From Phocaeicola massiliensis B84634 = Timone 84634 = DSM 17679 = JCM 13223 (lineage in GTDB: Bacteria > Bacteroidota > Bacteroidia > Bacteroidales > Bacteroidaceae): a stretch of DNA of 64,000 nt. The notes under the pieces are model-generated. The model was given only the letters and a program-made list of their open reading frames with translations. It did not search any database and was not told the origin of the DNA. Below, in pieces: positions 1-64,000 of this stretch; within the stretch, counting starts at the first letter, position 1, and the number at the start of each line of letters is the position of its first letter. Position numbers and translations under genes: made by a program. The stretch is taken from the NCBI RefSeq assembly GCF_000382445.1, contig NZ_KB905472.1:2689278-2753277 (forward strand), written 5' to 3'.

Positions 1-1
1 A

Positions 2-1093
2 AACTCAGGTGCACTTATCAGTGTTATCGGCAACAAAGACTTGACATGGGAAAAAACTTACACCACAAGCATCGGTCTTGACGCTGCATTGTTTAATAAC
101 CGTCTGCGCTTTACTTTTGATTTCTATTCAAAAGACACAGACAACATTCTTTATAATGTGCCTGTTACAGGGCTTACCGGAGTGACCAGTGTTTACAGGA
201 ATATCGGCAAAATGAAGAACACCGGATATGAAATCTCATTAGGCGGTGATATCATCAGTACAAAAGACTGGTTCTGGAACGTAGAATTAAATATAGGTCA
301 CAATAGTAATAAATTAAAAGATCTCTATAAACAAAAAGATACAGACGGAAGCTATGTGGTAAAACCCGTTATCATCAGTGATGGAAGTAGCATTGCCGGT
401 ACAGCGCAACGCATCCTCGAAATCGGTTATCCGGTAGATACTTATTATTTAAAGGAATGGGCAGGTGTAAATCCTGAAAACGGTGCTCCAATGTGGTACA
501 AAGATACCAAAGATAGCGAAGGCAATGTCACAGGAAGAGAAACAACCTCTAACTATGCAGAAGCAGGATACTATAAATGCGGTTCAGCAGCTCCCGATTT
601 GTTTGGAGGTTTCTCTACAACTTTAACATGGAAAGGTTTTGACTTGAATGCCGTATTCGGTTACTCTATCGGCGGAAAGATTTATAACTATTCACGTCAA
701 GAATATGACTCCGACGGAACTTATACCGACCGCAATCAAATGAAACTGAAAGACGGCTGGAATCGTTGGGAAAAACCGGGAGATATTGCCACTCATCCCG
801 TTGCCAAATATAATAATCAAGATAAAGGAAACTCTGCATCTTCCCGCTATCTGGAAGACAGCGACTACCTGAAATTACGTTCTCTGACCCTGGGGTACAA
901 CTTTAAGCTACCACAATGGGGTATTCAAAATTTACGCGTATTCATGAACGCAGAAAACCTGTTTACAATCACAGATTATTCAGGCGTAGACCCTGAAATT
1001 CCGGCCAGTGACGGTTCGGTAATGGGTACTGCCGGCCCTGCCGTTTATCCGTCTGTACGTAAATATATGTTCGGTTTAAATCTTACCTTTTAA
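2..1093 (+). CDS. SusC/RagA-family TonB-dependent outer-membrane receptor, C-terminal part (5' end outside window)
   Basis: The reading frame is open from the window edge to the stop, so the gene starts upstream. About 360 residues remain, all from the beta-barrel domain. They contain alternating aromatic strands, the segment SIGLDAALFNNRLRFTFDFY and a late FMNAENLFTITDYSGVDPEI block, which is typical of the last strands of SusC-like receptors. The protein ends in aromatic phenylalanine (GLNLTF), the usual outer-membrane insertion signal. Family knowledge: such receptors import glycans or other large ligands with TonB energy and form a lidded complex with a SusD lipoprotein. The next gene, 15 bp downstream, is that SusD partner, so the two are co-transcribed. 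The ligand cannot be read from the sequence. Confidence 0.93.
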   Translation, partial: NSGALISVIGNKDLTWEKTYTTSIGLDAALFNNRLRFTFDFYSKDTDNILYNVPVTGLTGVTSVYRNIGKMKNTGYEISLGGDIISTKDWFWNVELNIGHNSNKLKDLYKQKDTDGSYVVKPVIISDGSSIAGTAQRILEIGYPVDTYYLKEWAGVNPENGAPMWYKDTKDSEGNVTGRETTSNYAEAGYYKCGSAAPDLFGGFSTTLTWKGFDLNAVFGYSIGGKIYNYSRQEYDSDGTYTDRNQMKLKDGWNRWEKPGDIATHPVAKYNNQDKGNSASSRYLEDSDYLKLRSLTLGYNFKLPQWGIQNLRVFMNAENLFTITDYSGVDPEIPASDGSVMGTAGPAVYPSVRKYMFGLNLTF

Positions 1094-1108
1094 TCAGTAG
1101 AAACAACA

Positions 1109-2860
1109 ATGAAAAAGATATTGACCTTATTATTGGCAGCGGCATCATTGACCGCTTGCGACATAGATCGTTTACCATACAATTCTATGGCTGCAGAACA
1201 AATCACCAACGACCCTTCCGCATCGTTGGAATCTCTAATGAACGGTATGTATGCCCAGTTAAAAACATGGTCAGACCCCATGCACCGTTGTGGTGAATAT
1301 GCCGGTGACAATATGATGATTCGTGGTTCATCAACAGATGCCTTCTATGAATTCATTTCTTTCTCCCGTACTCCGGTAAACTACCGCTTACAGAACTTTT
1401 GGGATTATGGTTACAAAGCCGTTGCCCAAGCCTCGAACATCATCAAAATGATAGAAGAAGGACAGAGTGCCGAAATAGACAACCAGTTGGGCGAATGCTA
1501 TTATGTGCGCGGTATGATGTATTTCTACTTATGTCGTGCTTATGGACGTCCTTACTATCAGGCCCCCGACAAGAATTTAGGCGTACCTATTGTCAATGGT
1601 ACTCCCGATGATATTATGGGAGACCTGCTGTTGCCTGACCGTTCTACAGTAAAAGAAACGTATGAGCAAGCTATCAGTGACTTGAAAAAGGCAGAAGAGA
1701 TGATGACTATCAACAAAGGCGCTGCTTATGCCTCAAAAGAAGCTGCTCAGGCAATGCTGTCACGCGTATATCTGTATATGAGTGGAACGTATGAAAACCC
1801 CAACCGGGAATATGCCCAACTGGCAGTTGACTACGCGGACAAAGTTATCAATTCGGGCAACTACTCATTATTACCTCGCGAGGAGTTTATGAAATACAAC
1901 ACTCTTACTCCCGAAAATAATGACGAATCCATCTTTGTCGTAAAACGTGTTGCTTCCGAATTCTCCGGCTATGACCACTACTACGGTATTGGCGGTATGT
2001 ATGCCAATATCGGCGGTATGGGTTGGGGAGAAATGTACGCCAGTGCCAAATATATTGATTTACTGAATGAGACAGGACGTAATGACTGGCGTCCGGATCA
2101 TTACAAAATCGTAGACGCACGTGCTGCATTTATCGAGCCGACATACACTGATGATCATAAAGAAGTATTCCGCTTTATCAAACAAGACTCTGAAACGGTA
2201 CTAAATTATGAACAGTTGACTGTAATCAAAAAAGGAGCAACAGTGATCTGCCAAAAGACCAAAGAAGTAGATGGAAAAGATGTACCGGACGGTCCGGAAT
2301 ATACACTGACTCCTGTAGATGCCGAACAAGAAATTTATTCTATCACTTACCAGGATGGCAAGACTTATACGGGTGTGTTAGACTATTACATATCTCTCAA
2401 CCGTGTATACCCACAATTCTACATCACTAAATGTTCTCGCGAAGGAGAAGATTCACATTTACATTCACCGATTATCAGTCGTTTGAGTGAAATTTATCTG
2501 AATCGTGCAGAAGCCTATGCCAAATTGGGCAACTATTCTGCTGCTTTAGCCGACCTAAATACTATTCGCGAACGTTCTATCATCGGTGGTGGATACGCTT
2601 CATTGGATGCAACAAACGCCAGCGAAAGAATTGATAAAGAGCGCCAACTGGAATTAGCCTATCAAGCAGAACGCAGCTATGATGTGTTCCGCAACGGCAA
2701 GCCTTTGACACGTCGCTATCCGGGACCTCACCAACAATTTGAAGACATTCCCGCATCAGACTACCGTGTCATTTATTACATTCCTCAGAATGCAATAAAT
2801 GCTTATCCGGGCACTCTGACTCAAAACCCAACTGATAACAGCGGAGTTATTCTGAATTAG
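1109..2860 (+). CDS. SusD/RagB-family nutrient-binding outer-membrane lipoprotein
   Basis: The 583-residue product begins with a lipoprotein signal peptide ending in LTAC, with lipidated Cys at about residue 17. It has the SusD architecture: an N-terminal Tyr-rich helical segment (LMNGMYAQLKTWSDP), TPR-like helices around YVRGMMYFYLCRAYGRPYY, and a C-terminal region with EIYLNRAEAYAKLG and IDKERQLELAYQAERSYDVF, which are hallmark SusD_RagB motifs. The length is normal for the family. It would sit on the cell surface as the lid of the SusC-like receptor encoded immediately upstream. The start fits a coupled gene 15 bp after the susC stop. The substrate is unknown; the downstream GH109-type gene has its own promoter and may be unrelated. 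Confidence 0.95.
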   Translation: MKKILTLLLAAASLTACDIDRLPYNSMAAEQITNDPSASLESLMNGMYAQLKTWSDPMHRCGEYAGDNMMIRGSSTDAFYEFISFSRTPVNYRLQNFWDYGYKAVAQASNIIKMIEEGQSAEIDNQLGECYYVRGMMYFYLCRAYGRPYYQAPDKNLGVPIVNGTPDDIMGDLLLPDRSTVKETYEQAISDLKKAEEMMTINKGAAYASKEAAQAMLSRVYLYMSGTYENPNREYAQLAVDYADKVINSGNYSLLPREEFMKYNTLTPENNDESIFVVKRVASEFSGYDHYYGIGGMYANIGGMGWGEMYASAKYIDLLNETGRNDWRPDHYKIVDARAAFIEPTYTDDHKEVFRFIKQDSETVLNYEQLTVIKKGATVICQKTKEVDGKDVPDGPEYTLTPVDAEQEIYSITYQDGKTYTGVLDYYISLNRVYPQFYITKCSREGEDSHLHSPIISRLSEIYLNRAEAYAKLGNYSAALADLNTIRERSIIGGGYASLDATNASERIDKERQLELAYQAERSYDVFRNGKPLTRRYPGPHQQFEDIPASDYRVIYYIPQNAINAYPGTLTQNPTDNSGVILN

Positions 2861-2893
2861 AGCTCTCTTTTCAATAACATATTAGTTTTTTAT

Positions 2894-3045
2894 GGAGTTG
2901 TGTCAAAACGTGGATAATGCTGTCGTTTAGTTCGTAGGGGCGAGGTTCGCTCGCCCAAAAACAGTTTGCTTTGCGTCTTCGGGCAGGCAAACCCTTCCCC
3001 TACAGCTGACGATGGGATAGGCCCGGTTTAGTTTTGACACACTCC
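2894..3045. repeat. MITE-like palindromic element, copy 1
   Basis: This 152-bp noncoding element has terminal inverted repeats: GGAGTTGTGTCAAAAC at the left end and GTTTTGACACACTCC at the right end. An inner inverted repeat (GTAGGGGCGAGGTTCG and its partner near GGCAAACCCTTCCCCTAC) would make it fold as one long hairpin. A second copy of the same size, about 85-90 percent identical by eye, lies at 32822-32972. It encodes nothing and fills most of the gap between the susD-like gene and the GH109-type gene. Confidence 0.85.
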
Positions 3046-3137
3046 TTTTTTATAAACACAGAAGCACAAACCTTTCACTTATAAGCCATTCGGCAGCATT
3101 TACTTCTTTTTTATTCGTCCGTTCCGAAGATTTTATG

Positions 3138-3145
3138 TAATTTTG
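3138..3145 (+). promoter_or_regulatory. Bacteroidetes -7 box (TAATTTTG)
   Basis: TAATTTTG matches the TAnnTTTG -7 consensus and lies 45 bp before the start of the GH109-type gene. It gives that gene a promoter separate from the susCD pair. No convincing -33 TTTG was seen. Confidence 0.6.
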
Positions 3146-3189
3146 CATCAAACAACTATTAATCCAATAAAACTTTATCAGAAAAAAAC

Positions 3190-4608
3190 ATGATTAAAAA
3201 ACTATCTACCTTGGTAGCCGGTTTAGCGTTGATATGCTTGACCGGATGCACTTCACCCCAAAAAGGAACAGCACAGAATGATGTGTTTTCTCCTATTGAA
3301 GTAGCAGTTCCCGAACGTCCCGCAGGACAACAGGATGTAATCCAACTGACCACTCCTAAACTCGACACTGTTCGTGTTGGATTTATCGGACTCGGAATGA
3401 GAGGCCCCGGAGCTGTGGAACGCTGGACACATATCCCCGGAACAAAGATTGTCGCACTCTGCGATTTACTTCCCGAAAATGCAGAAAGAGCACAAAAAAT
3501 CGTCACCAATGCAGGAATGGAAGCACCGGTACTGTATTCCGGTTCGGAAGATGCATGGAAGCAATTGTGCGAACGTAATGATATCGACCTTGTTTATATT
3601 GCCACCGACTGGAAGCATCATGCCGAAATGGGTGTTTATGCCATGGAACACGGAAAACATGTTGCCATCGAAGTTCCGTCTGCCATGACACTGGACGAAA
3701 TCTGGGCGTTAATCAATACTTCGGAAAAGACTCGCAAGCACTGTATGCAGTTGGAAAACTGTGTATATGACTTCTTCGAACTGACTACACTGAACATGGC
3801 TCAACAGGGATTGTTCGGCGAAGTGCTGCACGTAGAAGGTGCTTATATCCACAACCTCGAAGAATTCTGGCCCTACTATTGGAATAACTGGCGTTTGGAT
3901 TACAATAACGAAAACCGTGGAGACGTTTATGCCACTCACGGTCTTGGCCCTGCCTGCCAGTTGCTGGACATTCACCGTGGCGACCGCATGAAGACTTTGG
4001 TAGCTATGGATACTAAAGCTGCAACCGGTCCTGAACTGGGTAAGAGATATGGTTTGGCAAACGATTCTATCGAATTCCAGAACGGTGACCACACCATGAC
4101 CTTCATCCGCACAGAAAACGGTAAGACAATTCTTATCCAACACGATGTAATGAATCCCCGTCCTTACAGCCGTATGTATCAGCTGACAGGTACTGATGGT
4201 TTTGCCAACAAATATCCTATCGAAGAATATTGCCTGCGCCCCGACCAGGTTGACGCTAAAGAAGTACCCAACCACGAGAACCTGAATATGCACGCTGCTG
4301 TTCCCGAAAACGTAAAAGAAGCCTTGATGGAGAAATACAAACACCCGATTCACCGGGAATTGGAAGAAACAGCCAAGAAGGTAGGCGGTCACGGTGGTAT
4401 GGACTACATCATGGATTACCGTCTGGTTTACTGTCTGCGCAACGGTTTGCCTTTGGATATGGATGTATACGATTTGGCTGAATGGTGCTGCATGGCAGAC
4501 CTTACCCGTCTTTCTATCGAAAACGGTAATGCTCCGGTAGCTGTACCCGACTTTACCCGCGGCAGCTGGAACAAGGTGAAAGGTTATCGTCACGCATTTG
4601 CCAAATAA
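3190..4608 (+). CDS. GH109-type Gfo/Idh/MocA-family lipoprotein (probable alpha-N-acetylgalactosaminidase)
   Basis: The 472-residue product has a lipoprotein signal peptide ending in LTGC (Cys20). A Rossmann NAD-binding motif GFIGLGMRG follows at about residues 61-69. The remainder is a Gfo/Idh/MocA fold with EVPSAMTLDEIW and the segment THGLGPACQLLDIHRGDRM, which resembles family GH109. GH109 enzymes remove terminal alpha-linked N-acetylgalactosamine with a bound NAD as redox cofactor. The N-terminal lipid anchor suggests an envelope location. The gene stands alone after the susCD pair, with its own -7 box upstream and a strong terminator downstream. An NAD-dependent sugar dehydrogenase is the alternative, but the export signal and glycine-rich motif favour GH109. 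Confidence 0.85.
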   Translation: MIKKLSTLVAGLALICLTGCTSPQKGTAQNDVFSPIEVAVPERPAGQQDVIQLTTPKLDTVRVGFIGLGMRGPGAVERWTHIPGTKIVALCDLLPENAERAQKIVTNAGMEAPVLYSGSEDAWKQLCERNDIDLVYIATDWKHHAEMGVYAMEHGKHVAIEVPSAMTLDEIWALINTSEKTRKHCMQLENCVYDFFELTTLNMAQQGLFGEVLHVEGAYIHNLEEFWPYYWNNWRLDYNNENRGDVYATHGLGPACQLLDIHRGDRMKTLVAMDTKAATGPELGKRYGLANDSIEFQNGDHTMTFIRTENGKTILIQHDVMNPRPYSRMYQLTGTDGFANKYPIEEYCLRPDQVDAKEVPNHENLNMHAAVPENVKEALMEKYKHPIHRELEETAKKVGGHGGMDYIMDYRLVYCLRNGLPLDMDVYDLAEWCCMADLTRLSIENGNAPVAVPDFTRGSWNKVKGYRHAFAK

Positions 4609-4633
4609 GAAACAGTGAATTCTTAAAACAACA

Positions 4634-4691
4634 ATAACTTATGATTGGAGAAACCTACACACAGACAACTCCAATCATAAGTTATTTTTTA
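4634..4691 (+). terminator. Rho-independent terminator
   Basis: A 17-bp perfect stem (ATAACTTATGATTGGAG and its complement) is followed by a run of T. It ends the GH109-type transcript. Confidence 0.85.
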
Positions 4692-4863
4692 TGTCCCTAT
4701 TTGAAAAGAAAGTTTAAGAACTCAGCGCTATTCCCGACCGGCAACGTAACATCGAGTTTATAAAAGCACTGACTCCCCTATGCCGACATGAACATTATCC
4801 ATGAATTTGAATAAGACAGTAGCTTAATGCTTTCCATCTGCAAGAAGCAAAAAAACGGTCACA

Positions 4864-5412
4864 TCACTCCACATTCACTTTAGTCAGCTTCCCTGTCACC
4901 GAATCAATGATGAATCCATAGACCTTGATATCAGAAGGTATCAACGGATGATTGACAATGGCATGCACAGTGCCGCGCACAGATTTCTCAGTATCTTCAA
5001 ATCCGTCCAGCCATGACGCAAAGTCCACACCGCAATAGTGAATCATATCGATTGTTTCCTGCTTGATGCCGCGTGCCTTCATGTGCTCTATCATTTCACC
5101 ACTATTCATGTGGCAGGCACCGCAATCGGAATGGGCTATGACCATCACTTCTTTTACGCCCAACTCATATATAGCTACCATCAAACTGCGAATCACACTC
5201 CCGAAAGGATGCGAAATGACACCTCCTGCATTTTTAATCATTTTCACATCGCCATTCTTGATGCCCAAGGCGGCCGGCAACAACTCGGTCAGTCGGGTAT
5301 CCATGCATGAAAGAATAGCGATTTTCTTATCAGGATATTTATTGGTGATATACTTTTCATACCCTTTGTTTGCTACAAACTGTTTATTGAATTCAAGAAT
5401 TTCATCTAACAT
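4864..5412 (-). CDS. beta-class carbonic anhydrase
   Basis: The 182-residue protein interconverts CO2 and bicarbonate. The zinc ligands and catalytic pair of the beta class are visible: Cys36, Asp38 and Arg40 in SCMDTR, and His94 and Cys97 in HSDCGAC. The NAGG loop follows at about residues 61-64. There is no signal peptide, so it should be cytoplasmic. The length suits the short bacterial type. A -7 box (TATGTTTG on the minus strand, 5437-5444) sits 25 bp upstream of the start. Bacteroidales depend on CO2 for the fumarate/succinate route, which would explain the need for this enzyme, but that link is an inference. Confidence 0.93.
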   Translation of the reverse strand: MLDEILEFNKQFVANKGYEKYITNKYPDKKIAILSCMDTRLTELLPAALGIKNGDVKMIKNAGGVISHPFGSVIRSLMVAIYELGVKEVMVIAHSDCGACHMNSGEMIEHMKARGIKQETIDMIHYCGVDFASWLDGFEDTEKSVRGTVHAIVNHPLIPSDIKVYGFIIDSVTGKLTKVNVE

Positions 5413-5485
5413 GGCTTTGCGTTTTTATGTTTCCCGCAAACATACGAAAAAAACAAATGAAGCGGTACATTCCCGCCTGAGAATT

Positions 5486-5749
5486 TTAATGAACACCCGA
5501 CTTTTTACAGTCCAATAATGTAAGCACAAACCATATCAGAAAAAGCATAGATAATAAAGGATTGCTGCAATAAGAAAAAACCAGCACCATAAACGCAACC
5601 ACGGCATGTGTGATACGCATCACATGACCTGTACTAACTTTCTCACCTAAATAGAGTGAGAACAAATTGGCATAAGCATCTGCCCAGCCCGCTACGAAGA
5701 GTTTGACGCGTCCCAACAGGGATAAACGAATTGAAAGTTCTTTTTTCAT
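5486..5749 (-). CDS. small conserved-looking membrane protein, function unknown
   Basis: The 87-residue product has a basic N-terminus and an amphipathic stretch, then two probable membrane segments at about residues 46-60 and 65-80 (HAVVAFMVLVFSYCS and LLSMLFLIWFVLTLLDC). I do not recognise a family. The start codon follows a plausible leader, and the gene lies between the WYL regulator and the carbonic anhydrase on the same strand. An 82-bp gap separates it from the carbonic anhydrase start, which has its own -7 box. It appears real because of its hydrophobic pattern and orderly position, but this is not proven. Confidence 0.6.
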   Translation of the reverse strand: MKKELSIRLSLLGRVKLFVAGWADAYANLFSLYLGEKVSTGHVMRITHAVVAFMVLVFSYCSNPLLSMLFLIWFVLTLLDCKKSGVH

Positions 5750-5805
5750 GACTGTTCCTTATTTTATGATGGCACAAAGAAACAGTCCTGTTTTGACAGA
5801 ATACG

Positions 5806-6714
5806 TCAATCCTGAATTTTTTCACTGATATTCTGCACTTTTTCTTTTAAGTAAAGAACAAAATCAGGAGAGTTAATTATTTCAATGTCCTCAAACAGAC
5901 CAAGAACAAAACGCCCGATTCCCTCATACTTACATACTTCTGTATGAAAAAGCCAATGAGCATCATCTTCTCTCTCCATATACTTCTCGGCCAATTGAAA
6001 TTCCTCTATCAACAGATTGGCAGCAGTCATGCCCAAACGGAGAGTGACAGGCAAACGTCGGTCACTGCTGATATGAAAAACATCAGTATACCCTTCTTCA
6101 TGAGACTCCTCAAATTGCCAACCGGTCTCCAACACCTCCACCGAAGTTATCCGGGACACTTTAAAAAGTTTATTCTTACCGCTTGCCGGCTCGTAGCACC
6201 ATATTTCATTATTATTGGCAGTAAAAGCAAACGGCTCCACCACCCTGTCCGTCACAGCATGGCTGTTCGATGACTTATACTCATGAAACGCCACTTGTCT
6301 CTTATCTTTCACTGCCTCATAAAGATTATGCACATTGTCAGCAATGCCGCTACGGACAACTATCTCGGAAAGAATCTCATAATCATATACTTTATATAGT
6401 TTCTCTTTCAAATTTTGTTTGAGTGAGGTATTCCCATCTACACTTTCGATGGCACGTTTTAAAATATAAGCCTCTTCCTCGGTGAAATGCACCAAAGTGG
6501 AAATATCCTTAAAATAAGGAGAAGATTTATCGAGTGAATAACAGCCGTTTGTCTTGCGGACAATAAACCCTGCCATTTTGAACGCCTCAATATATCGATA
6601 GACGTTTCGCGAACTCATATCCAACCGTTTTCCAAGTTCTTCCAAGGTGTATTTACGGTTTTGTGTCAGCAACATCATCAGGCGAAGCTGACGCTCAAAC
6701 TTGTGTAGTTCCAT
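5806..6714 (-). CDS. HTH plus WYL-domain transcriptional regulator
   Basis: The 302-residue protein has an N-terminal winged helix at about residues 5-60, with the recognition stretch SSRNVYRYIEAFKMAGFIV. A middle helical region follows, and then a WYL domain around residues 140-210 (WCYEPASGKNKLFKVSRI). WYL domains bind nucleic acid or nucleotide-type ligands and act as sensory modules in regulators, sometimes of DNA-repair or defence genes. The gene lies 9 bp after the Crp/Fnr-family gene and is probably in one transcript with it. There is no defence gene beside it. The target and ligand are unknown. Confidence 0.85.
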   Translation of the reverse strand: MELHKFERQLRLMMLLTQNRKYTLEELGKRLDMSSRNVYRYIEAFKMAGFIVRKTNGCYSLDKSSPYFKDISTLVHFTEEEAYILKRAIESVDGNTSLKQNLKEKLYKVYDYEILSEIVVRSGIADNVHNLYEAVKDKRQVAFHEYKSSNSHAVTDRVVEPFAFTANNNEIWCYEPASGKNKLFKVSRITSVEVLETGWQFEESHEEGYTDVFHISSDRRLPVTLRLGMTAANLLIEEFQLAEKYMEREDDAHWLFHTEVCKYEGIGRFVLGLFEDIEIINSPDFVLYLKEKVQNISEKIQD

Positions 6715-6723
6715 ACTATCGAA

Positions 6724-7311
6724 TTAGCCGTTTATCTTTTTCTGCTTTCCCAGTCCTGCACGGATGCGGCTCAATGACTGCGGAGTAATCCACAGATAAG
6801 AAGCAATATGCTTCAACGGAACATATTGCAAAAGTTCGGGATTCTCTTCCAACAAAGCAAGATAACGCTCTTTGGCACGAGGACTCCCTCCGCTGATAAG
6901 CCAATTCTCCAAACCGAGAAGTTGCTGTTCGAAAAGCCTTCTTCCGAAGTTGGCCAATTCAGCAGATGAAGCATAAAAAGACTCCAGTTTTGCCTTAGAA
7001 ATACCATAAAGTTCACTGTCACACATGGCCTCTATGGAAACCAATGAAGGAGTATTTTCTATGTAGCCCCAAGACGAAAAAACCGCCTCTCCCTCGGAAG
7101 CAAACCAAACGGAGACATCTGCCCCATCATTCAGGTAATGCCCCCGCCAGATTCCCTTGCTTATAATATAGAAATTCGAATTCCGTTCCCCCTCCTGCAC
7201 CAGAAAATCTCCTTTGCGAAAACTAAACTTTTCCATTTTCTCCAATAACTGTAAGCTCACGGTTATGGGCAAACTGTATTTTTCACAAAACTTCCGAACA
7301 AACGCATCCAT
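6724..7311 (-). CDS. Crp/Fnr-family transcriptional regulator
   Basis: The 195-residue protein has an N-terminal cyclic-nucleotide-binding-type beta barrel at about residues 25-115 (FRKGDFLVQEGERNSNFYII). A C-terminal HTH follows at about residues 160-190 (HIASYLWITPQSLSRIR), typical of short Bacteroidetes Crp/Fnr proteins. The Fnr-type cysteine cluster is absent, so it is not an obvious oxygen sensor. It has its own -7 box (TACCTTTG, minus strand, 7335-7342). The divergence from E. coli Crp makes cAMP binding doubtful. It may regulate the adjacent WYL gene or the MATE exporter upstream. Confidence 0.88.
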   Translation of the reverse strand: MDAFVRKFCEKYSLPITVSLQLLEKMEKFSFRKGDFLVQEGERNSNFYIISKGIWRGHYLNDGADVSVWFASEGEAVFSSWGYIENTPSLVSIEAMCDSELYGISKAKLESFYASSAELANFGRRLFEQQLLGLENWLISGGSPRAKERYLALLEENPELLQYVPLKHIASYLWITPQSLSRIRAGLGKQKKING

Positions 7312-7347
7312 ACTTCTCTGTTGATTTAATACCGCAAAGGTAACAAA

Positions 7348-8700
7348 TCATCCCCGAACCGACTGATGTTTACGCCAATAAATTATGGTTATCACTAAAA
7401 AAGTAAGTACCTCAGCCAACGGAACTGCCAGCCAAATACCCGGCACTTTAAACAGTAAGGGCAGCCCGAGAAGGCAGATAACCATGAATACGAATCCGCG
7501 CAACACCGTAACCACCATTGCCGGGCGCGCACGCTCCACACTTTGAAAATAGCCGATGGACACGATATTCACGGCAAAGAAAACAAATCCCGAAGCAAAC
7601 AAAGGCAATCCTGACACTGCAATATCGTATGCCGGATAAGAACGATCAATAAACATTGCCACTATCTGATGATTGAATATCGCTGTAAGAGCAAAGAATA
7701 CAAGTCCGCAAATCACAGCTGTCGCCAATGCCAGACGAAAAGCCGAACGCACACGTGCTTCATCACCGGCTCCGAAATTATAGCTCAAGATGGGTTGTGC
7801 CGACTGTCCAATAGCATTATACACCATAAATATAATAGGGAAAAAATAGCAGGCAATGCTGAAAGCTGCCACCCCGTCTTCTCCCAGATACGAAATAAAC
7901 ACATAGTTACCGGCAAACATCATACAGGCAATTGCTCCCTCACACAAAAACGTGGATGCTCCCAACCGACACATATATTTCACATTACGCCAAGTGAGCT
8001 GCATACTCTTTCTGCTGAGCTTCACGCGGCAGAAATGGATAACATTTTTCTTACGGCTCAAATATATGATTATCATAGCAGCCCCAACCACATAACCTAA
8101 ACTGGTGGCAAGTGCCGCACCCATCATTTCCCAACCGAAAATAAAGATGAACACATAATCGAGCACAATATTAATCACTGCCGGAATAGCATTGCACCAC
8201 ATGGCATAATTAGGAGACCCATCCAATCGCACAAAAAACATACCCGAACTGAGCAGTGCGCTGAACACCAAAAAGGGAAGAAACCAATGCATATATTCTA
8301 CCGCCAAAGGCAACAAGCGTTCCGAACTTCCCAGCAATCGTGCCACTTGAGGTGCAAACATACACACCACCCCCCATAGCAACGCCAAGAACAAAGAAGA
8401 AACCACCACTGCCTGCGTTACATTAATACGCGCTGATTTCTGCTTACCCTGTGACAAATGAATGGAAGCAACCACAGACGCCCCCACTCCAAACATCAGC
8501 CCGATGCCTGTACTTATCAAAAACAGTGGAGCCGTAATATTTACCGCTGCCAATGCATCACTTCCAATCCCCTTACCTACGAATATTCCGTCTGTTATAA
8601 CAAACACAGCCGAAAATACCATCCCCAACACAGTAGGTATCAGCAATTTCCGAAACAACTTCGGAATCTCCATGCTACCAAAATCAATACTATCTTTCAT
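7348..8700 (-). CDS. MATE-family efflux transporter
   Basis: The 450-residue polytopic protein has about 12 predicted membrane helices arranged as two homologous halves. Typical MATE N-terminal sequence is present (TVLGMVFSAVFVITDGIFVG), along with an internal GQSAQPILSYNFGAG segment characteristic of the second half. It should export cationic drugs or metabolites using Na+ or H+ gradients; the substrate is not predictable. A -7 box (TATCTTTG, minus strand, 8728-8735) lies 28 bp upstream. The Crp/Fnr gene follows on the same strand after 36 bp but has its own -7 box. A second, distinct MATE gene lies at 45974-47308. Confidence 0.92.
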   Translation of the reverse strand: MKDSIDFGSMEIPKLFRKLLIPTVLGMVFSAVFVITDGIFVGKGIGSDALAAVNITAPLFLISTGIGLMFGVGASVVASIHLSQGKQKSARINVTQAVVVSSLFLALLWGVVCMFAPQVARLLGSSERLLPLAVEYMHWFLPFLVFSALLSSGMFFVRLDGSPNYAMWCNAIPAVINIVLDYVFIFIFGWEMMGAALATSLGYVVGAAMIIIYLSRKKNVIHFCRVKLSRKSMQLTWRNVKYMCRLGASTFLCEGAIACMMFAGNYVFISYLGEDGVAAFSIACYFFPIIFMVYNAIGQSAQPILSYNFGAGDEARVRSAFRLALATAVICGLVFFALTAIFNHQIVAMFIDRSYPAYDIAVSGLPLFASGFVFFAVNIVSIGYFQSVERARPAMVVTVLRGFVFMVICLLGLPLLFKVPGIWLAVPLAEVLTFLVITIIYWRKHQSVRG

Positions 8701-8804
8701 ACCTATATCAATTTATTTTTCCGGTTGCAAAGATAGGATGTTATTTTAGGGTAAAAATTACCATTTGGTAATTTCAGTCACTTTTTGTTCATTAGCCAGA
8801 CTAA

Positions 8805-9012
8805 GCGTTTTCGTCCTTTCGACTATGCCTGTCTGTCAGTCGAATTACTACAGTCTTCGGCAGTGGACTGTATAGTCCATTGCAGTGGACCGTACAGTCT
8901 GCTACGGTGGACTGTACAGTCTGTTGCCGAAGACTGTAATATTCTTCCGTTTAAAAGGCCTTGACCACCCCTATGAAACGGCTTATGCTTCCCTTTGTAG
9001 GTGATATGATAT
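8805..9012. repeat. 208-bp dispersed element with four 22-bp palindromic tandem units, copy A
   Basis: Positions 8849-8936 hold four successive 22-bp units, each starting TACAGTC or TATAGTC and ending GACTG or GACCG. The junctions form CTGTACAGT palindromes. The first and last units pair perfectly over CAGTCTTCGGCA and TGCCGAAGACTG. The flanks, from the CGTCCTTTCGA start to the GTGATATGATAT end, are shared with copy B at 54586-54793. There is no open frame with coding character. It lies between the MATE promoter and tRNA-Thr. Confidence 0.85.
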
Positions 9013-9076
9013 AAGGAGATAAAACAAGGATTAGATCCCAAAGGAAACAATGTGTCCCACTTTTTACAACAAAAAG

Positions 9077-9107
9077 TTTGTGAGTTAAAAAGAAATCACT
9101 ACCTTTG
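9077..9107 (+). promoter_or_regulatory. tRNA-Thr promoter
   Basis: TTTG at 9077-9080 and TACCTTTG at 9100-9107 are separated by 19 bp, an ideal Bacteroidetes -33/-7 promoter, 21 bp before the tRNA. Confidence 0.85.
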
Positions 9108-9128
9108 CACCCGCAAAACAAAAGCATT

Positions 9129-9202
9129 GCCTCTTTAGCTCAGTTGGCCAGAGCACGTGATTTGTAATCTCGGGGTCGTTGGTTCGAATCCGACAAGAGG
9201 CT
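9129..9202 (+). tRNA. tRNA-Thr (anticodon TGT)
   Basis: The 74-nt cloverleaf has acceptor stem GCCTCTT/AAGAGGC, D-arm AGCTCAGTTGGCCAGAGC, anticodon loop TTTGTAA and T-arm GTTGGTTCGAATCCGAC. The CCA end is not encoded. There is one T-T mismatch in the anticodon stem. Confidence 0.95.
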
Positions 9203-9205
9203 CAC

Positions 9206-9248
9206 AAAAAGAAAGCCGCTTCTGAAATTCAGAAACGGCTTTCTTTTT
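9206..9248 (+). terminator. Terminator after tRNA-Thr
   Basis: A stem formed by AAAGAAAGCCG and CGGCTTTCTTT, with an inner TTCTGAA/TTCAGAA pair, is followed by T residues. It lies directly after the tRNA. Its A-rich 5' side may also serve the reverse-strand gene at 9298-9711. Confidence 0.8.
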
Positions 9249-9297
9249 AATTGTATCTTTTTTCCAAAAAAACAAGGGGCATCGTTTGCGAAAGTTG

Positions 9298-9711
9298 TTA
9301 TGATGGCATCCGAACAGACAAACCACGCAACATCATCCACATCGACATCACCAGTGAACCTCCCACGATAATTACTCCTCCTAATAACAATTGTATTGCA
9401 TTGGGTTCTGTAATACTTGAAAATTCACGAAGTTCTGAAAAGAGAGAGAGTGAGAAGAAAAGAGAACACATCAGAAAAAGAATCCCCATAAAAACACTTA
9501 TTGCCCCATTCCTTCGAATTAATTGTTTAACTAAAATTCCTGTAACCGATAAAAGGAATACGCCCAACACGATTCCTACGGTGTGCCACGCACCGAACAA
9601 CATAGTGCTCATGAGCCCGCCCCAGCCTAACAACAAAATAGCCAGGAACCACACATCCGGCAAGTAACTGAAAAGCTTCTTCTTATCCCGGTGAGTCAAT
9701 AGTGTATTCAT
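9298..9711 (-). CDS. membrane protein of unknown function, four predicted helices
   Basis: The 137-residue product has four hydrophobic segments at roughly residues 20-38, 42-60, 72-92 and 105-128, joined by short loops. One carries the basic turn KQLIRRNG. I do not recognise a family. A -7 box (TATCTTTG on the minus strand, 9734-9741) lies 23 bp upstream. The gene stands alone between the tRNA-Thr terminator and the groEL terminator. Codon use and hydrophobic periodicity support a real gene. Confidence 0.65.
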   Translation of the reverse strand: MNTLLTHRDKKKLFSYLPDVWFLAILLLGWGGLMSTMLFGAWHTVGIVLGVFLLSVTGILVKQLIRRNGAISVFMGILFLMCSLFFSLSLFSELREFSSITEPNAIQLLLGGVIIVGGSLVMSMWMMLRGLSVRMPS

Positions 9712-9762
9712 AATATTAAAATATTGATTTTCGCAAAGATAGAGATTATTTCCAAATAAAAA

Positions 9763-9799
9763 AACTCCTCACTGACTTTTTATCGCCAGTAAGGAGTTT
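9763..9799 (-). terminator. groEL terminator
   Basis: A stem of AACTCCTCACTG and CAGTAAGGAGTT is followed on the minus strand by a T-rich run. It lies just after the groEL stop. Confidence 0.8.
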
Positions 9800-9820
9800 C
9801 AATCATTTATGGGGCAAAGA

Positions 9821-11473
<1,653 letters not shown>

Positions 11474-11498
11474 TTAATGATTTACAATGTACTATTAA

Positions 11499-11771
11499 TT
11501 ATCCCAAAACAGCGAGGACATCGCTTTGGCGCATGATAAGGTATTTTTTACCGTCATGTTCCAATTCAGTACCCGAGTATTTACCATACAATACCTGGTC
11601 GCCTACATGCAACACCATTTCTTCGTCTTTTGTTCCGTTACCTACTGCGACAACTTCACCTTGCAATGGCTTTTCTTTTGCTGTATCAGGAATGATGATA
11701 CCACCGATTGTTTTTTCTTCTGCCGGAGCAGGAAGAATCAGTACTCTGTCTGCTAATGGTTTAATGTTCAT
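11499..11771 (-). CDS. groS: 10-kDa co-chaperonin GroES
   Basis: The 90-residue protein begins [12 protein letters not shown] and contains the mobile-loop segment [18 protein letters not shown], which contacts GroEL, and the [11 protein letters not shown] turn. The length is normal. It is the first gene of the groES-groEL operon. The 250 bp upstream of it separate it from the divergent hydrogenase operon. No CIRCE element was seen there, so heat regulation in this organism must use something else. Confidence 0.98.
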
Positions 11772-11877
11772 AGTTCTTTAATATTTTATTTGTTATACAT
11801 TATATCAAGTTATCAATGTCTTTTTAAAGACGACACATAATCTTCAGCTAAAAGCATGCCAAAGCCAAAACTCGATG

Positions 11878-11935
11878 AATTGGCAGATATAAACTGTCAA
11901 TTTGACACTATGACAAACATTCATTTCTGCCAAAT
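11878..11935. promoter_or_regulatory. Nested dyad between groES and the hydrogenase operon (operator candidate)
   Basis: A perfect 13-bp palindrome TGTCAATTTGACA (11895-11907) lies inside a wider inverted repeat, ATTGGCAGATAT on the left and ATTTCTGCCAAAT on the right. It lies about 55 bp upstream of the hydrogenase -7 box and 107 bp from groES, so it could serve either operon. The binding protein is unknown. Confidence 0.45.
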
Positions 11936-11990
11936 GCCTTTTTTATTCATTTTCTTTAACGATTATAGGGATGAAACGCAAACATATCAC

Positions 11991-11998
11991 TATCTTTG
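11991..11998 (+). promoter_or_regulatory. Hydrogenase operon -7 box (TATCTTTG)
   Basis: TATCTTTG followed by CA is a strong -7 match. It places the transcript start near 12005. This rules out the upstream TTG at 11996 as a start codon and supports the ATG at 12029. Confidence 0.75.
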
Positions 11999-12028
11999 CA
12001 AACCCTAATAACTAACCTTTTGAACTAT

Positions 12029-13507
12029 ATGGCTTTTACGAACAACATTATGATTGTCCGCCACAAGTTGCTGACCGAACTTGTGAAACTGTGGAAAAAT
12101 GGAGAACTGACAACAGACAAAATAGACCGTCTGCCTTTGGAATTGAGTCCTCGACGTTCAAAACATGCCGGACGTTGCTGCGTACATAAAGAACGCGCTG
12201 TGTGGAAGTATAAATCACTCCCTTTGCTGGGGTTGGATATGGACGATGAAACAGATGAACTTACTTCATTATCCGAATATGCCGCCAGAGCCCTCGACCG
12301 TGCAGAAAATGGAATGCCCAAGGACAATATAATGTGTGTAATAGACGAAGCCTGCTCCGCTTGCGTACAGATTAACTACGAAATTACCGACTTGTGTCGC
12401 GGATGTACCGCCCGCAGCTGCCAGTACAACTGCCCCAAAGGAGCTGTTCATGTACATGCAGACACCGGCAAAGCATGGATTGACCACGACACCTGTATCA
12501 GTTGTGGCATCTGCCACAAAAGTTGTCCTTATCATGCCATCGTCTATATCCCGGTTCCCTGCGAGGAATCCTGTCCTGTCAAGGCTATCAGCAAAGACGA
12601 GCATGGCATAGAACACATTGACGAGGACAAGTGCATCTACTGCGGAAAGTGTATGAACGCCTGTCCCTTTGGAGCTATCTTCGAAATATCACAGACTTTC
12701 GATGTGTTACAGAGAATCCGTAAAGGAGAAAAAGTAGTGGCTATTGTGGCCCCTTCTATTTTAGGACAGTTCAGTACCACTATCGAACAAGTATACGGAG
12801 CATTCAAGCAAATCGGTTTCACCGATGTGATTGAAGTCGCACAAGGTGCAATGGAAACAGTGGAAAATGAAGCACATGAGCTGATTGAAAAACTGGAGGA
12901 AGGCCAGAAGTTTATGACTACTTCCTGCTGTCCTTCTTATATTGAGTTGGTGAACAAGTATATTCCCGACATGAAAAAATATGTTTCTACTACCGGTTCT
13001 CCAATGTACTATGCCGCACGTATTGCCAAGAAAAAACATCCCGATGCAAAAATTGTATTTGTGGGACCGTGTGTGGCCAAGCGTAAAGAAGCACAACGTG
13101 ATGAAGCTGTGGATTTTGTAATGACATTTGAGGAGATTTCTTCTATTTTCGATGCGATGGAAGTCAATTTGGAAATAGTACAACCTTATGCCATGGAATT
13201 CTCTTCTGTGCGCGAAGCACATGGATTTGCTCAGGCAGGCGGCGTTATGGGTGCCGTGAAAGCATTCCTCAAGATGGAAGCAGACAAGATAAATGCCGTT
13301 CAGGTTTCAGACTTGAACAAAAAGAATATTGCAGCATTACGTGCATACGCCAAAACGGGGAAAGCTCCGGGACAATTTATCGAAGTAATGGCTTGCGAAG
13401 GAGGCTGCATCACCGGCCCCAGCACGCATAGCGGAAGCAAGTCAGGCAAGTGGCAGTTATCCCAAGAATTGACCAAACAAACCAAAACGTATGAAAATAT
13501 GGAATGA
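12029..13507 (+). CDS. [FeFe]-hydrogenase catalytic subunit, group B-like
   Basis: The 492-residue protein (start at 12029, because the -7 box overlaps the earlier TTG) has an N-terminal Cys-rich region, then two ferredoxin-type 4Fe-4S clusters (CISCGICHKSCP, CIYCGKCMNACP). The H-cluster domain follows, with L1 TSCCPSY at about residue 297, L2 GPCVAKR at about 345 and L3 EVMACEGGCITGP at about 451. L1 ending in Tyr and L2 beginning with GPC instead of MPC point to group B rather than classical group A. There is no signal peptide, so it acts in the cytoplasm, most plausibly disposing of electrons from reduced ferredoxin as H2. Its last 17 bp overlap the maturase HydE. Confidence 0.92.
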   Translation: MAFTNNIMIVRHKLLTELVKLWKNGELTTDKIDRLPLELSPRRSKHAGRCCVHKERAVWKYKSLPLLGLDMDDETDELTSLSEYAARALDRAENGMPKDNIMCVIDEACSACVQINYEITDLCRGCTARSCQYNCPKGAVHVHADTGKAWIDHDTCISCGICHKSCPYHAIVYIPVPCEESCPVKAISKDEHGIEHIDEDKCIYCGKCMNACPFGAIFEISQTFDVLQRIRKGEKVVAIVAPSILGQFSTTIEQVYGAFKQIGFTDVIEVAQGAMETVENEAHELIEKLEEGQKFMTTSCCPSYIELVNKYIPDMKKYVSTTGSPMYYAARIAKKKHPDAKIVFVGPCVAKRKEAQRDEAVDFVMTFEEISSIFDAMEVNLEIVQPYAMEFSSVREAHGFAQAGGVMGAVKAFLKMEADKINAVQVSDLNKKNIAALRAYAKTGKAPGQFIEVMACEGGCITGPSTHSGSKSGKWQLSQELTKQTKTYENME

Positions 13508-14552
13508 AATACTCTTGATAGACAAACTGAGGAAGGAACATAAACTGACTGCGGAAGAATATAAAATTCTGCTCGAATGTCAGGATAGTAACTGCTTATC
13601 TTATCTACAAAAGCAAGCTCAAGAGGAAGCCCTTTCCCGGTTCGGTAATAGAGTTTTCATCCGCGGCCTCATAGAAGTCACTAACCGATGCCGCAATAAT
13701 TGCTATTATTGCGGCATTCGGAAAGGCAATCCGTCGGTCAGTCGCTACGGACTGACACGGGAAACAATCTTAGCATGTTGCCGTGAAGGATATGAAGCCG
13801 GTTTTCGTACATTTGTCATGCAGGGAGGAGAAGATCCCGCCATGACAGACGAGTGGACAGAACAAACGGTAGCATCCATACATCGGCTTTTTCCTGATTG
13901 TGCCATCACCTTGTCATTGGGCGAGAAGACACGGGAGACTTATGAGCGCTTTTTCCATGCCGGCGCAAATCGATACTTACTTCGCCACGAGACATATAAT
14001 AAGGAGCATTACCGGCTGCTTCATCCCGACAGAATGTCACCCGAATATCGGTTGCAATGCCTGCAATGGTTGAAAGAAATCGGCTATCAGACAGGCACAG
14101 GAATCATGGTAGGCACTCCCGGACAAACTATCGGACATTTGGTGGAGGACTTATTGTTTATTGAGCGTTTCCAACCGGAAATGATTGGCATCGGTCCCTT
14201 CATTCCCCATCACGATACTCCCTTTGCCGGCAAAGCGGCCGGAAGCATGGAAATGACACTCAAATTGCTTTCTATCTTCAGGCTGATGCATCCTTACGCC
14301 CTTATCCCTTCCACAACTGCGCTGGCAACTCTTGCCAGCGATGGCCGCGAACGAGGAATATTGGCAGGTGCCAATGTCGTGATGCCCAACCTGTCACCCC
14401 CGGAACAACGTACCAAATACACCTTATATGATAATAAAGCCGCCTTTGGTGCCGAAGCAGCAGAAGGATTAAAAAAACTGTCTGAACGGTTAAATGCTAT
14501 CGGATACCGGATTTCGACAGAAAGAGGAGATTATAATGGAAACAGAACATAA
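13491..14552 (+). CDS. hydE: [FeFe]-hydrogenase H-cluster maturase HydE (radical SAM)
   Basis: The 353-residue radical SAM enzyme has the CX3CX2C cluster at Cys67, Cys71 and Cys74 (NRCRNNCYYCGIRKG). The BATS-like C-terminal region carries VVMPNLSPPEQRTKYTLY, typical of HydE. It works with HydG and HydF to build the 2Fe subcluster of the H-cluster. The start overlaps the hydrogenase gene by 17 bp, a sign of translational coupling. The length matches the family. BioB is excluded by the surrounding hydrogenase genes and by sequence. Confidence 0.95.
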   Translation: MKIWNEILLIDKLRKEHKLTAEEYKILLECQDSNCLSYLQKQAQEEALSRFGNRVFIRGLIEVTNRCRNNCYYCGIRKGNPSVSRYGLTRETILACCREGYEAGFRTFVMQGGEDPAMTDEWTEQTVASIHRLFPDCAITLSLGEKTRETYERFFHAGANRYLLRHETYNKEHYRLLHPDRMSPEYRLQCLQWLKEIGYQTGTGIMVGTPGQTIGHLVEDLLFIERFQPEMIGIGPFIPHHDTPFAGKAAGSMEMTLKLLSIFRLMHPYALIPSTTALATLASDGRERGILAGANVVMPNLSPPEQRTKYTLYDNKAAFGAEAAEGLKKLSERLNAIGYRISTERGDYNGNRT

Positions 14553-14568
14553 AAACAATTAGAATATA

Positions 14569-15987
14569 ATGTATAAAGCAGATTCAAAAATAGCGGAAGA
14601 GTTCATCAATCATCAGGAAATTCTGGATACAATGAGTTATGCAGAAACCCATAAGAGCAACCGTGCGCTGATTGAGTCATTGATAGACAAAGCCGCTCGA
14701 TGCAAAGGCCTGACCCATCGGGAAGCAGCCCTCTTGTTGGAATGTGACCAACCGGACTTGATAGAACGGATTTTCCGTCTGGCGGAAGAAATCAAACATA
14801 AATTTTATGGCAACCGCATTGTCATGTTCGCTCCGCTATATCTTTCCAATTATTGTGTCAATGGTTGCGTATATTGTCCTTATCACCTGAAGAACAAGAC
14901 AATAGCCCGCAAGAAGTTGACACAAGAGGAGATTAGGAAAGAAGTTATCGCCCTGCAGGACATGGGACACAAGCGTCTGGCACTCGAAGCCGGCGAAGAC
15001 CCGTTGCACAATCCCATCGAATATATCCTGGAATCCATCGATACCATTTATAGCATCAAACATAAGAATGGAGCCATTCGCCGAGTGAATGTCAACATTG
15101 CCGCAACCACAGTAGAGAACTACCGCCGGTTAAAGGATGCCGGCATCGGTACCTATATCCTGTTTCAGGAAACTTATCACAAAGAAAACTACGAAGCCTT
15201 GCACCCCACCGGACCTAAAAGCAAATATGCTTACCACACCGAAGCTATGGACCGCGCCATGGAAGCCGGCATAGACGATGTGGGCCTGGGAGTGTTGTTC
15301 GGCCTCAACACTTATAAATACGACTTTATCGGACTGCTGATGCATGCGGAACATCTGGAAGCCACCTTCGGAGTAGGTCCGCACACCATCAGCGTGCCAC
15401 GCATCTGTCCGGCTGACGATATTTCCACAAACGACTTCCCCAATGCTGTTTCCGATGATATATTCTGCCGCATTGTAGCCATCATCCGCATTGCCGTACC
15501 TTATACGGGAATGATTATTTCCACACGCGAATCGGTTGCCACGCGCAGCAAAGTGCTGCATTTGGGCATTTCACAAATCAGTGGCGGATCACGCACCAGT
15601 GTAGGCGGTTACGCCACGCCTGAACCGAAGGAAGAAAATTCCGCCCAATTCGACATCAGTGATACACGGACATTGGATGAAGTGGTCAACTGGCTGCTCG
15701 ACATGGGGCACATTCCCAGCTTCTGCACCGCCTGCTACCGGGCAGGCAGAACGGGCGACCGCTTCATGTCATTAGTCAAATCGGGACAAATAGCGAATTG
15801 CTGTGCCCCCAACGCTCTCATGACTTTAAAAGAATATTTGGAAGATTATGCATCCGCCGACACGCGCGCCAAAGGAGAAGTGCTCATTCAAAAAGAATTG
15901 AAACATATCCCCAATCCCAAAATAAAGGAGATAGCCGCGCGTAATCTGAAAGAGATAATAGAAGGAAAACGTGACTTTAGATTTTAA
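14569..15987 (+). CDS. hydG: [FeFe]-hydrogenase H-cluster maturase HydG (tyrosine lyase, radical SAM)
   Basis: The 472-residue enzyme has a radical SAM cluster at Cys96, Cys100 and Cys103 (NYCVNGCVYCPYH). It also has the C-terminal auxiliary-cluster cysteines (FCTACYRAGRTGDRF plus a later CC pair), which distinguish HydG from the thiamine enzyme ThiH. HydG cleaves tyrosine to supply the CO and CN ligands of the H-cluster. It lies 16 bp downstream of hydE and 9 bp upstream of hydF, all in one operon. Confidence 0.96.
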   Translation: MYKADSKIAEEFINHQEILDTMSYAETHKSNRALIESLIDKAARCKGLTHREAALLLECDQPDLIERIFRLAEEIKHKFYGNRIVMFAPLYLSNYCVNGCVYCPYHLKNKTIARKKLTQEEIRKEVIALQDMGHKRLALEAGEDPLHNPIEYILESIDTIYSIKHKNGAIRRVNVNIAATTVENYRRLKDAGIGTYILFQETYHKENYEALHPTGPKSKYAYHTEAMDRAMEAGIDDVGLGVLFGLNTYKYDFIGLLMHAEHLEATFGVGPHTISVPRICPADDISTNDFPNAVSDDIFCRIVAIIRIAVPYTGMIISTRESVATRSKVLHLGISQISGGSRTSVGGYATPEPKEENSAQFDISDTRTLDEVVNWLLDMGHIPSFCTACYRAGRTGDRFMSLVKSGQIANCCAPNALMTLKEYLEDYASADTRAKGEVLIQKELKHIPNPKIKEIAARNLKEIIEGKRDFRF

Positions 15988-15996
15988 GCATAACTC

Positions 15997-17187
15997 ATGG
16001 ATATGAATAGTACTCCTAATGCCAATCGCCTGCATATCGCCATTTTCGGCCGTTGCAACAGTGGTAAATCATCACTTATCAACACCCTGACGGGGCAGGA
16101 CACAGCCCTTGTTTCCGCTGTTCCGGGCACCACTACCGACCTTGTGAATAAAGCCATGGAAATACACGGCATCGGCCCTTGCGTTTTTATAGATACGCCG
16201 GGATTTGACGACGAAGGCGAATTGGGAGAAATGCGCATTGCCCGCACCCTTCAAGCCATCGAACGCACAGACATCGCGTTATTGCTTTGCGAAGACGGAG
16301 ATTTGGAAGAAGAGCAGCAATGGATACAGCAACTGAACTCCCGACATATTCCGGTCATCCTTATTCTTAACAAGTCAGACCGGCGCGAATGTGCTGCCGA
16401 TGTCGCTGCCCGAATCGAAAAGGTCTGCGGAAAAACGCCTATCACAGTCAGTGCCAAAGAGCATACAGGCATAGAAGCAGTGTATCAAGCCATCCTCCGA
16501 AAACTGCCGACCGATTTCGGCCAACAAACCATTACCGGCAACTTAGTACAAGAAGGAGACTTGGTATTGCTGGTTATGCCACAGGACATACAGGCACCCA
16601 AAGGACGTCTTATTCTGCCTCAGGTGCAAACCATGCGCGAACTGCTCGATAAGAAATGTCTTGTCATGAGCTGCACGACCGATCAACTGGCAAATACATT
16701 GGAAGCGCTTTCACGCGCTCCCCAACTGATAATCACAGACTCACAAGTGTTCCACGAAGTATATCGCCTGAAACCCGAATCCAGTCTGCTCACCTCCTTT
16801 TCTGTATTGATGGCAGGATACAAAGGAGATATACATTATTATATAGAAAGCGCAGCAGCCATCGGCAGCCTTACCCCGCAATCGAGGATACTGATAGCCG
16901 AAGCCTGCACACATGCCCCTCTTTCGGAAGACATCGGCAGAGTAAAGCTCCCGCGCCTGCTCAGAAAGAAAGTCGGTGAAAGCTTGCACATAGATATAGT
17001 ATCAGGCACAGATTTCCCCACCGACCTCAGTTCTTATGAACTGATTATTCATTGCGGGGGTTGTATGTTCAACCGTAAATATGTATTAAGCCGCATCGAC
17101 CGGGCACGCTGCCAACACATACCGATGACCAACTACGGAGTAGCTATCGCCTGCCTCAACGGAATCTTGGACAAAATAGTATATTAA
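15997..17187 (+). CDS. hydF: [FeFe]-hydrogenase maturation GTPase HydF
   Basis: The 396-residue scaffold has an N-terminal GTPase domain: P-loop GRCNSGKS at residues 18-25, DTPGFDDEG as the G3 region and NKSD as G4. A dimerisation domain and a C-terminal iron-sulfur domain with HCGGCMFN follow. HydF carries the assembled 2Fe subcluster to the hydrogenase. It is the last of four hyd genes in the same orientation, so the full maturation set is present and the hydrogenase is probably functional. Confidence 0.96.
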   Translation: MDMNSTPNANRLHIAIFGRCNSGKSSLINTLTGQDTALVSAVPGTTTDLVNKAMEIHGIGPCVFIDTPGFDDEGELGEMRIARTLQAIERTDIALLLCEDGDLEEEQQWIQQLNSRHIPVILILNKSDRRECAADVAARIEKVCGKTPITVSAKEHTGIEAVYQAILRKLPTDFGQQTITGNLVQEGDLVLLVMPQDIQAPKGRLILPQVQTMRELLDKKCLVMSCTTDQLANTLEALSRAPQLIITDSQVFHEVYRLKPESSLLTSFSVLMAGYKGDIHYYIESAAAIGSLTPQSRILIAEACTHAPLSEDIGRVKLPRLLRKKVGESLHIDIVSGTDFPTDLSSYELIIHCGGCMFNRKYVLSRIDRARCQHIPMTNYGVAIACLNGILDKIVY

Positions 17188-17209
17188 CCATTTAATCAAA
17201 AATAAAAGC

Positions 17210-19753
17210 ATGAAAAAACGAACAACAATGCTTGCCTTGTTATTGGCAACCGGAGCCGGTACCTGCCTGCAAGCCCAAGAGAAATTAACCCAATTCAAGG
17301 TGCGCGATGCCATTACAGTACGCACCCCGATTATGAATGACAGCATCAACCCGAAAGGTGAGAAATACGCCGACAAGGATTTGCTTAAGACACCGGTCGT
17401 ACTCGACCTTGCCGATGCTCCTTTCCAGGTGCTGAGCACCGATACTGCCGGAGTTCTCTCATTCCCTAAAGCAGAGAAAGACCATAGTATCTACTTATTG
17501 GAGACCTCCTTGCGTGCCGAACGCTTCATGACCGGGAAATTGAAAGTCACTTCACCCGCCCGTTGGGAGATTTTTATCAACGGAGAATCAAAAATGTCAA
17601 AAGAAAATGCTGAAGACAGCATATCCGGTGCCTCAACCCGCGAAGTCAACCTTCGTCTGGAACCCGAAGCCGATTATGAAATCACCATCAAGTTGCTTTC
17701 CGGTTCAAAGGATAAAGCAGTGCCTACCTTGAAATGCGAACTCATCAAGGATGATAAGTTTAAAGATATCACTTGTTTTGTATCTCCCGAACAAAAGAAA
17801 CGCTTTGCCCTCCCCAACACCGTTTACGGCAACCGTGTCATTGGCGTATCCATTTCACCCGACGGCAAATATCTGCTTACACGCTATTGGAATAACCACT
17901 CTTTGAAACGTTCTTATACTTACACCACGCTGTCTGAGCTGAAAACAGGCAAAGTACTGTTGTCCAATGCCAAAGAAGGCATGCGCTGGATGCCTAAAAG
18001 CAATAAACTGTATTATACCGTACAGGCTGCCAAGGGCAACGATGTAATCACCCTTGATCCGCTGACCCTAAAAGAAGAAACCATCCTGAAAGGTATTCCC
18101 GAAGAAAGTTTCACCTGGTCGCCTAACGAAGATTATCTGATTTATCATCCTTCGGAAGAAGGAGTGAAAGAGGAAGGTCCGCTGAAACGCATCGTGAGCC
18201 CGGCTGACCGTATTCCCGGTTCACGCCGCCGCAGCTTCCTGGCTAAATATAATCCGGCAACGGGCATATCTGAACGTCTCACTTTCGGTAACCACAGCAC
18301 TTACCTGAATGATATTTCCCCCGATGGCAAGTATATCCTTTATAGCACCTCAAAAGAGAACATCACAGAACGTCCTTTCTCATTAAGTTCTCTCTATCAG
18401 GTCAATCTGGAAACATTGGCTGTCGATACACTCTTTATCGACGACCGTTTTATGGGAAGCGCCAGTTATTCACCGGATGGTAAACAATTGCTGTTGACCG
18501 GAAGCCCCGAAGCATTCGGAGGCATAGGCAAGAATTGCGGCAACCACCCCATCGCCAATGACTTCGATTCACAGGCCTATATCATGGACTTGGCCACACG
18601 TCATATTGAACCAATCACAAAGGACTTTGCCCCGACTGTCTATCCTCTTCAATGGAACAAAGGCGACGGCTGCATCTACTTCAATACCAACGATGAAGAT
18701 TGCAGAAACATCTACCGTTACTCTCCCCAAACAAAAAAGTTTGAGAAGTTAAATCTGGAAACAGATGTCACCAGCGCCTTTGCACTTTCAGAAAACAACC
18801 CTTCAATCGCTGCCTATATCGGACAGAGCAATCACAATGCAGGAGTCGCTTATCTTTACGATATGAAAAAGAAGACTTCACGTCTGCTTGCCGACCCCAT
18901 GAAACCGATATTGGACGAGATTGAATTGGGCAAAACAGAACCTTGGAACTTCACTGCCTCAGACGGAACTACCATTCAGGGTATGATGTGTCTGCCTCCT
19001 AATTTCGACCCCAATAAGAAATATCCGCTTATCGTATATTATTATGGTGGAACGACTCCCACCGAACGTGGCATCAGCAATCCCTATTGTGCACAACTGT
19101 TTGCTTCACGAGACTATGTAGTATATGTCATCAATCCGAGCGGAACTATCGGTTATGGACAAGAGTTCTCGGCACGCCACGTCAACGCATGGGGTAAACG
19201 CACAGCCGACGATATCATCGAAGGCACCAAGCAATTCTGCAAAGAACATCCATTTGTCAATGATAAAAAAATAGGCTGTCTGGGTGCATCCTACGGAGGA
19301 TTCATGACCCAATACCTGCAAACACAAACCGACATCTTCGCAGCCGCGGTTTCGCATGCCGGCATCAGCAATGTGACAAGCTATTGGGGAGAAGGCTATT
19401 GGGGGTATTCATATAATGCAATAGCAGCTGCCGACAGTTATCCTTGGAAAAACCCGGAACTGTTTACCAAGCAAGGTTCACTATTCAATGCCGACAAAAT
19501 CAATACTCCCTTGTTATTGTTGCACGGAACGGCAGATACCAATGTACCTATCGGAGAAAGCATCCAACTGTTCAATGCACTGAAGATTTTGGGCAAGACT
19601 GTCGAATTTGTAACCGTAGATGGTGAGAACCACTTCATTGCCGATTATCCGAAACGAATATTATGGCATAACTCCATCATGGCATGGTTTGCACGTTGGC
19701 TGCAAGACAGCCCTGAATGGTGGAACGATTTATATCCCGAACGCCATCTATAA
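17210..19753 (+). CDS. exported S9-family serine peptidase (dipeptidyl/oligopeptidyl peptidase)
   Basis: The 847-residue protein has a signal peptide ending near LQAQ (residue 23). A beta-propeller region follows, with WD-like SPDGKYLL and SPDGKQLL repeats at about residues 210-560. The C-terminal alpha/beta-hydrolase domain has the catalytic triad Ser694 (GASYGGF), Asp776 (HGTADTNVP) and His808 (ENHFI). The family removes N-terminal dipeptides or cleaves short peptides in the periplasm. It starts 22 bp after hydF and may be read from the hyd operon, though nothing functional links the two. A hairpin at 19761-19794 ends it. Confidence 0.93.
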   Translation: MKKRTTMLALLLATGAGTCLQAQEKLTQFKVRDAITVRTPIMNDSINPKGEKYADKDLLKTPVVLDLADAPFQVLSTDTAGVLSFPKAEKDHSIYLLETSLRAERFMTGKLKVTSPARWEIFINGESKMSKENAEDSISGASTREVNLRLEPEADYEITIKLLSGSKDKAVPTLKCELIKDDKFKDITCFVSPEQKKRFALPNTVYGNRVIGVSISPDGKYLLTRYWNNHSLKRSYTYTTLSELKTGKVLLSNAKEGMRWMPKSNKLYYTVQAAKGNDVITLDPLTLKEETILKGIPEESFTWSPNEDYLIYHPSEEGVKEEGPLKRIVSPADRIPGSRRRSFLAKYNPATGISERLTFGNHSTYLNDISPDGKYILYSTSKENITERPFSLSSLYQVNLETLAVDTLFIDDRFMGSASYSPDGKQLLLTGSPEAFGGIGKNCGNHPIANDFDSQAYIMDLATRHIEPITKDFAPTVYPLQWNKGDGCIYFNTNDEDCRNIYRYSPQTKKFEKLNLETDVTSAFALSENNPSIAAYIGQSNHNAGVAYLYDMKKKTSRLLADPMKPILDEIELGKTEPWNFTASDGTTIQGMMCLPPNFDPNKKYPLIVYYYGGTTPTERGISNPYCAQLFASRDYVVYVINPSGTIGYGQEFSARHVNAWGKRTADDIIEGTKQFCKEHPFVNDKKIGCLGASYGGFMTQYLQTQTDIFAAAVSHAGISNVTSYWGEGYWGYSYNAIAAADSYPWKNPELFTKQGSLFNADKINTPLLLLHGTADTNVPIGESIQLFNALKILGKTVEFVTVDGENHFIADYPKRILWHNSIMAWFARWLQDSPEWWNDLYPERHL

Positions 19754-19760
19754 AAAACAT

Positions 19761-19794
19761 CACCGTAGCAGCCCATGATAAAGCTGCTACGGTG
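19761..19794. terminator. Hairpin between convergent S9 peptidase and hisS
   Basis: CACCGTAGCAGC and its perfect complement GCTGCTACGGTG form a 12-bp stem between two converging genes. It is likely a two-way terminator, although the T-tract is weak on the plus strand. Confidence 0.65.
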
Positions 19795-19820
19795 ACAAAC
19801 AAAATATAGAATTCCTCTTA

Positions 19821-21185
19821 TTATCCTCTTACTGTTTTCAATAATTCATCGGAAGTCAGCAATGACTGTTCTCCTGTAGTCATATTCTTCAGGGTTAGTT
19901 TACCTTCAGCCATCTCATTTTCACCAACAATAGCAACAAAAGGGATCTGTTTGTCATTTGCATACCCCATCTGCTTCTTCATCTTGGCTGAATCAGGATA
20001 AATCTCGGCACGTACACCTGCATCACGCATTTTGGCCAAAACAGGCAAACAGTAGGCAGTTTCCTTCTCTCCGAAGTTCACAAACAACAGCTCCGTACCA
20101 TTCACAGCCTCTTTCGGATACAAATCCAATTGATTCAGTACATCAAAAATACGGTCTGCTCCGAATGAAATACCGACTCCTGACATTCCATCCATTCCAA
20201 ACACGCCTGTCAAGTTGTCATAACGTCCTCCACCGCTGATGCTGCCAATCTGTACATCCAGTGCCTTCACCTCGAAGATAGCACCGGTATAGTAATTTAA
20301 TCCGCGAGCCAACGTCAAGTCCAGTTCTACTTCACTCTTCACTCCAAGAGAAGCAACAGTCTTCAGGATAAACTCACTTTCTTCCACCCCTTTCATACCG
20401 GTCTCGCTGGTAGCCAGAACCGTTTTCAGTGTTTCCAGTTTTTCCTCATTTGAACCGCTCAATAAGATAATAGGCTGAAGTTTATCAATCGCCTCCTGTG
20501 GGATACCTTTCGAAGCCAACTCTGCATTCACATTATCCAAACCTATCTTATCCAGCTTATCGATAGCAACGGTAATATCTACTATCTTATCAGCCTCACC
20601 GATTATTTCGGCAATACCCGTTAATATCTTACGATTATTAATCTTAACGGAAATACGCACGCCAAACTTGTTGAACACACGATCAATCATTTGTACAAGT
20701 TCTACTTCGTTCAGCAGCGAATTGCTACCCACCACATCGGCATCACACTGATAGAACTCACGATAACGTCCCTTTTGAGGACGGTCTGCACGCCATACCG
20801 GTTGAATTTGATAACGTTTGAAAGGAAAACTTATCTCATCACGATGCATCACCACATAGCGGGCAAACGGTACAGTGAGATCATAGCGCAGTCCTTTCTC
20901 ACAAAATTTACCGGCCAATTTCACAGCATTGCGGCTCAACAACTCCTCATCGGTAATTCCCGAAAAGTAATCGCCTGAGTTCTGTATCTTAAACAATAGT
21001 TTATCCCCTTCATCTCCATATTTTCCCATCAAAGTAGACAGATTCTCCATAGAAGGAGTTTCAATCTGCTGATAGCCGAAAAGATGGAACACTTCACGGA
21101 TCGTATTAAATATATAATTACGTTTCGCCATTTCTACGGGCGAAAAATCTCTGGTTCCTTTTGGAATACCCGGTTTTGCTGCCAT
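19821..21185 (-). CDS. hisS: histidyl-tRNA synthetase
   Basis: The 454-residue class II synthetase begins with KGTRDFSP. Motif 2 is visible as [14 protein letters not shown], and the histidine-specific stretch [15 protein letters not shown] is present. The C-terminal anticodon-binding domain follows. It charges tRNA-His in the cytoplasm and is essential. Its -7 box (TAATTTTG on the minus strand, 21214-21221) lies just outside the proposed left attachment site of the mobilizable element. The element has therefore inserted within the hisS promoter region without breaking the gene. Confidence 0.98.
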
Positions 21186-21213
21186 AATGATTCTCTGATT
21201 TGATTTTGAAGCA

Positions 21214-21221
21214 CAAAATTA
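21214..21221 (-). promoter_or_regulatory. hisS -7 box
   Basis: The minus strand reads TAATTTTG, 29 bp upstream of hisS. The matching -33 region would fall in or beyond the attachment site at 21225-21240. Confidence 0.6.
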
Positions 21222-21224
21222 CAC

Positions 21225-21240
21225 AAAATCTCTGGAATAA
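21225..21240 (+). repeat. Putative attL core
   Basis: AAAATCTCTGGAATAA, 246 bp upstream of the integrase start, pairs with 32622-32637 with one mismatch. The heterology within the core fits Bacteroides tyrosine integrases that tolerate mismatched crossover regions. Confidence 0.6.
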
Positions 21241-21462
21241 CCTCGAAAAACGGGAAAAATGACGCTAAATGACTTAATGTCAGAGTAGTTACGGTGTCAA
21301 ATGATGACAAGCCGAAAAATCGGAAAACGCAAAGAAAAGCGGATTTAAGAAGAAGAATGGTTTGCAAATCATTACCCGTGAAAGAGTAAGATTTAACATA
21401 TGAGAGATGCTATTGCACCGTTTGTCACCGATTTGCGTATCAAGGTCTAACTCGTTGATATT

Positions 21463-21470
21463 TAACTTTG
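21463..21470 (+). promoter_or_regulatory. Integrase -7 box (TAACTTTG)
   Basis: TAACTTTG followed by CA lies 16 bp before the integrase ATG. The leader would be very short. Confidence 0.55.
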
Positions 21471-21486
21471 CAAACAAAAAACGAGT

Positions 21487-22707
21487 ATGGCAAGAAGTAC
21501 ATTCAAAGTGCTGTTCTACGTGAACGGCAGCAAGGAGAAAGACGGTATTGTCCCCATCATGGGACGAGTGACAATCAACGGTACTGTGGCGCAGTTCAGT
21601 TGCAAGCAGACCATCCCGAAAACCCTTTGGGATGTGAAAGGCAACCGAGCCAAAGGCAAGAGTGCCGAAGCACGGAACATCAATCTGGCATTGGATAACA
21701 TCAAGGCGCAAATCATCAAGCACTATCAGCGCATATCCGACCGAGAGGCATACGTAACGGCTGAAATGGTGCGCAATGCCTACCAAGGGGTAGGAAGCGA
21801 GTATGAGACACTGATAAAGGCTTTTGACAAGGATTGCGCCAACTTCCTGAAACGTGTCGGCAAAGACCGCAGCATCGGCACATACAAGGTAATGGTGAGG
21901 GCAAGGAACTATGTCGCAGCCTTTATCAAGTCATTCTACAGACGGACGGATATGTCCATGCTGGAACTTACGCCCGACTTCATCAAGGAGTTTGCGGCTT
22001 ATCTTACGGCTGAACGGGGACTGAAAAACGCCACCATCTGGCTGAACTGCATGTGGCTGAAAGGCGTGGTCATGCGTGCGCACTATAACGGACTGATACC
22101 GAGAAATCCGTTTGCGCAGTTCCATATCAGCCCGAATGTTAAGGAACGGGAGTATCTGACAGAGGACGAAATCAAAAGAATCATGGCGCACGAGTTTGAC
22201 AACCCCACCCTCGCATTGGTGCGGGATCTGTTCATTTTCGCCTGCTTCACCGCCTTGTCTTTCGTGGATATGAAAGAACTCACAACGGACGAAATAGTGG
22301 AGGTGAACGGTGAGAAATGGATATTGTCGAAACGGCATAAGACAAATGTCCCGTTCCAAGTGAAGCTGCTGGATATTCCCTTGCAGATAATCGAACGGTA
22401 CAAGTATCTGTCGGAAGACAGGCTGGTTTTCGGAAAAATCAACTATTGGACGATGTGCAAACAGCTGAAAAAGGTAATGACGGAATGCGGAATAGAGAAG
22501 CAAATCTCCTACCATTGCGCACGTCATACGTTTGGAACACTGGCTCTTAGCAAGGGAATGCCCATTGAAAGCGTGAGCCGTGTGCTGGGACACACGAACA
22601 TTGTCACGACTCAAATCTATGCGAAGATAACCACACAGAAACTTGACAATGACCTGACGATGTTCGGCAACAAGCTGAACGCATCGTTCGGAAGTGTAAC
22701 CCCATAA
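21487..22707 (+). CDS. tyrosine recombinase/integrase of the mobilizable element
   Basis: The 406-residue protein has an N-terminal arm-binding domain (ARSTFKVLFYVNGSKEKDG), a SAM-like core-binding domain at about residues 105-200 and a C-terminal catalytic domain. His343 and Arg346 lie in YHCARH, His369 in LGHTNI, and the nucleophile Tyr378 in TTQIYAKI. The position of the first catalytic Arg carries Ser (FTALSFVDMKEL), as is known for IntDOT-type Bacteroides integrases. It would integrate and excise the surrounding element at the direct repeats. It lies at the left end, as usual for such elements. Confidence 0.95.
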   Translation: MARSTFKVLFYVNGSKEKDGIVPIMGRVTINGTVAQFSCKQTIPKTLWDVKGNRAKGKSAEARNINLALDNIKAQIIKHYQRISDREAYVTAEMVRNAYQGVGSEYETLIKAFDKDCANFLKRVGKDRSIGTYKVMVRARNYVAAFIKSFYRRTDMSMLELTPDFIKEFAAYLTAERGLKNATIWLNCMWLKGVVMRAHYNGLIPRNPFAQFHISPNVKEREYLTEDEIKRIMAHEFDNPTLALVRDLFIFACFTALSFVDMKELTTDEIVEVNGEKWILSKRHKTNVPFQVKLLDIPLQIIERYKYLSEDRLVFGKINYWTMCKQLKKVMTECGIEKQISYHCARHTFGTLALSKGMPIESVSRVLGHTNIVTTQIYAKITTQKLDNDLTMFGNKLNASFGSVTP

Positions 22708-22719
22708 TCAAGCATAGCC

Positions 22720-23088
22720 ATGAAACGAAGCATCATCACAACAGATGGTAACGGCAACATCATCATGCCGACCGACATAGGCGCAACCGCCATGAGCGAA
22801 TGGGAACTTTGCGCCCTGTTCGGAGTAACCGCCCCGACATTCCGTGCAGGGCTGAAGGCTCTTTGCAAGAGCGGAGTTTTAAGGGAATACGAGATAAGGC
22901 GAAGCATACGGGTATCCGATAATTGCAGTATGGAGGTTTACAACCTTGAAGCGATAGTTGCCCTTGCTTTCTATATCAGCACATTCGGAGCGGAACGGGT
23001 ACGCAATGCCGTTCTTGAAAGACTGTACCTGCGAAAAGAGAAAGTATGCTATCTCCTTTCGCTTGTCAATTCTTCAAATGATATGTAG
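22720..23088 (+). CDS. small helix-rich protein next to the integrase, function unknown
   Basis: The 122-residue protein starts 12 bp after the integrase stop and is probably co-transcribed with it. The middle (WELCALFGVTAPTFRAGLKA) reads like a helix-turn-helix, followed by a stretch with YNLEAIVALAFYISTFGAERV. A DNA-binding or excision-control role is possible because of the position beside the integrase, but this is an inference. I do not recognise a named family. Base composition matches the integrase, so it belongs to the element backbone. Confidence 0.7.
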   Translation: MKRSIITTDGNGNIIMPTDIGATAMSEWELCALFGVTAPTFRAGLKALCKSGVLREYEIRRSIRVSDNCSMEVYNLEAIVALAFYISTFGAERVRNAVLERLYLRKEKVCYLLSLVNSSNDM

Positions 23089-23143
23089 TAGATTGTAGAT
23101 TAGATAAATAGTAGGAACGCAATGAACACCTGCTATTTATCTT

Positions 23144-23998
23144 TTATCGTTTTTGCTCCTCTATAAATACATCTATTTCTCCTAAATAACCAATTTCTTT
23201 AGGAAGTACGAACATATTGTTCGGATTTACATATTTTCGAAAATGGTCTTCAATATCGGAAATTTCCAAATCTTCAATGCTTGTATTAGTATTAAATCCC
23301 ACAGGTTGAATATGACACAATTTCCAATTAGGCAAAGCATAACTACCTAATGGTTTGGTGTACTTGGCATTTGCCTTAATTTCCTTTGTTGCCATAAACA
23401 CCATTGGTAACTCTTTTTGGCTCAACAGCTCTTTGATTTGCGATAAGGTGAACACTATCCCTTTTAGAACATTATTATACACCCAAATAGCTACGGTATT
23501 ATCTGAAACGATAATCTCTCTTCCACAGGGATGCACAAAGGATTGACCTCGTTTATTTGTTTCTTTGCGAATAATCAATGGCATATCTTTGTCTGCAATC
23601 CATTTCTCTATCAGATTATTCCAATTTTCAAGTACTTCAACATCTATCTGAGGGTTATTAGGAGAATTACGCCACAATGTACCTATCTCCTTAATTTTCA
23701 TTCGGATTTCTTTCCCTACCAAATCTTTTGTGGGCATACATCTTTCTGACTGCCTATATGGTGTAGGTTGTCCCGATATTAAAAATTGCATAGCTCGTTT
23801 GGGAGGATATTTACAACTATACAATCTGCCCTCTTGATAGCTCTTGGTTTCAATAACATTTGAAAAGACACGATAGAAATCAGCTTTTGTAAACTTGAAT
23901 GTTTCATCTGGAATATGCACAATAAATGAATCATTATCATTCAAAGGCTCAATCAAATCAGCCTTGAAACATAATCTACTACTTGTGTATTCTACCAT
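23144..23998 (-). CDS. unknown 284-residue protein, possible HNH-like nuclease
   Basis: This is the only gene of the element on the minus strand. It is richer in A+T than its neighbours and has its own promoter (TACCTTTG, 24029-24036 on the minus strand), so it looks like separately acquired cargo. There is no signal peptide or membrane segment. The C-terminal stretch NWKLCHIQPVGFN followed by NPNNMFVLPKEIG resembles the spacing of His and Asn residues in some HNH nucleases (HI-x-P, then an Asn-rich turn before a hydrophobic strand), but the first His of the fold is not certain. A restriction or defence role is speculative. Confidence 0.6.
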   Translation of the reverse strand: MVEYTSSRLCFKADLIEPLNDNDSFIVHIPDETFKFTKADFYRVFSNVIETKSYQEGRLYSCKYPPKRAMQFLISGQPTPYRQSERCMPTKDLVGKEIRMKIKEIGTLWRNSPNNPQIDVEVLENWNNLIEKWIADKDMPLIIRKETNKRGQSFVHPCGREIIVSDNTVAIWVYNNVLKGIVFTLSQIKELLSQKELPMVFMATKEIKANAKYTKPLGSYALPNWKLCHIQPVGFNTNTSIEDLEISDIEDHFRKYVNPNNMFVLPKEIGYLGEIDVFIEEQKR

Positions 23999-24028
23999 AT
24001 ACTAACTATTCAAACTAATTATACCGCA

Positions 24029-24036
24029 AAGGTACT
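24029..24036 (-). promoter_or_regulatory. -7 box of the 23144-23998 gene (TACCTTTG)
   Basis: TACCTTTGCGG on the minus strand lies 31 bp upstream of the start and is a close match to the strongest Bacteroidetes promoters, including both tRNA promoters in this window. Confidence 0.7.
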
Positions 24037-24173
24037 CGAAATAAACCAAATGAGAGAATTTCTTTCGTTTATAATTGTCTTGAGTTTATAGCACACATCA
24101 AATTCATCTTCCCATAGTACTTTATTCACTATTCTGCTATGATTTGCGTAGCAACTTATCCGTCAATTACTTA

Positions 24174-24181
24174 TATTTTTG
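24174..24181 (+). promoter_or_regulatory. -7 box of the replication/mobilisation genes (TATTTTTG)
   Basis: TATTTTTG lies 36 bp upstream of the helicase start. It could drive the helicase, small gene, primase and perhaps relaxase as one transcript. Confidence 0.6.
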
Positions 24182-24216
24182 TAGCTGACATTTTTTGAAC
24201 CTAAAAGTATTTGAAA

Positions 24217-25458
24217 ATGGAAGCTAACAAAGTAACATTAAGCCATAAGCTACCATCGGATGGCGGCATGGCAAAGGAAGAATTTATCCGTGTCGGGACA
24301 ACGCTCTACAAGATTGTGGAGCAACCGAGACTGAACGGAGGGTATGTGAAGAAACGCATCGCATGGAACAACGAGACCCTGCGACAGGATTACGGCAAGG
24401 ATTACATCGGCAGCGTTCCCAAGTATGACGGCTTCTGCACAGTACCCGAACACATCGGCTACCGTTCCGTGGTCGGCAAGTTCCTTAACCTCTACGAACC
24501 GATAGACCACCGACCGCAGGAGGGCGATTTATCGCATATCCAATCTTTGGTACGGCACATCTTCGGGGAACAGTACGAGTTGGGGATGGACTATCTGCAA
24601 CTGCTCTACCTGCAACCAATTCAGAAGTTGCCTATCCTGCTGTTGGTGTCGGAAGAACGCAACACGGGCAAAAGCACCTTCCTGAACTTTCTGAAAGCCC
24701 TTTTTCAGAACAATGTGACTTTCAACACCAACGAGGATTTCCGCAGCCAGTTCAATTCCGACTGGGCTGGCAAGTTGCTTATCGTGGTGGATGAGGTGCT
24801 GCTCAACCGCAGGGAGGATAGCGAGCGGTTGAAGAACCTCAGCACCACACTTTCCTATAAGGTGGAAGCCAAAGGCAAAGACCGTGACGAGATTGCGTTC
24901 TTCGCCAAATTCGTGCTGTGTTCCAACAACGAGTATCTACCCGTAATCATAGACGCAGGGGAAACACGCTATTGGGTGCGCAAGATAGACCGCTTGCAGT
25001 CCGATGATACCGACTTCCTGCAAAAGCTGAAAGCGGAGATACCCGCCTTTCTTCATTTCCTGCAACACAGACAGCTATCCACCGAAAAGGAAAGCCGGAT
25101 GTGGTTCAACCCCACATTGCTGCATACAGAAGCCTTGCAGAAGATTATCCGTAGCAACCGCAACCGGCTGGAGATAGAGATGTCGGAACTGCTGCTTGAC
25201 ATTATGGTTGCAATGGATGTAGATAGCGTTTCATTCTGCCTTAACGACCTTGTCGTACTGCTGGTACACTCGCAGGTAAAGGCGGAAAAGCACCAAGTGC
25301 GTAAGGTGGTGCAGGAGTGCTGGAAACTAACACCTGCACCAAACGGGCTTACCTACACCACCTATCAGGGCAATTACAACAGAAGTTGTCACTATGAGCC
25401 GATAAAGAGGGTGGGACGCTTCTACACCGTCACAAGGGAGCAACTCGAATCCCTGTAA
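24217..25458 (+). CDS. SF3/primase-helicase-type replication ATPase of the element
   Basis: The start is taken at the ATG 24217 rather than the TTG two codons earlier, giving 413 residues. The P-loop lies in LLLVSEERNTGKST at about residue 150. The Walker B-like strand LLIVVDEV follows at about residue 190, with an Asn-ended strand KFVLCSNN further on. This is the pattern of SF3-like helicases carried by Bacteroides mobile elements next to a toprim primase. It would unwind the element for replication after transfer. It is followed by a small gene and the primase. Confidence 0.82.
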   Translation: MEANKVTLSHKLPSDGGMAKEEFIRVGTTLYKIVEQPRLNGGYVKKRIAWNNETLRQDYGKDYIGSVPKYDGFCTVPEHIGYRSVVGKFLNLYEPIDHRPQEGDLSHIQSLVRHIFGEQYELGMDYLQLLYLQPIQKLPILLLVSEERNTGKSTFLNFLKALFQNNVTFNTNEDFRSQFNSDWAGKLLIVVDEVLLNRREDSERLKNLSTTLSYKVEAKGKDRDEIAFFAKFVLCSNNEYLPVIIDAGETRYWVRKIDRLQSDDTDFLQKLKAEIPAFLHFLQHRQLSTEKESRMWFNPTLLHTEALQKIIRSNRNRLEIEMSELLLDIMVAMDVDSVSFCLNDLVVLLVHSQVKAEKHQVRKVVQECWKLTPAPNGLTYTTYQGNYNRSCHYEPIKRVGRFYTVTREQLESL

Positions 25459-25488
25459 TACTATCATTTTTCTGTTGAATTGTTGAAT

Positions 25489-25713
25489 ATGGGTATAAAT
25501 ACAATGACAATAAACGATATACATTCTCAACAAAATCTCAACAAGCCAAAAGAGAAGTTGAGAGACCACCGATACCCGTTTGTGGATTTCTCTTTTGGTG
25601 AGCGGTTTGTTGAGAAGATGTTGAGAGGTTACGAGGCTGTATATAAACATATTACATCAACAGTTCATCAAATCAACAAATTTTCATCAACTTCAAAACC
25701 GTATGTAATATGA
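25489..25713 (+). CDS. small protein coupled to the primase, function unknown
   Basis: The 74-residue protein (ATG at 25489; an upstream TTG is less likely) overlaps the primase start by four bases in an ATGA arrangement, which indicates translational coupling. It is basic and polar. There is no motif I recognise. Its fixed position between helicase and primase suggests a replication accessory role, an inference only. Confidence 0.6.
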   Translation: MGINTMTINDIHSQQNLNKPKEKLRDHRYPFVDFSFGERFVEKMLRGYEAVYKHITSTVHQINKFSSTSKPYVI

Positions 25714-26681
25714 CAATCCAAGATGTAAAGCAAATCAAACTGGCAGACTATCTGCAAAGTCTGGGCTATACGCCTGTAAAGCAACAAGGCAGGAATCTGT
25801 GGTACAAATCACCGTTACGGGAAGAAACGGACGCATCGTTCAAGGTAAACACCGAGCTTGAAAAATGGTACGACTTCGGCATCGGCAAAGGCGGTAATAT
25901 CATTGCATTGGCAGCGGAACTCTACCATTCGGAAGATGTAGCCTATCTGCTGAAACGCATAGAGGAGCGGACAGCATACATCCGCCCTGCATCGTTCTCT
26001 TTTGGCAGACAGCATTCCGACAATCAGCCTTATCAGGGATTAAGTGTTGGTGAGTTGTCCTCTCCTGCTCTTATAGCCTATCTGCAAGAAAGGGGAATAA
26101 ACATCGGACTTGCCAAAAGAGAATGCAGGGAGCTTCGGTTTATGAATGCCGACAAACCCTATTTTGCCATCGGCTTTCCGAACATGGCAGGGGGATATGA
26201 AGTGCGCAACAGATACTTCAAGGGATGTGTCGCCCCGAAAGACATCACCCATATCCGACAGCAGGGCGGACAACGATGTATGTGTTACCTGTTCGAGGGG
26301 TTCATGGATTACCTTTCATTCCTTACCATCCGAGTAGAAAACAATCCGCAACACCCGCGATTGGACACACAGGACTATATCATATTGAACTCCGTTTCCA
26401 ATCTTGCAAAAGCGGAAAGCATATTGGAGACCTACATCCAAGTCGGCTGTTTCCTTGACAACGACACGGCAGGACGGAACACCTGCAAGAAGCTGAAAGA
26501 GAAGTTTGGGGAACGGCTGCTTGACAAGTCAATGTACTATCGTGAGTATAAGGACTTGAACGACTACCTGTGCGGTAAGCCCTTGTCCCAATCGGCAGAG
26601 CCGATAAAGGAGAAGAAGCAAGTCCAATCCGCAAGGCGGATGATGCAGCCACCGAAAAAGAAAGGGGGATTTCATCTGTAA
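25710..26681 (+). CDS. toprim-domain DNA primase of the element
   Basis: The 323-residue protein has an N-terminal region resembling the DnaG zinc-binding fold (YKSPLREETDASFKV, WYDFGIGKGGNIIALA) but without the zinc cysteines. A toprim domain follows, with the catalytic Glu in YLFEGFMDYLSF at about residue 200 and the acidic pair in CFLDNDTAGRNT at about residue 250. It would make primers for element replication together with the helicase upstream. Its Lys-rich C-terminus (PPKKKGGFHL) is typical of this group. Confidence 0.88.
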   Translation: MTIQDVKQIKLADYLQSLGYTPVKQQGRNLWYKSPLREETDASFKVNTELEKWYDFGIGKGGNIIALAAELYHSEDVAYLLKRIEERTAYIRPASFSFGRQHSDNQPYQGLSVGELSSPALIAYLQERGINIGLAKRECRELRFMNADKPYFAIGFPNMAGGYEVRNRYFKGCVAPKDITHIRQQGGQRCMCYLFEGFMDYLSFLTIRVENNPQHPRLDTQDYIILNSVSNLAKAESILETYIQVGCFLDNDTAGRNTCKKLKEKFGERLLDKSMYYREYKDLNDYLCGKPLSQSAEPIKEKKQVQSARRMMQPPKKKGGFHL

Positions 26682-26701
26682 TATGCACGTCCGCTCTCCC
26701 A

Positions 26702-26904
26702 AGGTATTTAGACAGAAATACCATAGCTCAATAGGGCGTTTTCTTCACGCATTACTCCGTAACGCTAAAAACACCCTATCGAGCCAAAGGGAAATCCCTT
26801 TGGAAACCCTGTGCAAACGAGAGCAGAAGCCAAACTCGTTTGGATTATGCCGAGTGCAGCAATGGTTCATTTGCATAATAAACCCTGTGAGCCGATGCCA
26901 CAGG
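26702..26904 (+). other. Cluster of inverted repeats upstream of the relaxase, probable oriT
   Basis: Five inverted repeats lie in 200 bp: GGTATTT/AAATACC (26703-26722), ATAGGGCGTTTT/AAAACACCCTAT (26731-26779, one mismatch), the near-perfect palindrome CCAAAGGGAAATCCCTTTGG (26784-26803), CCAAACTCGTTTGG (26830-26843) and CCTGTG/CACAGG (26884-26904). The region is noncoding and ends 43 bp before the mob gene, where MobV-type origins of transfer usually lie. The nick site cannot be named from sequence alone. Confidence 0.65.
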
Positions 26905-26947
26905 CAGAGAGAAGAAACATAACGATAACCGCAAAAATAGGAATAAT

Positions 26948-28255
26948 ATGGGATATTTTTCATTAGACATAAAGAAAGCAAAGGGTACATCGGACACCAC
27001 GCAGTCCGACCATATAGAGAGAAAGATAATACCTAAAAACGCAGACCCGACAAGAACGCATCTGAACAGGGTGCTTGTCGAATACCCCGATGGCGTTCAC
27101 GGCAGGGATGAAGCGATTGCCCACAGGCTGAACACGGCAGGCATCAGACGGAAAATCACGCACGACCAAGTCCGTGTCGTTCGGGTGGTCTTGTCGGGTA
27201 CACACGAGGACATGATGAACATACAGGAAAAAGGAGAACTCGATGAATGGTGCAGCGACAGCATCCAATGGCTGCAAGCCACATTCGGCAAAGACAATGT
27301 GGTTGCCGCACATCTGCACATGGACGAGAAGACTCCGCACATACATGCAGCCGTTGTTCCCATCGTGACGGGTGAAAGGCGCAAAGCCAAGAAAGAGCAG
27401 ACGGACGGTAAGCGCAAGTACCGCAAGAAAACAAATTCCGTCCGTTTGTGTGCCGATGACCTGTTCAACCGCCAGACCTTGGTCGCCTACCACGACAATT
27501 ACGCAAGGGTGATGGCGAAATACGGATTGCAGCGTGGGGTACGGGGTTCGGAAGCACGGCACACCACCACCATGCAGTATTATAGGGACTTGAAAAAGAA
27601 GAATGAAGTCCTCGAAACCGAAACCAGACTGTTGCAGGAAAAGAAGACCGAAGCGCAGGAGGAATTGAGACAGGTAAAAGCAGAAATCCGTACTGACAAG
27701 CTCAAATGTGTAGCCACCGATACGGCAACCGCCCTTGCAAGCAGTGTGGGTTCTCTTTTCGGAAGTGGAAGAATGAAATCGTTGGAACGCAGGAACGAGG
27801 ACTTGCAAGACCGCATCCTTGAACTTGAAGACGAAGCCCGACAACGGGAACGGCAACAAGCCGAACAGATACAGGAGATAAGAAACGCTTACGAGCAACA
27901 GCACCGCAAGCTGTCGGAGTTTACGGATTTTGTCAGACGCTACTTTCCGTATGTGGAGAAACTGATGCCTGTAATAAATTTCCTGCGTGAACGTTTGGGC
28001 TTTAATGATGGGATAATCAGAAGACTGTGCGAGTTCAAGGAGGTCGGAATAAAAGGTGAACTCTATTCTTCCGAATTTAACCGAAGTTTTGATACCCGAC
28101 ATTCCGTCTGCTCCATCAAACAGGATGAAAACGGTAAATTCGATTTCAAGATAGACGGGGTTTCTCACGTGAACTGGTTCAGAAAGAAGATGAATGAGTT
28201 CAGAGAAGCCATCGGAATACCGAAGCCAAGACAGAATAGAAGTATGAAACTGTAA
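26948..28255 (+). CDS. MobV-family relaxase (Pre/Mob)
   Basis: The 435-residue protein carries the MobV metal-binding motif HLHMDEKTPHIH at residues 122-133. The N-terminal region (HIERKIIPKNADPTRTHLN) matches Pre/Mob proteins. A long coiled coil lies at about residues 215-330, rich in Glu, Gln and Lys. The relaxase nicks the origin of transfer and leads the strand into the recipient using a helper conjugation system. No coupling protein or type IV secretion genes are present, so the element is mobilizable and not self-transmissible. The long reverse frame opposite it is a shadow. Confidence 0.93.
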   Translation: MGYFSLDIKKAKGTSDTTQSDHIERKIIPKNADPTRTHLNRVLVEYPDGVHGRDEAIAHRLNTAGIRRKITHDQVRVVRVVLSGTHEDMMNIQEKGELDEWCSDSIQWLQATFGKDNVVAAHLHMDEKTPHIHAAVVPIVTGERRKAKKEQTDGKRKYRKKTNSVRLCADDLFNRQTLVAYHDNYARVMAKYGLQRGVRGSEARHTTTMQYYRDLKKKNEVLETETRLLQEKKTEAQEELRQVKAEIRTDKLKCVATDTATALASSVGSLFGSGRMKSLERRNEDLQDRILELEDEARQRERQQAEQIQEIRNAYEQQHRKLSEFTDFVRRYFPYVEKLMPVINFLRERLGFNDGIIRRLCEFKEVGIKGELYSSEFNRSFDTRHSVCSIKQDENGKFDFKIDGVSHVNWFRKKMNEFREAIGIPKPRQNRSMKL

Positions 28256-28260
28256 ATCAA

Positions 28261-28299
28261 AAAAATCCGTGATAGTAGAATGGTATATCACGGATTTTT
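28261..28299 (+). terminator. Terminator after the relaxase gene
   Basis: AAAAATCCGTGATA pairs with TATCACGGATTTTT, ending in T residues, 6 bp after the mob stop. It separates the backbone from the cargo. Confidence 0.85.
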
Positions 28300-28301
28300 C
28301 A

Positions 28302-28309
28302 TACTTTTG
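28302..28309 (+). promoter_or_regulatory. -7 box before the structured segment (TACTTTTG)
   Basis: TACTTTTG lies directly after the mob terminator. It would start a transcript near 28316, just upstream of the long hairpin at 28350-28520. Confidence 0.55.
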
Positions 28310-28349
28310 TATTGGATTGAGGCAACTCTTTCCAAGACATACGAAAAAA

Positions 28350-28520
28350 AAGAAGCGTTATGCTTATCTTGTACTTGAAAACGTAGGAAATTTTCAATTA
28401 GATGCAAGGATAGCATAGTGGTTCTCACGCATATAGCGTGGGCTGCTATTGTTACATCTGCATCTATGGTTTCCTACGACCTTCAAGTAAAGAATGTGGC
28501 ATACAGTTCCACGCTTCTTT
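28350..28520 (+). ncRNA. Candidate structured noncoding RNA or long 5' leader
   Basis: There is no open frame here, but a 171-nt nested hairpin can be drawn by hand: AAGAAGCGT (28350-28358) with ACGCTTCTT (28511-28519), TATGC with GCATA, ACTTGAA (28373) with TTCAAGT (28482), CGTAGGAAA (28382) with TTTCCTACG (28470), AGATGCA (28400) with TGCATCT (28459), GATAGCA with TGCTATT, and CTCACGC with GCGTGGG around an ATATA loop. A -7 box precedes it and a lipoprotein gene follows 46 bp later. It could be a free RNA, a regulatory leader or a DNA structure. I do not recognise an Rfam family. Confidence 0.5.
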
Positions 28521-28566
28521 AATAGGTTAAATTCCTTTGGGAACTGGAGATTAAAAAATGTAGTGT

Positions 28567-29064
28567 ATGAGCGTAATAAAAAAATGGTTATTAGCTATTT
28601 GTGCCATTATATTAATGAATGGATGTGCACCACTTCGAATGCCTGTAATAGTAAGGAATGCTCCTATTGAAATGTATAAATACGCATACATTTCCCCAAC
28701 AAAGGAATTGACATCAAGCACAGGAGGTACATATGGTGGGCAATACGGTATCTATGGTTCTTCAACCACCAAAAGTGTTAATCCAAGTGATGTAATAGCA
28801 GGAATACTAATAAAAGAAGGATATATCATATTACCCGAACTTAAACCCGAATTATCTAATGAAACTCTAATCGTCAATTATGGTGAGAGTGGCAGGCGTA
28901 ATAGAGGTTTAGGTTACACAATAGAAGTAACTATACAGTTTAGCTCTGCAAAAACCAATGAAATGATATGTTCTTGTACAGCAGAAGGACAAGGCGAAAC
29001 AGAAGCTGATGATATCCGTCAAGCCATTAGAAGAGCCTTAACAAGTTTATTCCCTGAGAAATAA
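28567..29064 (+). CDS. lipoprotein of unknown function (cargo)
   Basis: The 165-residue product has a lipoprotein signal ending in MNGC at about residue 20. The mature part has a Gly/Tyr/Ser-rich loop (GGTYGGQYGIYG) and a pattern of beta strands and a final amphipathic helix (DIRQAIRRALTSLF), reminiscent of small envelope lipoproteins such as DUF4136. That resemblance is weak. It is AT-rich like the rest of the cargo. It follows the structured segment by 46 bp and precedes a second lipoprotein by 19 bp, so the two form an operon. Confidence 0.7.
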   Translation: MSVIKKWLLAICAIILMNGCAPLRMPVIVRNAPIEMYKYAYISPTKELTSSTGGTYGGQYGIYGSSTTKSVNPSDVIAGILIKEGYIILPELKPELSNETLIVNYGESGRRNRGLGYTIEVTIQFSSAKTNEMICSCTAEGQGETEADDIRQAIRRALTSLFPEK

Positions 29065-29083
29065 CCCAATAATACGACAGATT

Positions 29084-29743
29084 ATGAAAAAGTTTTTAGT
29101 ATTATCCGCTTTAGTTATAACTTCTTGTACACTCTCTAACGAGGAAAAAGCTGAGAAATTGGTTAAAGAGACGCTTAAAGACTATCTCTATCACCCTGAT
29201 TCTTATGAGCCAATATCAACAAGAGTTGATAGTATGTTTATTGATGTAACTACTATCGAGCCTATTATGAAAATTAGCGATGAAATCAAGAATTTGATAT
29301 CTAAAATAAATCGCTGTGAGAGAAAAATTGAATCAGCAGAATCTTCTATGGATATTTTTGCCCCCAATGGTTATTCTTCTCAATACTCTCGTGGAGAGTA
29401 TTCACGAGCAAAAAAAGAAAAGGAAGAAGCCAAATCTGATTTGAACAAATACACCAAGAAACTTTCAGAACAACTTGCTTTTCTAAAAGAAAATGTCGCT
29501 AAATATCACAAAGGAGAATTTACAGGTTGGGCAGTAAGCCATAGATTTAGGAGTCTTAATGGAGCAGGCTCAATGACCATTCCGGGAGAAATGATTTTCT
29601 TTTGCGATGAAGAATTTACAACTTGTGGGGGTTATGAAACAGATAAGTTTGAGGACTTCGTAAAAATTTTAAACGCAGTAGATGAAGCAACTTCGGATGA
29701 AGATGTAATAGATTATTTTAAAGAAAATAATTTTTTGCTATAA
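29084..29743 (+). CDS. lipoprotein with coiled coil, function unknown (cargo)
   Basis: The 219-residue product has a short lipoprotein signal ending in ITSC (Cys15), then an N-terminal helical part with EEKAEKLVKETLKDYLYHPDSYEP. A charged coiled coil follows at about residues 75-140 (ISKINRCERKIESAESSM). The C-terminal domain has paired Cys in FFCDEEFTTCGG. I do not recognise a named family. It is co-oriented with the preceding lipoprotein. The helicase gene starts 67 bp downstream, so it could share the transcript. Confidence 0.7.
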   Translation: MKKFLVLSALVITSCTLSNEEKAEKLVKETLKDYLYHPDSYEPISTRVDSMFIDVTTIEPIMKISDEIKNLISKINRCERKIESAESSMDIFAPNGYSSQYSRGEYSRAKKEKEEAKSDLNKYTKKLSEQLAFLKENVAKYHKGEFTGWAVSHRFRSLNGAGSMTIPGEMIFFCDEEFTTCGGYETDKFEDFVKILNAVDEATSDEDVIDYFKENNFLL

Positions 29744-29810
29744 ATTCCGTATTTCCGTAGTACGCTAATTTTTATGCAAATCAAATATTATCAACTGCTA
29801 TTTTTTTAAT

Positions 29811-32426
29811 ATGCAATGGGCGTTTATTTTGGTTATTTGTATAATTGCTATTTCGGTTATTGTAATAGCGATGGTACGAACACGCCTAAAAAACAAATCC
29901 AAAGAGCTTGCAGAAAAGCTAAACCATATATCTGCATATAGCGAGAAATCAAATTATGAGCAAGCAAGAGAGAGATTATCGGCTCTTAATGAGGGGGCGT
30001 TTATAGATATTCCCTCAGACTTAAATAATGGCTTTTATGGCAGGGTAATCTCCGCAACGCAAGAAAAAGATTTCATCAATCATTATAAGGTGCATTTCCA
30101 AGAGGCATATTCACTTCTGAAGAAACTTGAAGCATTTAACATCACTCCATCAGAAACCATATCCAAATTCATTAACGACTTTGGAAGAATCAACAAACTT
30201 GTAAAACAACACAATGATGGTGTTATAACCTTTCTACTTGACACGCACAGGGACTTTTTTGACCATTGCCTAAAATACCCATTAGACAAGCAACAAAGAC
30301 GCTCAATTGTTTCAGAAGAGGATAATTGTTTAGTAGTCAGCAGTGCAGGTAGTGGTAAAACCTCTTCAATTGTCGGTAAGGTTAAATATCTCACCGAAAT
30401 CAAGGGTATAGCACCTGAAAGAATTTTACTTATCAGTTATACCAACAAAGCAGCAGCCGAACTAACCGAAAGAATGGCGACCAATGGATTGAAAGGCTAC
30501 ACATTCCATAAGTTAGCCATTGATATTATAGGCAAAACGACAGGTACAAAACCATCTATTTGCGACAATACAGATTCATTGTTTGTAGATATATATCACA
30601 AATTGTTAGATAAATCGTCTTTCAAGAAAAGTATAGTGGAATACTTTATTGATTACCAAACGAATGAAGCTGATTGGGAACAACGCAAGAATGAAAGACG
30701 GGAGCAATTATCAGGACTAAAGAATGTGCAGCTAAAGGCGATGTTTCCCGATATGGACGGCAGAGCCATATATGTGAGAAGTGAACAAGAACAAAAAATA
30801 TGTTTTGCTTTGTCCTCGCTGGGAGTGAAATTCAGATATGAAGAACCATACGAACATCAATTAGCAGATGAGATGCACTCACAATATCGTCCCGACTTCT
30901 CAATATATTTTAAGCAAGGAGGAGTAACCAAACGCATCTATCTTGAACATTTCGGAGTTGATGAACACGGGCTTGTTCCTGCTTGGTTCGCAAAAGATAA
31001 GGGTATAACCTACGAAGAAGCCAATCAGAAATACAATGATGGTATAACTTGGAAGAAAACTGCTCACGAGAAATTTGGCACACAACTTTTAGTAACATCA
31101 AGTGCAGATTTTCATTATTCTGATATTAGGGATAAACTCCGTAAACTATTAGCTGAAGCAGGTGTACCAATTCAAGAAAAGACCGATGAGGAGTTATACG
31201 ATTTAGTACTACCCAAAGGCAGCAAGCAGGAAAAGGCGTTTATACGACTTGTTGTTACTTTCGTTACATTGGTAAAATCAAGTTGTAAATCAGTTAAAGA
31301 GGTTTTGAAACAAGCCAAAAATGCAGATGATGAACGAAGTGTGTTTATCATCAAGAATATATTTCAACCTGTATATGAACGCTACATAAATGCGTTAAGC
31401 GATAGTAACCAAATTGATTTTACCGATGCTATTCTTCAAGCCACTGAGATATGTCGTACTTCACACCCTGTTGAATATGATTATATCATAGTGGATGAGT
31501 TTCAAGATATTTCTGTTGACCGTTACAACTTCTTGAAAGTATTGCGAGAGGGTAATCCTCCTGCAAAGTTGTATTGTGTGGGTGATGATTGGCAGTCTAT
31601 TTATCGTTTTTCGGGAAGTGATATGGCTCTATTCAATCAATTCCCCGAATATTTTGGAACAACGGAGATAAACAAGATTGAAACGACATACAGATTTGGA
31701 GAGCCTTTGGTTTCTTTATCGTCGAACTTTATACAACGCAATAAAGCCCAAATACAAAAGAATATCCATTCGTTCAGCTCAGAAATGAGAACCGAGTTGG
31801 AATTCTATGCTTATGATAGACGAGATTACTGCAATACGATAGGGCAACTTGTAGCTTCTATTCCATCGGATAAATCAATATTCCTATTGGGGCGTTACTC
31901 TTTTGATGATTACTACCTCTCTTTTATGTACCAATCAATTAAAGAGGGTAATAGATTCTACTATGTGATAGGAGGACGAAAAATAGAGTTTTTAACCGTA
32001 CATAAGTCAAAAGGTCTTGAAGCGGATTATGTAATACTCTTACAATGCAATAAAGATACATACGGTTTCCCATCACAGGTGAGTGACGACCCTGTGCTTA
32101 ACTATGTGCTCACTAAGAGCGACCAATTCCCATACGGAGAAGAAAGAAGATTATTCTATGTTGCAATAACAAGGGCTAAGGTAAAAACGCTTGTATTATA
32201 CGATAAGCGTTTCCCGTCTGTATTTGTGGATGAATTCTTGCACCCCGAAAAGGTGTCAGAAGAAAGCTATGTAAAGCACCCTAACGCCAATAAAAGATGG
32301 ACAAGAAGTGCAGACCAATTTTTATTGAAACTGCACAATGAAGGTAAGAGTGTCAAATATATTGCAAACAAAATGGGTAGAAGTCAAACTTCGATTGTAA
32401 TGCGATTAAACAAACTAAACAAATAG
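29811..32426 (+). CDS. helicase IV (HelD/UvrD-like) with membrane anchor, nuclease-like insertion and C-terminal HTH
   Basis: The 871-residue protein begins with a membrane helix (residues 3-22) and a coiled coil. SF1 helicase motifs follow: Walker A SSAGSGKTSS at about 177-186, IVDEFQDIS at about 560, GDDWQSIYRFSGSD at about 590-603, TVHKSKGLEADY at about 730 and RRLFYVAITRAK at about 780. These match E. coli helicase IV closely. Between motifs, at about residues 355-435, lies an insertion with RPDFSIYF and RIYLEHFGVDE, the D...E-x-F layout of PD-(D/E)XK nucleases. The last 45 residues look like a Myb-type HTH (SVKYIANKMGRSQTSIVMRL). It is the largest cargo gene and plausibly a defence or DNA-processing enzyme; that role is an inference. 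Confidence 0.85.
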   Translation: MQWAFILVICIIAISVIVIAMVRTRLKNKSKELAEKLNHISAYSEKSNYEQARERLSALNEGAFIDIPSDLNNGFYGRVISATQEKDFINHYKVHFQEAYSLLKKLEAFNITPSETISKFINDFGRINKLVKQHNDGVITFLLDTHRDFFDHCLKYPLDKQQRRSIVSEEDNCLVVSSAGSGKTSSIVGKVKYLTEIKGIAPERILLISYTNKAAAELTERMATNGLKGYTFHKLAIDIIGKTTGTKPSICDNTDSLFVDIYHKLLDKSSFKKSIVEYFIDYQTNEADWEQRKNERREQLSGLKNVQLKAMFPDMDGRAIYVRSEQEQKICFALSSLGVKFRYEEPYEHQLADEMHSQYRPDFSIYFKQGGVTKRIYLEHFGVDEHGLVPAWFAKDKGITYEEANQKYNDGITWKKTAHEKFGTQLLVTSSADFHYSDIRDKLRKLLAEAGVPIQEKTDEELYDLVLPKGSKQEKAFIRLVVTFVTLVKSSCKSVKEVLKQAKNADDERSVFIIKNIFQPVYERYINALSDSNQIDFTDAILQATEICRTSHPVEYDYIIVDEFQDISVDRYNFLKVLREGNPPAKLYCVGDDWQSIYRFSGSDMALFNQFPEYFGTTEINKIETTYRFGEPLVSLSSNFIQRNKAQIQKNIHSFSSEMRTELEFYAYDRRDYCNTIGQLVASIPSDKSIFLLGRYSFDDYYLSFMYQSIKEGNRFYYVIGGRKIEFLTVHKSKGLEADYVILLQCNKDTYGFPSQVSDDPVLNYVLTKSDQFPYGEERRLFYVAITRAKVKTLVLYDKRFPSVFVDEFLHPEKVSEESYVKHPNANKRWTRSADQFLLKLHNEGKSVKYIANKMGRSQTSIVMRLNKLNK

Positions 32427-32472
32427 TCGAACTTTTTCTTTGATGTACCTTGTGTGCATCGGACTATTCTAT

Positions 32473-32480
32473 TATTTTTG
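32473..32480 (+). promoter_or_regulatory. Outward-facing promoter at the right end of the element (TATTTTTG)
   Basis: TTG at 32450-32452 and TATTTTTG at 32473-32480, 20 bp apart, face the right end and no gene follows before attR. In a circular form it would read across the joined ends into the integrase gene. The rest of 32427-32621 holds no open frame. Confidence 0.45.
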
Positions 32481-32621
32481 TACACAGAAACGAGTTACTT
32501 GAAAGCAATTCAAGGCAGAACGCAGCATACGGCACAGTTGCCAAGTCATTACCTCAAAATCGGGTAATTCTTCCAAAGTCCTTTGTATAAGGCACAAACG
32601 AAAGTTTTCCAGAATTACGAA

Positions 32622-32637
32622 AAAATCTCTGTAATAA
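32622..32637 (+). repeat. Putative attR core
   Basis: AAAATCTCTGTAATAA matches the left core at 21225-21240 with one mismatch, 195 bp after the last cargo gene. From here to 32998 only the MITE-like element is recognised. Confidence 0.6.
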
Positions 32638-32821
32638 ACGAATAAAAAGGGAGAAAACTCTGATTATGGTTAGCCTCTATTGATCTTAATGCCATTCTTC
32701 CGAAAACGAGCCTGTTTAATCCTCTAATATCTAATAAAGAAACAAAGTGTATTCCAAAGAATTGTAGCTTTTACTAAAAACTCAAGGATATGGGAGGACA
32801 GATATAAGAATCTAAAGAAAA

Positions 32822-32972
32822 TGGGGCTGTCAAAACGTGGATAATGCTATCATTTAGTTCGTAGGGGCGAGGTTCGCTCGCCCGAAAACAGTTTGTTTTG
32901 TGTCTTCGGGCAGGCGAACCCTGCCCCTACAGCTGACGATGGGATAGACCGATTTAGTTTTGACATACTCCC
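32822..32972. repeat. MITE-like palindromic element, copy 2
   Basis: This 151-bp copy of the element at 2894-3045 has ends GGGGCTGTCAAAAC and GTTTTGACATACTCCC and an inner pair GTAGGGGCGAGGTTCG / GGCGAACCCTGCCCCTAC. It lies outside attR, in chromosomal DNA downstream of the protease gene. Confidence 0.85.
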
Positions 32973-32998
32973 ATTATTCAATACAATCGGATAAATAT

Positions 32999-33679
32999 TT
33001 ACTCCCGACGTCCCATATAAATCATAATATAATAAACCAATGTAGCCAATGAGCTGAGTGCAGCGACTACATATGTATAAGCAGCCGAACGTAATGCGTC
33101 TTCCGCTGCCTGATGATTATAGGAATTAGTAATACCCGCTTTACTCAACCATACCAGTGCACGATGGCTCGCATTTATTTCTACCGGTAATGTAATAAAA
33201 CTGAAGAGGGTAGTCATGGCAAACAAACAGATACCGGCCAACAATAACTGCGGAAAAGTATTTACCATCAGAATTCCTCCCAACAACACCCAAGTCATGA
33301 TAGAAGATGAGAACTGAACCACCGGAACAAGTGCAGAACGCATTTTCAACGGAGCGTATGCACGCGCATGCTGCACAGCATGTCCACACTCGTGGGCAGC
33401 TACGGCAGCAGCAGCCACACTATTGCTTCCATATACACCTTCACTTAAATTCACTGTTTTGTTAGCCGGATTATAATGGTCGGTCAACATTCCCGGGGTA
33501 CTTGTCACTCTGACATCATAAATACCGTTGTCATGCAACATCTTCTCTGCTACTTCTTTTCCGGTCATGCCGTTTGATAGTGGCATTTTAGAGTATTTCT
33601 TAAACTTACTCTGTAAACTAGCTTGTACGATATAACTAATAATCGCAATTCCAATAAATAATATCCAATACATTGACAT
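32999..33679 (-). CDS. membrane zinc metallopeptidase (YugP-like)
   Basis: The start is placed at 33679 (MSMYWILFIGIAIISYIV), because the longer frame adds an unlikely 38-residue extension. The 226-residue protein has an N-terminal membrane helix, the zinc motif HECGH in AAAVAAHECGHAVQHA at about residue 110, and further membrane segments at about residues 130-175 and 205-220. This is the layout of YugP-type neutral zinc peptidases. The active site would face the membrane or cytoplasm; substrates are unknown. It is transcribed divergently from the AraC-family gene. Confidence 0.9.
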   Translation of the reverse strand: MSMYWILFIGIAIISYIVQASLQSKFKKYSKMPLSNGMTGKEVAEKMLHDNGIYDVRVTSTPGMLTDHYNPANKTVNLSEGVYGSNSVAAAAVAAHECGHAVQHARAYAPLKMRSALVPVVQFSSSIMTWVLLGGILMVNTFPQLLLAGICLFAMTTLFSFITLPVEINASHRALVWLSKAGITNSYNHQAAEDALRSAAYTYVVAALSSLATLVYYIMIYMGRRE

Positions 33680-33895
33680 AGTTTTGTTCTTTATAATTTC
33701 GTTGTTAAATATACAGGTTATTATACACAAATAGTTTGCCACCCTTCCCGTTTTAGAAAGAATTAAGAATATTAGCGGGTTATTGACAGTCAATTGGCAG
33801 ACGTTCCGCCAAATTCAATTAAAAAATATATAAAGGAGACAAAAAGAATTGCCATGTGATTATTGATTTATATTTTTGAAACAAAAATAAGAGAT

Positions 33896-34795
33896 ATGGA
33901 ACAAGAAATTGGAAATATATCCATTGCCCTCATCCGCAAATTGAACCCTGCAATGAAGGGCATAGGAAATGATTTTATAATGGACAGTACAGAATATTAT
34001 ATTCCGGATGTCAATTCTATATTCAAATATCCTCTTCGTCTCGACGGTATTATCATCGCAGTGCGAAAACAAGGAAGTGCAACTATAAACATCAACCTGC
34101 GTGAATACAACACGACTAAAAACGATTTAATTCTTTGCGCTCCCGGCGACATCCTTCAATCAATTCCCAAACCGGGCATGCATCAAACCCAAATGTTCCT
34201 CATCTCATCCGATTTTCTAAAAGAGATGTATATCAACCTGAATAGTTTCATGCCTTTCTTTATTTCATTAAAAGAACAACCTATTTTCAGCCTGACGGAT
34301 GAGGAGGTAAAAGAGTTGGAGGCTTTCTATACATTAATAGAAGAGACTATTGACCGGAATGATAATTTCCGTACAGAGATTGTACGGCGGCTGATGGGTG
34401 CCTATCTTTATAAATTAGGTTCCATTCTGCATCGCAGACAACCGGAATTCTTGTCTGTCAACCCTAAATCCATGAAACGAGAAGAAATACTATTCAACCA
34501 ATTCATTAATTTGCTAACCGAACATCATCGCAAAGAAAGACGGGTGGACTTCTATGCCGAACAGTTGTTTTTAAGTCCGAAGCACTTCTCTACCGTGGTG
34601 AAAAAAGTAAGTGGGAAAACAGCCGGTGAGTGGATTGACGAATATGTAATTCTGGAGGCAAAAGCATTACTTAAATATTCGGTCATGTCTATTCAGGAAG
34701 TAGCCTATTACATGAATTTCCCAAATCCTTCCTTTTTCGGAAAATATTTTAAGCACCACACCGGAATGTCACCAAGTGAATATAAAGTGCAATAG
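33896..34795 (+). CDS. AraC-family transcriptional regulator
   Basis: The start is taken at 33896 (MEQEIGNISIALI), since a -7-like TATTTTTG overlaps the upstream ATG at 33863. The 299-residue protein has an N-terminal cupin-like sensing domain and a C-terminal double-HTH AraC domain at about residues 200-299 (FYAEQLFLSPKHFSTVVKK and VAYYMNFPNPSFFGKYFK). It probably responds to a small molecule and activates a nearby or unlinked gene. The tamB-tamL genes begin 113 bp downstream, but no direct link is visible. Confidence 0.92.
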   Translation: MEQEIGNISIALIRKLNPAMKGIGNDFIMDSTEYYIPDVNSIFKYPLRLDGIIIAVRKQGSATININLREYNTTKNDLILCAPGDILQSIPKPGMHQTQMFLISSDFLKEMYINLNSFMPFFISLKEQPIFSLTDEEVKELEAFYTLIEETIDRNDNFRTEIVRRLMGAYLYKLGSILHRRQPEFLSVNPKSMKREEILFNQFINLLTEHHRKERRVDFYAEQLFLSPKHFSTVVKKVSGKTAGEWIDEYVILEAKALLKYSVMSIQEVAYYMNFPNPSFFGKYFKHHTGMSPSEYKVQ

Positions 34796-34908
34796 CAGAA
34801 GGAGGAAAAGATAAAATTATCAAGAAGAAAAGATAAAAGGCAGATACATTCAACTAATATGCCGATAAAATTGTTTAAGTTTGCAGAAACGTTTGTACAA
34901 AACACACG

Positions 34909-37900
34909 ATGAAAAAGAAATATATCCGCTGGACAATATGGACGGTAGCTTCTCCTTTCATATTGTTCATTCTCTTATGTATACTGATTTATTTGCCCCC
35001 CATACAAAACTTTTTGGTGGACAAAGCGGCTTCGTATGCCTCTGAATCAACCGGAATGAATATAAAAGTGGGAAGAATATCCTTATCCTTTCCGCTCAAT
35101 TTAGTAGTAAATGACGTGGAAGCATCTTCCCAACACAACGATACATTGCTCAGCGTAAAACGCCTTCAGGTAAATGTACAGTTGTTGCCATTGTTAAAAA
35201 AACAAGTGGAAGTAGACGGTATCTCTTTAAAAGGAGCCACTGTCAATTCCAATGACCTTATCAACGGAATGCAGCTACAAGGAACCCTCGGTGAATTGTT
35301 CATATCCAGCCACGGTGTGGCACTCGACCCCGAAACAGCCATAGTGAACAAAGTACTGCTTAAAGACACCGACTTGTCTCTTTGCCTGAATGATACCACA
35401 GCTGCCGATACTGCTAAGACCGACACTACCTATTGGAAAATAATCCTGCAGAACATTGATTTGCAAAATGTATCTTTCGCTTTACAGATGCCGCTTGACA
35501 GTCTCGCGCTCAGCACATCGCTGGCAAAAGCATCTTTACGCAACGGATTGATAGACCTGCATAAATCCGCCTATTCCCTTCAAAGTTTTAAAATAGAGAA
35601 CGGACAAGTAAACTATGACTCGGGAGCACCGTCTCCTCTTCCATCAGACAGCATTGCTCTGAGAGGATTGGATCCTTCCCATATCGCACTGACCGGCATC
35701 GGCGTGCAACTCGATTCTCTTCATTATGAAGGTCGTGACATGAAAGCCATCATTAACCGCTTTGTCTTAAAGGAACGCTCGGGATTGGAGATTCAATCCA
35801 CCCAAGGACGACTGCTCTCCAACAAGCAATCGCTCCGCATCCCTTCTTTGCGTCTCGCCACTTCCGATTCGGACTTCGAATTAAATGCATCCATCGACTG
35901 GGATGCACTCGAAATGAAAAGTGAAGGACGGTTGTCTGCCCGATTAATGGCTGATATAGGCAAACAAGACATTGTACGCTTGATAGGCAACATGAATGAA
36001 CATTTCGTACAGAAATATCCGGCCGAGCCCTTACGCATCCGTACAGGAGTGGATGGTGATCTCAACCAACTCAAATTGACTGCCCTGAGTGCCGAACTGC
36101 CCGGTGCATTGGAGCTTTTTGCCAAAGGTGAATTAACCCATCTGACCGATACTCTGAAACGCGGAGGAGACATAACACTTGAAACGGAAGTGGAGAATAT
36201 GGATTTCCTGAGCGTTCTTGCCGAAGGAGTTGCCATCCCTGACGGTACGCGTCTGGAAGGTAAATTCACCATGTCGGGTTCCAAAATGGGTACAGATCTT
36301 TTATTAAAAGAACCGGACGCTCGTATATTGGCAGTGATTGACACCATCCCCATTACCGTCTATAATGACAGTATCTCTATTGCAGATGATTTCAAAATGG
36401 AACATGCCGCCCGGATCTATGCCAAGTACGACCTTTCACGCGAAGCTTATGAAGCCGATGTTGCCATCAACAATCTGAACCTGCACCGATTCTTGCCGCA
36501 AGACTCACTCTTTGCAGTATCTGCACGTTTGGGGGTCAAAGGAGAAGGACTGGACTTCATGTCCCCCCGAACCACCTTCAATGCCTCGGGCAGCATTGAC
36601 CGTTTCCATTACGGCAATTATATCCTGTCGGGCATCCAACTCTCGGCCGGACTCGAAAAACATATCATCAATACAGCTTTATTAATCAATAATAAAGTAA
36701 TGGATATACGGGCGCATCTCGATGGAAGCCTGAAACCGCATAATGCAGCAGCCACACTGAAACTGGATATCGACCGCATGGACTGGCAGGCGTTGCACTT
36801 GATAAATGAACGTATGCAGACCTCGCAAAACATCACAGTCCACCTCACAACAGACATGGCAAACAAATATTCTGTGGATGCATCCATGGCCAATATCACC
36901 ATCACCACACCTAAACGTACTTCGCATCCCAAGGACCTTTTATTGGGATTTACCACAGCCGGTGATTCTACCCGGATGTATTTGCGTGCCGGTGATTTCG
37001 ACTTTTCTTTAGAAGGAGACGGACACATCACACACTTATCCCGTCAGGCAGAAACACTGATGAAAAAACTTTCCGAACAATGGGAGCATAAACATATTGA
37101 CCAGGAAGAAATGAAACAATATTTACCCGGTCTGTGTTTCCGCGTCACTTCGGGACAAGACAATCCGGTTTGCAATTACCTGTCCATGATGGGCATCTCT
37201 TACCGGAAACTTTTTATGGATATTGATTCCTCTCCGACAGAAGGTCTGAACGGAGAAGCATTCCTTTATAGCCTGAGTACAGACAGTATTGTATTGGATA
37301 CACTCTATCTTGATATTCAACAAGACATGGAAGGCATCAAATTCCTAAGCGGAGTTGTCAACGGACCGAAGCCTGACCAGGAAGCTTACGATGTCAGTCT
37401 GGAAGGAAATATAGGTACCAATCAGGCACAATTAATCATCCAATATCTGAATGCCCGTAAGGAACAAGGCATTTATATGGGAGTTCAGGCCGATTTACGT
37501 CGACGGGGTATCCGCATGCGTCTCTTCCCCGAACATCCAACATTAGTTTATCGTCCTTTTACAGTAAACAAAGACAATTACATTTTCCTGACAGACCGCG
37601 GACGCATCCATGCCAATCTCCATCTGCACGATGATGAAGGTACGGGTCTCAGCTTCTATACCAATCGGGAAGACAGCATTGCCAGTCAGGACATGACAGT
37701 TGAGCTCTCCCGAATCAACCTGAAAGAATTCCGTCGTATTCTGCCGTATATGCCTGATATGGAAGGATGGATTGGAGCAGAAGCGCACTATATCGAATCC
37801 GGTCCTTACATGATGGTAAGCAGTGACTTGAAAGTCGATGAATTCAAATATGAAGGCACCCCTCTCGGCAATTGGGAGTTTAGCGGTGTATACCTGCCCG

Positions 37901-39564
37901 GTGATGAAAAAGACCACCACGTAGACGGATATATTCGTCACAACAACAAAGAGATAGCTCACCTCGGCGGTATCTATCTGCCCACAACCGACGGCAAAGG
38001 CAACCTGAGTGCAGATGTTGCATTCGAACACTTCCCATTGAATGTCATCAATCCATTCATACCCGATAACATGATAGAATTGGGCGGTGACATTGATGGA
38101 ACACTTGCCATGAAAGGCGATCCTTCCAAGCCTCTGCTCAATGGCGAATTGTCACTCGATTCCGTATCAATATTCATGCCCGAACTATCTGCGCTCTTCC
38201 GCTTCGATAACGAACCGGTGCAGATGGTCAACAGTAAAATGACGTTTAAGGACTTTGATATCTTCACCAAAGGAAAAACTCCTTTCACCATCAACGGTAA
38301 CGTAGATTTTTCCAATCTGGAGCGTATGACTACCGATTTAAAAATGAAAGCCCGAAACTACGAATTACTGAATGCCCCCCGCACCAAACGGGCTATGGTA
38401 TATGGCAAAATGTATGTAGACTTCGACGCTACTCTCCGTGGTCCCATAGACGCCCTCATGATGCGAGGCAACATGAATATATTGGGAAAGACAGATTTCA
38501 CGTATGTGATGAAAGATTCTCCTCTGACCGTGAACGACCGCTTGGGAGACATGGTAACTTTCGTCAACTTTAATGACACTACGGAAGTAGCGAACGAAAC
38601 CATCCAGCCGGTGTCCATCAATGGCATGGATATCGCCATGACGATGCATATTGACCAAGCCGTCCAAGCACACGTCGATATCACACCGGACGGCTCCAAT
38701 TATATGTTGCTCGAAGGAGGCGGAGACCTTTCTTTCCAATACACCCCGCAAGGTGAAATGCTGTTGAACGGACGCTACTCGCTCATCAGCGGTGAAATGA
38801 AATATGAAATTCCGGTCATTCCACTCAAGACATTCAACATCCAAAACGGCAGCTATGTAGAATGGACAGGCAATGTGATGAATCCCCAGCTCAATATTAC
38901 TGCCACAGAGCGAGTTCGCGCTACTGTCGGCGAGGACGGACAAAGTCCTCGTATGGTCAGCTTCGATGTAGGCATCGCCCTGAGCCAACGATTGGAAAAT
39001 CTGGGACTGGCCTTCACCCTTTCAGCTCCCGAAGATGCATCAGTACAAGACCAACTGACTGCCATGACCCCTGAAGAACGGGGCAAACTGGCTGTTACCA
39101 TGCTCGTCACCGGCATGTATATGGCAGAAGGCAACTCTACCGGAGGATTCAATATGAACAATGCTCTCAACTCCTTCCTGCAAAGTGAAATCTCGAATAT
39201 TGCAGGCAAGGCCCTTGATATCAGTTTGGGAATGGAAACCGTTGACAATGCCGAAGACGGCGGAAAGCGGACGGATTACAACTTCCAGTTTGCCAAACGT
39301 TTCTGGAACAACCGTTTCCGTATCGTCATCGGTGGAAAAGTGTCTACCGGTAATACAGCCCAGCAAGATGAAACATTTATTGATAATGTTTCCATCGAAT
39401 ATCGTCTGGACAATAGCGGCACCCGATATGTCAAAGTATTCCATGACAAAAACTACGAAAGCGTGCTCGAAGGTGAAATCATCGAAACAGGAGTCGGTAT
39501 CGTTCTGCGAAAGAAAATGAGTCACCTGGGTGAGTTATTTATATTCAGGAAAAAGAAAGATTAA
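34909..39564 (+). CDS. tamB: TamB-family (AsmA-like, DUF490) envelope transport protein
   Basis: The 1551-residue protein has one N-terminal membrane anchor (residues 9-30, WTVASPFILFILLCILIYLP). A very long run of beta-rich repeats fills the periplasm, and the C-terminal TamB domain (about 1180-1551) includes GKVSTGNTAQQDETFIDNVS. TamB-like proteins form a hydrophobic groove bridging inner and outer membranes and act in lipid transport or outer-membrane protein assembly. The stop is 5 bp before the next gene, its lipoprotein partner TamL, so they are one operon. Confidence 0.93.
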   Translation: MKKKYIRWTIWTVASPFILFILLCILIYLPPIQNFLVDKAASYASESTGMNIKVGRISLSFPLNLVVNDVEASSQHNDTLLSVKRLQVNVQLLPLLKKQVEVDGISLKGATVNSNDLINGMQLQGTLGELFISSHGVALDPETAIVNKVLLKDTDLSLCLNDTTAADTAKTDTTYWKIILQNIDLQNVSFALQMPLDSLALSTSLAKASLRNGLIDLHKSAYSLQSFKIENGQVNYDSGAPSPLPSDSIALRGLDPSHIALTGIGVQLDSLHYEGRDMKAIINRFVLKERSGLEIQSTQGRLLSNKQSLRIPSLRLATSDSDFELNASIDWDALEMKSEGRLSARLMADIGKQDIVRLIGNMNEHFVQKYPAEPLRIRTGVDGDLNQLKLTALSAELPGALELFAKGELTHLTDTLKRGGDITLETEVENMDFLSVLAEGVAIPDGTRLEGKFTMSGSKMGTDLLLKEPDARILAVIDTIPITVYNDSISIADDFKMEHAARIYAKYDLSREAYEADVAINNLNLHRFLPQDSLFAVSARLGVKGEGLDFMSPRTTFNASGSIDRFHYGNYILSGIQLSAGLEKHIINTALLINNKVMDIRAHLDGSLKPHNAAATLKLDIDRMDWQALHLINERMQTSQNITVHLTTDMANKYSVDASMANITITTPKRTSHPKDLLLGFTTAGDSTRMYLRAGDFDFSLEGDGHITHLSRQAETLMKKLSEQWEHKHIDQEEMKQYLPGLCFRVTSGQDNPVCNYLSMMGISYRKLFMDIDSSPTEGLNGEAFLYSLSTDSIVLDTLYLDIQQDMEGIKFLSGVVNGPKPDQEAYDVSLEGNIGTNQAQLIIQYLNARKEQGIYMGVQADLRRRGIRMRLFPEHPTLVYRPFTVNKDNYIFLTDRGRIHANLHLHDDEGTGLSFYTNREDSIASQDMTVELSRINLKEFRRILPYMPDMEGWIGAEAHYIESGPYMMVSSDLKVDEFKYEGTPLGNWEFSGVYLPGDEKDHHVDGYIRHNNKEIAHLGGIYLPTTDGKGNLSADVAFEHFPLNVINPFIPDNMIELGGDIDGTLAMKGDPSKPLLNGELSLDSVSIFMPELSALFRFDNEPVQMVNSKMTFKDFDIFTKGKTPFTINGNVDFSNLERMTTDLKMKARNYELLNAPRTKRAMVYGKMYVDFDATLRGPIDALMMRGNMNILGKTDFTYVMKDSPLTVNDRLGDMVTFVNFNDTTEVANETIQPVSINGMDIAMTMHIDQAVQAHVDITPDGSNYMLLEGGGDLSFQYTPQGEMLLNGRYSLISGEMKYEIPVIPLKTFNIQNGSYVEWTGNVMNPQLNITATERVRATVGEDGQSPRMVSFDVGIALSQRLENLGLAFTLSAPEDASVQDQLTAMTPEERGKLAVTMLVTGMYMAEGNSTGGFNMNNALNSFLQSEISNIAGKALDISLGMETVDNAEDGGKRTDYNFQFAKRFWNNRFRIVIGGKVSTGNTAQQDETFIDNVSIEYRLDNSGTRYVKVFHDKNYESVLEGEIIETGVGIVLRKKMSHLGELFIFRKKKD

Positions 39565-39569
39565 CAAAA

Positions 39570-41912
39570 ATGACAAGGATAAAAAAGAGAAGAATTCACA
39601 CTGACCTGCTGTTACTGACAGCTTTTCTATGCCTACTGGCCGGTTGTTCCACCACGAAGAATCTGCCCGAAGGCGAAACCCTTTACGTAGGTGTAAAGAA
39701 CATAAATGTCATCAATGAAGACAAAACTCCCGCCGGAGTACAAACTCTGGAAGAAGTAGAGGCAGCTCTGTCCTACCCTCCCAATAATGCCATTTTGGGA
39801 AGTAACTCCCTGCGTTTTCCCATTCCATTCGGTTTATGGATATATAATGACTTTGTGAAATACCAGGAAAAGAAAGGAGTGGGACACTGGATATTTAACA
39901 AATTGGGCTCTACTCCGGTTTATGTTTCCACTGTTAACCCCGAAACCCGAGTAAAAGTAGCAACCAACCTGCTGCGCGATTATGGTTTCTTCAATGGTTC
40001 AGTATCCTATTCGGTCGACACCCTGAAGAATCCCCGAAAAGCAAAGCTCAATTACGAAATCAATATGGCCAATCCTTATTATCTGGACTCTATTGCCTAC
40101 CTCAAATATCCGGCACGAGCCGACAGCTTGATCCGTGCCACCTACAACCAACGCATATTACGCAAAGGAGATAATTTCAGCGTGTTGAAATTAGAAGAAG
40201 AACGCCAGCGGCTAAGTACTCTTTTCAGGAATAACGGATACTACTATTTCCGCCCCGAATTTACCACCTTCCGTGCAGACACACTGCGCAATCCCGGTTT
40301 TGTAAGTTTGCAGGTAGTACCGCAAAAAGGAGTGCCGGCAGAAGCACGCCGTCCTTATTATATAGGAAAAACCTCTGTTTACCTTACAGGATATAAGGGA
40401 GAACAGCCGACAGACTCATTGACCTTTGCAGATATGACCATTCATTATCACGGAAAGAAGCCCGGTATCCGCGAATTGGTCTTGCGTAAACGTTTTCTGT
40501 ATAAAGAAGGACAACTGTATTCCCAAATACGTCAGACCTATACCCAAGAAGCATTGGCGCGCCTGGGAATCTTCAAATATACAGAGTTCCGTTACACCCC
40601 CAAAAACACCCGTCCCGACTGTGACACCCTGAACGTCAAGGTAAATGCCATGTTCGACCTTCCCTACGACGGAGAGCTGGAATTCAATGTCACAACCAAG
40701 AGCACCGACCAGACAGGACCGGGAGCCATTTTCAGTTTGTCACGACGCAACTTTATGCGTACAGCCGCCAAGCTTTCTTTCCAATTGAAAGGATCTTATG
40801 AATGGCAAACCGCATCCAACAGTGTGGCAGGAGACAAATCGAAAATGAATTCATACGAACTGGGAGCATCCTTCTCCTTGGATTATCCTCGTCTGTTACT
40901 GCCGTGGATGAAGAACAAATCAAACCGCTTCCTGTTTCCTTCACATACATCTTTCAAGCTCTATGTAGACCAACTGAACCGTGCCCGTTTCTTCAAGATG
41001 CTGTCATTCGGTGGAACCGTCAGCTATGATTTCCAGCCATCGCGCACCTGGAAACACACCGTGACCCCTTTCAGGCTTGCATTCAACACTCTGCAACATA
41101 CCACCAGCGAATTTGACTCCATTATCAATGTAAACAAGTCATTGGCTCTCAGTTTGGGAAATCAATTTATCCCTGCCATGAGCTACACCTTTACATACGA
41201 TAACGCTCCTCTGAAAAAACGACATAACCTATGGTGGGAAACCTCTTTCACCTCTGCCGGTAATGTAACTTCACTCGTTTATGCTGCCTTCGGTAAAAGG
41301 ATGAAAGAAAAAGGAAAAGAATTATTGGGAAGCCCCTTCGCACAGTTCCTGAAAATGACCTCGGAAATACGCTGCCTGTTCAAAGTAGGAGAAAAACAAC
41401 ATATAGCTACCCGCCTGATGGGAGGAGTCCTCTATGCATATGGCAATCAGACTGTTGCCCCCTATAGCGAGCAGTTCTATATCGGAGGTGCCAACAGTAT
41501 ACGCGCATTTACGGTTCGCTCCATTGGTCCGGGTACCTTCCATCCCAATGCAGACAACCGTTATGGATATATCGATGAAACAGGCGACGTAAAACTGGAA
41601 GCCAACATAGAATACCGTTTTCCGATATTGGGCGACCTATATGGCGCCACTTTCCTTGACGCAGGCAATGTATGGCTGATGAAAAAAGACGAAGCGCGTC
41701 CCGGCGGAGAACTCACCATGCGAAACTTTGCAAAAAGCGTGGCACTCGGCACCGGTGTGGGATTACGTTATGACCTGACGTTTCTGGTTATCCGACTCGA
41801 TTTGGGGATTGCCCTGCACGCACCATACGACACAGGAAAAAGCGGCTACTACAATATACCGAAGTTCAAAGACGGCCTTGGCCTTCACTTCGCTATCGGC
41901 TACCCCTTCTAA
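39570..41912 (+). CDS. tamL: TamL: lipoprotein BamA/TamA-family outer-membrane barrel
   Basis: The 780-residue protein has a lipoprotein signal ending in LLAGC at about residue 26, POTRA-type domains at about residues 35-330 and a C-terminal 16-strand barrel. The barrel carries conserved GGANSIRAFTVRSIGPG at about residue 640 and the terminal aromatic FAIGYPF. Bacteroidota use this lipidated TamA form with TamB, encoded immediately upstream (5-bp gap). Its role is assembly or lipid homeostasis at the outer membrane. Confidence 0.93.
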   Translation: MTRIKKRRIHTDLLLLTAFLCLLAGCSTTKNLPEGETLYVGVKNINVINEDKTPAGVQTLEEVEAALSYPPNNAILGSNSLRFPIPFGLWIYNDFVKYQEKKGVGHWIFNKLGSTPVYVSTVNPETRVKVATNLLRDYGFFNGSVSYSVDTLKNPRKAKLNYEINMANPYYLDSIAYLKYPARADSLIRATYNQRILRKGDNFSVLKLEEERQRLSTLFRNNGYYYFRPEFTTFRADTLRNPGFVSLQVVPQKGVPAEARRPYYIGKTSVYLTGYKGEQPTDSLTFADMTIHYHGKKPGIRELVLRKRFLYKEGQLYSQIRQTYTQEALARLGIFKYTEFRYTPKNTRPDCDTLNVKVNAMFDLPYDGELEFNVTTKSTDQTGPGAIFSLSRRNFMRTAAKLSFQLKGSYEWQTASNSVAGDKSKMNSYELGASFSLDYPRLLLPWMKNKSNRFLFPSHTSFKLYVDQLNRARFFKMLSFGGTVSYDFQPSRTWKHTVTPFRLAFNTLQHTTSEFDSIINVNKSLALSLGNQFIPAMSYTFTYDNAPLKKRHNLWWETSFTSAGNVTSLVYAAFGKRMKEKGKELLGSPFAQFLKMTSEIRCLFKVGEKQHIATRLMGGVLYAYGNQTVAPYSEQFYIGGANSIRAFTVRSIGPGTFHPNADNRYGYIDETGDVKLEANIEYRFPILGDLYGATFLDAGNVWLMKKDEARPGGELTMRNFAKSVALGTGVGLRYDLTFLVIRLDLGIALHAPYDTGKSGYYNIPKFKDGLGLHFAIGYPF

Positions 41913-41934
41913 ATAGAGGAAGGGACAAAAAAAC

Positions 41935-41967
41935 GAGGACACCCCGATATCGCATCGTAATGTCCTC
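41935..41967. terminator. Hairpin after tamL
   Basis: GAGGACA pairs with TGTCCTC around a 19-nt loop. The adjoining A-run upstream would become the T-tract on the minus strand, so it looks like a terminator read leftwards or a two-way element. The remaining sequence to 42131 is AT-rich, without a gene. Confidence 0.4.
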
Positions 41968-42131
41968 CACAATCATTGAGGGATATATATTTTAATACTT
42001 TTGTAGTCAAACCAATGGCACAAAGATAGAAATATTATTCGGAAAAAGATATTTTATCAATATTAAAATTCAAAAAAAGAATGTTTTTTTCTTTTTCCGC
42101 TCACAAATACATTTTCCTTCATATATTTTTG

Positions 42132-42139
42132 TAGCTTTG
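42132..42139 (+). promoter_or_regulatory. -7 box (TAGCTTTG)
   Basis: TAGCTTTG lies 33 bp upstream of the nucleotidyltransferase start. Confidence 0.6.
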
Positions 42140-42172
42140 TAGTCAAAATATCAATTTTTAAATAAATAGACT

Positions 42173-43084
42173 ATGAAACCTACATTATTCTTATTAGCAG
42201 CCGGAATGGGTAGCCGTTATGGTGGCCTCAAACAATTGGACGGACTGGGTCCTAACGGCGAAACTATTATGGATTATTCTATCTATGATGCCATTAACGC
42301 CGGATTTGGTAAACTTGTTTTTGTTATCCGCAAAGATTTCGAACAGGATTTCCGTGATAAAATCATTTCTAAATACGAAGGACACATTCCTTGCGAAATG
42401 GTCTTCCAAGCTTTGGACGCACTGCCCGAAGGTTTCACTTGTCCTGCCGACCGTACCAAACCATGGGGTACCAACCACGCAGTCATGATGGGCGCCGATG
42501 TTATCAAAGAACCGTTTGCAGTAATCAATTGTGACGATTTCTATGGCCGTGACTCATTCCAGGTAATGGGTAAATTCCTTGCAAATCTTCCCGAAGGAGC
42601 TAAAAACACCTATTCGATGGTAGGCTTCCGTGTAGGTAACACACTGAGCGAAAGCGGTACTGTTTCTCGTGGTATCTGCGAAACAAACGAAAAGAATCTG
42701 CTGACTTCCGTAGTAGAACGTACCAAAATTCAGCGCATCGACGGAGAAGTGAAATATATCGACGATAATGGAGAATGGACAGCAACAGCCGACACTACTC
42801 CGGTTAGTATGAATTTCTGGGGCTTTACTCCCGATTACTTTGCATACAGCCAGGAATTCTTCAAGACCTTCTTAAGCGATCCTAAGAACATGGAAAACTT
42901 GAAGAGCGAATTCTTTATTCCTTTGATGGTAGATAAATTGATTAATGACGGAACAGCTACCGTTGAAGTTCTGGATACTGCCAGCAAATGGTTCGGTGTA
43001 ACTTATCCCGAAGACCGCCAGAGTGTAGTAGACAAAATCCAAGCATTGGTAGATGCCGGTGAATATCCTGCCAAACTGTTTTAA
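42173..43084 (+). CDS. sugar-phosphate nucleotidyltransferase-like protein
   Basis: The 303-residue protein begins with the nucleotide-binding signature LFLLAAGMGSRYGGLKQL. It contains the metal-binding Asp in VINCDDFYG at about residue 120, the NTP_transferase fold that activates sugar phosphates with UTP, CTP, dTTP or GTP. The specific sugar and nucleotide cannot be told from the sequence, and no sugar-pathway genes flank it. The gene has its own -7 box and a strong terminator, so it is monocistronic. Confidence 0.85.
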   Translation: MKPTLFLLAAGMGSRYGGLKQLDGLGPNGETIMDYSIYDAINAGFGKLVFVIRKDFEQDFRDKIISKYEGHIPCEMVFQALDALPEGFTCPADRTKPWGTNHAVMMGADVIKEPFAVINCDDFYGRDSFQVMGKFLANLPEGAKNTYSMVGFRVGNTLSESGTVSRGICETNEKNLLTSVVERTKIQRIDGEVKYIDDNGEWTATADTTPVSMNFWGFTPDYFAYSQEFFKTFLSDPKNMENLKSEFFIPLMVDKLINDGTATVEVLDTASKWFGVTYPEDRQSVVDKIQALVDAGEYPAKLF

Positions 43085-43101
43085 TCATATATCATAAAAA
43101 G

Positions 43102-43140
43102 AAAAGAGGACACATTCAAACAATGTGTCCTCTTTTTCAC
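43102..43140 (+). terminator. Rho-independent terminator
   Basis: A perfect 15-bp stem, AAAAGAGGACACATT and its complement, with a 5-nt loop and a T-run, lies 18 bp after the nucleotidyltransferase stop. Confidence 0.9.
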
Positions 43141-43486
43141 TTTCTATACCCATACTAAAACCTTTTCAGCATCAGTGTATATACAAATTACAGTATTCAC
43201 TAAAAGATGCAATTGCAAACAACTTATTTGATATTTTCAAGAATAAAAACAAAGGAATTAGAATTTGCTGTAGCAAACTGAATTTAATACCTTCATAGTG
43301 TTTATAGCAACGATGCTTTAATCTGCGAGGTTATACCTCTTGTGCGGAGTAACACATATCCCGGCTTTTTATTCTTTTCATTCAAGCTTGTTATCAGTGG
43401 AAAGACATAGTCCGTGGTGGAAGATTCTGCATAGCGAAATGGCACGGATGCAAGGTTTCAAATGAATACACACCGTATAATTGGTC

Positions 43487-43711
43487 TTATGACGATTGTA
43501 AGTGAGTATATTGTTTTTTAAAGGAACGGATGGCTGTACCATAATTCCGCGCCATGCTGTAGCATCCTATCTTATGGGCATGAGCAATTTCCTGTTTGGC
43601 AAATTTCAAAAAAGACATTTGCGGTACATCTGTCACCTTAGAAAAAGACGAAATTTTGTTATTACCTTCTTTACATGTACGAATACTGAAACGAACATAT
43701 ATTTTTATCAT
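43487..43711 (-). pseudogene. Degraded tyrosine-recombinase fragment (core-binding domain)
   Basis: A 74-residue frame contains MSFLKFAKQEIAHAHKIGC then YSMARNYGTAIRSFKK, which resembles the SAM-like core-binding domain of Bacteroidales tyrosine recombinases. There is no catalytic domain, no start-proximal arm domain and no stop-to-start context of a full gene. The surrounding 43141-43770 sequence holds nothing else I can identify. It is best read as the remnant of an old integrase or invertase gene; the assignment rests on this short match. Confidence 0.4.
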
Positions 43712-43770
43712 AACACTACTTTCTGCTTTTTAATAACACGACAATCTATGGCAACATCAAAACTATTTTG

Positions 43771-43778
43771 TACATTTG
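43771..43778 (+). promoter_or_regulatory. -7 box (TACATTTG)
   Basis: TACATTTG, 43 bp before the lipoprotein cyclophilin start, shows that the in-frame ATG at 43776 lies in the promoter and is not used. Confidence 0.6.
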
Positions 43779-43820
43779 TCCACTTTATCATCTGCAAACT
43801 TATACATATATATTATAAAC

Positions 43821-44666
43821 ATGAAAATAAATAAAGTATTAATGATAGCCGCTTCTTTCGCATTTATAACAGCATGCGGTGCCGGCTCTAAAAAAGAAAA
43901 TCATAATATGGGAAAAGAAAAGCGTACTCAGGTAAAACTGGAAACAACAATGGGAAACATCACTGTAGAACTGTACAATGAAACACCGAAGCATCGCGAT
44001 AACTTTATCAAACTTGCCAAAGAAGGTGTATATGACAGTACTCTCTTCCATCGTGTTATCAAGCAATTCATGGTGCAAGCCGGTGACCCGACCAGCAAAA
44101 CGGCTTCTGATACCGCCATGTTGGGTAACGGAGATGTGGGCTATACCATTCCGGCCGAATTTGTTCCCAAGTTCTTCCATCATAAAGGTGTACTTGCAGC
44201 AGCCCGCGAAGGAGATAACGTGAATCCGCAGAAGGCTTCGTCCGGTTGTCAGTTCTATATCGTCACGGGACGCAAATTCACCGAACCCCAACTGCTTGGC
44301 ATGGAAAATAAGATCAATGAGCAACGCGAGGAAGCTATCTTCGACAGCTTGGCACAAAAGCACATGAAAGAAATCTATAAAATGCGTAAAGCCGGTGACA
44401 CGGAAGGATTATATGCCTTGCAAGATACCCTCGAAGCCCAAGCACAGGCCATGGCGGATAAAGAAGAAAAATTCCATTTCACTCCCGAACAGATTCAAGC
44501 TTATACCACTGTGGGAGGTGCGCCTCATTTGGACGGCTCGTATACTGTATTCGGTGAAGTAGTGGAAGGTATGGAAACGGTGGAAAAGATAGAGATTGCC
44601 AAGACCAACCGTGCCGACCGTCCGTTGGACAATATACGTATCCTTAAAGCGACTGTTGTAGAATAA
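43821..44666 (+). CDS. lipoprotein cyclophilin-type peptidyl-prolyl isomerase
   Basis: The start is set at 43821, where the lipoprotein signal begins (MKINKVLMIAASFAFITAC, Cys19), giving 281 residues. The cyclophilin domain starts near residue 35 (VKLETTMGNITVELYNETP). The active-site region FHRVIKQFMVQAGDP and the SGCQFYIVTG stretch are present. An extra helical insertion of about 60 residues (around EQREEAIFDSLAQKHMKEI) interrupts the fold, as in Bacteroides homologues. It would catalyse proline isomerisation in the periplasm or at the outer membrane. It heads a run of genes with the M16 peptidase 19 bp downstream. Confidence 0.92.
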   Translation: MKINKVLMIAASFAFITACGAGSKKENHNMGKEKRTQVKLETTMGNITVELYNETPKHRDNFIKLAKEGVYDSTLFHRVIKQFMVQAGDPTSKTASDTAMLGNGDVGYTIPAEFVPKFFHHKGVLAAAREGDNVNPQKASSGCQFYIVTGRKFTEPQLLGMENKINEQREEAIFDSLAQKHMKEIYKMRKAGDTEGLYALQDTLEAQAQAMADKEEKFHFTPEQIQAYTTVGGAPHLDGSYTVFGEVVEGMETVEKIEIAKTNRADRPLDNIRILKATVVE

Positions 44667-44685
44667 CTGAAGTCACCCGCAAAAG

Positions 44686-45945
44686 ATGATAGAAATCAAC
44701 AGACATACCCTGTCAAACGGACTACGCATTGTCCATTCTGAGGATAACACCACTCAAATGGTGGCACTGAATATCCTCTATGATGTGGGTGCACGCGATG
44801 AAGACCCCGAACATACAGGATTTGCTCACTTGTTTGAGCATCTTATGTTCGGAGGTTCCATCAATGTGCCCGACTATGACACGCCTGTACAGAATGCCGG
44901 TGGAGAAAACAACGCATGGACAAACAACGATATCACCAATTACTACATCACCCTTCCGCGCCAAAATGTGGAAACAGGTTTCTGGCTAGAAAGTGACCGT
45001 ATGCTATCGCTGGATTTCAACCCACGCAGCCTGGAAGTGCAGCGCCAAGTGGTGATAGAGGAGTTTAAGCAACGAAATCTGAACCAGCCCTATGGCGATG
45101 CTTCTCATTTATTGCGTGCACTGGCCTACAAGGTTCACCCTTACCGCTGGCCTACCATCGGAAAAGAAATCAGCCACATTGCCAATGCTACTTCCGAAGA
45201 GGTGCAGGCATTCTTTTTCCGCTATTATGCTCCCGATAATGCTATTCTGGCGGTGACGGGACATATTACTTTTGAAGAAACGGTGGCATTGGCAGAGAAA
45301 TGGTTCAGTCCGATTCCCCGTCGACACGTTCCCCGCCGTTCGCTCCCCATGGAGCCGATGCAGACAGAGGAACGCCGCCTGACGGTAGAACGAAATGTTC
45401 CGGTGGATGCCCTGTATATGGCTTTCCACATGTGTTCACGCAATCATCCCGACTATTATGCATTTGATATGCTGAGCGATTTGCTGAGCAGCGGACGTTC
45501 TTCACGTTTCGTGCAACATTTGGTACAGGATAAGCAAATATTTAATTCCATTGACGCATATATATCCGGAAGCATCGACAACGGTCTTTTCCATATCGTG
45601 GGAAAACCTGCGCCGGAAAAGACGCTGGAAGAAGCAGAAAAAGCTATATGGGAAGAACTTGCCTTACTGACTGAAGGCAGTATAGACGAGAACGAACTGG
45701 AAAAAGTGAAGAACCGCTATGAAAGCGAACAGATATTCAACAACCTCAATTACCTGAATGTGGCCACTAATCTGGCTTATTTCGAGTTAATCGGAAAAGC
45801 TGAAGACATAAATACAGAAGTGGAAAAATACCGTTCTGTCACGCAAGAACAGATTAAGAGAGCAGCGAAACAAACATTTTTGCCTGAAAATTGTTCCGTA
45901 TTATATTATAAAGCTGCCGCCAAAGGTGCAAGCCACACTCCGTAA
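44686..45945 (+). CDS. M16-family zinc peptidase (insulinase-like)
   Basis: The 419-residue protein carries the inverted zinc motif HLFEH at residues 48-52 and the downstream Glu-containing stretch VVIEEFKQRN at about residue 125. The second, inactive half follows. There is no signal peptide, so it is probably cytoplasmic. It follows the cyclophilin gene by 19 bp and precedes a MATE gene by 28 bp, so all three may be co-transcribed. Natural substrates are short peptides, but a specific role is not evident. Confidence 0.9.
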   Translation: MIEINRHTLSNGLRIVHSEDNTTQMVALNILYDVGARDEDPEHTGFAHLFEHLMFGGSINVPDYDTPVQNAGGENNAWTNNDITNYYITLPRQNVETGFWLESDRMLSLDFNPRSLEVQRQVVIEEFKQRNLNQPYGDASHLLRALAYKVHPYRWPTIGKEISHIANATSEEVQAFFFRYYAPDNAILAVTGHITFEETVALAEKWFSPIPRRHVPRRSLPMEPMQTEERRLTVERNVPVDALYMAFHMCSRNHPDYYAFDMLSDLLSSGRSSRFVQHLVQDKQIFNSIDAYISGSIDNGLFHIVGKPAPEKTLEEAEKAIWEELALLTEGSIDENELEKVKNRYESEQIFNNLNYLNVATNLAYFELIGKAEDINTEVEKYRSVTQEQIKRAAKQTFLPENCSVLYYKAAAKGASHTP

Positions 45946-45973
45946 GAGAACGGAAAAAATATATATATAACCT

Positions 45974-47308
45974 ATGAACCGTACATACATTCAACATTAC
46001 AAATCTCTATTTACACTCGGAATTCCCATTGTCATCGGCCAAGTGGGTGTTATTATCCTTGGGTTTGCCGATACGCTAATGATCGGACATCATAGTACCA
46101 ACGAATTGGCTGCCGCCAGCTTCGTAAACAATATGTTCACGCTGGCCATCATTTTTGCAACCGGCTTTTCGTATGGCCTGACCCCTATTGTCGGCAGTCT
46201 GTTCGGACGCGGGGAGACATCGGTAGTGGGGAGAATGCTCAAAAATAGTATTTTTGCCAATGTCCTGCTGGCGGTACTGCTTACCTTTATCATGTGGGTG
46301 CTCTATCTGAATATCCATCGTCTCGGGCAACCCGAAGAATTGCTTCCACTGATGAGACCTTATTTTATCGTACTGCTCATATCACTATTATTTGTCCTCC
46401 TGTTTAATGCTTTCAAGCAATTTGCCGATGGTATCACCGATACCCGCGTATCGATGTGGCTGTTGCTGGGCGGTAATGTCATGAATATCATAGGCAACTA
46501 TATTCTGATCTACGGAAAATTCGGCATACCTGAAATGGGACTGCTCGGTGCCGGTATCTCTACTCTCGCCTCCCGAATTATGATGGTAATAGTATTTGCT
46601 CTCATCTTTTTCTGTACTAAACGATATCATATATATAAAGAAGGCTTTGTACACAGCAAAATAAACCGTGCCGATTTTATTTATCTGAACAAACTTGGTT
46701 GGCCTATCGCATTGCAAATGGGCATGGAAACTGCATCATTCAGCTTAAGTGCCATTATGGTGGGCTGGATAGGGACTACAGCACTTGCCGCTCATCAAAT
46801 TATGCTTGCCATTTCACAGGTATGCTTTATGATGTATTATGGCATGGGGGCAGCTGTGGCTGTACGTGTCAGCAATTTCAACGGACAGAATGATAGGGTT
46901 AATGTACGCCGCACTGCATATTCGGGCTTCCACATCATGTTGGGTATTGCCCTTATAGGAGCGCTTCCCATCTTCTTATTAAGACATCAATTGGGAGGCT
47001 GGTTCAGTGACAGCCAGGCAGTGAGTGTGACGGTGGCACAATTAATCATCCCGTTCATTGTCTACCAATTCGGTGACGGACTCCAAATCAACTTTGCCAA
47101 TGCACTGCGAGGCATTGCAGATGTCAAACCGATGATGTATATCGCTTTTATCGCTTATTTCCTTATCTCCTTACCTGCCGGATATTTCTTCGGATTCGTA
47201 ATGGACTGGGGAATCGTAGGTATCTGGATGGCCTTCCCATTCGGTCTCACTACTGCCGGTATCATGTATTATCTACGTTTCCGGTCGCGAACGCTTGAAA
47301 AACATTAA
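45974..47308 (+). CDS. MATE-family efflux transporter (second)
   Basis: The 444-residue protein has about 12 membrane helices and the MATE N-terminal signature GIPIVIGQVGVIILGFADTL, with a second-half repeat at WPIALQMGMETASFSLSAIM. It is distinct from the MATE gene at 7348-8700 and belongs to a NorM-like branch. The histidine-kinase gene starts 23 bp downstream on the same strand, so the kinase may sense something related to transport. That functional link is an inference. Confidence 0.92.
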   Translation: MNRTYIQHYKSLFTLGIPIVIGQVGVIILGFADTLMIGHHSTNELAAASFVNNMFTLAIIFATGFSYGLTPIVGSLFGRGETSVVGRMLKNSIFANVLLAVLLTFIMWVLYLNIHRLGQPEELLPLMRPYFIVLLISLLFVLLFNAFKQFADGITDTRVSMWLLLGGNVMNIIGNYILIYGKFGIPEMGLLGAGISTLASRIMMVIVFALIFFCTKRYHIYKEGFVHSKINRADFIYLNKLGWPIALQMGMETASFSLSAIMVGWIGTTALAAHQIMLAISQVCFMMYYGMGAAVAVRVSNFNGQNDRVNVRRTAYSGFHIMLGIALIGALPIFLLRHQLGGWFSDSQAVSVTVAQLIIPFIVYQFGDGLQINFANALRGIADVKPMMYIAFIAYFLISLPAGYFFGFVMDWGIVGIWMAFPFGLTTAGIMYYLRFRSRTLEKH

Positions 47309-47331
47309 CCATCATTTTGAAGTTTTCGTTT

Positions 47332-49812
47332 ATGCCACGTTTATCAACACAACTGAAAGTAGCTTCCGGCTACATCTTGCTCACGCTTCTGTTATTTGCT
47401 TCCATTCAGTATATCAACCATGAAATGAAAGCATTGACCGAAACGGATGACAACGAAACCATATTGAATTTACGCCGACGGGTAACCAATGAAATTGTCG
47501 GTCAGCTGTATCAGGCTGAAATCATCGGACAATCCTTAAGTGCCGGTCAATTGGGACAATACTTCCGTTACAAGGCATCCATGCAAAAGGCGAACGCTGC
47601 AGTTGATTCATTGCGAAGCTTGTTGACAGATAGTATCCAGACCCTCCGCTTAGACACTGTCGAGATGTTTCTGACAGAAAAGGAACGCAATATGCGCAAT
47701 CTTCTCCGCGCCATCCAGGAAGGAGGTACCGACAAAATTTATCAGCAACATATCGAAAAACTGATAGCTGAACAAGATTCATTACTCAACCTTCCCCATG
47801 TACGCCGAAAAGTAGTGACACATACCAATTCTTACATTATCCATAAGAAGCCGAAAGGATTTTTCAGAAGACTGGGAGAAGTCTTTTCTCCCGGAAAGGG
47901 CGACTCCACCCAAGTCAATAATGTGATTCAGGAAGAATTTACAGATACATTGACGGAATCATACAGTCCGACCGATACTGTTGTCACACTGCTGAAAAAC
48001 GTACAGAGTCGTGTAACCGACACTCAACAGCAGCAGTTGAAGATGCTCAACCAACGGACACAGTCCCTGCGTCTCAGCGGCTTAAAACTAAGTCAGAAAG
48101 TGAACCAACTGTTAAGCACCATCGAAGATGAAGGGCTAAGAATGGCACAACAAAAACAGATACAGGAAGAAGAAATCCGACAAAGTTCGGCACGCACCGT
48201 AGAGGCCATAGCCATCGTAGCTGTGCTACTGGCAAGTATCTTTCTGATTTTTATCTGGCGGGACATCACACGCAGTAACCACTATCGCCGAGAATTGGAG
48301 AAAGCCAAACGCCGCGCCGAAGACTTACTGGTAGCACGCGAAAAGTTAATGTTGACCATTACACACGACATAAAAGCACCGGTAGGTTCTATTATTGGTT
48401 ATACCGACCTGTTAGAGCGAATCACCACAGAAGAGCGACAACGCTTTTATCTCAACAATATGCAAAGCTCTGCCAAGCATTTGCTGAGTCTGGTGAATTC
48501 TTTATTGGATTATCATCGTCTGGATGCCCATAAAATGGATGTAAACAAGGTAACATTCAACCCTCATCAATTATTTGACACCATTTATATAAGCTTCAAA
48601 CCAATGGCAAATGCCAAACATTTGCTATTGGAGTACGACTGTGGAGAACCCTTAAACCGCTTATATATAGGCGATCCGTTCCGCACCAGACAAATAGTAG
48701 AGAACCTACTTTCCAATGCATTAAAATTTACACAAGAAGGAAGTATCACGCTCCGTGCAGCATTGGAAAACGGACAACTGCACTTCAGCATCAGTGATAC
48801 CGGTTGCGGAATCAGTGAAGAAGAACAAAAACGAATATTCCAAGAGTTTACCCGCCTGCGTAATGCACAAGGACAAGAAGGTTTCGGACTGGGACTGGCC
48901 ATTACAAAAAAACTTATTTTATTGCTCGAAGGAGATATCAGAATAGAAAGTGAAGCGGGAAAAGGCAGTACGTTTCATGTATACCTTCCTCTTCCCCAAG
49001 CTCCCAACACCGATAAAAAGAATAAAAGAGAGGAAGGTATAAAGAACTTTATCCTCATTGACGATGACCGCATTCAACTGCAATTGACTGCTGCCATGCT
49101 TAAACGTCCCACCATCCATGTCACCTGTTGTGAACAGCCTGAAGAACTTTTCCGTCAGTTGGAAGAGAATAAATTTGATGCACTTCTGACCGACATACAA
49201 ATGCCCGCCATGAACGGCTTCGACCTATTGGATGCCATCCGTGCACTTCCGGCTGTCCGGGCAAAAACAATTCCCGTTATTGCCATTACCGCACGTAGCG
49301 ACATGGACGCTGAATATTTCCGTTCCAAGGGTTTTGCCGGATGTCTCCACAAACCCTTTAACACACATGAAATTTTCGAAGTTCTTTCTCAAGCCATCCG
49401 GCAAGACTTGACAGATTTGGAAGAGACCGGCACTGAAATCCTACAGTCGCCAACCAATGACAGTTCACATACAGACTCGTCTTCATTGGACTTCTCGGCT
49501 CTTACCGCTTTCTCGGAAGATGACCCCAACGCAGCGAAAGAAATCATCCGCACATTTGTGTCGGAAACAAAAAAGAACCGGAGCTGCATGGCCACCGCCC
49601 TTGAAAATGAGGAAATAGAAGGAATAACCGCCATGGCACATAAACTTTTGCCTTTATTTACCATGCTGGGAGCCAACACTTCTATCGCACCTCTCACCTG
49701 GTTGGAACAAAGACGGGGAACAACCGAAATGACCTCCGAAATACGCGAAAAAGCTTTATTTATCCTTGATGAAATAGACAGAGTAATCCGCCAAGCTGAA
49801 GAACAGATTTAG
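47332..49812 (+). CDS. hybrid sensor histidine kinase with receiver and HPt domains
   Basis: The start is at the ATG 47332 (the TTG five codons earlier is dropped), giving 826 residues. Order: membrane helix (about 7-25), a periplasmic helical sensor to about 285, membrane helix (about 285-307), and HisKA with the phosphorylated His345 in THDIKAP. Next come HATPase_c (N-box ENLLSNALKF, G-boxes DTGCGIS and GFGLGL), a receiver with Asp621 in LTDIQMPA, and an HPt domain with His770 in MAHKLLP. This is a full phosphorelay on one chain, presumably passing phosphate to the NtrC-type regulator encoded next. Confidence 0.93.
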   Translation: MPRLSTQLKVASGYILLTLLLFASIQYINHEMKALTETDDNETILNLRRRVTNEIVGQLYQAEIIGQSLSAGQLGQYFRYKASMQKANAAVDSLRSLLTDSIQTLRLDTVEMFLTEKERNMRNLLRAIQEGGTDKIYQQHIEKLIAEQDSLLNLPHVRRKVVTHTNSYIIHKKPKGFFRRLGEVFSPGKGDSTQVNNVIQEEFTDTLTESYSPTDTVVTLLKNVQSRVTDTQQQQLKMLNQRTQSLRLSGLKLSQKVNQLLSTIEDEGLRMAQQKQIQEEEIRQSSARTVEAIAIVAVLLASIFLIFIWRDITRSNHYRRELEKAKRRAEDLLVAREKLMLTITHDIKAPVGSIIGYTDLLERITTEERQRFYLNNMQSSAKHLLSLVNSLLDYHRLDAHKMDVNKVTFNPHQLFDTIYISFKPMANAKHLLLEYDCGEPLNRLYIGDPFRTRQIVENLLSNALKFTQEGSITLRAALENGQLHFSISDTGCGISEEEQKRIFQEFTRLRNAQGQEGFGLGLAITKKLILLLEGDIRIESEAGKGSTFHVYLPLPQAPNTDKKNKREEGIKNFILIDDDRIQLQLTAAMLKRPTIHVTCCEQPEELFRQLEENKFDALLTDIQMPAMNGFDLLDAIRALPAVRAKTIPVIAITARSDMDAEYFRSKGFAGCLHKPFNTHEIFEVLSQAIRQDLTDLEETGTEILQSPTNDSSHTDSSSLDFSALTAFSEDDPNAAKEIIRTFVSETKKNRSCMATALENEEIEGITAMAHKLLPLFTMLGANTSIAPLTWLEQRRGTTEMTSEIREKALFILDEIDRVIRQAEEQI

Positions 49813-49876
49813 ACCTTTATAAGTTAAAAGGTATTAGAAAATCCTCCGGCATTTCGAAGCATAGTAAAAAAAGGTA

Positions 49877-49884
49877 TATTTTTG
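49877..49884 (+). promoter_or_regulatory. -7 box (TATTTTTG) of the NtrC-type regulator
   Basis: TATTTTTG lies 19 bp before the regulator start, suggesting transcription separate from the kinase in addition to read-through. Confidence 0.5.
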
Positions 49885-49903
49885 TATCATTAAAAACATA
49901 AAA

Positions 49904-51250
49904 ATGCCATACTCTATTTTAATAGTAGAAGACGATTTAACTTTCGCCACCATGTTAAAGACATGGCTAGGGAAGAAAGGGTTTCTGGTAGACACTGCCG
50001 GCAATAGTGCACGTGCCCGAAAACAACTGGATGCCCAATCATACAACCTTGTGCTTTCAGATCTGCGTCTGCCGGATCAAGACGGTATTTCTTTACTTGC
50101 ATGGATGAAAGAGCATGGACACCAAATTCCCCTTATTATCATGACCGGCTATGCAGATATCCAAAGTGCTGTACAAGCCATGAAAAATGGTGCCAATGAC
50201 TATATCTCCAAACCAGTACAACCTGATGTACTGCTAAAGAAAATAAATGAAGCGCTACAAAACGAAACTGTTATTGCAGCTCCTTCCGGCTCTGCTCCGT
50301 CCATATCAATTGCTCCATCATCCAATTTTCTGGAAGGTGAAAGTGAAGCAGCACGCCAATTATATAATTATGTAGGCTTAGTTGCCCCTACCCCCATGTC
50401 AGTTCTTATCAATGGAGCCAGCGGAACAGGCAAAGAATACGTTGCCCACCGCATCCATCAATTAAGCAAACGTGCCGACAAGCCATTCATTGCAATAGAT
50501 TGCGGCTCTATCCCCAAAGAACTTGCAGCTTCCGAATTCTTCGGCCATGTAAAAGGCTCCTTTACCGGAGCACTTAACGACAAAACCGGTGCTTTCGTCG
50601 AAGCCAATGGCGGCACACTGTTTCTCGATGAAATAGGGAATCTAAGCTACGAAGTACAAATCCAACTTCTGCGCGCCCTGCAAGAACGGCGTATCCGTCC
50701 TGTAGGTTCCAATAAAGAAATAGAAGTAAATGTCCGACTTATCAGTGCAACTAACGAGAATCTTCAAAAGGCTATTGAAAAAGGTAATTTCCGTGAAGAT
50801 CTCTTCCACCGAATCAATGAATTTACCTTGCGTATGCCTTCTCTGAAAGAACGTCAGGAAGACATCTTGCTTTTTGCCAACTTCTTTTTAGATCAGGCCA
50901 ATCACGAACTCGACCGACATCTGATAGGTTTTGACGCGGCTGCCAGCAATGCACTGCAAACCTACTCGTGGCCCGGCAACCTTCGCCAACTGAAAAATAT
51001 TGTAAAGCGTGCCACACTGCTCGCACAAGGCAGCTATATTACTTTAACAGAATTGGGATATGAACTGGTTGAGTCATCCAGTGCTTCTCCAACAAGCACA
51101 AGCCTCAGTCTGCACGACGAGGCAACAGAAAAGAAGCGCATCCTGGAAGCCCTTCAACAAACCGGAAACAACAAAAGCAAAGCAGCCCTCTTATTGGGCA
51201 TTGACCGCAAAACACTGTATAACAAACTGAAGCTATACAATATCCAATAA
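49904..51250 (+). CDS. NtrC-family sigma-54-dependent response regulator
   Basis: The 448-residue protein has a receiver domain with phospho-acceptor Asp53 (LVLSDLRLPDQDG). An AAA+ domain follows, with Walker A GASGTGKE at about 172-179 and GSFTGA at about 218-223, the loop that contacts sigma-54. The C-terminal Fis-type HTH is at about 410-448 (NNKSKAALLLGIDRKTLYNK). Ser replaces Ala in the usual GAFTGA, which is tolerated in the family. The cognate kinase is encoded 91 bp upstream. A sigma-54 promoter lies 125 bp downstream of its stop, which strongly suggests the adjacent small gene as a direct target. Confidence 0.95.
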   Translation: MPYSILIVEDDLTFATMLKTWLGKKGFLVDTAGNSARARKQLDAQSYNLVLSDLRLPDQDGISLLAWMKEHGHQIPLIIMTGYADIQSAVQAMKNGANDYISKPVQPDVLLKKINEALQNETVIAAPSGSAPSISIAPSSNFLEGESEAARQLYNYVGLVAPTPMSVLINGASGTGKEYVAHRIHQLSKRADKPFIAIDCGSIPKELAASEFFGHVKGSFTGALNDKTGAFVEANGGTLFLDEIGNLSYEVQIQLLRALQERRIRPVGSNKEIEVNVRLISATNENLQKAIEKGNFREDLFHRINEFTLRMPSLKERQEDILLFANFFLDQANHELDRHLIGFDAAASNALQTYSWPGNLRQLKNIVKRATLLAQGSYITLTELGYELVESSSASPTSTSLSLHDEATEKKRILEALQQTGNNKSKAALLLGIDRKTLYNKLKLYNIQ

Positions 51251-51253
51251 AAA

Positions 51254-51284
51254 AGAGGATTGGGGAATAATTCCCCAATCCTCT
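51254..51284. terminator. Terminator hairpin after the NtrC-type regulator
   Basis: AGAGGATTGGGGAA and its exact complement around TAA form a near-perfect palindrome 4 bp after the stop. The T-tract is weak. Confidence 0.75.
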
Positions 51285-51333
51285 CCACACATTCCCCATT
51301 TTTTCACATTCCGCCACACTGAGCCAAAACCGC

Positions 51334-51348
51334 ATTTGTACTACAAAT
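51334..51348. promoter_or_regulatory. Palindrome upstream of the sigma-54 promoter (activator-site candidate)
   Basis: ATTTGTACTACAAAT is a perfect palindrome centred about 60 bp upstream of the predicted transcription start, where an NtrC-type activator could bind. The binding protein is not proven. Confidence 0.5.
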
Positions 51349-51375
51349 CAACAAGTTATAAAACAAATTATACTT

Positions 51376-51391
51376 TGGCATGCCAATTGCT
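51376..51391 (+). promoter_or_regulatory. Sigma-54 (RpoN) promoter
   Basis: TGGCATGCCAATTGCT matches the TGGCAYGN4TTGCW consensus, with GG at 51377-51378 and GC at 51389-51390 separated by exactly 10 bp. Transcription should start near 51402, 48 bp before the next gene. Confidence 0.88.
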
Positions 51392-51449
51392 CTTTAAATA
51401 TCAGAGAGAACAAACGAGATAAACTATTAACCTGTAAAAACTTACAATT

Positions 51450-51755
51450 ATGAAAAAATTATTTGTAGCAGTAGCATTAGTAATGGGAATTGGAACAAGT
51501 GTATTTGCTTACAACATGAATCCGGCAAGTATCGAAACCGTTACAACAGTGAATGATTTCACTCCAATCGAAGTAAAAGATCTTCCGGCAGCTGTCCAAG
51601 AAGCCATTACCAAAAACTATGCAGACTTAACTATCAAAGAAGCTTCAGTTGAAGCAAAAGAAGATGGTACAAAGACTTATAAAGTTGTTTTAACCGACAA
51701 AGAGGGTACTGAGAGCACTGTACTTTTCAGCGAAAGCGGAGAAGTGTTGAAGTAA
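51450..51755 (+). CDS. small exported PepSY-like protein
   Basis: The 101-residue protein has a signal peptide (MKKLFVAVALVMGIGTSVFA) and a mature part containing LPAAVQEAITKNYADLTIKE, then a beta hairpin TYKVVLTDKEGTES, the pattern of small Bacteroidetes PepSY-like (DUF2874) proteins. It ends up in the periplasm or outside. A perfect sigma-54 promoter and a strong terminator make it a single-gene unit. The upstream kinase and NtrC-type regulator are the obvious controllers. The function is unknown; regulation by envelope signals is an inference. Confidence 0.85.
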   Translation: MKKLFVAVALVMGIGTSVFAYNMNPASIETVTTVNDFTPIEVKDLPAAVQEAITKNYADLTIKEASVEAKEDGTKTYKVVLTDKEGTESTVLFSESGEVLK

Positions 51756-51776
51756 ATGAAAGATGCCTAAAATGAA

Positions 51777-51810
51777 AAAAGGGAATGCTGTGAAGCATTC
51801 CCTTTTCTAT
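51777..51810 (+). terminator. Terminator after the PepSY-like gene
   Basis: AAAAGGGAATGCT and its exact complement around GTGA form a strong stem with a T-rich tail. It also faces the convergent RluA gene. Confidence 0.88.
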
Positions 51811-51814
51811 TTCT

Positions 51815-52486
51815 TCAGTCCATATCAAAACCGTTCCACAAATTACCTGCGGGCACCGGTGCCGTTAATTCAATCAGTTCTTTCGAAACAGGATGCATAA
51901 ACTTCACCATCCGTGCATGAAGACAAATGCTACCATCCGGATTGGAACGCTGAGCACCATATTTCAAATCGCCTTTGATAGGACATCCCATTTTTGTCAG
52001 CTGACAACGTATCTGGTGATGACGTCCTGTCTTTAAATCCACCTCCAGCAGATAATAATTCTGTGAATGACCGATAAGCTTATAATGAAGCATCGCTTTC
52101 TTCGAGTTCTTTACTTCTTTATCATATGCATAAGACTTATTCTGTTTCTCATTGCGGACCAAATAATGAACCAATTCGCCTTCCGTTTCTTTCGGACACT
52201 CTTTCACTATCGCCCAATAGGTTTTCTTTACGTCTCCATTACGAAACATTTCGTTCAGTCGTGCCAATGCTTTACCGGTTTTGGCAAAAACCACTAAACC
52301 ACTGACGGGACGATCCAAACGATGAGTAACACCTATAAAGACATTTCCCGGCTTATTATACTTCTCCTTCAGATACGACTTTACCGTTTCCGACAAAGGA
52401 GTATCACCGGTTTTATCCCCCTGAACAATCTCAGAAGAAGTCTTATTGACTACGATTATATGATTATCTTCGTAAACGACTGTCAT
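51815..52486 (-). CDS. RluA-family pseudouridine synthase
   Basis: The 223-residue protein carries the catalytic-loop motif HRLDRPVSG, with the active Asp at about residue 58. The RluA family stretch DLKTGRHHQIRCQL is also present. It isomerises uridines in rRNA or tRNA. There is no S4 domain, so it is a short RluA form. The target site is unknown. The gene starts 7 bp after fabG on the same strand and is probably in that operon. Confidence 0.93.
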   Translation of the reverse strand: MTVVYEDNHIIVVNKTSSEIVQGDKTGDTPLSETVKSYLKEKYNKPGNVFIGVTHRLDRPVSGLVVFAKTGKALARLNEMFRNGDVKKTYWAIVKECPKETEGELVHYLVRNEKQNKSYAYDKEVKNSKKAMLHYKLIGHSQNYYLLEVDLKTGRHHQIRCQLTKMGCPIKGDLKYGAQRSNPDGSICLHARMVKFMHPVSKELIELTAPVPAGNLWNGFDMD

Positions 52487-52493
52487 GCAAAGA

Positions 52494-53240
52494 TTACATA
52501 TTCATACCACCATCTACCTGAATCACTTGTCCTGATATGTAAGATGACATATCAGAAGCAAGGAATGTAGCTACATCAGCCACATCTTCAGGAGTACCGC
52601 CACGACGCAAAGGAATCTTCTTAGCCCATTCCGTTTTTACCTCATCACTCAGTTTGGCTGTCATATCAGTAATGATAAAGCCCGGAGCAATAGCATTGGC
52701 ACGAATACCGCGAGAGCCCAGTTCCTGAGCAATAGACTTAGCCAAACCAATCATACCGGCTTTAGAAGCTGAGTAGTTACATTGACCGGCATTTCCGTGA
52801 ACACCTACCACTGATGCCATATTGATAATGCTTCCGCTCTTCTGACGCATCATGATAGGAGTACAAGCATGAATAAAGTTGAAAGCAGATTTCAGATTGA
52901 CTGCAATTACTGCATCCCATTGTGCTTCGCTCATGCGCATCATCAATCCATCTTTTGTGATACCGGCATTGTTGACCAGAATGTCAATAGAACCGAAATC
53001 TTCCTTGATTTGATTCACTACTTTTTCTGTATCTTCAAAATTTGCAGCATTCGAAGCATAACCTTTTACCTTCACACCTAAAGCAGCAATTTCTTTTTCA
53101 GTATTCTGACCATTCTCGTCGATAACCAAGTCTGTGAATGCAATGTTTGCTCCTTCAGAAGCAAACTTCAACGCAATTGCTTTACCAATACCACGAGCAG
53201 CACCTGTTACAATCGCAGTTTTTCCAGTTAATAATCCCAT
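52494..53240 (-). CDS. fabG: 3-oxoacyl-[acyl-carrier-protein] reductase FabG
   Basis: The 248-residue short-chain dehydrogenase has the NADPH motif TGAARGIGKAIA, the NNAG motif and the catalytic Ser-Tyr-Lys set with YSASKAG at about residue 152. The C-terminal SSYISGQVIQVDGGMNM is typical of FabG. It reduces 3-oxoacyl-ACP during fatty-acid synthesis. It lies between a TetR regulator (30 bp upstream) and rluA-like, all on the minus strand. FabG is the most likely identity, though SDR relatives are hard to separate by sequence alone. Confidence 0.92.
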   Translation of the reverse strand: MGLLTGKTAIVTGAARGIGKAIALKFASEGANIAFTDLVIDENGQNTEKEIAALGVKVKGYASNAANFEDTEKVVNQIKEDFGSIDILVNNAGITKDGLMMRMSEAQWDAVIAVNLKSAFNFIHACTPIMMRQKSGSIINMASVVGVHGNAGQCNYSASKAGMIGLAKSIAQELGSRGIRANAIAPGFIITDMTAKLSDEVKTEWAKKIPLRRGGTPEDVADVATFLASDMSSYISGQVIQVDGGMNM

Positions 53241-53270
53241 TTTGTTTTCTATTTTACGTTATTAATTAAA

Positions 53271-53870
53271 TTATTCTTTTCCGGTATCTTTGCGTCCCAG
53301 AGCACCGAATACGATTTTCGCCACATAAGCCCAACCGGCTTCATCATCCAGCTCCTCCGCTATCTGTCCGCGAATATACGGCACTTCAATTCCCTTAATA
53401 CAATAATGTACAATATCAGCTATGATATCTACATTATCAATATCAAAAATACCCTTGTCTTTTCCTTCCGCCAATACTTGTTTGAAAAGTTTGATTTCTT
53501 TTGCATCAAAGTTTTTACGCACAGCTTCCACACGCCATATATTACGGAAGAAGCCGGCCCGCAATGTTCCGTTTCTATACACAACCATTTTGATAGAATC
53601 CAAATGCGTCTCTATCAATTTTAAAATTTTTTCGTCCGGAGTGATATCTTTTTTAGCGACTTGTTCCATTGCATCCGAAAGCATTTCCAACTCAGATTCC
53701 ACCACCGCCATGTAGATATCCTCCTTGCTTTTGAAGTACGTATAAAGGGTGCGTCTTCCTTTTTTAGAAGCCACCGCTATATCGTTCATCGTAGTGTCAT
53801 CCACCCCCTTCTTAGCAAAAAGCTGACGGGCAACGTCTACCAATTTAGCTCTTGTCTTTGATACTGCCAT
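53271..53870 (-). CDS. TetR-family transcriptional regulator
   Basis: The 199-residue protein has an N-terminal TetR HTH (residues 8-55, with TMNDIAVASKKGRRTLYTYF) and a variable helical ligand-binding domain. It is the first gene of a three-gene transcript with fabG and the pseudouridine synthase, preceded by a -7 box (TAAATTTG, minus strand, 53905-53912). Regulation of fatty-acid genes by a TetR repressor is common, which fits its position, but the ligand is unknown. Confidence 0.9.
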   Translation of the reverse strand: MAVSKTRAKLVDVARQLFAKKGVDDTTMNDIAVASKKGRRTLYTYFKSKEDIYMAVVESELEMLSDAMEQVAKKDITPDEKILKLIETHLDSIKMVVYRNGTLRAGFFRNIWRVEAVRKNFDAKEIKLFKQVLAEGKDKGIFDIDNVDIIADIVHYCIKGIEVPYIRGQIAEELDDEAGWAYVAKIVFGALGRKDTGKE

Positions 53871-54047
53871 ATAGATTCAGTTGCACATTATTTATATATG
53901 TGAGCAAATTTACATTATTAATTTGGACCATACAAGCAATTAAAGTATAATATTCATATATACGTTAATTAACACTCACAATACACACTAATAATCAAGC
54001 ACTTATATTTCTTACATATTTTAAATTGAAAAAATATTCGAGAAATA

Positions 54048-54078
54048 TTTGGAGTTAAAGAAAAAAGTCGTACCTTTG
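54048..54078 (+). promoter_or_regulatory. Initiator tRNA promoter
   Basis: TTTG at 54048-54051 and TACCTTTG at 54071-54078 are separated by 19 bp, identical in form to the tRNA-Thr promoter. Confidence 0.88.
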
Positions 54079-54101
54079 CACTCGTAATCAAAACACAACA
54101 T

Positions 54102-54177
<76 letters not shown>

Positions 54178-54179
54178 AT

Positions 54180-54223
54180 AAGAGGCTAAATATCTAAAAT
54201 TAAAGATATTGGCCTCTTTTTCA
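54180..54223 (+). terminator. Terminator after the initiator tRNA
   Basis: AAGAGGCTAAATATCT pairs imperfectly with AGATATTGGCCTCTT and ends in T residues, 2 bp after the tRNA CCA. Confidence 0.85.
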
Positions 54224-54338
54224 TTAAACAGGTAAGACAAAAGCGAGACAATTAAAACAAAATGCTTTCTAAGGGGCAGTAGAAATTTAGTGGGGATTAT
54301 AGTTTCCTATTCTCGCCCGAAATTCTGACCTCTGCCTC

Positions 54339-54554
54339 ATGGCTCGTATCGCGCTTCCTTCTGAAACCCTCAATTACTTTTCACCGGTCCGTGTTGAACA
54401 GACTTCAACAGAAACACACATTCATATTGATGAACGGATGCCCTCTGCATTATCCTATGATGTGCACTTTGAATCCAAAGGCTTCATAGAAGCAGTAAGC
54501 ATCACAGGTTTTCCCATCCGTGATCCCATAAGGTTTGTTTTGATCCCGTTTTGA
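54339..54554 (+). pseudogene. Remnant of an ISAon1-type transposase N-terminal protein
   Basis: A 71-residue frame contains LPSETLNYFSPVRVEQTS and then ESKGFIEAVSITGFPIRD, which resembles the N-terminal protein of ISAon1-type (ISL3-related) elements in Bacteroidales. After FPIRD the usual RRRW block is missing and the frame ends. No catalytic transposase follows. It marks an old insertion next to the tRNA. The family name is from memory of the motif, so confidence is moderate. Confidence 0.5.
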
Positions 54555-54585
54555 ACTCCCTAAGTCGTTTCACTAGCCGGTTTAA

Positions 54586-54793
54586 ACGTTTCCGTCCTTT
54601 CGATTATGCCTGTCTATAAGTCGAATTACTACAGTCTTCCACAGTGGACCGTATAGTCCGTTACGGTAGACCGTACAGTCCACGGTAACGGACTGTACAG
54701 TCCATTGCAGTAGACTGTAATAATCTTCCGTTCAAAAGGACTTGGCCGGCCCTAAGAAACGCCTTACTCTTTCCTCGACCAGTGATATGATAT
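54586..54793. repeat. 208-bp dispersed element with four 22-bp palindromic tandem units, copy B
   Basis: The layout is as in copy A (8805-9012): ACGTTTCCGTCCTTTCGA flank, four 22-bp units starting at 54630 (each beginning TACAGTC or TATAGTC), and the closing flank to GTGATATGATAT. The unit sequences differ from copy A by many compensating changes, yet the CTGTACAGT junctions remain. From 54794 to 55047 I see a possible -7 box near 54984 but no credible gene. Confidence 0.85.
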
Positions 54794-55047
54794 GTTAAAC
54801 CCTCAAGAGTGACAAGTGGTCCGCTACTTCACGATCAACCGGACTGTTCCCGTTAAATCGCTGTTGACACATTGTCAGCAGGGGATATTTCACCGCTTCC
54901 CACGCAAATTTCTGCATCTTTATCATACAGAATTGCTTTCTAACGCAGAACAAACAAGAAGTCAACACCCAAACTTCTAAAAATGCGTAACTTTGCACCG
55001 GTAAGACCCTCAAGTTATTACGTTGTTTAATACACCATGATAAAATT

Positions 55048-55089
55048 AACCTCTGACAGCCTTGCCAATTAATGGAGCTATCAGAGGTT
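55048..55089 (-). terminator. Terminator candidate after the split susD-like gene
   Basis: AACCTCTGACAGC pairs with GCTATCAGAGGTT (one G-U) 65 bp downstream of the stop on the minus strand. Confidence 0.6.
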
Positions 55090-55153
55090 TGACTAAAATC
55101 AGTTATCTTGAAAACGTAACGATTCACATATTACAATATCTTCCATTATACTA

Positions 55154-56583
55154 TTACCATCCAATCGGTTGCTTCAAATTGGGATTTAAGACCAATTCAT
55201 CTTTTGACAGTGGATAATAATAATATTTAGGTGCAATAAATTTATTGGCATCCTCATCTGTATCAGAATAGAAGCGAATATTTCCCTTATCACCTTCACT
55301 TAAATAAATCTGTTTTGGAGCACCGTTTTCATCTTCTGTGTAATATACAGAAAGTTCTTTCAATTCTTCATCAGTATATCCCATTTTATCATTGGGAGAT
55401 TTGAACAATGCCACATCAGGCACACCGTCACCGGTACAATCATATACACCGAACCCCGGGAGATAAACACCTTCGAATGGTCTTTCATAGATGCTGCCGG
55501 CAGCCCAGCGCATTGTATCATCGTAACGGAAACCTTCACATGCCAATTCCACCCGACGTTCGCGACGTATTTCAAGTATGACGTTTTTCAATGCCCCACT
55601 TACGCTTGGATATAATGCTTCCAAAGCCGGATCTATCGGAACATTTATAGTCATTTCGGGCATTTCCACACGACTGCGGAGTAAATTAACTGTTGCGTTC
55701 AGATCGTTTTGGGTCAATATGCCGAGTTCTGCTTTTGCTTCCGCATTTATTAATAGAATTTCGGCATAACGGATGATAGGAAGGTCGGTTATATTTTCAC
55801 CCCACCCACCATAAGTTGCATCTGTACGTGGCAAAAATTTGATTTGCCCCAAGCCACCGTAATCCAATACAATTTTAGTGGGCAGCGTACTATTGTCTCC
55901 TTCGTTAATAAATCCAGGATACATAATTGTCTCAGCCATACGGGGGTCACGGTCAGTAAACATGTCTACAAAAGTCTTGGTACGATCTGCCTCTGTGATA
56001 GGAGTTCCATCCGATTTTAAATAACTATCGGCCAGGCTACGACTCAAATTCCATTGCCAGTTTAATACTGTTGAAGTGTTGTTCTTACGATTTAAATCTT
56101 TATCATAATCAGAGAATAAAATTATTTCTTTATTTTTGCTCAGATCAGGATTAGTGAATAAATCACGATAGGCAGCTGCCCCTTTTCCTGTGATTTCAAA
56201 TTGTCCGGAACTCATTATTTCATCAGTAGCCCAAACAGCTTTTTCCAAGAATGAATTGGCAGTACCGGCCAGTTCACTTATCTCTTCATGATATTTACGA
56301 AAAGTACCTTCATGTAAGGCTATGCGTGCCATATATCCTAAAGCAGCGTAACGAGTAACCCGTGTACGGCTGCTTCCCTCCTGCATATAATCGCAAGCAT
56401 ATTGCAAATCAGCCATCACCGAGTCAACGACCAACGAACGTGAATCCTGAGTTTTGTATAATGCTTCTTCATCATCTGTCGCAATTGGAGCAGAATACCA
56501 AGGAGCAGACCCATAATTCTTAATTAAGCCATAATATTGCAACGCACGACATAAACGGGCCAAACCTATATAATGTTTCTTTT
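55154..56583 (-). pseudogene. SusD/RagB-family lipoprotein, C-terminal fragment (gene split by IS)
   Basis: About 475 residues of a SusD-like protein remain. They include KKHYIGLARLCRALQYYGLI just inside the break, the RFYSDTDEDANKFIAPKYYY region and the RREERRVELACEGFRYDD-like block (EIRRERRVELACEGFRYDD) typical of SusD C-termini. It has lost its signal peptide and start. The N-terminal part lies at 57892-58290, on the other side of an IS4-family element. Rejoined at the 9-bp duplication, the frame is continuous and gives about 600 residues. In this state the lid protein of the adjacent SusC cannot be exported. Confidence 0.93.
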
Positions 56584-57908
56584 CACTACTGTCCCGTAAA
56601 AGTGGATAATTAGTTCTTTGAAATTATTGAAATATAGTCAATTACGCGGTTTTTTAAAATGAAACGGACTTGATTTTGCAACTTTGCAGTCTAATACAAA
56701 TGGCTGCTATGTTCCAAGACAAATACGTATTCTCTCAATTAACCGCTTTTCTGAACAGGACTCAGTTCAACAACTATGTTCGCAAGTATGATGGCAACAG
56801 ATATGTGAAACATTTCACTTGCTGGAATCAGATGCTCGCGATGATGTTTGGACAACTGAGTAACCGTGAAAGCCTGCGAGACTTAATCGTTGCTTTCGAG
56901 GCGCATAGGGCCAAGCAATATCATCTTGGTTTAGGTCGTGAACCGATAGCCAAAACAACTCTTGCGACAGCCAACCAGAACCGTGATTACAGAATCTTCG
57001 AAGACTTTGCATTCTATATGATGAAGGAAGCCTGCGAGAAGCGGACGACCAACATCCTTGACATTTCCGGAAAGAAATATGCGTTTGATTCAACAACGAT
57101 TCCGTTGTGTCTTGCAACATTCCCATGGGCAAAGTTCCGAAGCAAGAAAGGAGGGGTGAAAGCTCATGTCTTATACGACATTGAAGCACAAGTTCCTGCT
57201 TTCTATACCGTAACCACTGCTTCAGAGCATGATTCCACAGCAATGTCTTCAATCCATTATGAACCAAATGCTTATTATATATTCGACAGGGCTTATGACT
57301 CCTTTAAAGAACTCTATAGGATACATCTTACAGACTCTTTCTTTGTTGTCAGAGCCAAGACAAACTTAAAGTATAAGACAGTCAAATGGAAGCGAAGAAT
57401 GCCAAAGAACATAATGACAGATGCGGAAGTGAAACTGACCGGATATCTCTCCGAGAAAAAATATCCTGAGTCATTCAGACTCGTCCGATATTACGACGAA
57501 GAGGATGACCGTGAGTTCACTTTCTTGACGAATGCAAAACAACTTTCTGCACTGGATGTCGCCAATCTTTATAAGAAAAGATGGTTAATCGAGCTGTTCT
57601 TCAAATGGCTCAAGCAGCATCTCAAGATAAAGAAATTCTGGGGCACAACAGAGAACGCTGTTCGCATACAAATCAGTGTGGCTATTATCACGTACTGTCT
57701 TGTGGCTATTGTCCAACATGATATGAAGTTGAAACGTTCAACCTATGAAGTTTTGCAAATTCTCAGCATATCATTGACTGACAAAACCCACTTGCGTGAC
57801 CTGTTCGACAAGACTAATTTCAATGATGTCAAAGATCTAAATGATCCCCTGATTCCGGGGCTTTTTGATTAATTGTTTAACTCGTCCCATTTTAACGGGA
57901 CACTAATG
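56584..57908 (+). mobile_element. IS4-family insertion sequence, 1325 bp
   Basis: The ends are imperfect inverted repeats: CACTACTGTCCCGTAAAAGT at the left and, read inwards, CATTAGTGTCCCGTTAAAAT at the right. The 9-bp target duplication GTTTCTTTT flanks both sides (56575-56583 and 57909-57917). It interrupts the susD-like gene and is inserted opposite to it. The intact duplication and intact transposase indicate a recent event. Confidence 0.92.
56700..57872 (+). CDS. IS4-family DDE transposase
   Basis: The start is the ATG 56700 (an upstream TTG is rejected), giving 390 residues. An N-terminal DUF4372-type domain (YVFSQLTAFLNRTQFN, YVKHFTCWNQ) is followed by a DDE core: Asp130 in YAFDSTTI, Asp196 in YIFDRAYDS and Glu298 in the IS4 signature YKKRWLIELFFKWLKQ (Y-x2-R-x3-E-x6-K). 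The frame is intact, so the element is probably still active. Confidence 0.96.
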   Translation: MAAMFQDKYVFSQLTAFLNRTQFNNYVRKYDGNRYVKHFTCWNQMLAMMFGQLSNRESLRDLIVAFEAHRAKQYHLGLGREPIAKTTLATANQNRDYRIFEDFAFYMMKEACEKRTTNILDISGKKYAFDSTTIPLCLATFPWAKFRSKKGGVKAHVLYDIEAQVPAFYTVTTASEHDSTAMSSIHYEPNAYYIFDRAYDSFKELYRIHLTDSFFVVRAKTNLKYKTVKWKRRMPKNIMTDAEVKLTGYLSEKKYPESFRLVRYYDEEDDREFTFLTNAKQLSALDVANLYKKRWLIELFFKWLKQHLKIKKFWGTTENAVRIQISVAIITYCLVAIVQHDMKLKRSTYEVLQILSISLTDKTHLRDLFDKTNFNDVKDLNDPLIPGLFD

Positions 57909-58290
57909 GTTTCTTTTCATTTTCGTCACCCTCCACTTTATGAGCATTGACTAACATAAAATTGATATCATGAATATTTTCCCATACGCCATCCTTTTTC
58001 CATCCAAATGATCCTATTTTAGTCTCATCAATACGTCCTTTTAATTTTTGACTAAATGTATAATCACCTGTTCCATGACCGATATTATCAGAAAATAAAT
58101 CGTCATACGAGGCTCCAAACATGCCATAAAAGCCATTGGTATAAGTTTCCAAATCGGTTACAGTTTTAAAGAATGCCTCTTCATTCAAGCTATCTTCCGG
58201 ATATTTTTGCAGATAATCATCATTGCATCCGGTAAAAAGTGCACATCCCATAAAGGTAGCTACTACATATATAGTTTTTAATTGTTTCAT
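57892..58290 (-). pseudogene. SusD/RagB-family lipoprotein, N-terminal fragment (gene split by IS)
   Basis: The fragment starts with a lipoprotein signal ending in LFTGC (about residue 22) and continues with the SusD N-terminal stretch YLQKYPEDSLNEEAFFKT. About 127 native residues end at GDENEKK, where the IS begins; five more codons come from the IS. The protein would be a short, exported stub without a ligand site. The matching C-terminal part is at 55154-56583. The susC-like partner lies 13 bp upstream in the operon. Confidence 0.93.
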
Positions 58291-58303
58291 ATCAGTAAAT
58301 TAA

Positions 58304-61300
58304 TTAGAAAGTTAAATTAACACCAAAAGAATAAGAACGTTGTAAAGGATATACTTTACTGCTGGAATCCAAGGCTTCCGGGTCGAGATTGGCCTTCAGG
58401 TGAGTAATTTCAAACAAGTTCTCACCGCTGAAATAGAAACGCACACGTTCAATATTCAATTTCCGGGTCAGGTCCTGTGGTAATGTATAACCTATAGTCA
58501 GGTTTTTCATACGTAAATAAGAAGCATCTTGCATATATCTTGTCTGTACACAAGCCAGCTCGCTACCTGTTGATTCGGCAATGTAAGCCTTTACACGAGG
58601 ATAATAAGCATTGGGATTTTCCGGTGTCCAGTGGTCCAGATTATGAGTTTGTACATTTGTCCAAGGCTGTGCGTAAATTCCCCAAAAATAATGATTTCCA
58701 CCGCCTGCATACCAGTCTCTCTTACCTATGCCCTGAAAGAATCCGCGAATATCAAATCCTTTCCAGTCTGCCGAAAGATCAAAACTATAAGGATATCGGC
58801 TCGAACTATTACCAATTTTGCGGAAATCACCCGGGTTAGCCAATGTCCAGTCACCTTTATTAATTTTTCCATCATTGTTTAAATCGGCAAACTTCAGGTC
58901 ACCTACATAGAATTTATAGCTCTGGTCATCTTCACCTACTGCACTTTGGTCGGCATGGTTTTTAATTTCCTCTTCAGTCTGGAAGAAACCCTCAGTAGTC
59001 AATCCCCACATTTCGCCTATTTCCTGTCCCTCATAATAGTCTCCCAACCGTTTATTCGGGTTATCATATTTAGTAATGAATGCACGACTGTCGGCTAAAG
59101 CTACTTTAATACTATAGTTAAACGGTGAGTCTGCCAACATAAACTGATCTCTCCATCTTAAAGACAATTCCCAACCTTTTGTTTTCAGGTCAGCAGCATT
59201 AGTTTTGGGTTCACTGGCACCAAATACACTTGGTAACGTTTTACTTTTAGTCAGCATACCTTCCGTGTAGCGCACATAGTAATCAAAGCTGGCAGACAAG
59301 CGGTTGTTCAAGAGTGCCAGGTCAATACCTCCATTAATAGTTCTAACCTTTTCCCAAGTCAACGTATTCGATACCACTCCCGGAGCATACACGGCTACCG
59401 GCTGTGAACCATCCAATATTTGACCTATTTGTCCGGAACTCATAGTAGGCAGATAGGCATAAGTACCTACATTCTGATTTCCTAAAGCACCATAAGAAGC
59501 ACGGAACTTCAACATATCCAAACCAATGCTTTGATTTATGTTTTCCATAAACTTTTCTTTCGACAAAACCCAAGCAACAGATCCGGAGGGGAAGAAACCA
59601 AAACGATCTTTTTTGGGGAAACGTGAAGTACCATCATAACGACCGTTCATTTCTAAAATATATTTGTCATCATAGATGTAATTAACGCGGAAAAACATAC
59701 CTCTCACAGCCCATTCGCTGATATCTTCACCTATTCCTTTTTCTCCAACGGCCAATTCGGGAGTGGGGAAGGAAGAGCTGATCAAATCATCACGATACAT
59801 AGAGAAAGAATTGGTCTTTCTGGTTTCCTGGTTAAAACCGAGTAAAGCTTGAACATAATGTTTATCTGCAAACGTATAGTGAAAATCAGTATACACATTA
59901 TAGACATTATAATTATAGAACGAGGTAGAACGAGATGCACGAGTCGGGCGTCCGCTAGCCTGCTCCGGTTTATTAGGACCTGTTTTATAGTGATAATTGT
60001 GATAAGAATTACGATTTAATTCACTATCACGCCTCCAAGTGGCATCTGCTTTAATTTGCCACATATCTTTTATAATGTCCAATGTCAGACCAAATGTTGT
60101 TGAGAATTCACGGCTGTCATTTATTTTGCGTCCGCCTTCCTGCAAAGCTCCAAGAATAGCACCACCGCTTTGTGTCCATGAACCATCGGGATTACGAGGT
60201 ACATCTAATGAGTTAGTACGGTTTACTTCGTGAAAGAAATCAGATAGTCCCCAATCTGTACGTCCGAAGCTTGGCTGATCGTAAGTTCGTTGTACAAATG
60301 AGGTATTGTTACTTAAGTTCAACCAATTTGTTATCTGAAAATCAACTTTACCGCGAATATTGTAACGATCATAAATATCATTTCCATAACGTAGCATACC
60401 ATCCTGGCGTGCATATTCGCCTGATAAGTAATAAGAAGTCTTTTTGGCTTTTTGAGAGATATTGAAGTTTACTGTATAAGAGGGAGCTGAAGACTCATAT
60501 ACTTCATCCATCCAATCAGTAGAGCCATAATACAACCAAGATTCAGGATCATCCGGATTGATAACTACCCGATCTTCATTAGGATGTTCTGAAAAGTATT
60601 TGCCAATTTCCAATTGTTTTTCCGGATATAGATTATATAAGGGCGTAGCAGCATCGTGTTTGATTTTCATTACCGTATAAGGATCAGTGACGTGTTCCGG
60701 TACGCGTGTGACTTTACGAGTCGAATAAAATGCGTTTACGTTAATGGCAATTTTCTCGGATTTGGCCCGCTTTGTTGTTACCAAAATAACACCAAAAGCA
60801 GCACGAGCACCATAAATTGCAGCGGAAGCAGCATCCTTTAAAACAGAAACACTTTCAATATCATTGGTATTCAACCGGGAAAGCTCACCTGAAGTGGTCG
60901 GTATGTTATCAACCAAAATTAAAGGGTCACCACCGTTTAATGAAGTTTCACCACGGATATTGAATGAAGGAGTAGAGTTGGCAGCACCATTAGAAATAGT
61001 GATATTCAGGTTTGGAATTACACCTTGCAAACCTTGTCCGGCATTGATGATAGGCCTATCTTCCAAAGCTTCGGAAGAGATTGCATCGACAGCACCCGAC
61101 AAGTTCACTTTTTTTTGCGTTCCATATCCTACAACTACTACTTCATCCAATAGAGAACTGTCTTCTTGTAGTCTGATTTTCTGCAATCCTGCTACTGCTT
61201 TGACTGTGACGGTCTTATAACCGATGAAGGAAATTTCCAGCACGGAACCTACCGGCGCTTTCAAAGAATAATCTCCATCAACTCCTGTGATAGTACCATT

Positions 61301-61522
61301 AGTGGTACCTTTTACCACAATGTTAGCTCCGATGATAGGTTCTCCTGTCCTAGAATCGATAACAGTTCCCTTGACATGGGTATCCTGCTGATTTACTACC
61401 GGATTATGTGAATCCTCACTTACCATTGAAATTGCAAAAGCATGTGGAGTGCTACATGCTAACAATGCAATTACTAAGAGACGTTCACTCCTTAGAGTGA
61501 AATTTTTCAAATTCATAAGCAT
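58304..61522 (-). CDS. SusC/RagA-family TonB-dependent receptor (intact)
   Basis: The 1072-residue protein has a signal peptide (to about residue 31) and a carboxypeptidase-D-like N-terminal extension at about 48-130 (VKGTVIDSRTGEPIIGANIV). The plug with LDEVVVVGYGTQKKVNLSGA follows at about 125-150, then the beta barrel ending in YSFGVNLTF. An ATG two codons downstream is an alternative start. Its SusD partner is broken by an IS, so the uptake complex lacks a lid and may be impaired. A 14-bp inverted repeat pair upstream (61586-61998) could be an invertible promoter segment. Confidence 0.95.
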   Translation of the reverse strand: MLMNLKNFTLRSERLLVIALLACSTPHAFAISMVSEDSHNPVVNQQDTHVKGTVIDSRTGEPIIGANIVVKGTTNGTITGVDGDYSLKAPVGSVLEISFIGYKTVTVKAVAGLQKIRLQEDSSLLDEVVVVGYGTQKKVNLSGAVDAISSEALEDRPIINAGQGLQGVIPNLNITISNGAANSTPSFNIRGETSLNGGDPLILVDNIPTTSGELSRLNTNDIESVSVLKDAASAAIYGARAAFGVILVTTKRAKSEKIAINVNAFYSTRKVTRVPEHVTDPYTVMKIKHDAATPLYNLYPEKQLEIGKYFSEHPNEDRVVINPDDPESWLYYGSTDWMDEVYESSAPSYTVNFNISQKAKKTSYYLSGEYARQDGMLRYGNDIYDRYNIRGKVDFQITNWLNLSNNTSFVQRTYDQPSFGRTDWGLSDFFHEVNRTNSLDVPRNPDGSWTQSGGAILGALQEGGRKINDSREFSTTFGLTLDIIKDMWQIKADATWRRDSELNRNSYHNYHYKTGPNKPEQASGRPTRASRSTSFYNYNVYNVYTDFHYTFADKHYVQALLGFNQETRKTNSFSMYRDDLISSSFPTPELAVGEKGIGEDISEWAVRGMFFRVNYIYDDKYILEMNGRYDGTSRFPKKDRFGFFPSGSVAWVLSKEKFMENINQSIGLDMLKFRASYGALGNQNVGTYAYLPTMSSGQIGQILDGSQPVAVYAPGVVSNTLTWEKVRTINGGIDLALLNNRLSASFDYYVRYTEGMLTKSKTLPSVFGASEPKTNAADLKTKGWELSLRWRDQFMLADSPFNYSIKVALADSRAFITKYDNPNKRLGDYYEGQEIGEMWGLTTEGFFQTEEEIKNHADQSAVGEDDQSYKFYVGDLKFADLNNDGKINKGDWTLANPGDFRKIGNSSSRYPYSFDLSADWKGFDIRGFFQGIGKRDWYAGGGNHYFWGIYAQPWTNVQTHNLDHWTPENPNAYYPRVKAYIAESTGSELACVQTRYMQDASYLRMKNLTIGYTLPQDLTRKLNIERVRFYFSGENLFEITHLKANLDPEALDSSSKVYPLQRSYSFGVNLTF

Positions 61523-61585
61523 TAATAATAAGGTTTACTATATTTAATAAAGACACGTTTCTTTAATTCTCTATCCGTTTAAGTT

Positions 61586-61998
61586 CTAGAAGAACTATGC
61601 CGAAAAATAATCACCTTATTATCAACACATTAAATAAATAGCTTTTTTATTCCCATTCCTCGATATATCCTTTTTACAAAGAACATAAGAAATGGTTTTC
61701 TACTTTATTTCTACCATTACACAAGAGGTATGGGAGGCATAATGAAAATAAATACATTGTGTTAATGGCGTTAACAATGATACGAAGATAAATATTAATA
61801 CTTTAATGCTTAAACTACTATTATTATTTCTCTCTTTATAAAGATAAAGTAGGCTACTTATATTCTACCATATACGTTGAATAGTTAATAAACATTTATC
61901 CGTGTGCGATTTCAACTATAAATATGGCTGCATATTATATGTTTATTATATATTTGTAGCATATATTATTTTTCAAATGGAAAACATAGTTCTTCTAG
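61586..61998. repeat. 14-bp inverted repeats bounding a 413-bp segment upstream of susC-like gene
   Basis: CTAGAAGAACTATG at 61586-61599 is the exact reverse complement of CATAGTTCTTCTAG at 61985-61998. Each site is itself a partial palindrome around a 3-bp centre (GTTCT-AGA-AGAAC on the left). The segment between is AT-rich and has no gene. It contains a -7 match (TATATTTG, 61949-61956) facing away from the susC-like gene. The remaining intergenic sequence 61999-62375 holds nothing else I recognise. Confidence 0.6.
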
Positions 61999-62375
61999 TA
62001 TTAATCTCTTTCTAATATAGAAACAGGTTAATATCACACTGTTAATCAACAATATACAAAAGCACGAACGTCCTTTCCTAATTGCTTTTTAAACCCGACA
62101 ACACGACTTTTTCAAGTGAAGTAAACAATAACAATGTATATTCCGACCCCAATGGTGCTATATAAAATTATATTCGGATTGAAATACTATGCAATATAGT
62201 AACGTCAAACATTAAAGGCTTCTATATAAGAGTCACCTCTCAACAACAAAGAAACAGACCTTGTTTGCTAAATACAACTTAAAGGAAAGAAACCGAAGAA
62301 TTAATGGAAAAGAAAGCCTTTACGAAAAATAATAAAATTACCCGGTCATGATTACAATAAACTCATACTATATTG

Positions 62376-62383
62376 TATCTTTG
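62376..62383 (+). promoter_or_regulatory. -7 box of the GH2 gene (TATCTTTG)
   Basis: TATCTTTG lies 38 bp upstream of the GH2 start, the only good match in the gap for that orientation apart from the one inside the inverted-repeat segment. Confidence 0.65.
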
Positions 62384-62421
62384 GGAAATTAATCCCTATT
62401 TAGTATAACATATCTATTATT

Positions 62422-64000
62422 ATGAAGCAACGTATTCTACTTTATTATTTAATCGCCTTATTGCTTTTTCCTTTATGCAAAGTACAGGCGACCCATCAAC
62501 CGGAATTCTCTACAGCCGGTTTCTATCAGCTGGCAAATTCCGGTCGCGATGTTTTCTCCATGAATCCTGCCTGGCGTCTGCACAAAGGTGCGGCACCGGG
62601 AGCCGAAGCTATCCATTTTGATGACCGGAACTGGGAAGTGGTCTCTCTTCCCAACGGTATCGAATATCTGCCGACCGAAGCCAGTGGTTGCATTAACTAT
62701 CAGGGAGAAGCGTGGTATCGCAAACACTTCACTCCTGCCGATGCTTTAAAAGGTAAAAAGCTTTTCCTCCATTTTGAAGCCATTATGGGAAAAAGCAAAG
62801 TGTTTGTCAACGGCAAACTGTTGGCCGAACACTTTGGAGGATATCTGCCTGTCGTGGTTGATATCACGAATGCACTGAAGTGGGAAACAGATAACATTAT
62901 AGCCGTATGGACTGACAATAGCAATGACCCCGGTTATCCTCCCGGCAAAGCACAGGATGTACTGGATTACACTTACTTCGGAGGCATTTATCGAGACTGC
63001 TGGCTGATTGCCCATAACTCCGTCTTCATCACCGACCCCAACTTTGAGAACGAAACAGCAGGAGGCGGACTTTTCGTTGCCTACGATAAAGTGTCCGACA
63101 ACTCGGCGGAAGTTCTGCTGAAAACCCATGTGCGCAATGAAAGCAAAAAGACCTTTACGGGCGTAGTGGAATATGAACTGCAACAGCCGGACGGACGGCA
63201 AGTCGCTTTCTTAAACGATAAAGTGCAGGTTCGTCCGGGCAAAGCCATTACCTCTAAAGACAAAATCATCGTTAAGAAACCGATGCTTTGGAGCCCCGAA
63301 AACCCTACCTTATATAATTTAATAGTCCGTATCCGCGACAATGAAGGAAACACGATAGACGGCTATCGTTGCCGAATCGGTATCCGTAGCATTGAATTCA
63401 AGGGCAAAGACGGTTTCTGGCTGAACGGAAAGCCCTACGAAAGTCCTTTGATTGGCGCCAACCGACATCAGGATTTTGCTGTGGTAGGCAATGCAGTAGC
63501 CAACAGTATTCACTGGCGTGATGCAAAAAAATTACGCGATGCCGGACTGAAAATAATCCGTAATGCCCACTGTCCTCAAGACCCTGCCTTTATGGATGCC
63601 TGTGACGAATTGGGATTGTTTGTCATTGTCAATACTCCGGGCTGGCAATTCTGGAACGACGCTCCTGAATTTGCCCAACGCGTTTACAGTGATATCCGCA
63701 ATATGGTTCGTCGCGATCGTAATCATCCTTGCGTATGGCTGTGGGAACCTATTTTGAACGAAACTTGGTATCCGGCCGATTTTGCAAAAAACACACTCGA
63801 CTTAGTAGCACAAGAATATCCTTATCCTTATTGTTACTCCGGTTGCGACAGCGAGGCACGCGGCCATGAAGTCTACCCTGTCCTTTTCACCCATCCGGCC
63901 AATGCGGACAAAGACTGGGCTATAAAGAAGCTCGACCCCAAAATCACTTACTTCACCCGTGAATGGGGAGATAACGTAGATGATTGGAATTCTCATAACT
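62422..64000 (+). CDS. GH2-family glycoside hydrolase, N-terminal part (continues past window)
   Basis: The frame runs from the ATG at 62422 to the window edge without a stop (about 526 residues). A signal peptide (MKQRILLYYLIALLLFPLC to about residue 23) precedes a jelly-roll sugar-binding domain (about 30-210, GEAWYRKHF, VFVNGKLLAEHFGGYLP). An immunoglobulin-like domain and the start of the TIM barrel follow, with the acid/base Glu447 in PILNE. This is the layout of exported beta-galactosidase, beta-glucuronidase or beta-mannosidase relatives. It lies divergently from the susC-like gene across a 0.9-kb gap. The nucleophile lies beyond the window. Confidence 0.92.
   Translation, partial: MKQRILLYYLIALLLFPLCKVQATHQPEFSTAGFYQLANSGRDVFSMNPAWRLHKGAAPGAEAIHFDDRNWEVVSLPNGIEYLPTEASGCINYQGEAWYRKHFTPADALKGKKLFLHFEAIMGKSKVFVNGKLLAEHFGGYLPVVVDITNALKWETDNIIAVWTDNSNDPGYPPGKAQDVLDYTYFGGIYRDCWLIAHNSVFITDPNFENETAGGGLFVAYDKVSDNSAEVLLKTHVRNESKKTFTGVVEYELQQPDGRQVAFLNDKVQVRPGKAITSKDKIIVKKPMLWSPENPTLYNLIVRIRDNEGNTIDGYRCRIGIRSIEFKGKDGFWLNGKPYESPLIGANRHQDFAVVGNAVANSIHWRDAKKLRDAGLKIIRNAHCPQDPAFMDACDELGLFVIVNTPGWQFWNDAPEFAQRVYSDIRNMVRRDRNHPCVWLWEPILNETWYPADFAKNTLDLVAQEYPYPYCYSGCDSEARGHEVYPVLFTHPANADKDWAIKKLDPKITYFTREWGDNVDDWNSHN

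What the first reader, a model, noticed from the sequence alone, without database searches (positions are those of the whole stretch)
28302..32426. AT-rich cargo module: structured RNA, two lipoproteins and a membrane-anchored helicase-nuclease
Seen: behind the relaxase terminator lies an AT-rich block with its own -7 box, a 171-nt nested hairpin, two lipoprotein genes 19 bp apart, and an 871-residue helicase IV-like protein. That protein has an N-terminal membrane helix, a PD-(D/E)XK-like insertion (RPDFSIYF, LEHFGVDE) and a C-terminal HTH. Known: helicases joined to nuclease domains and carried on mobile elements are common in anti-phage systems. Inference: this may be an undescribed defence or DNA-uptake/processing system that works at the membrane, with the lipoproteins acting in the envelope. 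I do not know a named system with this gene set.
Basis: partly seen in the sequence, partly recalled or inferred. Interest (0 to 1): 0.72.

Follow-up and report, generated by a model that had tools for sequence, protein, structure and literature searches.

The report
Portable structured leader RNA for cargo genes
The 'hairpin' in front of this mobile element's cargo is one copy of a widespread structured RNA, not in the Rfam catalogue, that sits with its own promoter just before the start codon of many unrelated genes in Bacteroides-group bacteria, including two antibiotic-resistance genes, and so looks like a shared control module for horizontally moving genes.

Summary
Window 28302-28556 is a promoter (TAnnTTTG) plus a structured leader. 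Rfam 15 has no match. It occurs in 117 of 251 genomes of the family, 19 of 30 genera, and more distantly in other families of the class. Sixty aligned copies show strong covariation. I found two further parts: a tail hairpin (P8) just before the start codon, and a loop pairing (P7) between P8 and the main body, both covarying and kept in distant relatives. In about 80% of 188 copies an ORF on the same strand starts within 60 nt. The first genes are unrelated: ermF, blaMUN, GmrSD, lipoproteins and others; 61% look exported, against 30% background. Backbone and cargo are exchanged around it; in one element pair, 99.8% identical up to the leader, ermF lies precisely between leader and the next gene. 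Lipoproteins 1 and 2 are interchangeable cargo that occur without the helicase. The helicase is a HelD/UvrD-type protein with an inserted EDxHD/Vsr-like nuclease fold and an N-terminal membrane helix; no defence link was found. Best reading: a cis-acting leader controlling translation of cargo genes. Structure and position are shown; the mechanism is inferred.

The parts
21214..32641 (.). Integrative mobilizable element (about 11.4 kb); the same element lies at other sites in two other genomes
   Evidence: Shared block with L038 and L039 begins at 21214 and ends at 32635-32641, with unrelated flanks beyond; integrase, primase and MobV families
26948..28255 (+). MobV relaxase gene upstream of the leader
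   Evidence: NF041497 1.5e-61; Mob_Pre 6.1e-25
28302..28309 (+). -7 box TAnnTTTG of the leader promoter
   Evidence: Present at the same place in 143 of 151 copies against 1.2% in random 26-nt stretches
28314..28333 (+). 5' hairpin of the leader, GGAuuGAG-GCAA-CUCuuUCC
   Evidence: Read from the sequence; outer pairs formed in 84-88% of copies
28350..28519 (+). Main domain of the leader RNA, long nested hairpin with conserved apical part
   Evidence: z -7.9; 96.5% of cells paired against 31-44% when slid, 146 double-change cells against 40 +/- 5
28527..28554 (+). P8, tail hairpin just before the start codon; its loop carries GGAACU
   Evidence: Own versus permuted arms z 12.3 over 88 leaders
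28504..28546 (+). P7 loop pairing: CAGUUCC 28504-28510 with GGAACUG 28540-28546
   Evidence: Own versus permuted z 10.1, two controls -1.2 and 0.9; matching changes in distant copies, e.g. AACCC/GGGTT
28567..29064 (+). Lipoprotein 1 gene, first cargo gene of this leader
   Evidence: ORF; 8 of 251 genomes, mostly without the helicase
29084..29743 (+). Lipoprotein 2 gene
   Evidence: ORF; 24 of 251 genomes at any identity, six at 75% or more, five of those next to the helicase
29811..32426 (+). Membrane-anchored HelD/UvrD-type helicase, last gene of the block
30774..31160 (+). EDxHD/Vsr-like PD-(D/E)XK nuclease insertion, residues about 322-450
   Evidence: Invariant E327, P361-D362-F363, E379-H380-F381, K415, H419 in 25 homologues; fold matches

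Best explanation
The block is the cargo end of an integrative mobilizable element, headed by one copy of a widespread leader RNA that appears undescribed. A promoter with a -7 box starts a transcript of about 250 nt before the first start codon. It folds into a 5' hairpin, a large main domain and a tail hairpin (P8) whose loop pairs back to the 3' part of the main domain (P7). Because P7/P8 end about 10-25 nt before the start codon, the folded leader most likely sets how easily a ribosome starts on the first cargo gene: the main domain would be the sensing or protein-binding part and P7/P8 the output. The leader does not depend on the gene behind it, so it serves as a common front end into which cargo is exchanged. 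Here the cargo is two lipoproteins and a membrane-anchored helicase-nuclease. Shown: structure, promoter, position, gene diversity and exchange points. Inferred: transcription into the ORF, translational control, and any signal.
For: Recurrence: 117/251 genomes and 19/30 genera, three copies at first look and more with the model in the own genome, Bacteroidales of many named genera, and other families of the class. Structure; G-U cells exceed A-C cells 62 to 20 among Watson-Crick consensus pairs, as expected for RNA of this strand rather than ssDNA of either strand. Leader rather than sRNA: 153 of 188 copies have a same-strand ORF start 0-60 nt after the profile end, only 9 of 148 have a T6 run before the start codon, and P8/P7 sit at a fixed distance from the ATG. 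Distant copies keep P7 with matching changes. Gene-agnostic: blaMUN, ErmF, GmrSD, HxsB/HxsD, DUF4377 and others. Exchange.
Against: No expression data were available, so transcription into the ORF is not proved. About a fifth of copies have no ORF in the usual place, and some helicase or lipoprotein loci have only the 5' part of the RNA, so the fold is not always needed. Gene diversity argues against a metabolite-specific riboswitch. An expression enhancer, mRNA stabiliser or antiterminator would fit the same data.
Confidence: 0.55

Rival explanations
1. The leader is a general expression enhancer: the 5' hairpin and main domain protect the mRNA or make RNA polymerase resistant to termination, with no switching.
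For: Cargo includes resistance genes that need steady expression; gene-agnostic use; the 5' hairpin lies directly after the promoter.
Against: Very high sequence conservation in the apical part and a covarying loop pairing next to the start codon suggest more than a stabilising hairpin.
Confidence: 0.25
2. It is a DNA-level site: a folded single strand used as a recombination or insertion site for gene cassettes, as attC is in integrons.
For: Homology breakpoints between elements cluster at its ends; ermF was gained exactly behind it.
Against: Conserved promoter, G-U over A-C excess, fixed distance and base pairing to the start codon, no integron integrase model named beside it, sequence as well as structure conserved. 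Breakpoints also fall there simply because the RNA is the shared block.
Confidence: 0.1
3. It is a free-standing small RNA acting in trans, present in many copies.
For: Own promoter; multicopy families such as FopS exist in Bacteroides (PMC11697453).
Against: No terminator between it and the ORF; P7/P8 continue to about 10-25 nt before the start codon; FopS has a different architecture, a single-stranded 5' part plus a terminator.
Confidence: 0.08
4. RNA, lipoproteins and helicase-nuclease form one anti-phage or DNA-processing system at the membrane.
For: Nuclease fold in the insertion; exported proteins upstream of the helicase in 10 of 13 close loci.
Against: Parts occur separately; PADLOC finds no system; the RNA mostly heads other genes.
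Confidence: 0.12

Closest known systems
The 7.6-kb blaMUN-1 genomic island of Bacteroidales, found also in one E. coli isolate (PMC10989005)
   Same: Same element type: integrase, HTH protein, primase-helicase, toprim primase, MobV, then this leader (region of pBUN1)
   Different: Cargo is a beta-lactamase; the paper's searched text does not mention the upstream RNA
Riboswitches and other structured 5' leaders
   Same: Covarying fold ending just before the start codon
   Different: Known classes usually go with a related gene set; this one heads unrelated genes; no ligand known
Bacteroidales-1 / suggested 6S RNA of Bacteroidales (RF01693)
   Same: Long hairpin of similar size, same order
   Different: Own genome has RF01693 once at another locus; no match between the two at that site
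FopS sRNA family of B. thetaiotaomicron (PMC11697453)
   Same: Multicopy RNA in Bacteroides
   Different: FopS is an sRNA with a single-stranded seed and terminator; only 16.4 bits here against a cut-off of 56
DNA helicase IV (HelD, E. coli type)
   Same: Closest full-length family of the 871-aa protein
   Different: Inserted nuclease domain, membrane helix, C-terminal HTH; below the curated cut-off
EDxHD endonucleases (I-Bth0305I, Vsr)
   Same: Fold of the insertion (Z 10.6 and 9.7)
   Different: Embedded in a UvrD helicase; activity untested

Membership tests
Known Rfam 15 families | Score at or above the gathering score of any of 4227 models | tested here: not met
   Window, ten further copies and evalue-mode scans of three copies
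6S RNA (Bacteroidales-1, RF01693) | Match to the covariance model | tested here: not met
   Own genome's RF01693 hit is elsewhere; 14 bits at best on a distant copy
cis-acting leader RNA | Fixed position and orientation before an ORF | tested here: met
   153/188 within 60 nt, same strand
cis-acting leader RNA | Promoter upstream and no terminator before the ORF | tested here: met
   TAnnTTTG in 143/151; T6 run in 9/148
Riboswitch | Ligand-dependent control of expression | not testable with these tools
   Needs experiment
Integron attC site | Cassette arrays with an IntI integrase acting on folded single strands | tested here: inconclusive
   No IntI gene model was named among tallied neighbours (one search shows only the top 25 families); exchange points at the ends
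DNA helicase IV equivalog (NF008276) | Curated cut-off 543 bits | tested here: not met
   336.7 bits
Gabija (GajB) | GajB beside GajA | tested here: not met
   Only generic UvrD similarity; the neighbouring genes in the window block are two lipoproteins, not GajA
PD-(D/E)XK / EDxHD nuclease domain | alpha-beta-beta-beta-alpha-beta core with conserved acidic residues | tested here: met
   pLDDT 93 model, Z 10.6 and 9.7, invariant E327, D362, E379, H380
MobV integrative mobilizable element | Tyrosine integrase, MobV relaxase, discrete ends | tested here: met

The most novel reading that the evidence does not exclude
A new class of regulatory leader RNA that is gene-agnostic and travels as a shared front end for unrelated, horizontally moving cargo across the Bacteroidia, tuning translation of whatever gene lands behind it, with an older tie to exported proteins.
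Probability: 0.45. Interest if true: 0.87.

Novelty: new variant of a known kind. Interest (0 to 1): 0.74.

Why it matters
Newly gained genes have to be expressed in a new host without harm, and how gut Bacteroidota manage this is largely open. A common structured leader in front of exchangeable cargo, including ermF and blaMUN, would be a single handle on expression of many accessory genes, among them resistance genes. The RNA is missing from Rfam, so genome annotation passes over it although it is in nearly half of the genomes of this family examined here. If it senses a signal, one experiment would inform on hundreds of loci.

Tried and rejected
CfxA, the other common mobile beta-lactamase here, does not carry the leader: only a 28-nt chance-size match. 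E. coli genomes: no match. Phage origin: 2 phage records and 11 viral contigs only. FopS, Bacteroidales-1 and Bacteroides-1 families: rejected. A further pseudoknot inside the main domain (UCUUGUA with UACAAGGA) was suggestive by eye, but support was weak (14 versus 13 overall, 11.7 versus 10.3 in divergent copies; the bracket count was misplaced by two columns), so it is not claimed. Mosaic inheritance within the RNA, as recombination inside it would predict, showed only a small gradient. MITE: rejected because orientation to the ORF is fixed. Flanking direct repeats of the element were not found.

Full report
What is there. The window lies in a 4.65-Mb Bacteroidaceae-type genome. An element of about 11.4 kb (21214-32641) carries a tyrosine integrase, a small DNA-binding-type gene, a DUF5906 primase-helicase, a toprim primase and a MobV relaxase. 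The same element sits at unrelated sites in two other genomes (L038, L039).

The hairpin is a conserved RNA. The DNA 28330-28540 has two more clear copies in the own genome at first search (94% and 82%), and matches occur in 117 of 251 genomes from 19 of 30 genera in the family. A covariance model found weaker copies in 22 of 345 genomes across the phylum draw, mainly in other families of the same class. Matches under about 40 bits are uncertain, since the model also gave 16-bit chance hits. Rfam 15 has no family for it.

Structure. On 60 diverse copies (A1) the nested consensus has 39 pairs; 96.5% of cells pair, against 31-44% when one side is slid; 146 cells carry changes on both sides against 40 +/- 5 in shuffles. 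Among pairs whose commonest type is Watson-Crick, G-U outnumbers A-C 62 to 20, which points to RNA of this strand. Related sequences inflate such counts, so the slid controls and the distant copies matter most. Between the main domain and the start codon lies a tail hairpin, P8, whose stem differs in sequence from copy to copy but stays complementary (own arms versus permuted, z 12.3). Its loop (GGRACU) pairs with CAGUUCC near the 3' end of the main domain (P7, z 10.1); two control segments gave -1.2 and 0.9. In distant copies from other families the two sides change together: TAGTTCC/GGAACTA, AACCC/GGGTT, AGTCCC/GGGACT, ACAGTTCC/GGGACTGT. In the window, P7 is 28504-28510 with 28540-28546 and P8 is 28527-28554, 12 nt before the ATG at 28567.

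Position. The -7 box TAnnTTTG is at the same place in 143 of 151 copies, background 1.2%. Of 188 copies with room, 153 have a same-strand ORF start within 60 nt of the profile end. Only 9 of 148 leaders have a T6 run before the start codon. So it is a leader of the next gene rather than a separate RNA.

What it heads. The first and second genes behind 53 copies fall into no common family. They include blaMUN, ErmF, GmrSD, a GIY-YIG protein, HxsB/HxsD, DUF4377, a trypsin-like protease and an MBOAT protein. On plasmid pBUN1 the order is integrase, primase-helicase, toprim primase, MobV, leader, blaMUN-1; that island was described without mention of the RNA in the passages searched (PMC10989005). 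By a crude N-terminal rule, 61% of first genes look exported or lipoprotein-like against 30% of other genes (Fisher p 9e-12, relatedness not corrected). In the best distant copies nearly all first genes have signal peptides. MobV is the nearest upstream gene in only 13 of 104 copies, so the leader is not confined to MobV elements.

Exchange of cargo. L038 and L039 are 99.8% identical from the left end to just past the leader, and 99.0% identical after it. They differ by 1.3 kb with ermF, placed between the leader and the start codon of the next gene. The window element is 96% identical to both up to 28528 and 98-99% again from 29808, three bases before the helicase start; everything between is different. 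Over all copies, 126 pairs share backbone but not cargo, with breakpoints mostly within about 15 nt of the leader end or inside its last 80 nt, and 44 pairs share cargo but not backbone, mostly breaking near its start. The leader is the hinge; whether it takes part in the exchange or is only the shared block is open.

The proteins. Lipoprotein 1 is in 8 of 251 genomes and lipoprotein 2 in 24; each occurs without the helicase, and 99%-identical helicases occur without either. Yet in 10 of 13 close helicase loci some exported protein lies upstream, from at least four families. The helicase belongs to a family with 32-99% identical members in many genera. Its insertion, modelled alone at pLDDT 93, matches EDxHD/Vsr-type nucleases (I-Bth0305I Z 10.6, 2.5 A over 96 residues; Vsr Z 9.7), with E327, D362, E379, H380, K415 and H419 invariant. 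It is therefore a membrane-anchored helicase-nuclease with no demonstrated role. PADLOC gives only generic UvrD matches.

Mechanism. Shown: structure, promoter, position, gene-agnostic use, exchange points. Inferred: the leader is transcribed with the gene, and the P7/P8 fold next to the start codon controls ribosome access, with the conserved main domain as receptor for a protein or signal. Against a metabolite riboswitch stands the diversity of genes. Main rivals are an expression enhancer or antiterminator, and a DNA recombination site. Copies that have lost the 3' half of the RNA show that the fold is not always required.

Novelty. I found no description of this RNA in Rfam or in the papers I could search. 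One survey reports 3161 candidate structured RNAs in human microbiomes (PMC8040213). Its supplementary list could not be read here, so an unnamed entry there cannot be excluded.

Noticed in passing
L120:8983-9984: Two complete tmRNA matches lie side by side downstream of a leader copy, as if an element had integrated into the tmRNA gene and rebuilt it.
   Followed up: no
L038:10433-11732: ermF is inserted exactly between leader and next gene in an element otherwise 99.8% (left part) and 99.0% (right part) identical to L039; no clear target duplication seen.
   Followed up: partly
G226:C6:982180-988642: Three cfxA copies in tandem about 2.75 kb apart.
   Followed up: no
window 32850-32940: A long imperfect palindrome (GTAGGGGCGAGG...CCTGCCCCTAC) right of the element, perhaps a repeated extragenic element.
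   Followed up: no
L194, L199, L201, L202: Weak leader-like matches near XRE-type HTH genes and next to TonB/SusC-like receptor genes, perhaps another use of the same RNA.
   Followed up: no
L038:11721-13055 and L045:10345-11529: Two further small exported protein families (SEHLTFKG..., QNMWTFI.LDT...) recur in both orders upstream of the helicase.
   Followed up: partly
window 23144-23998 (-): AT-rich 284-aa ORF on the opposite strand between the excisionase-like gene and the primase-helicase gene, no family found; lost in L038/L039, where homology stops at 23063 and resumes at 24126.
   Followed up: no
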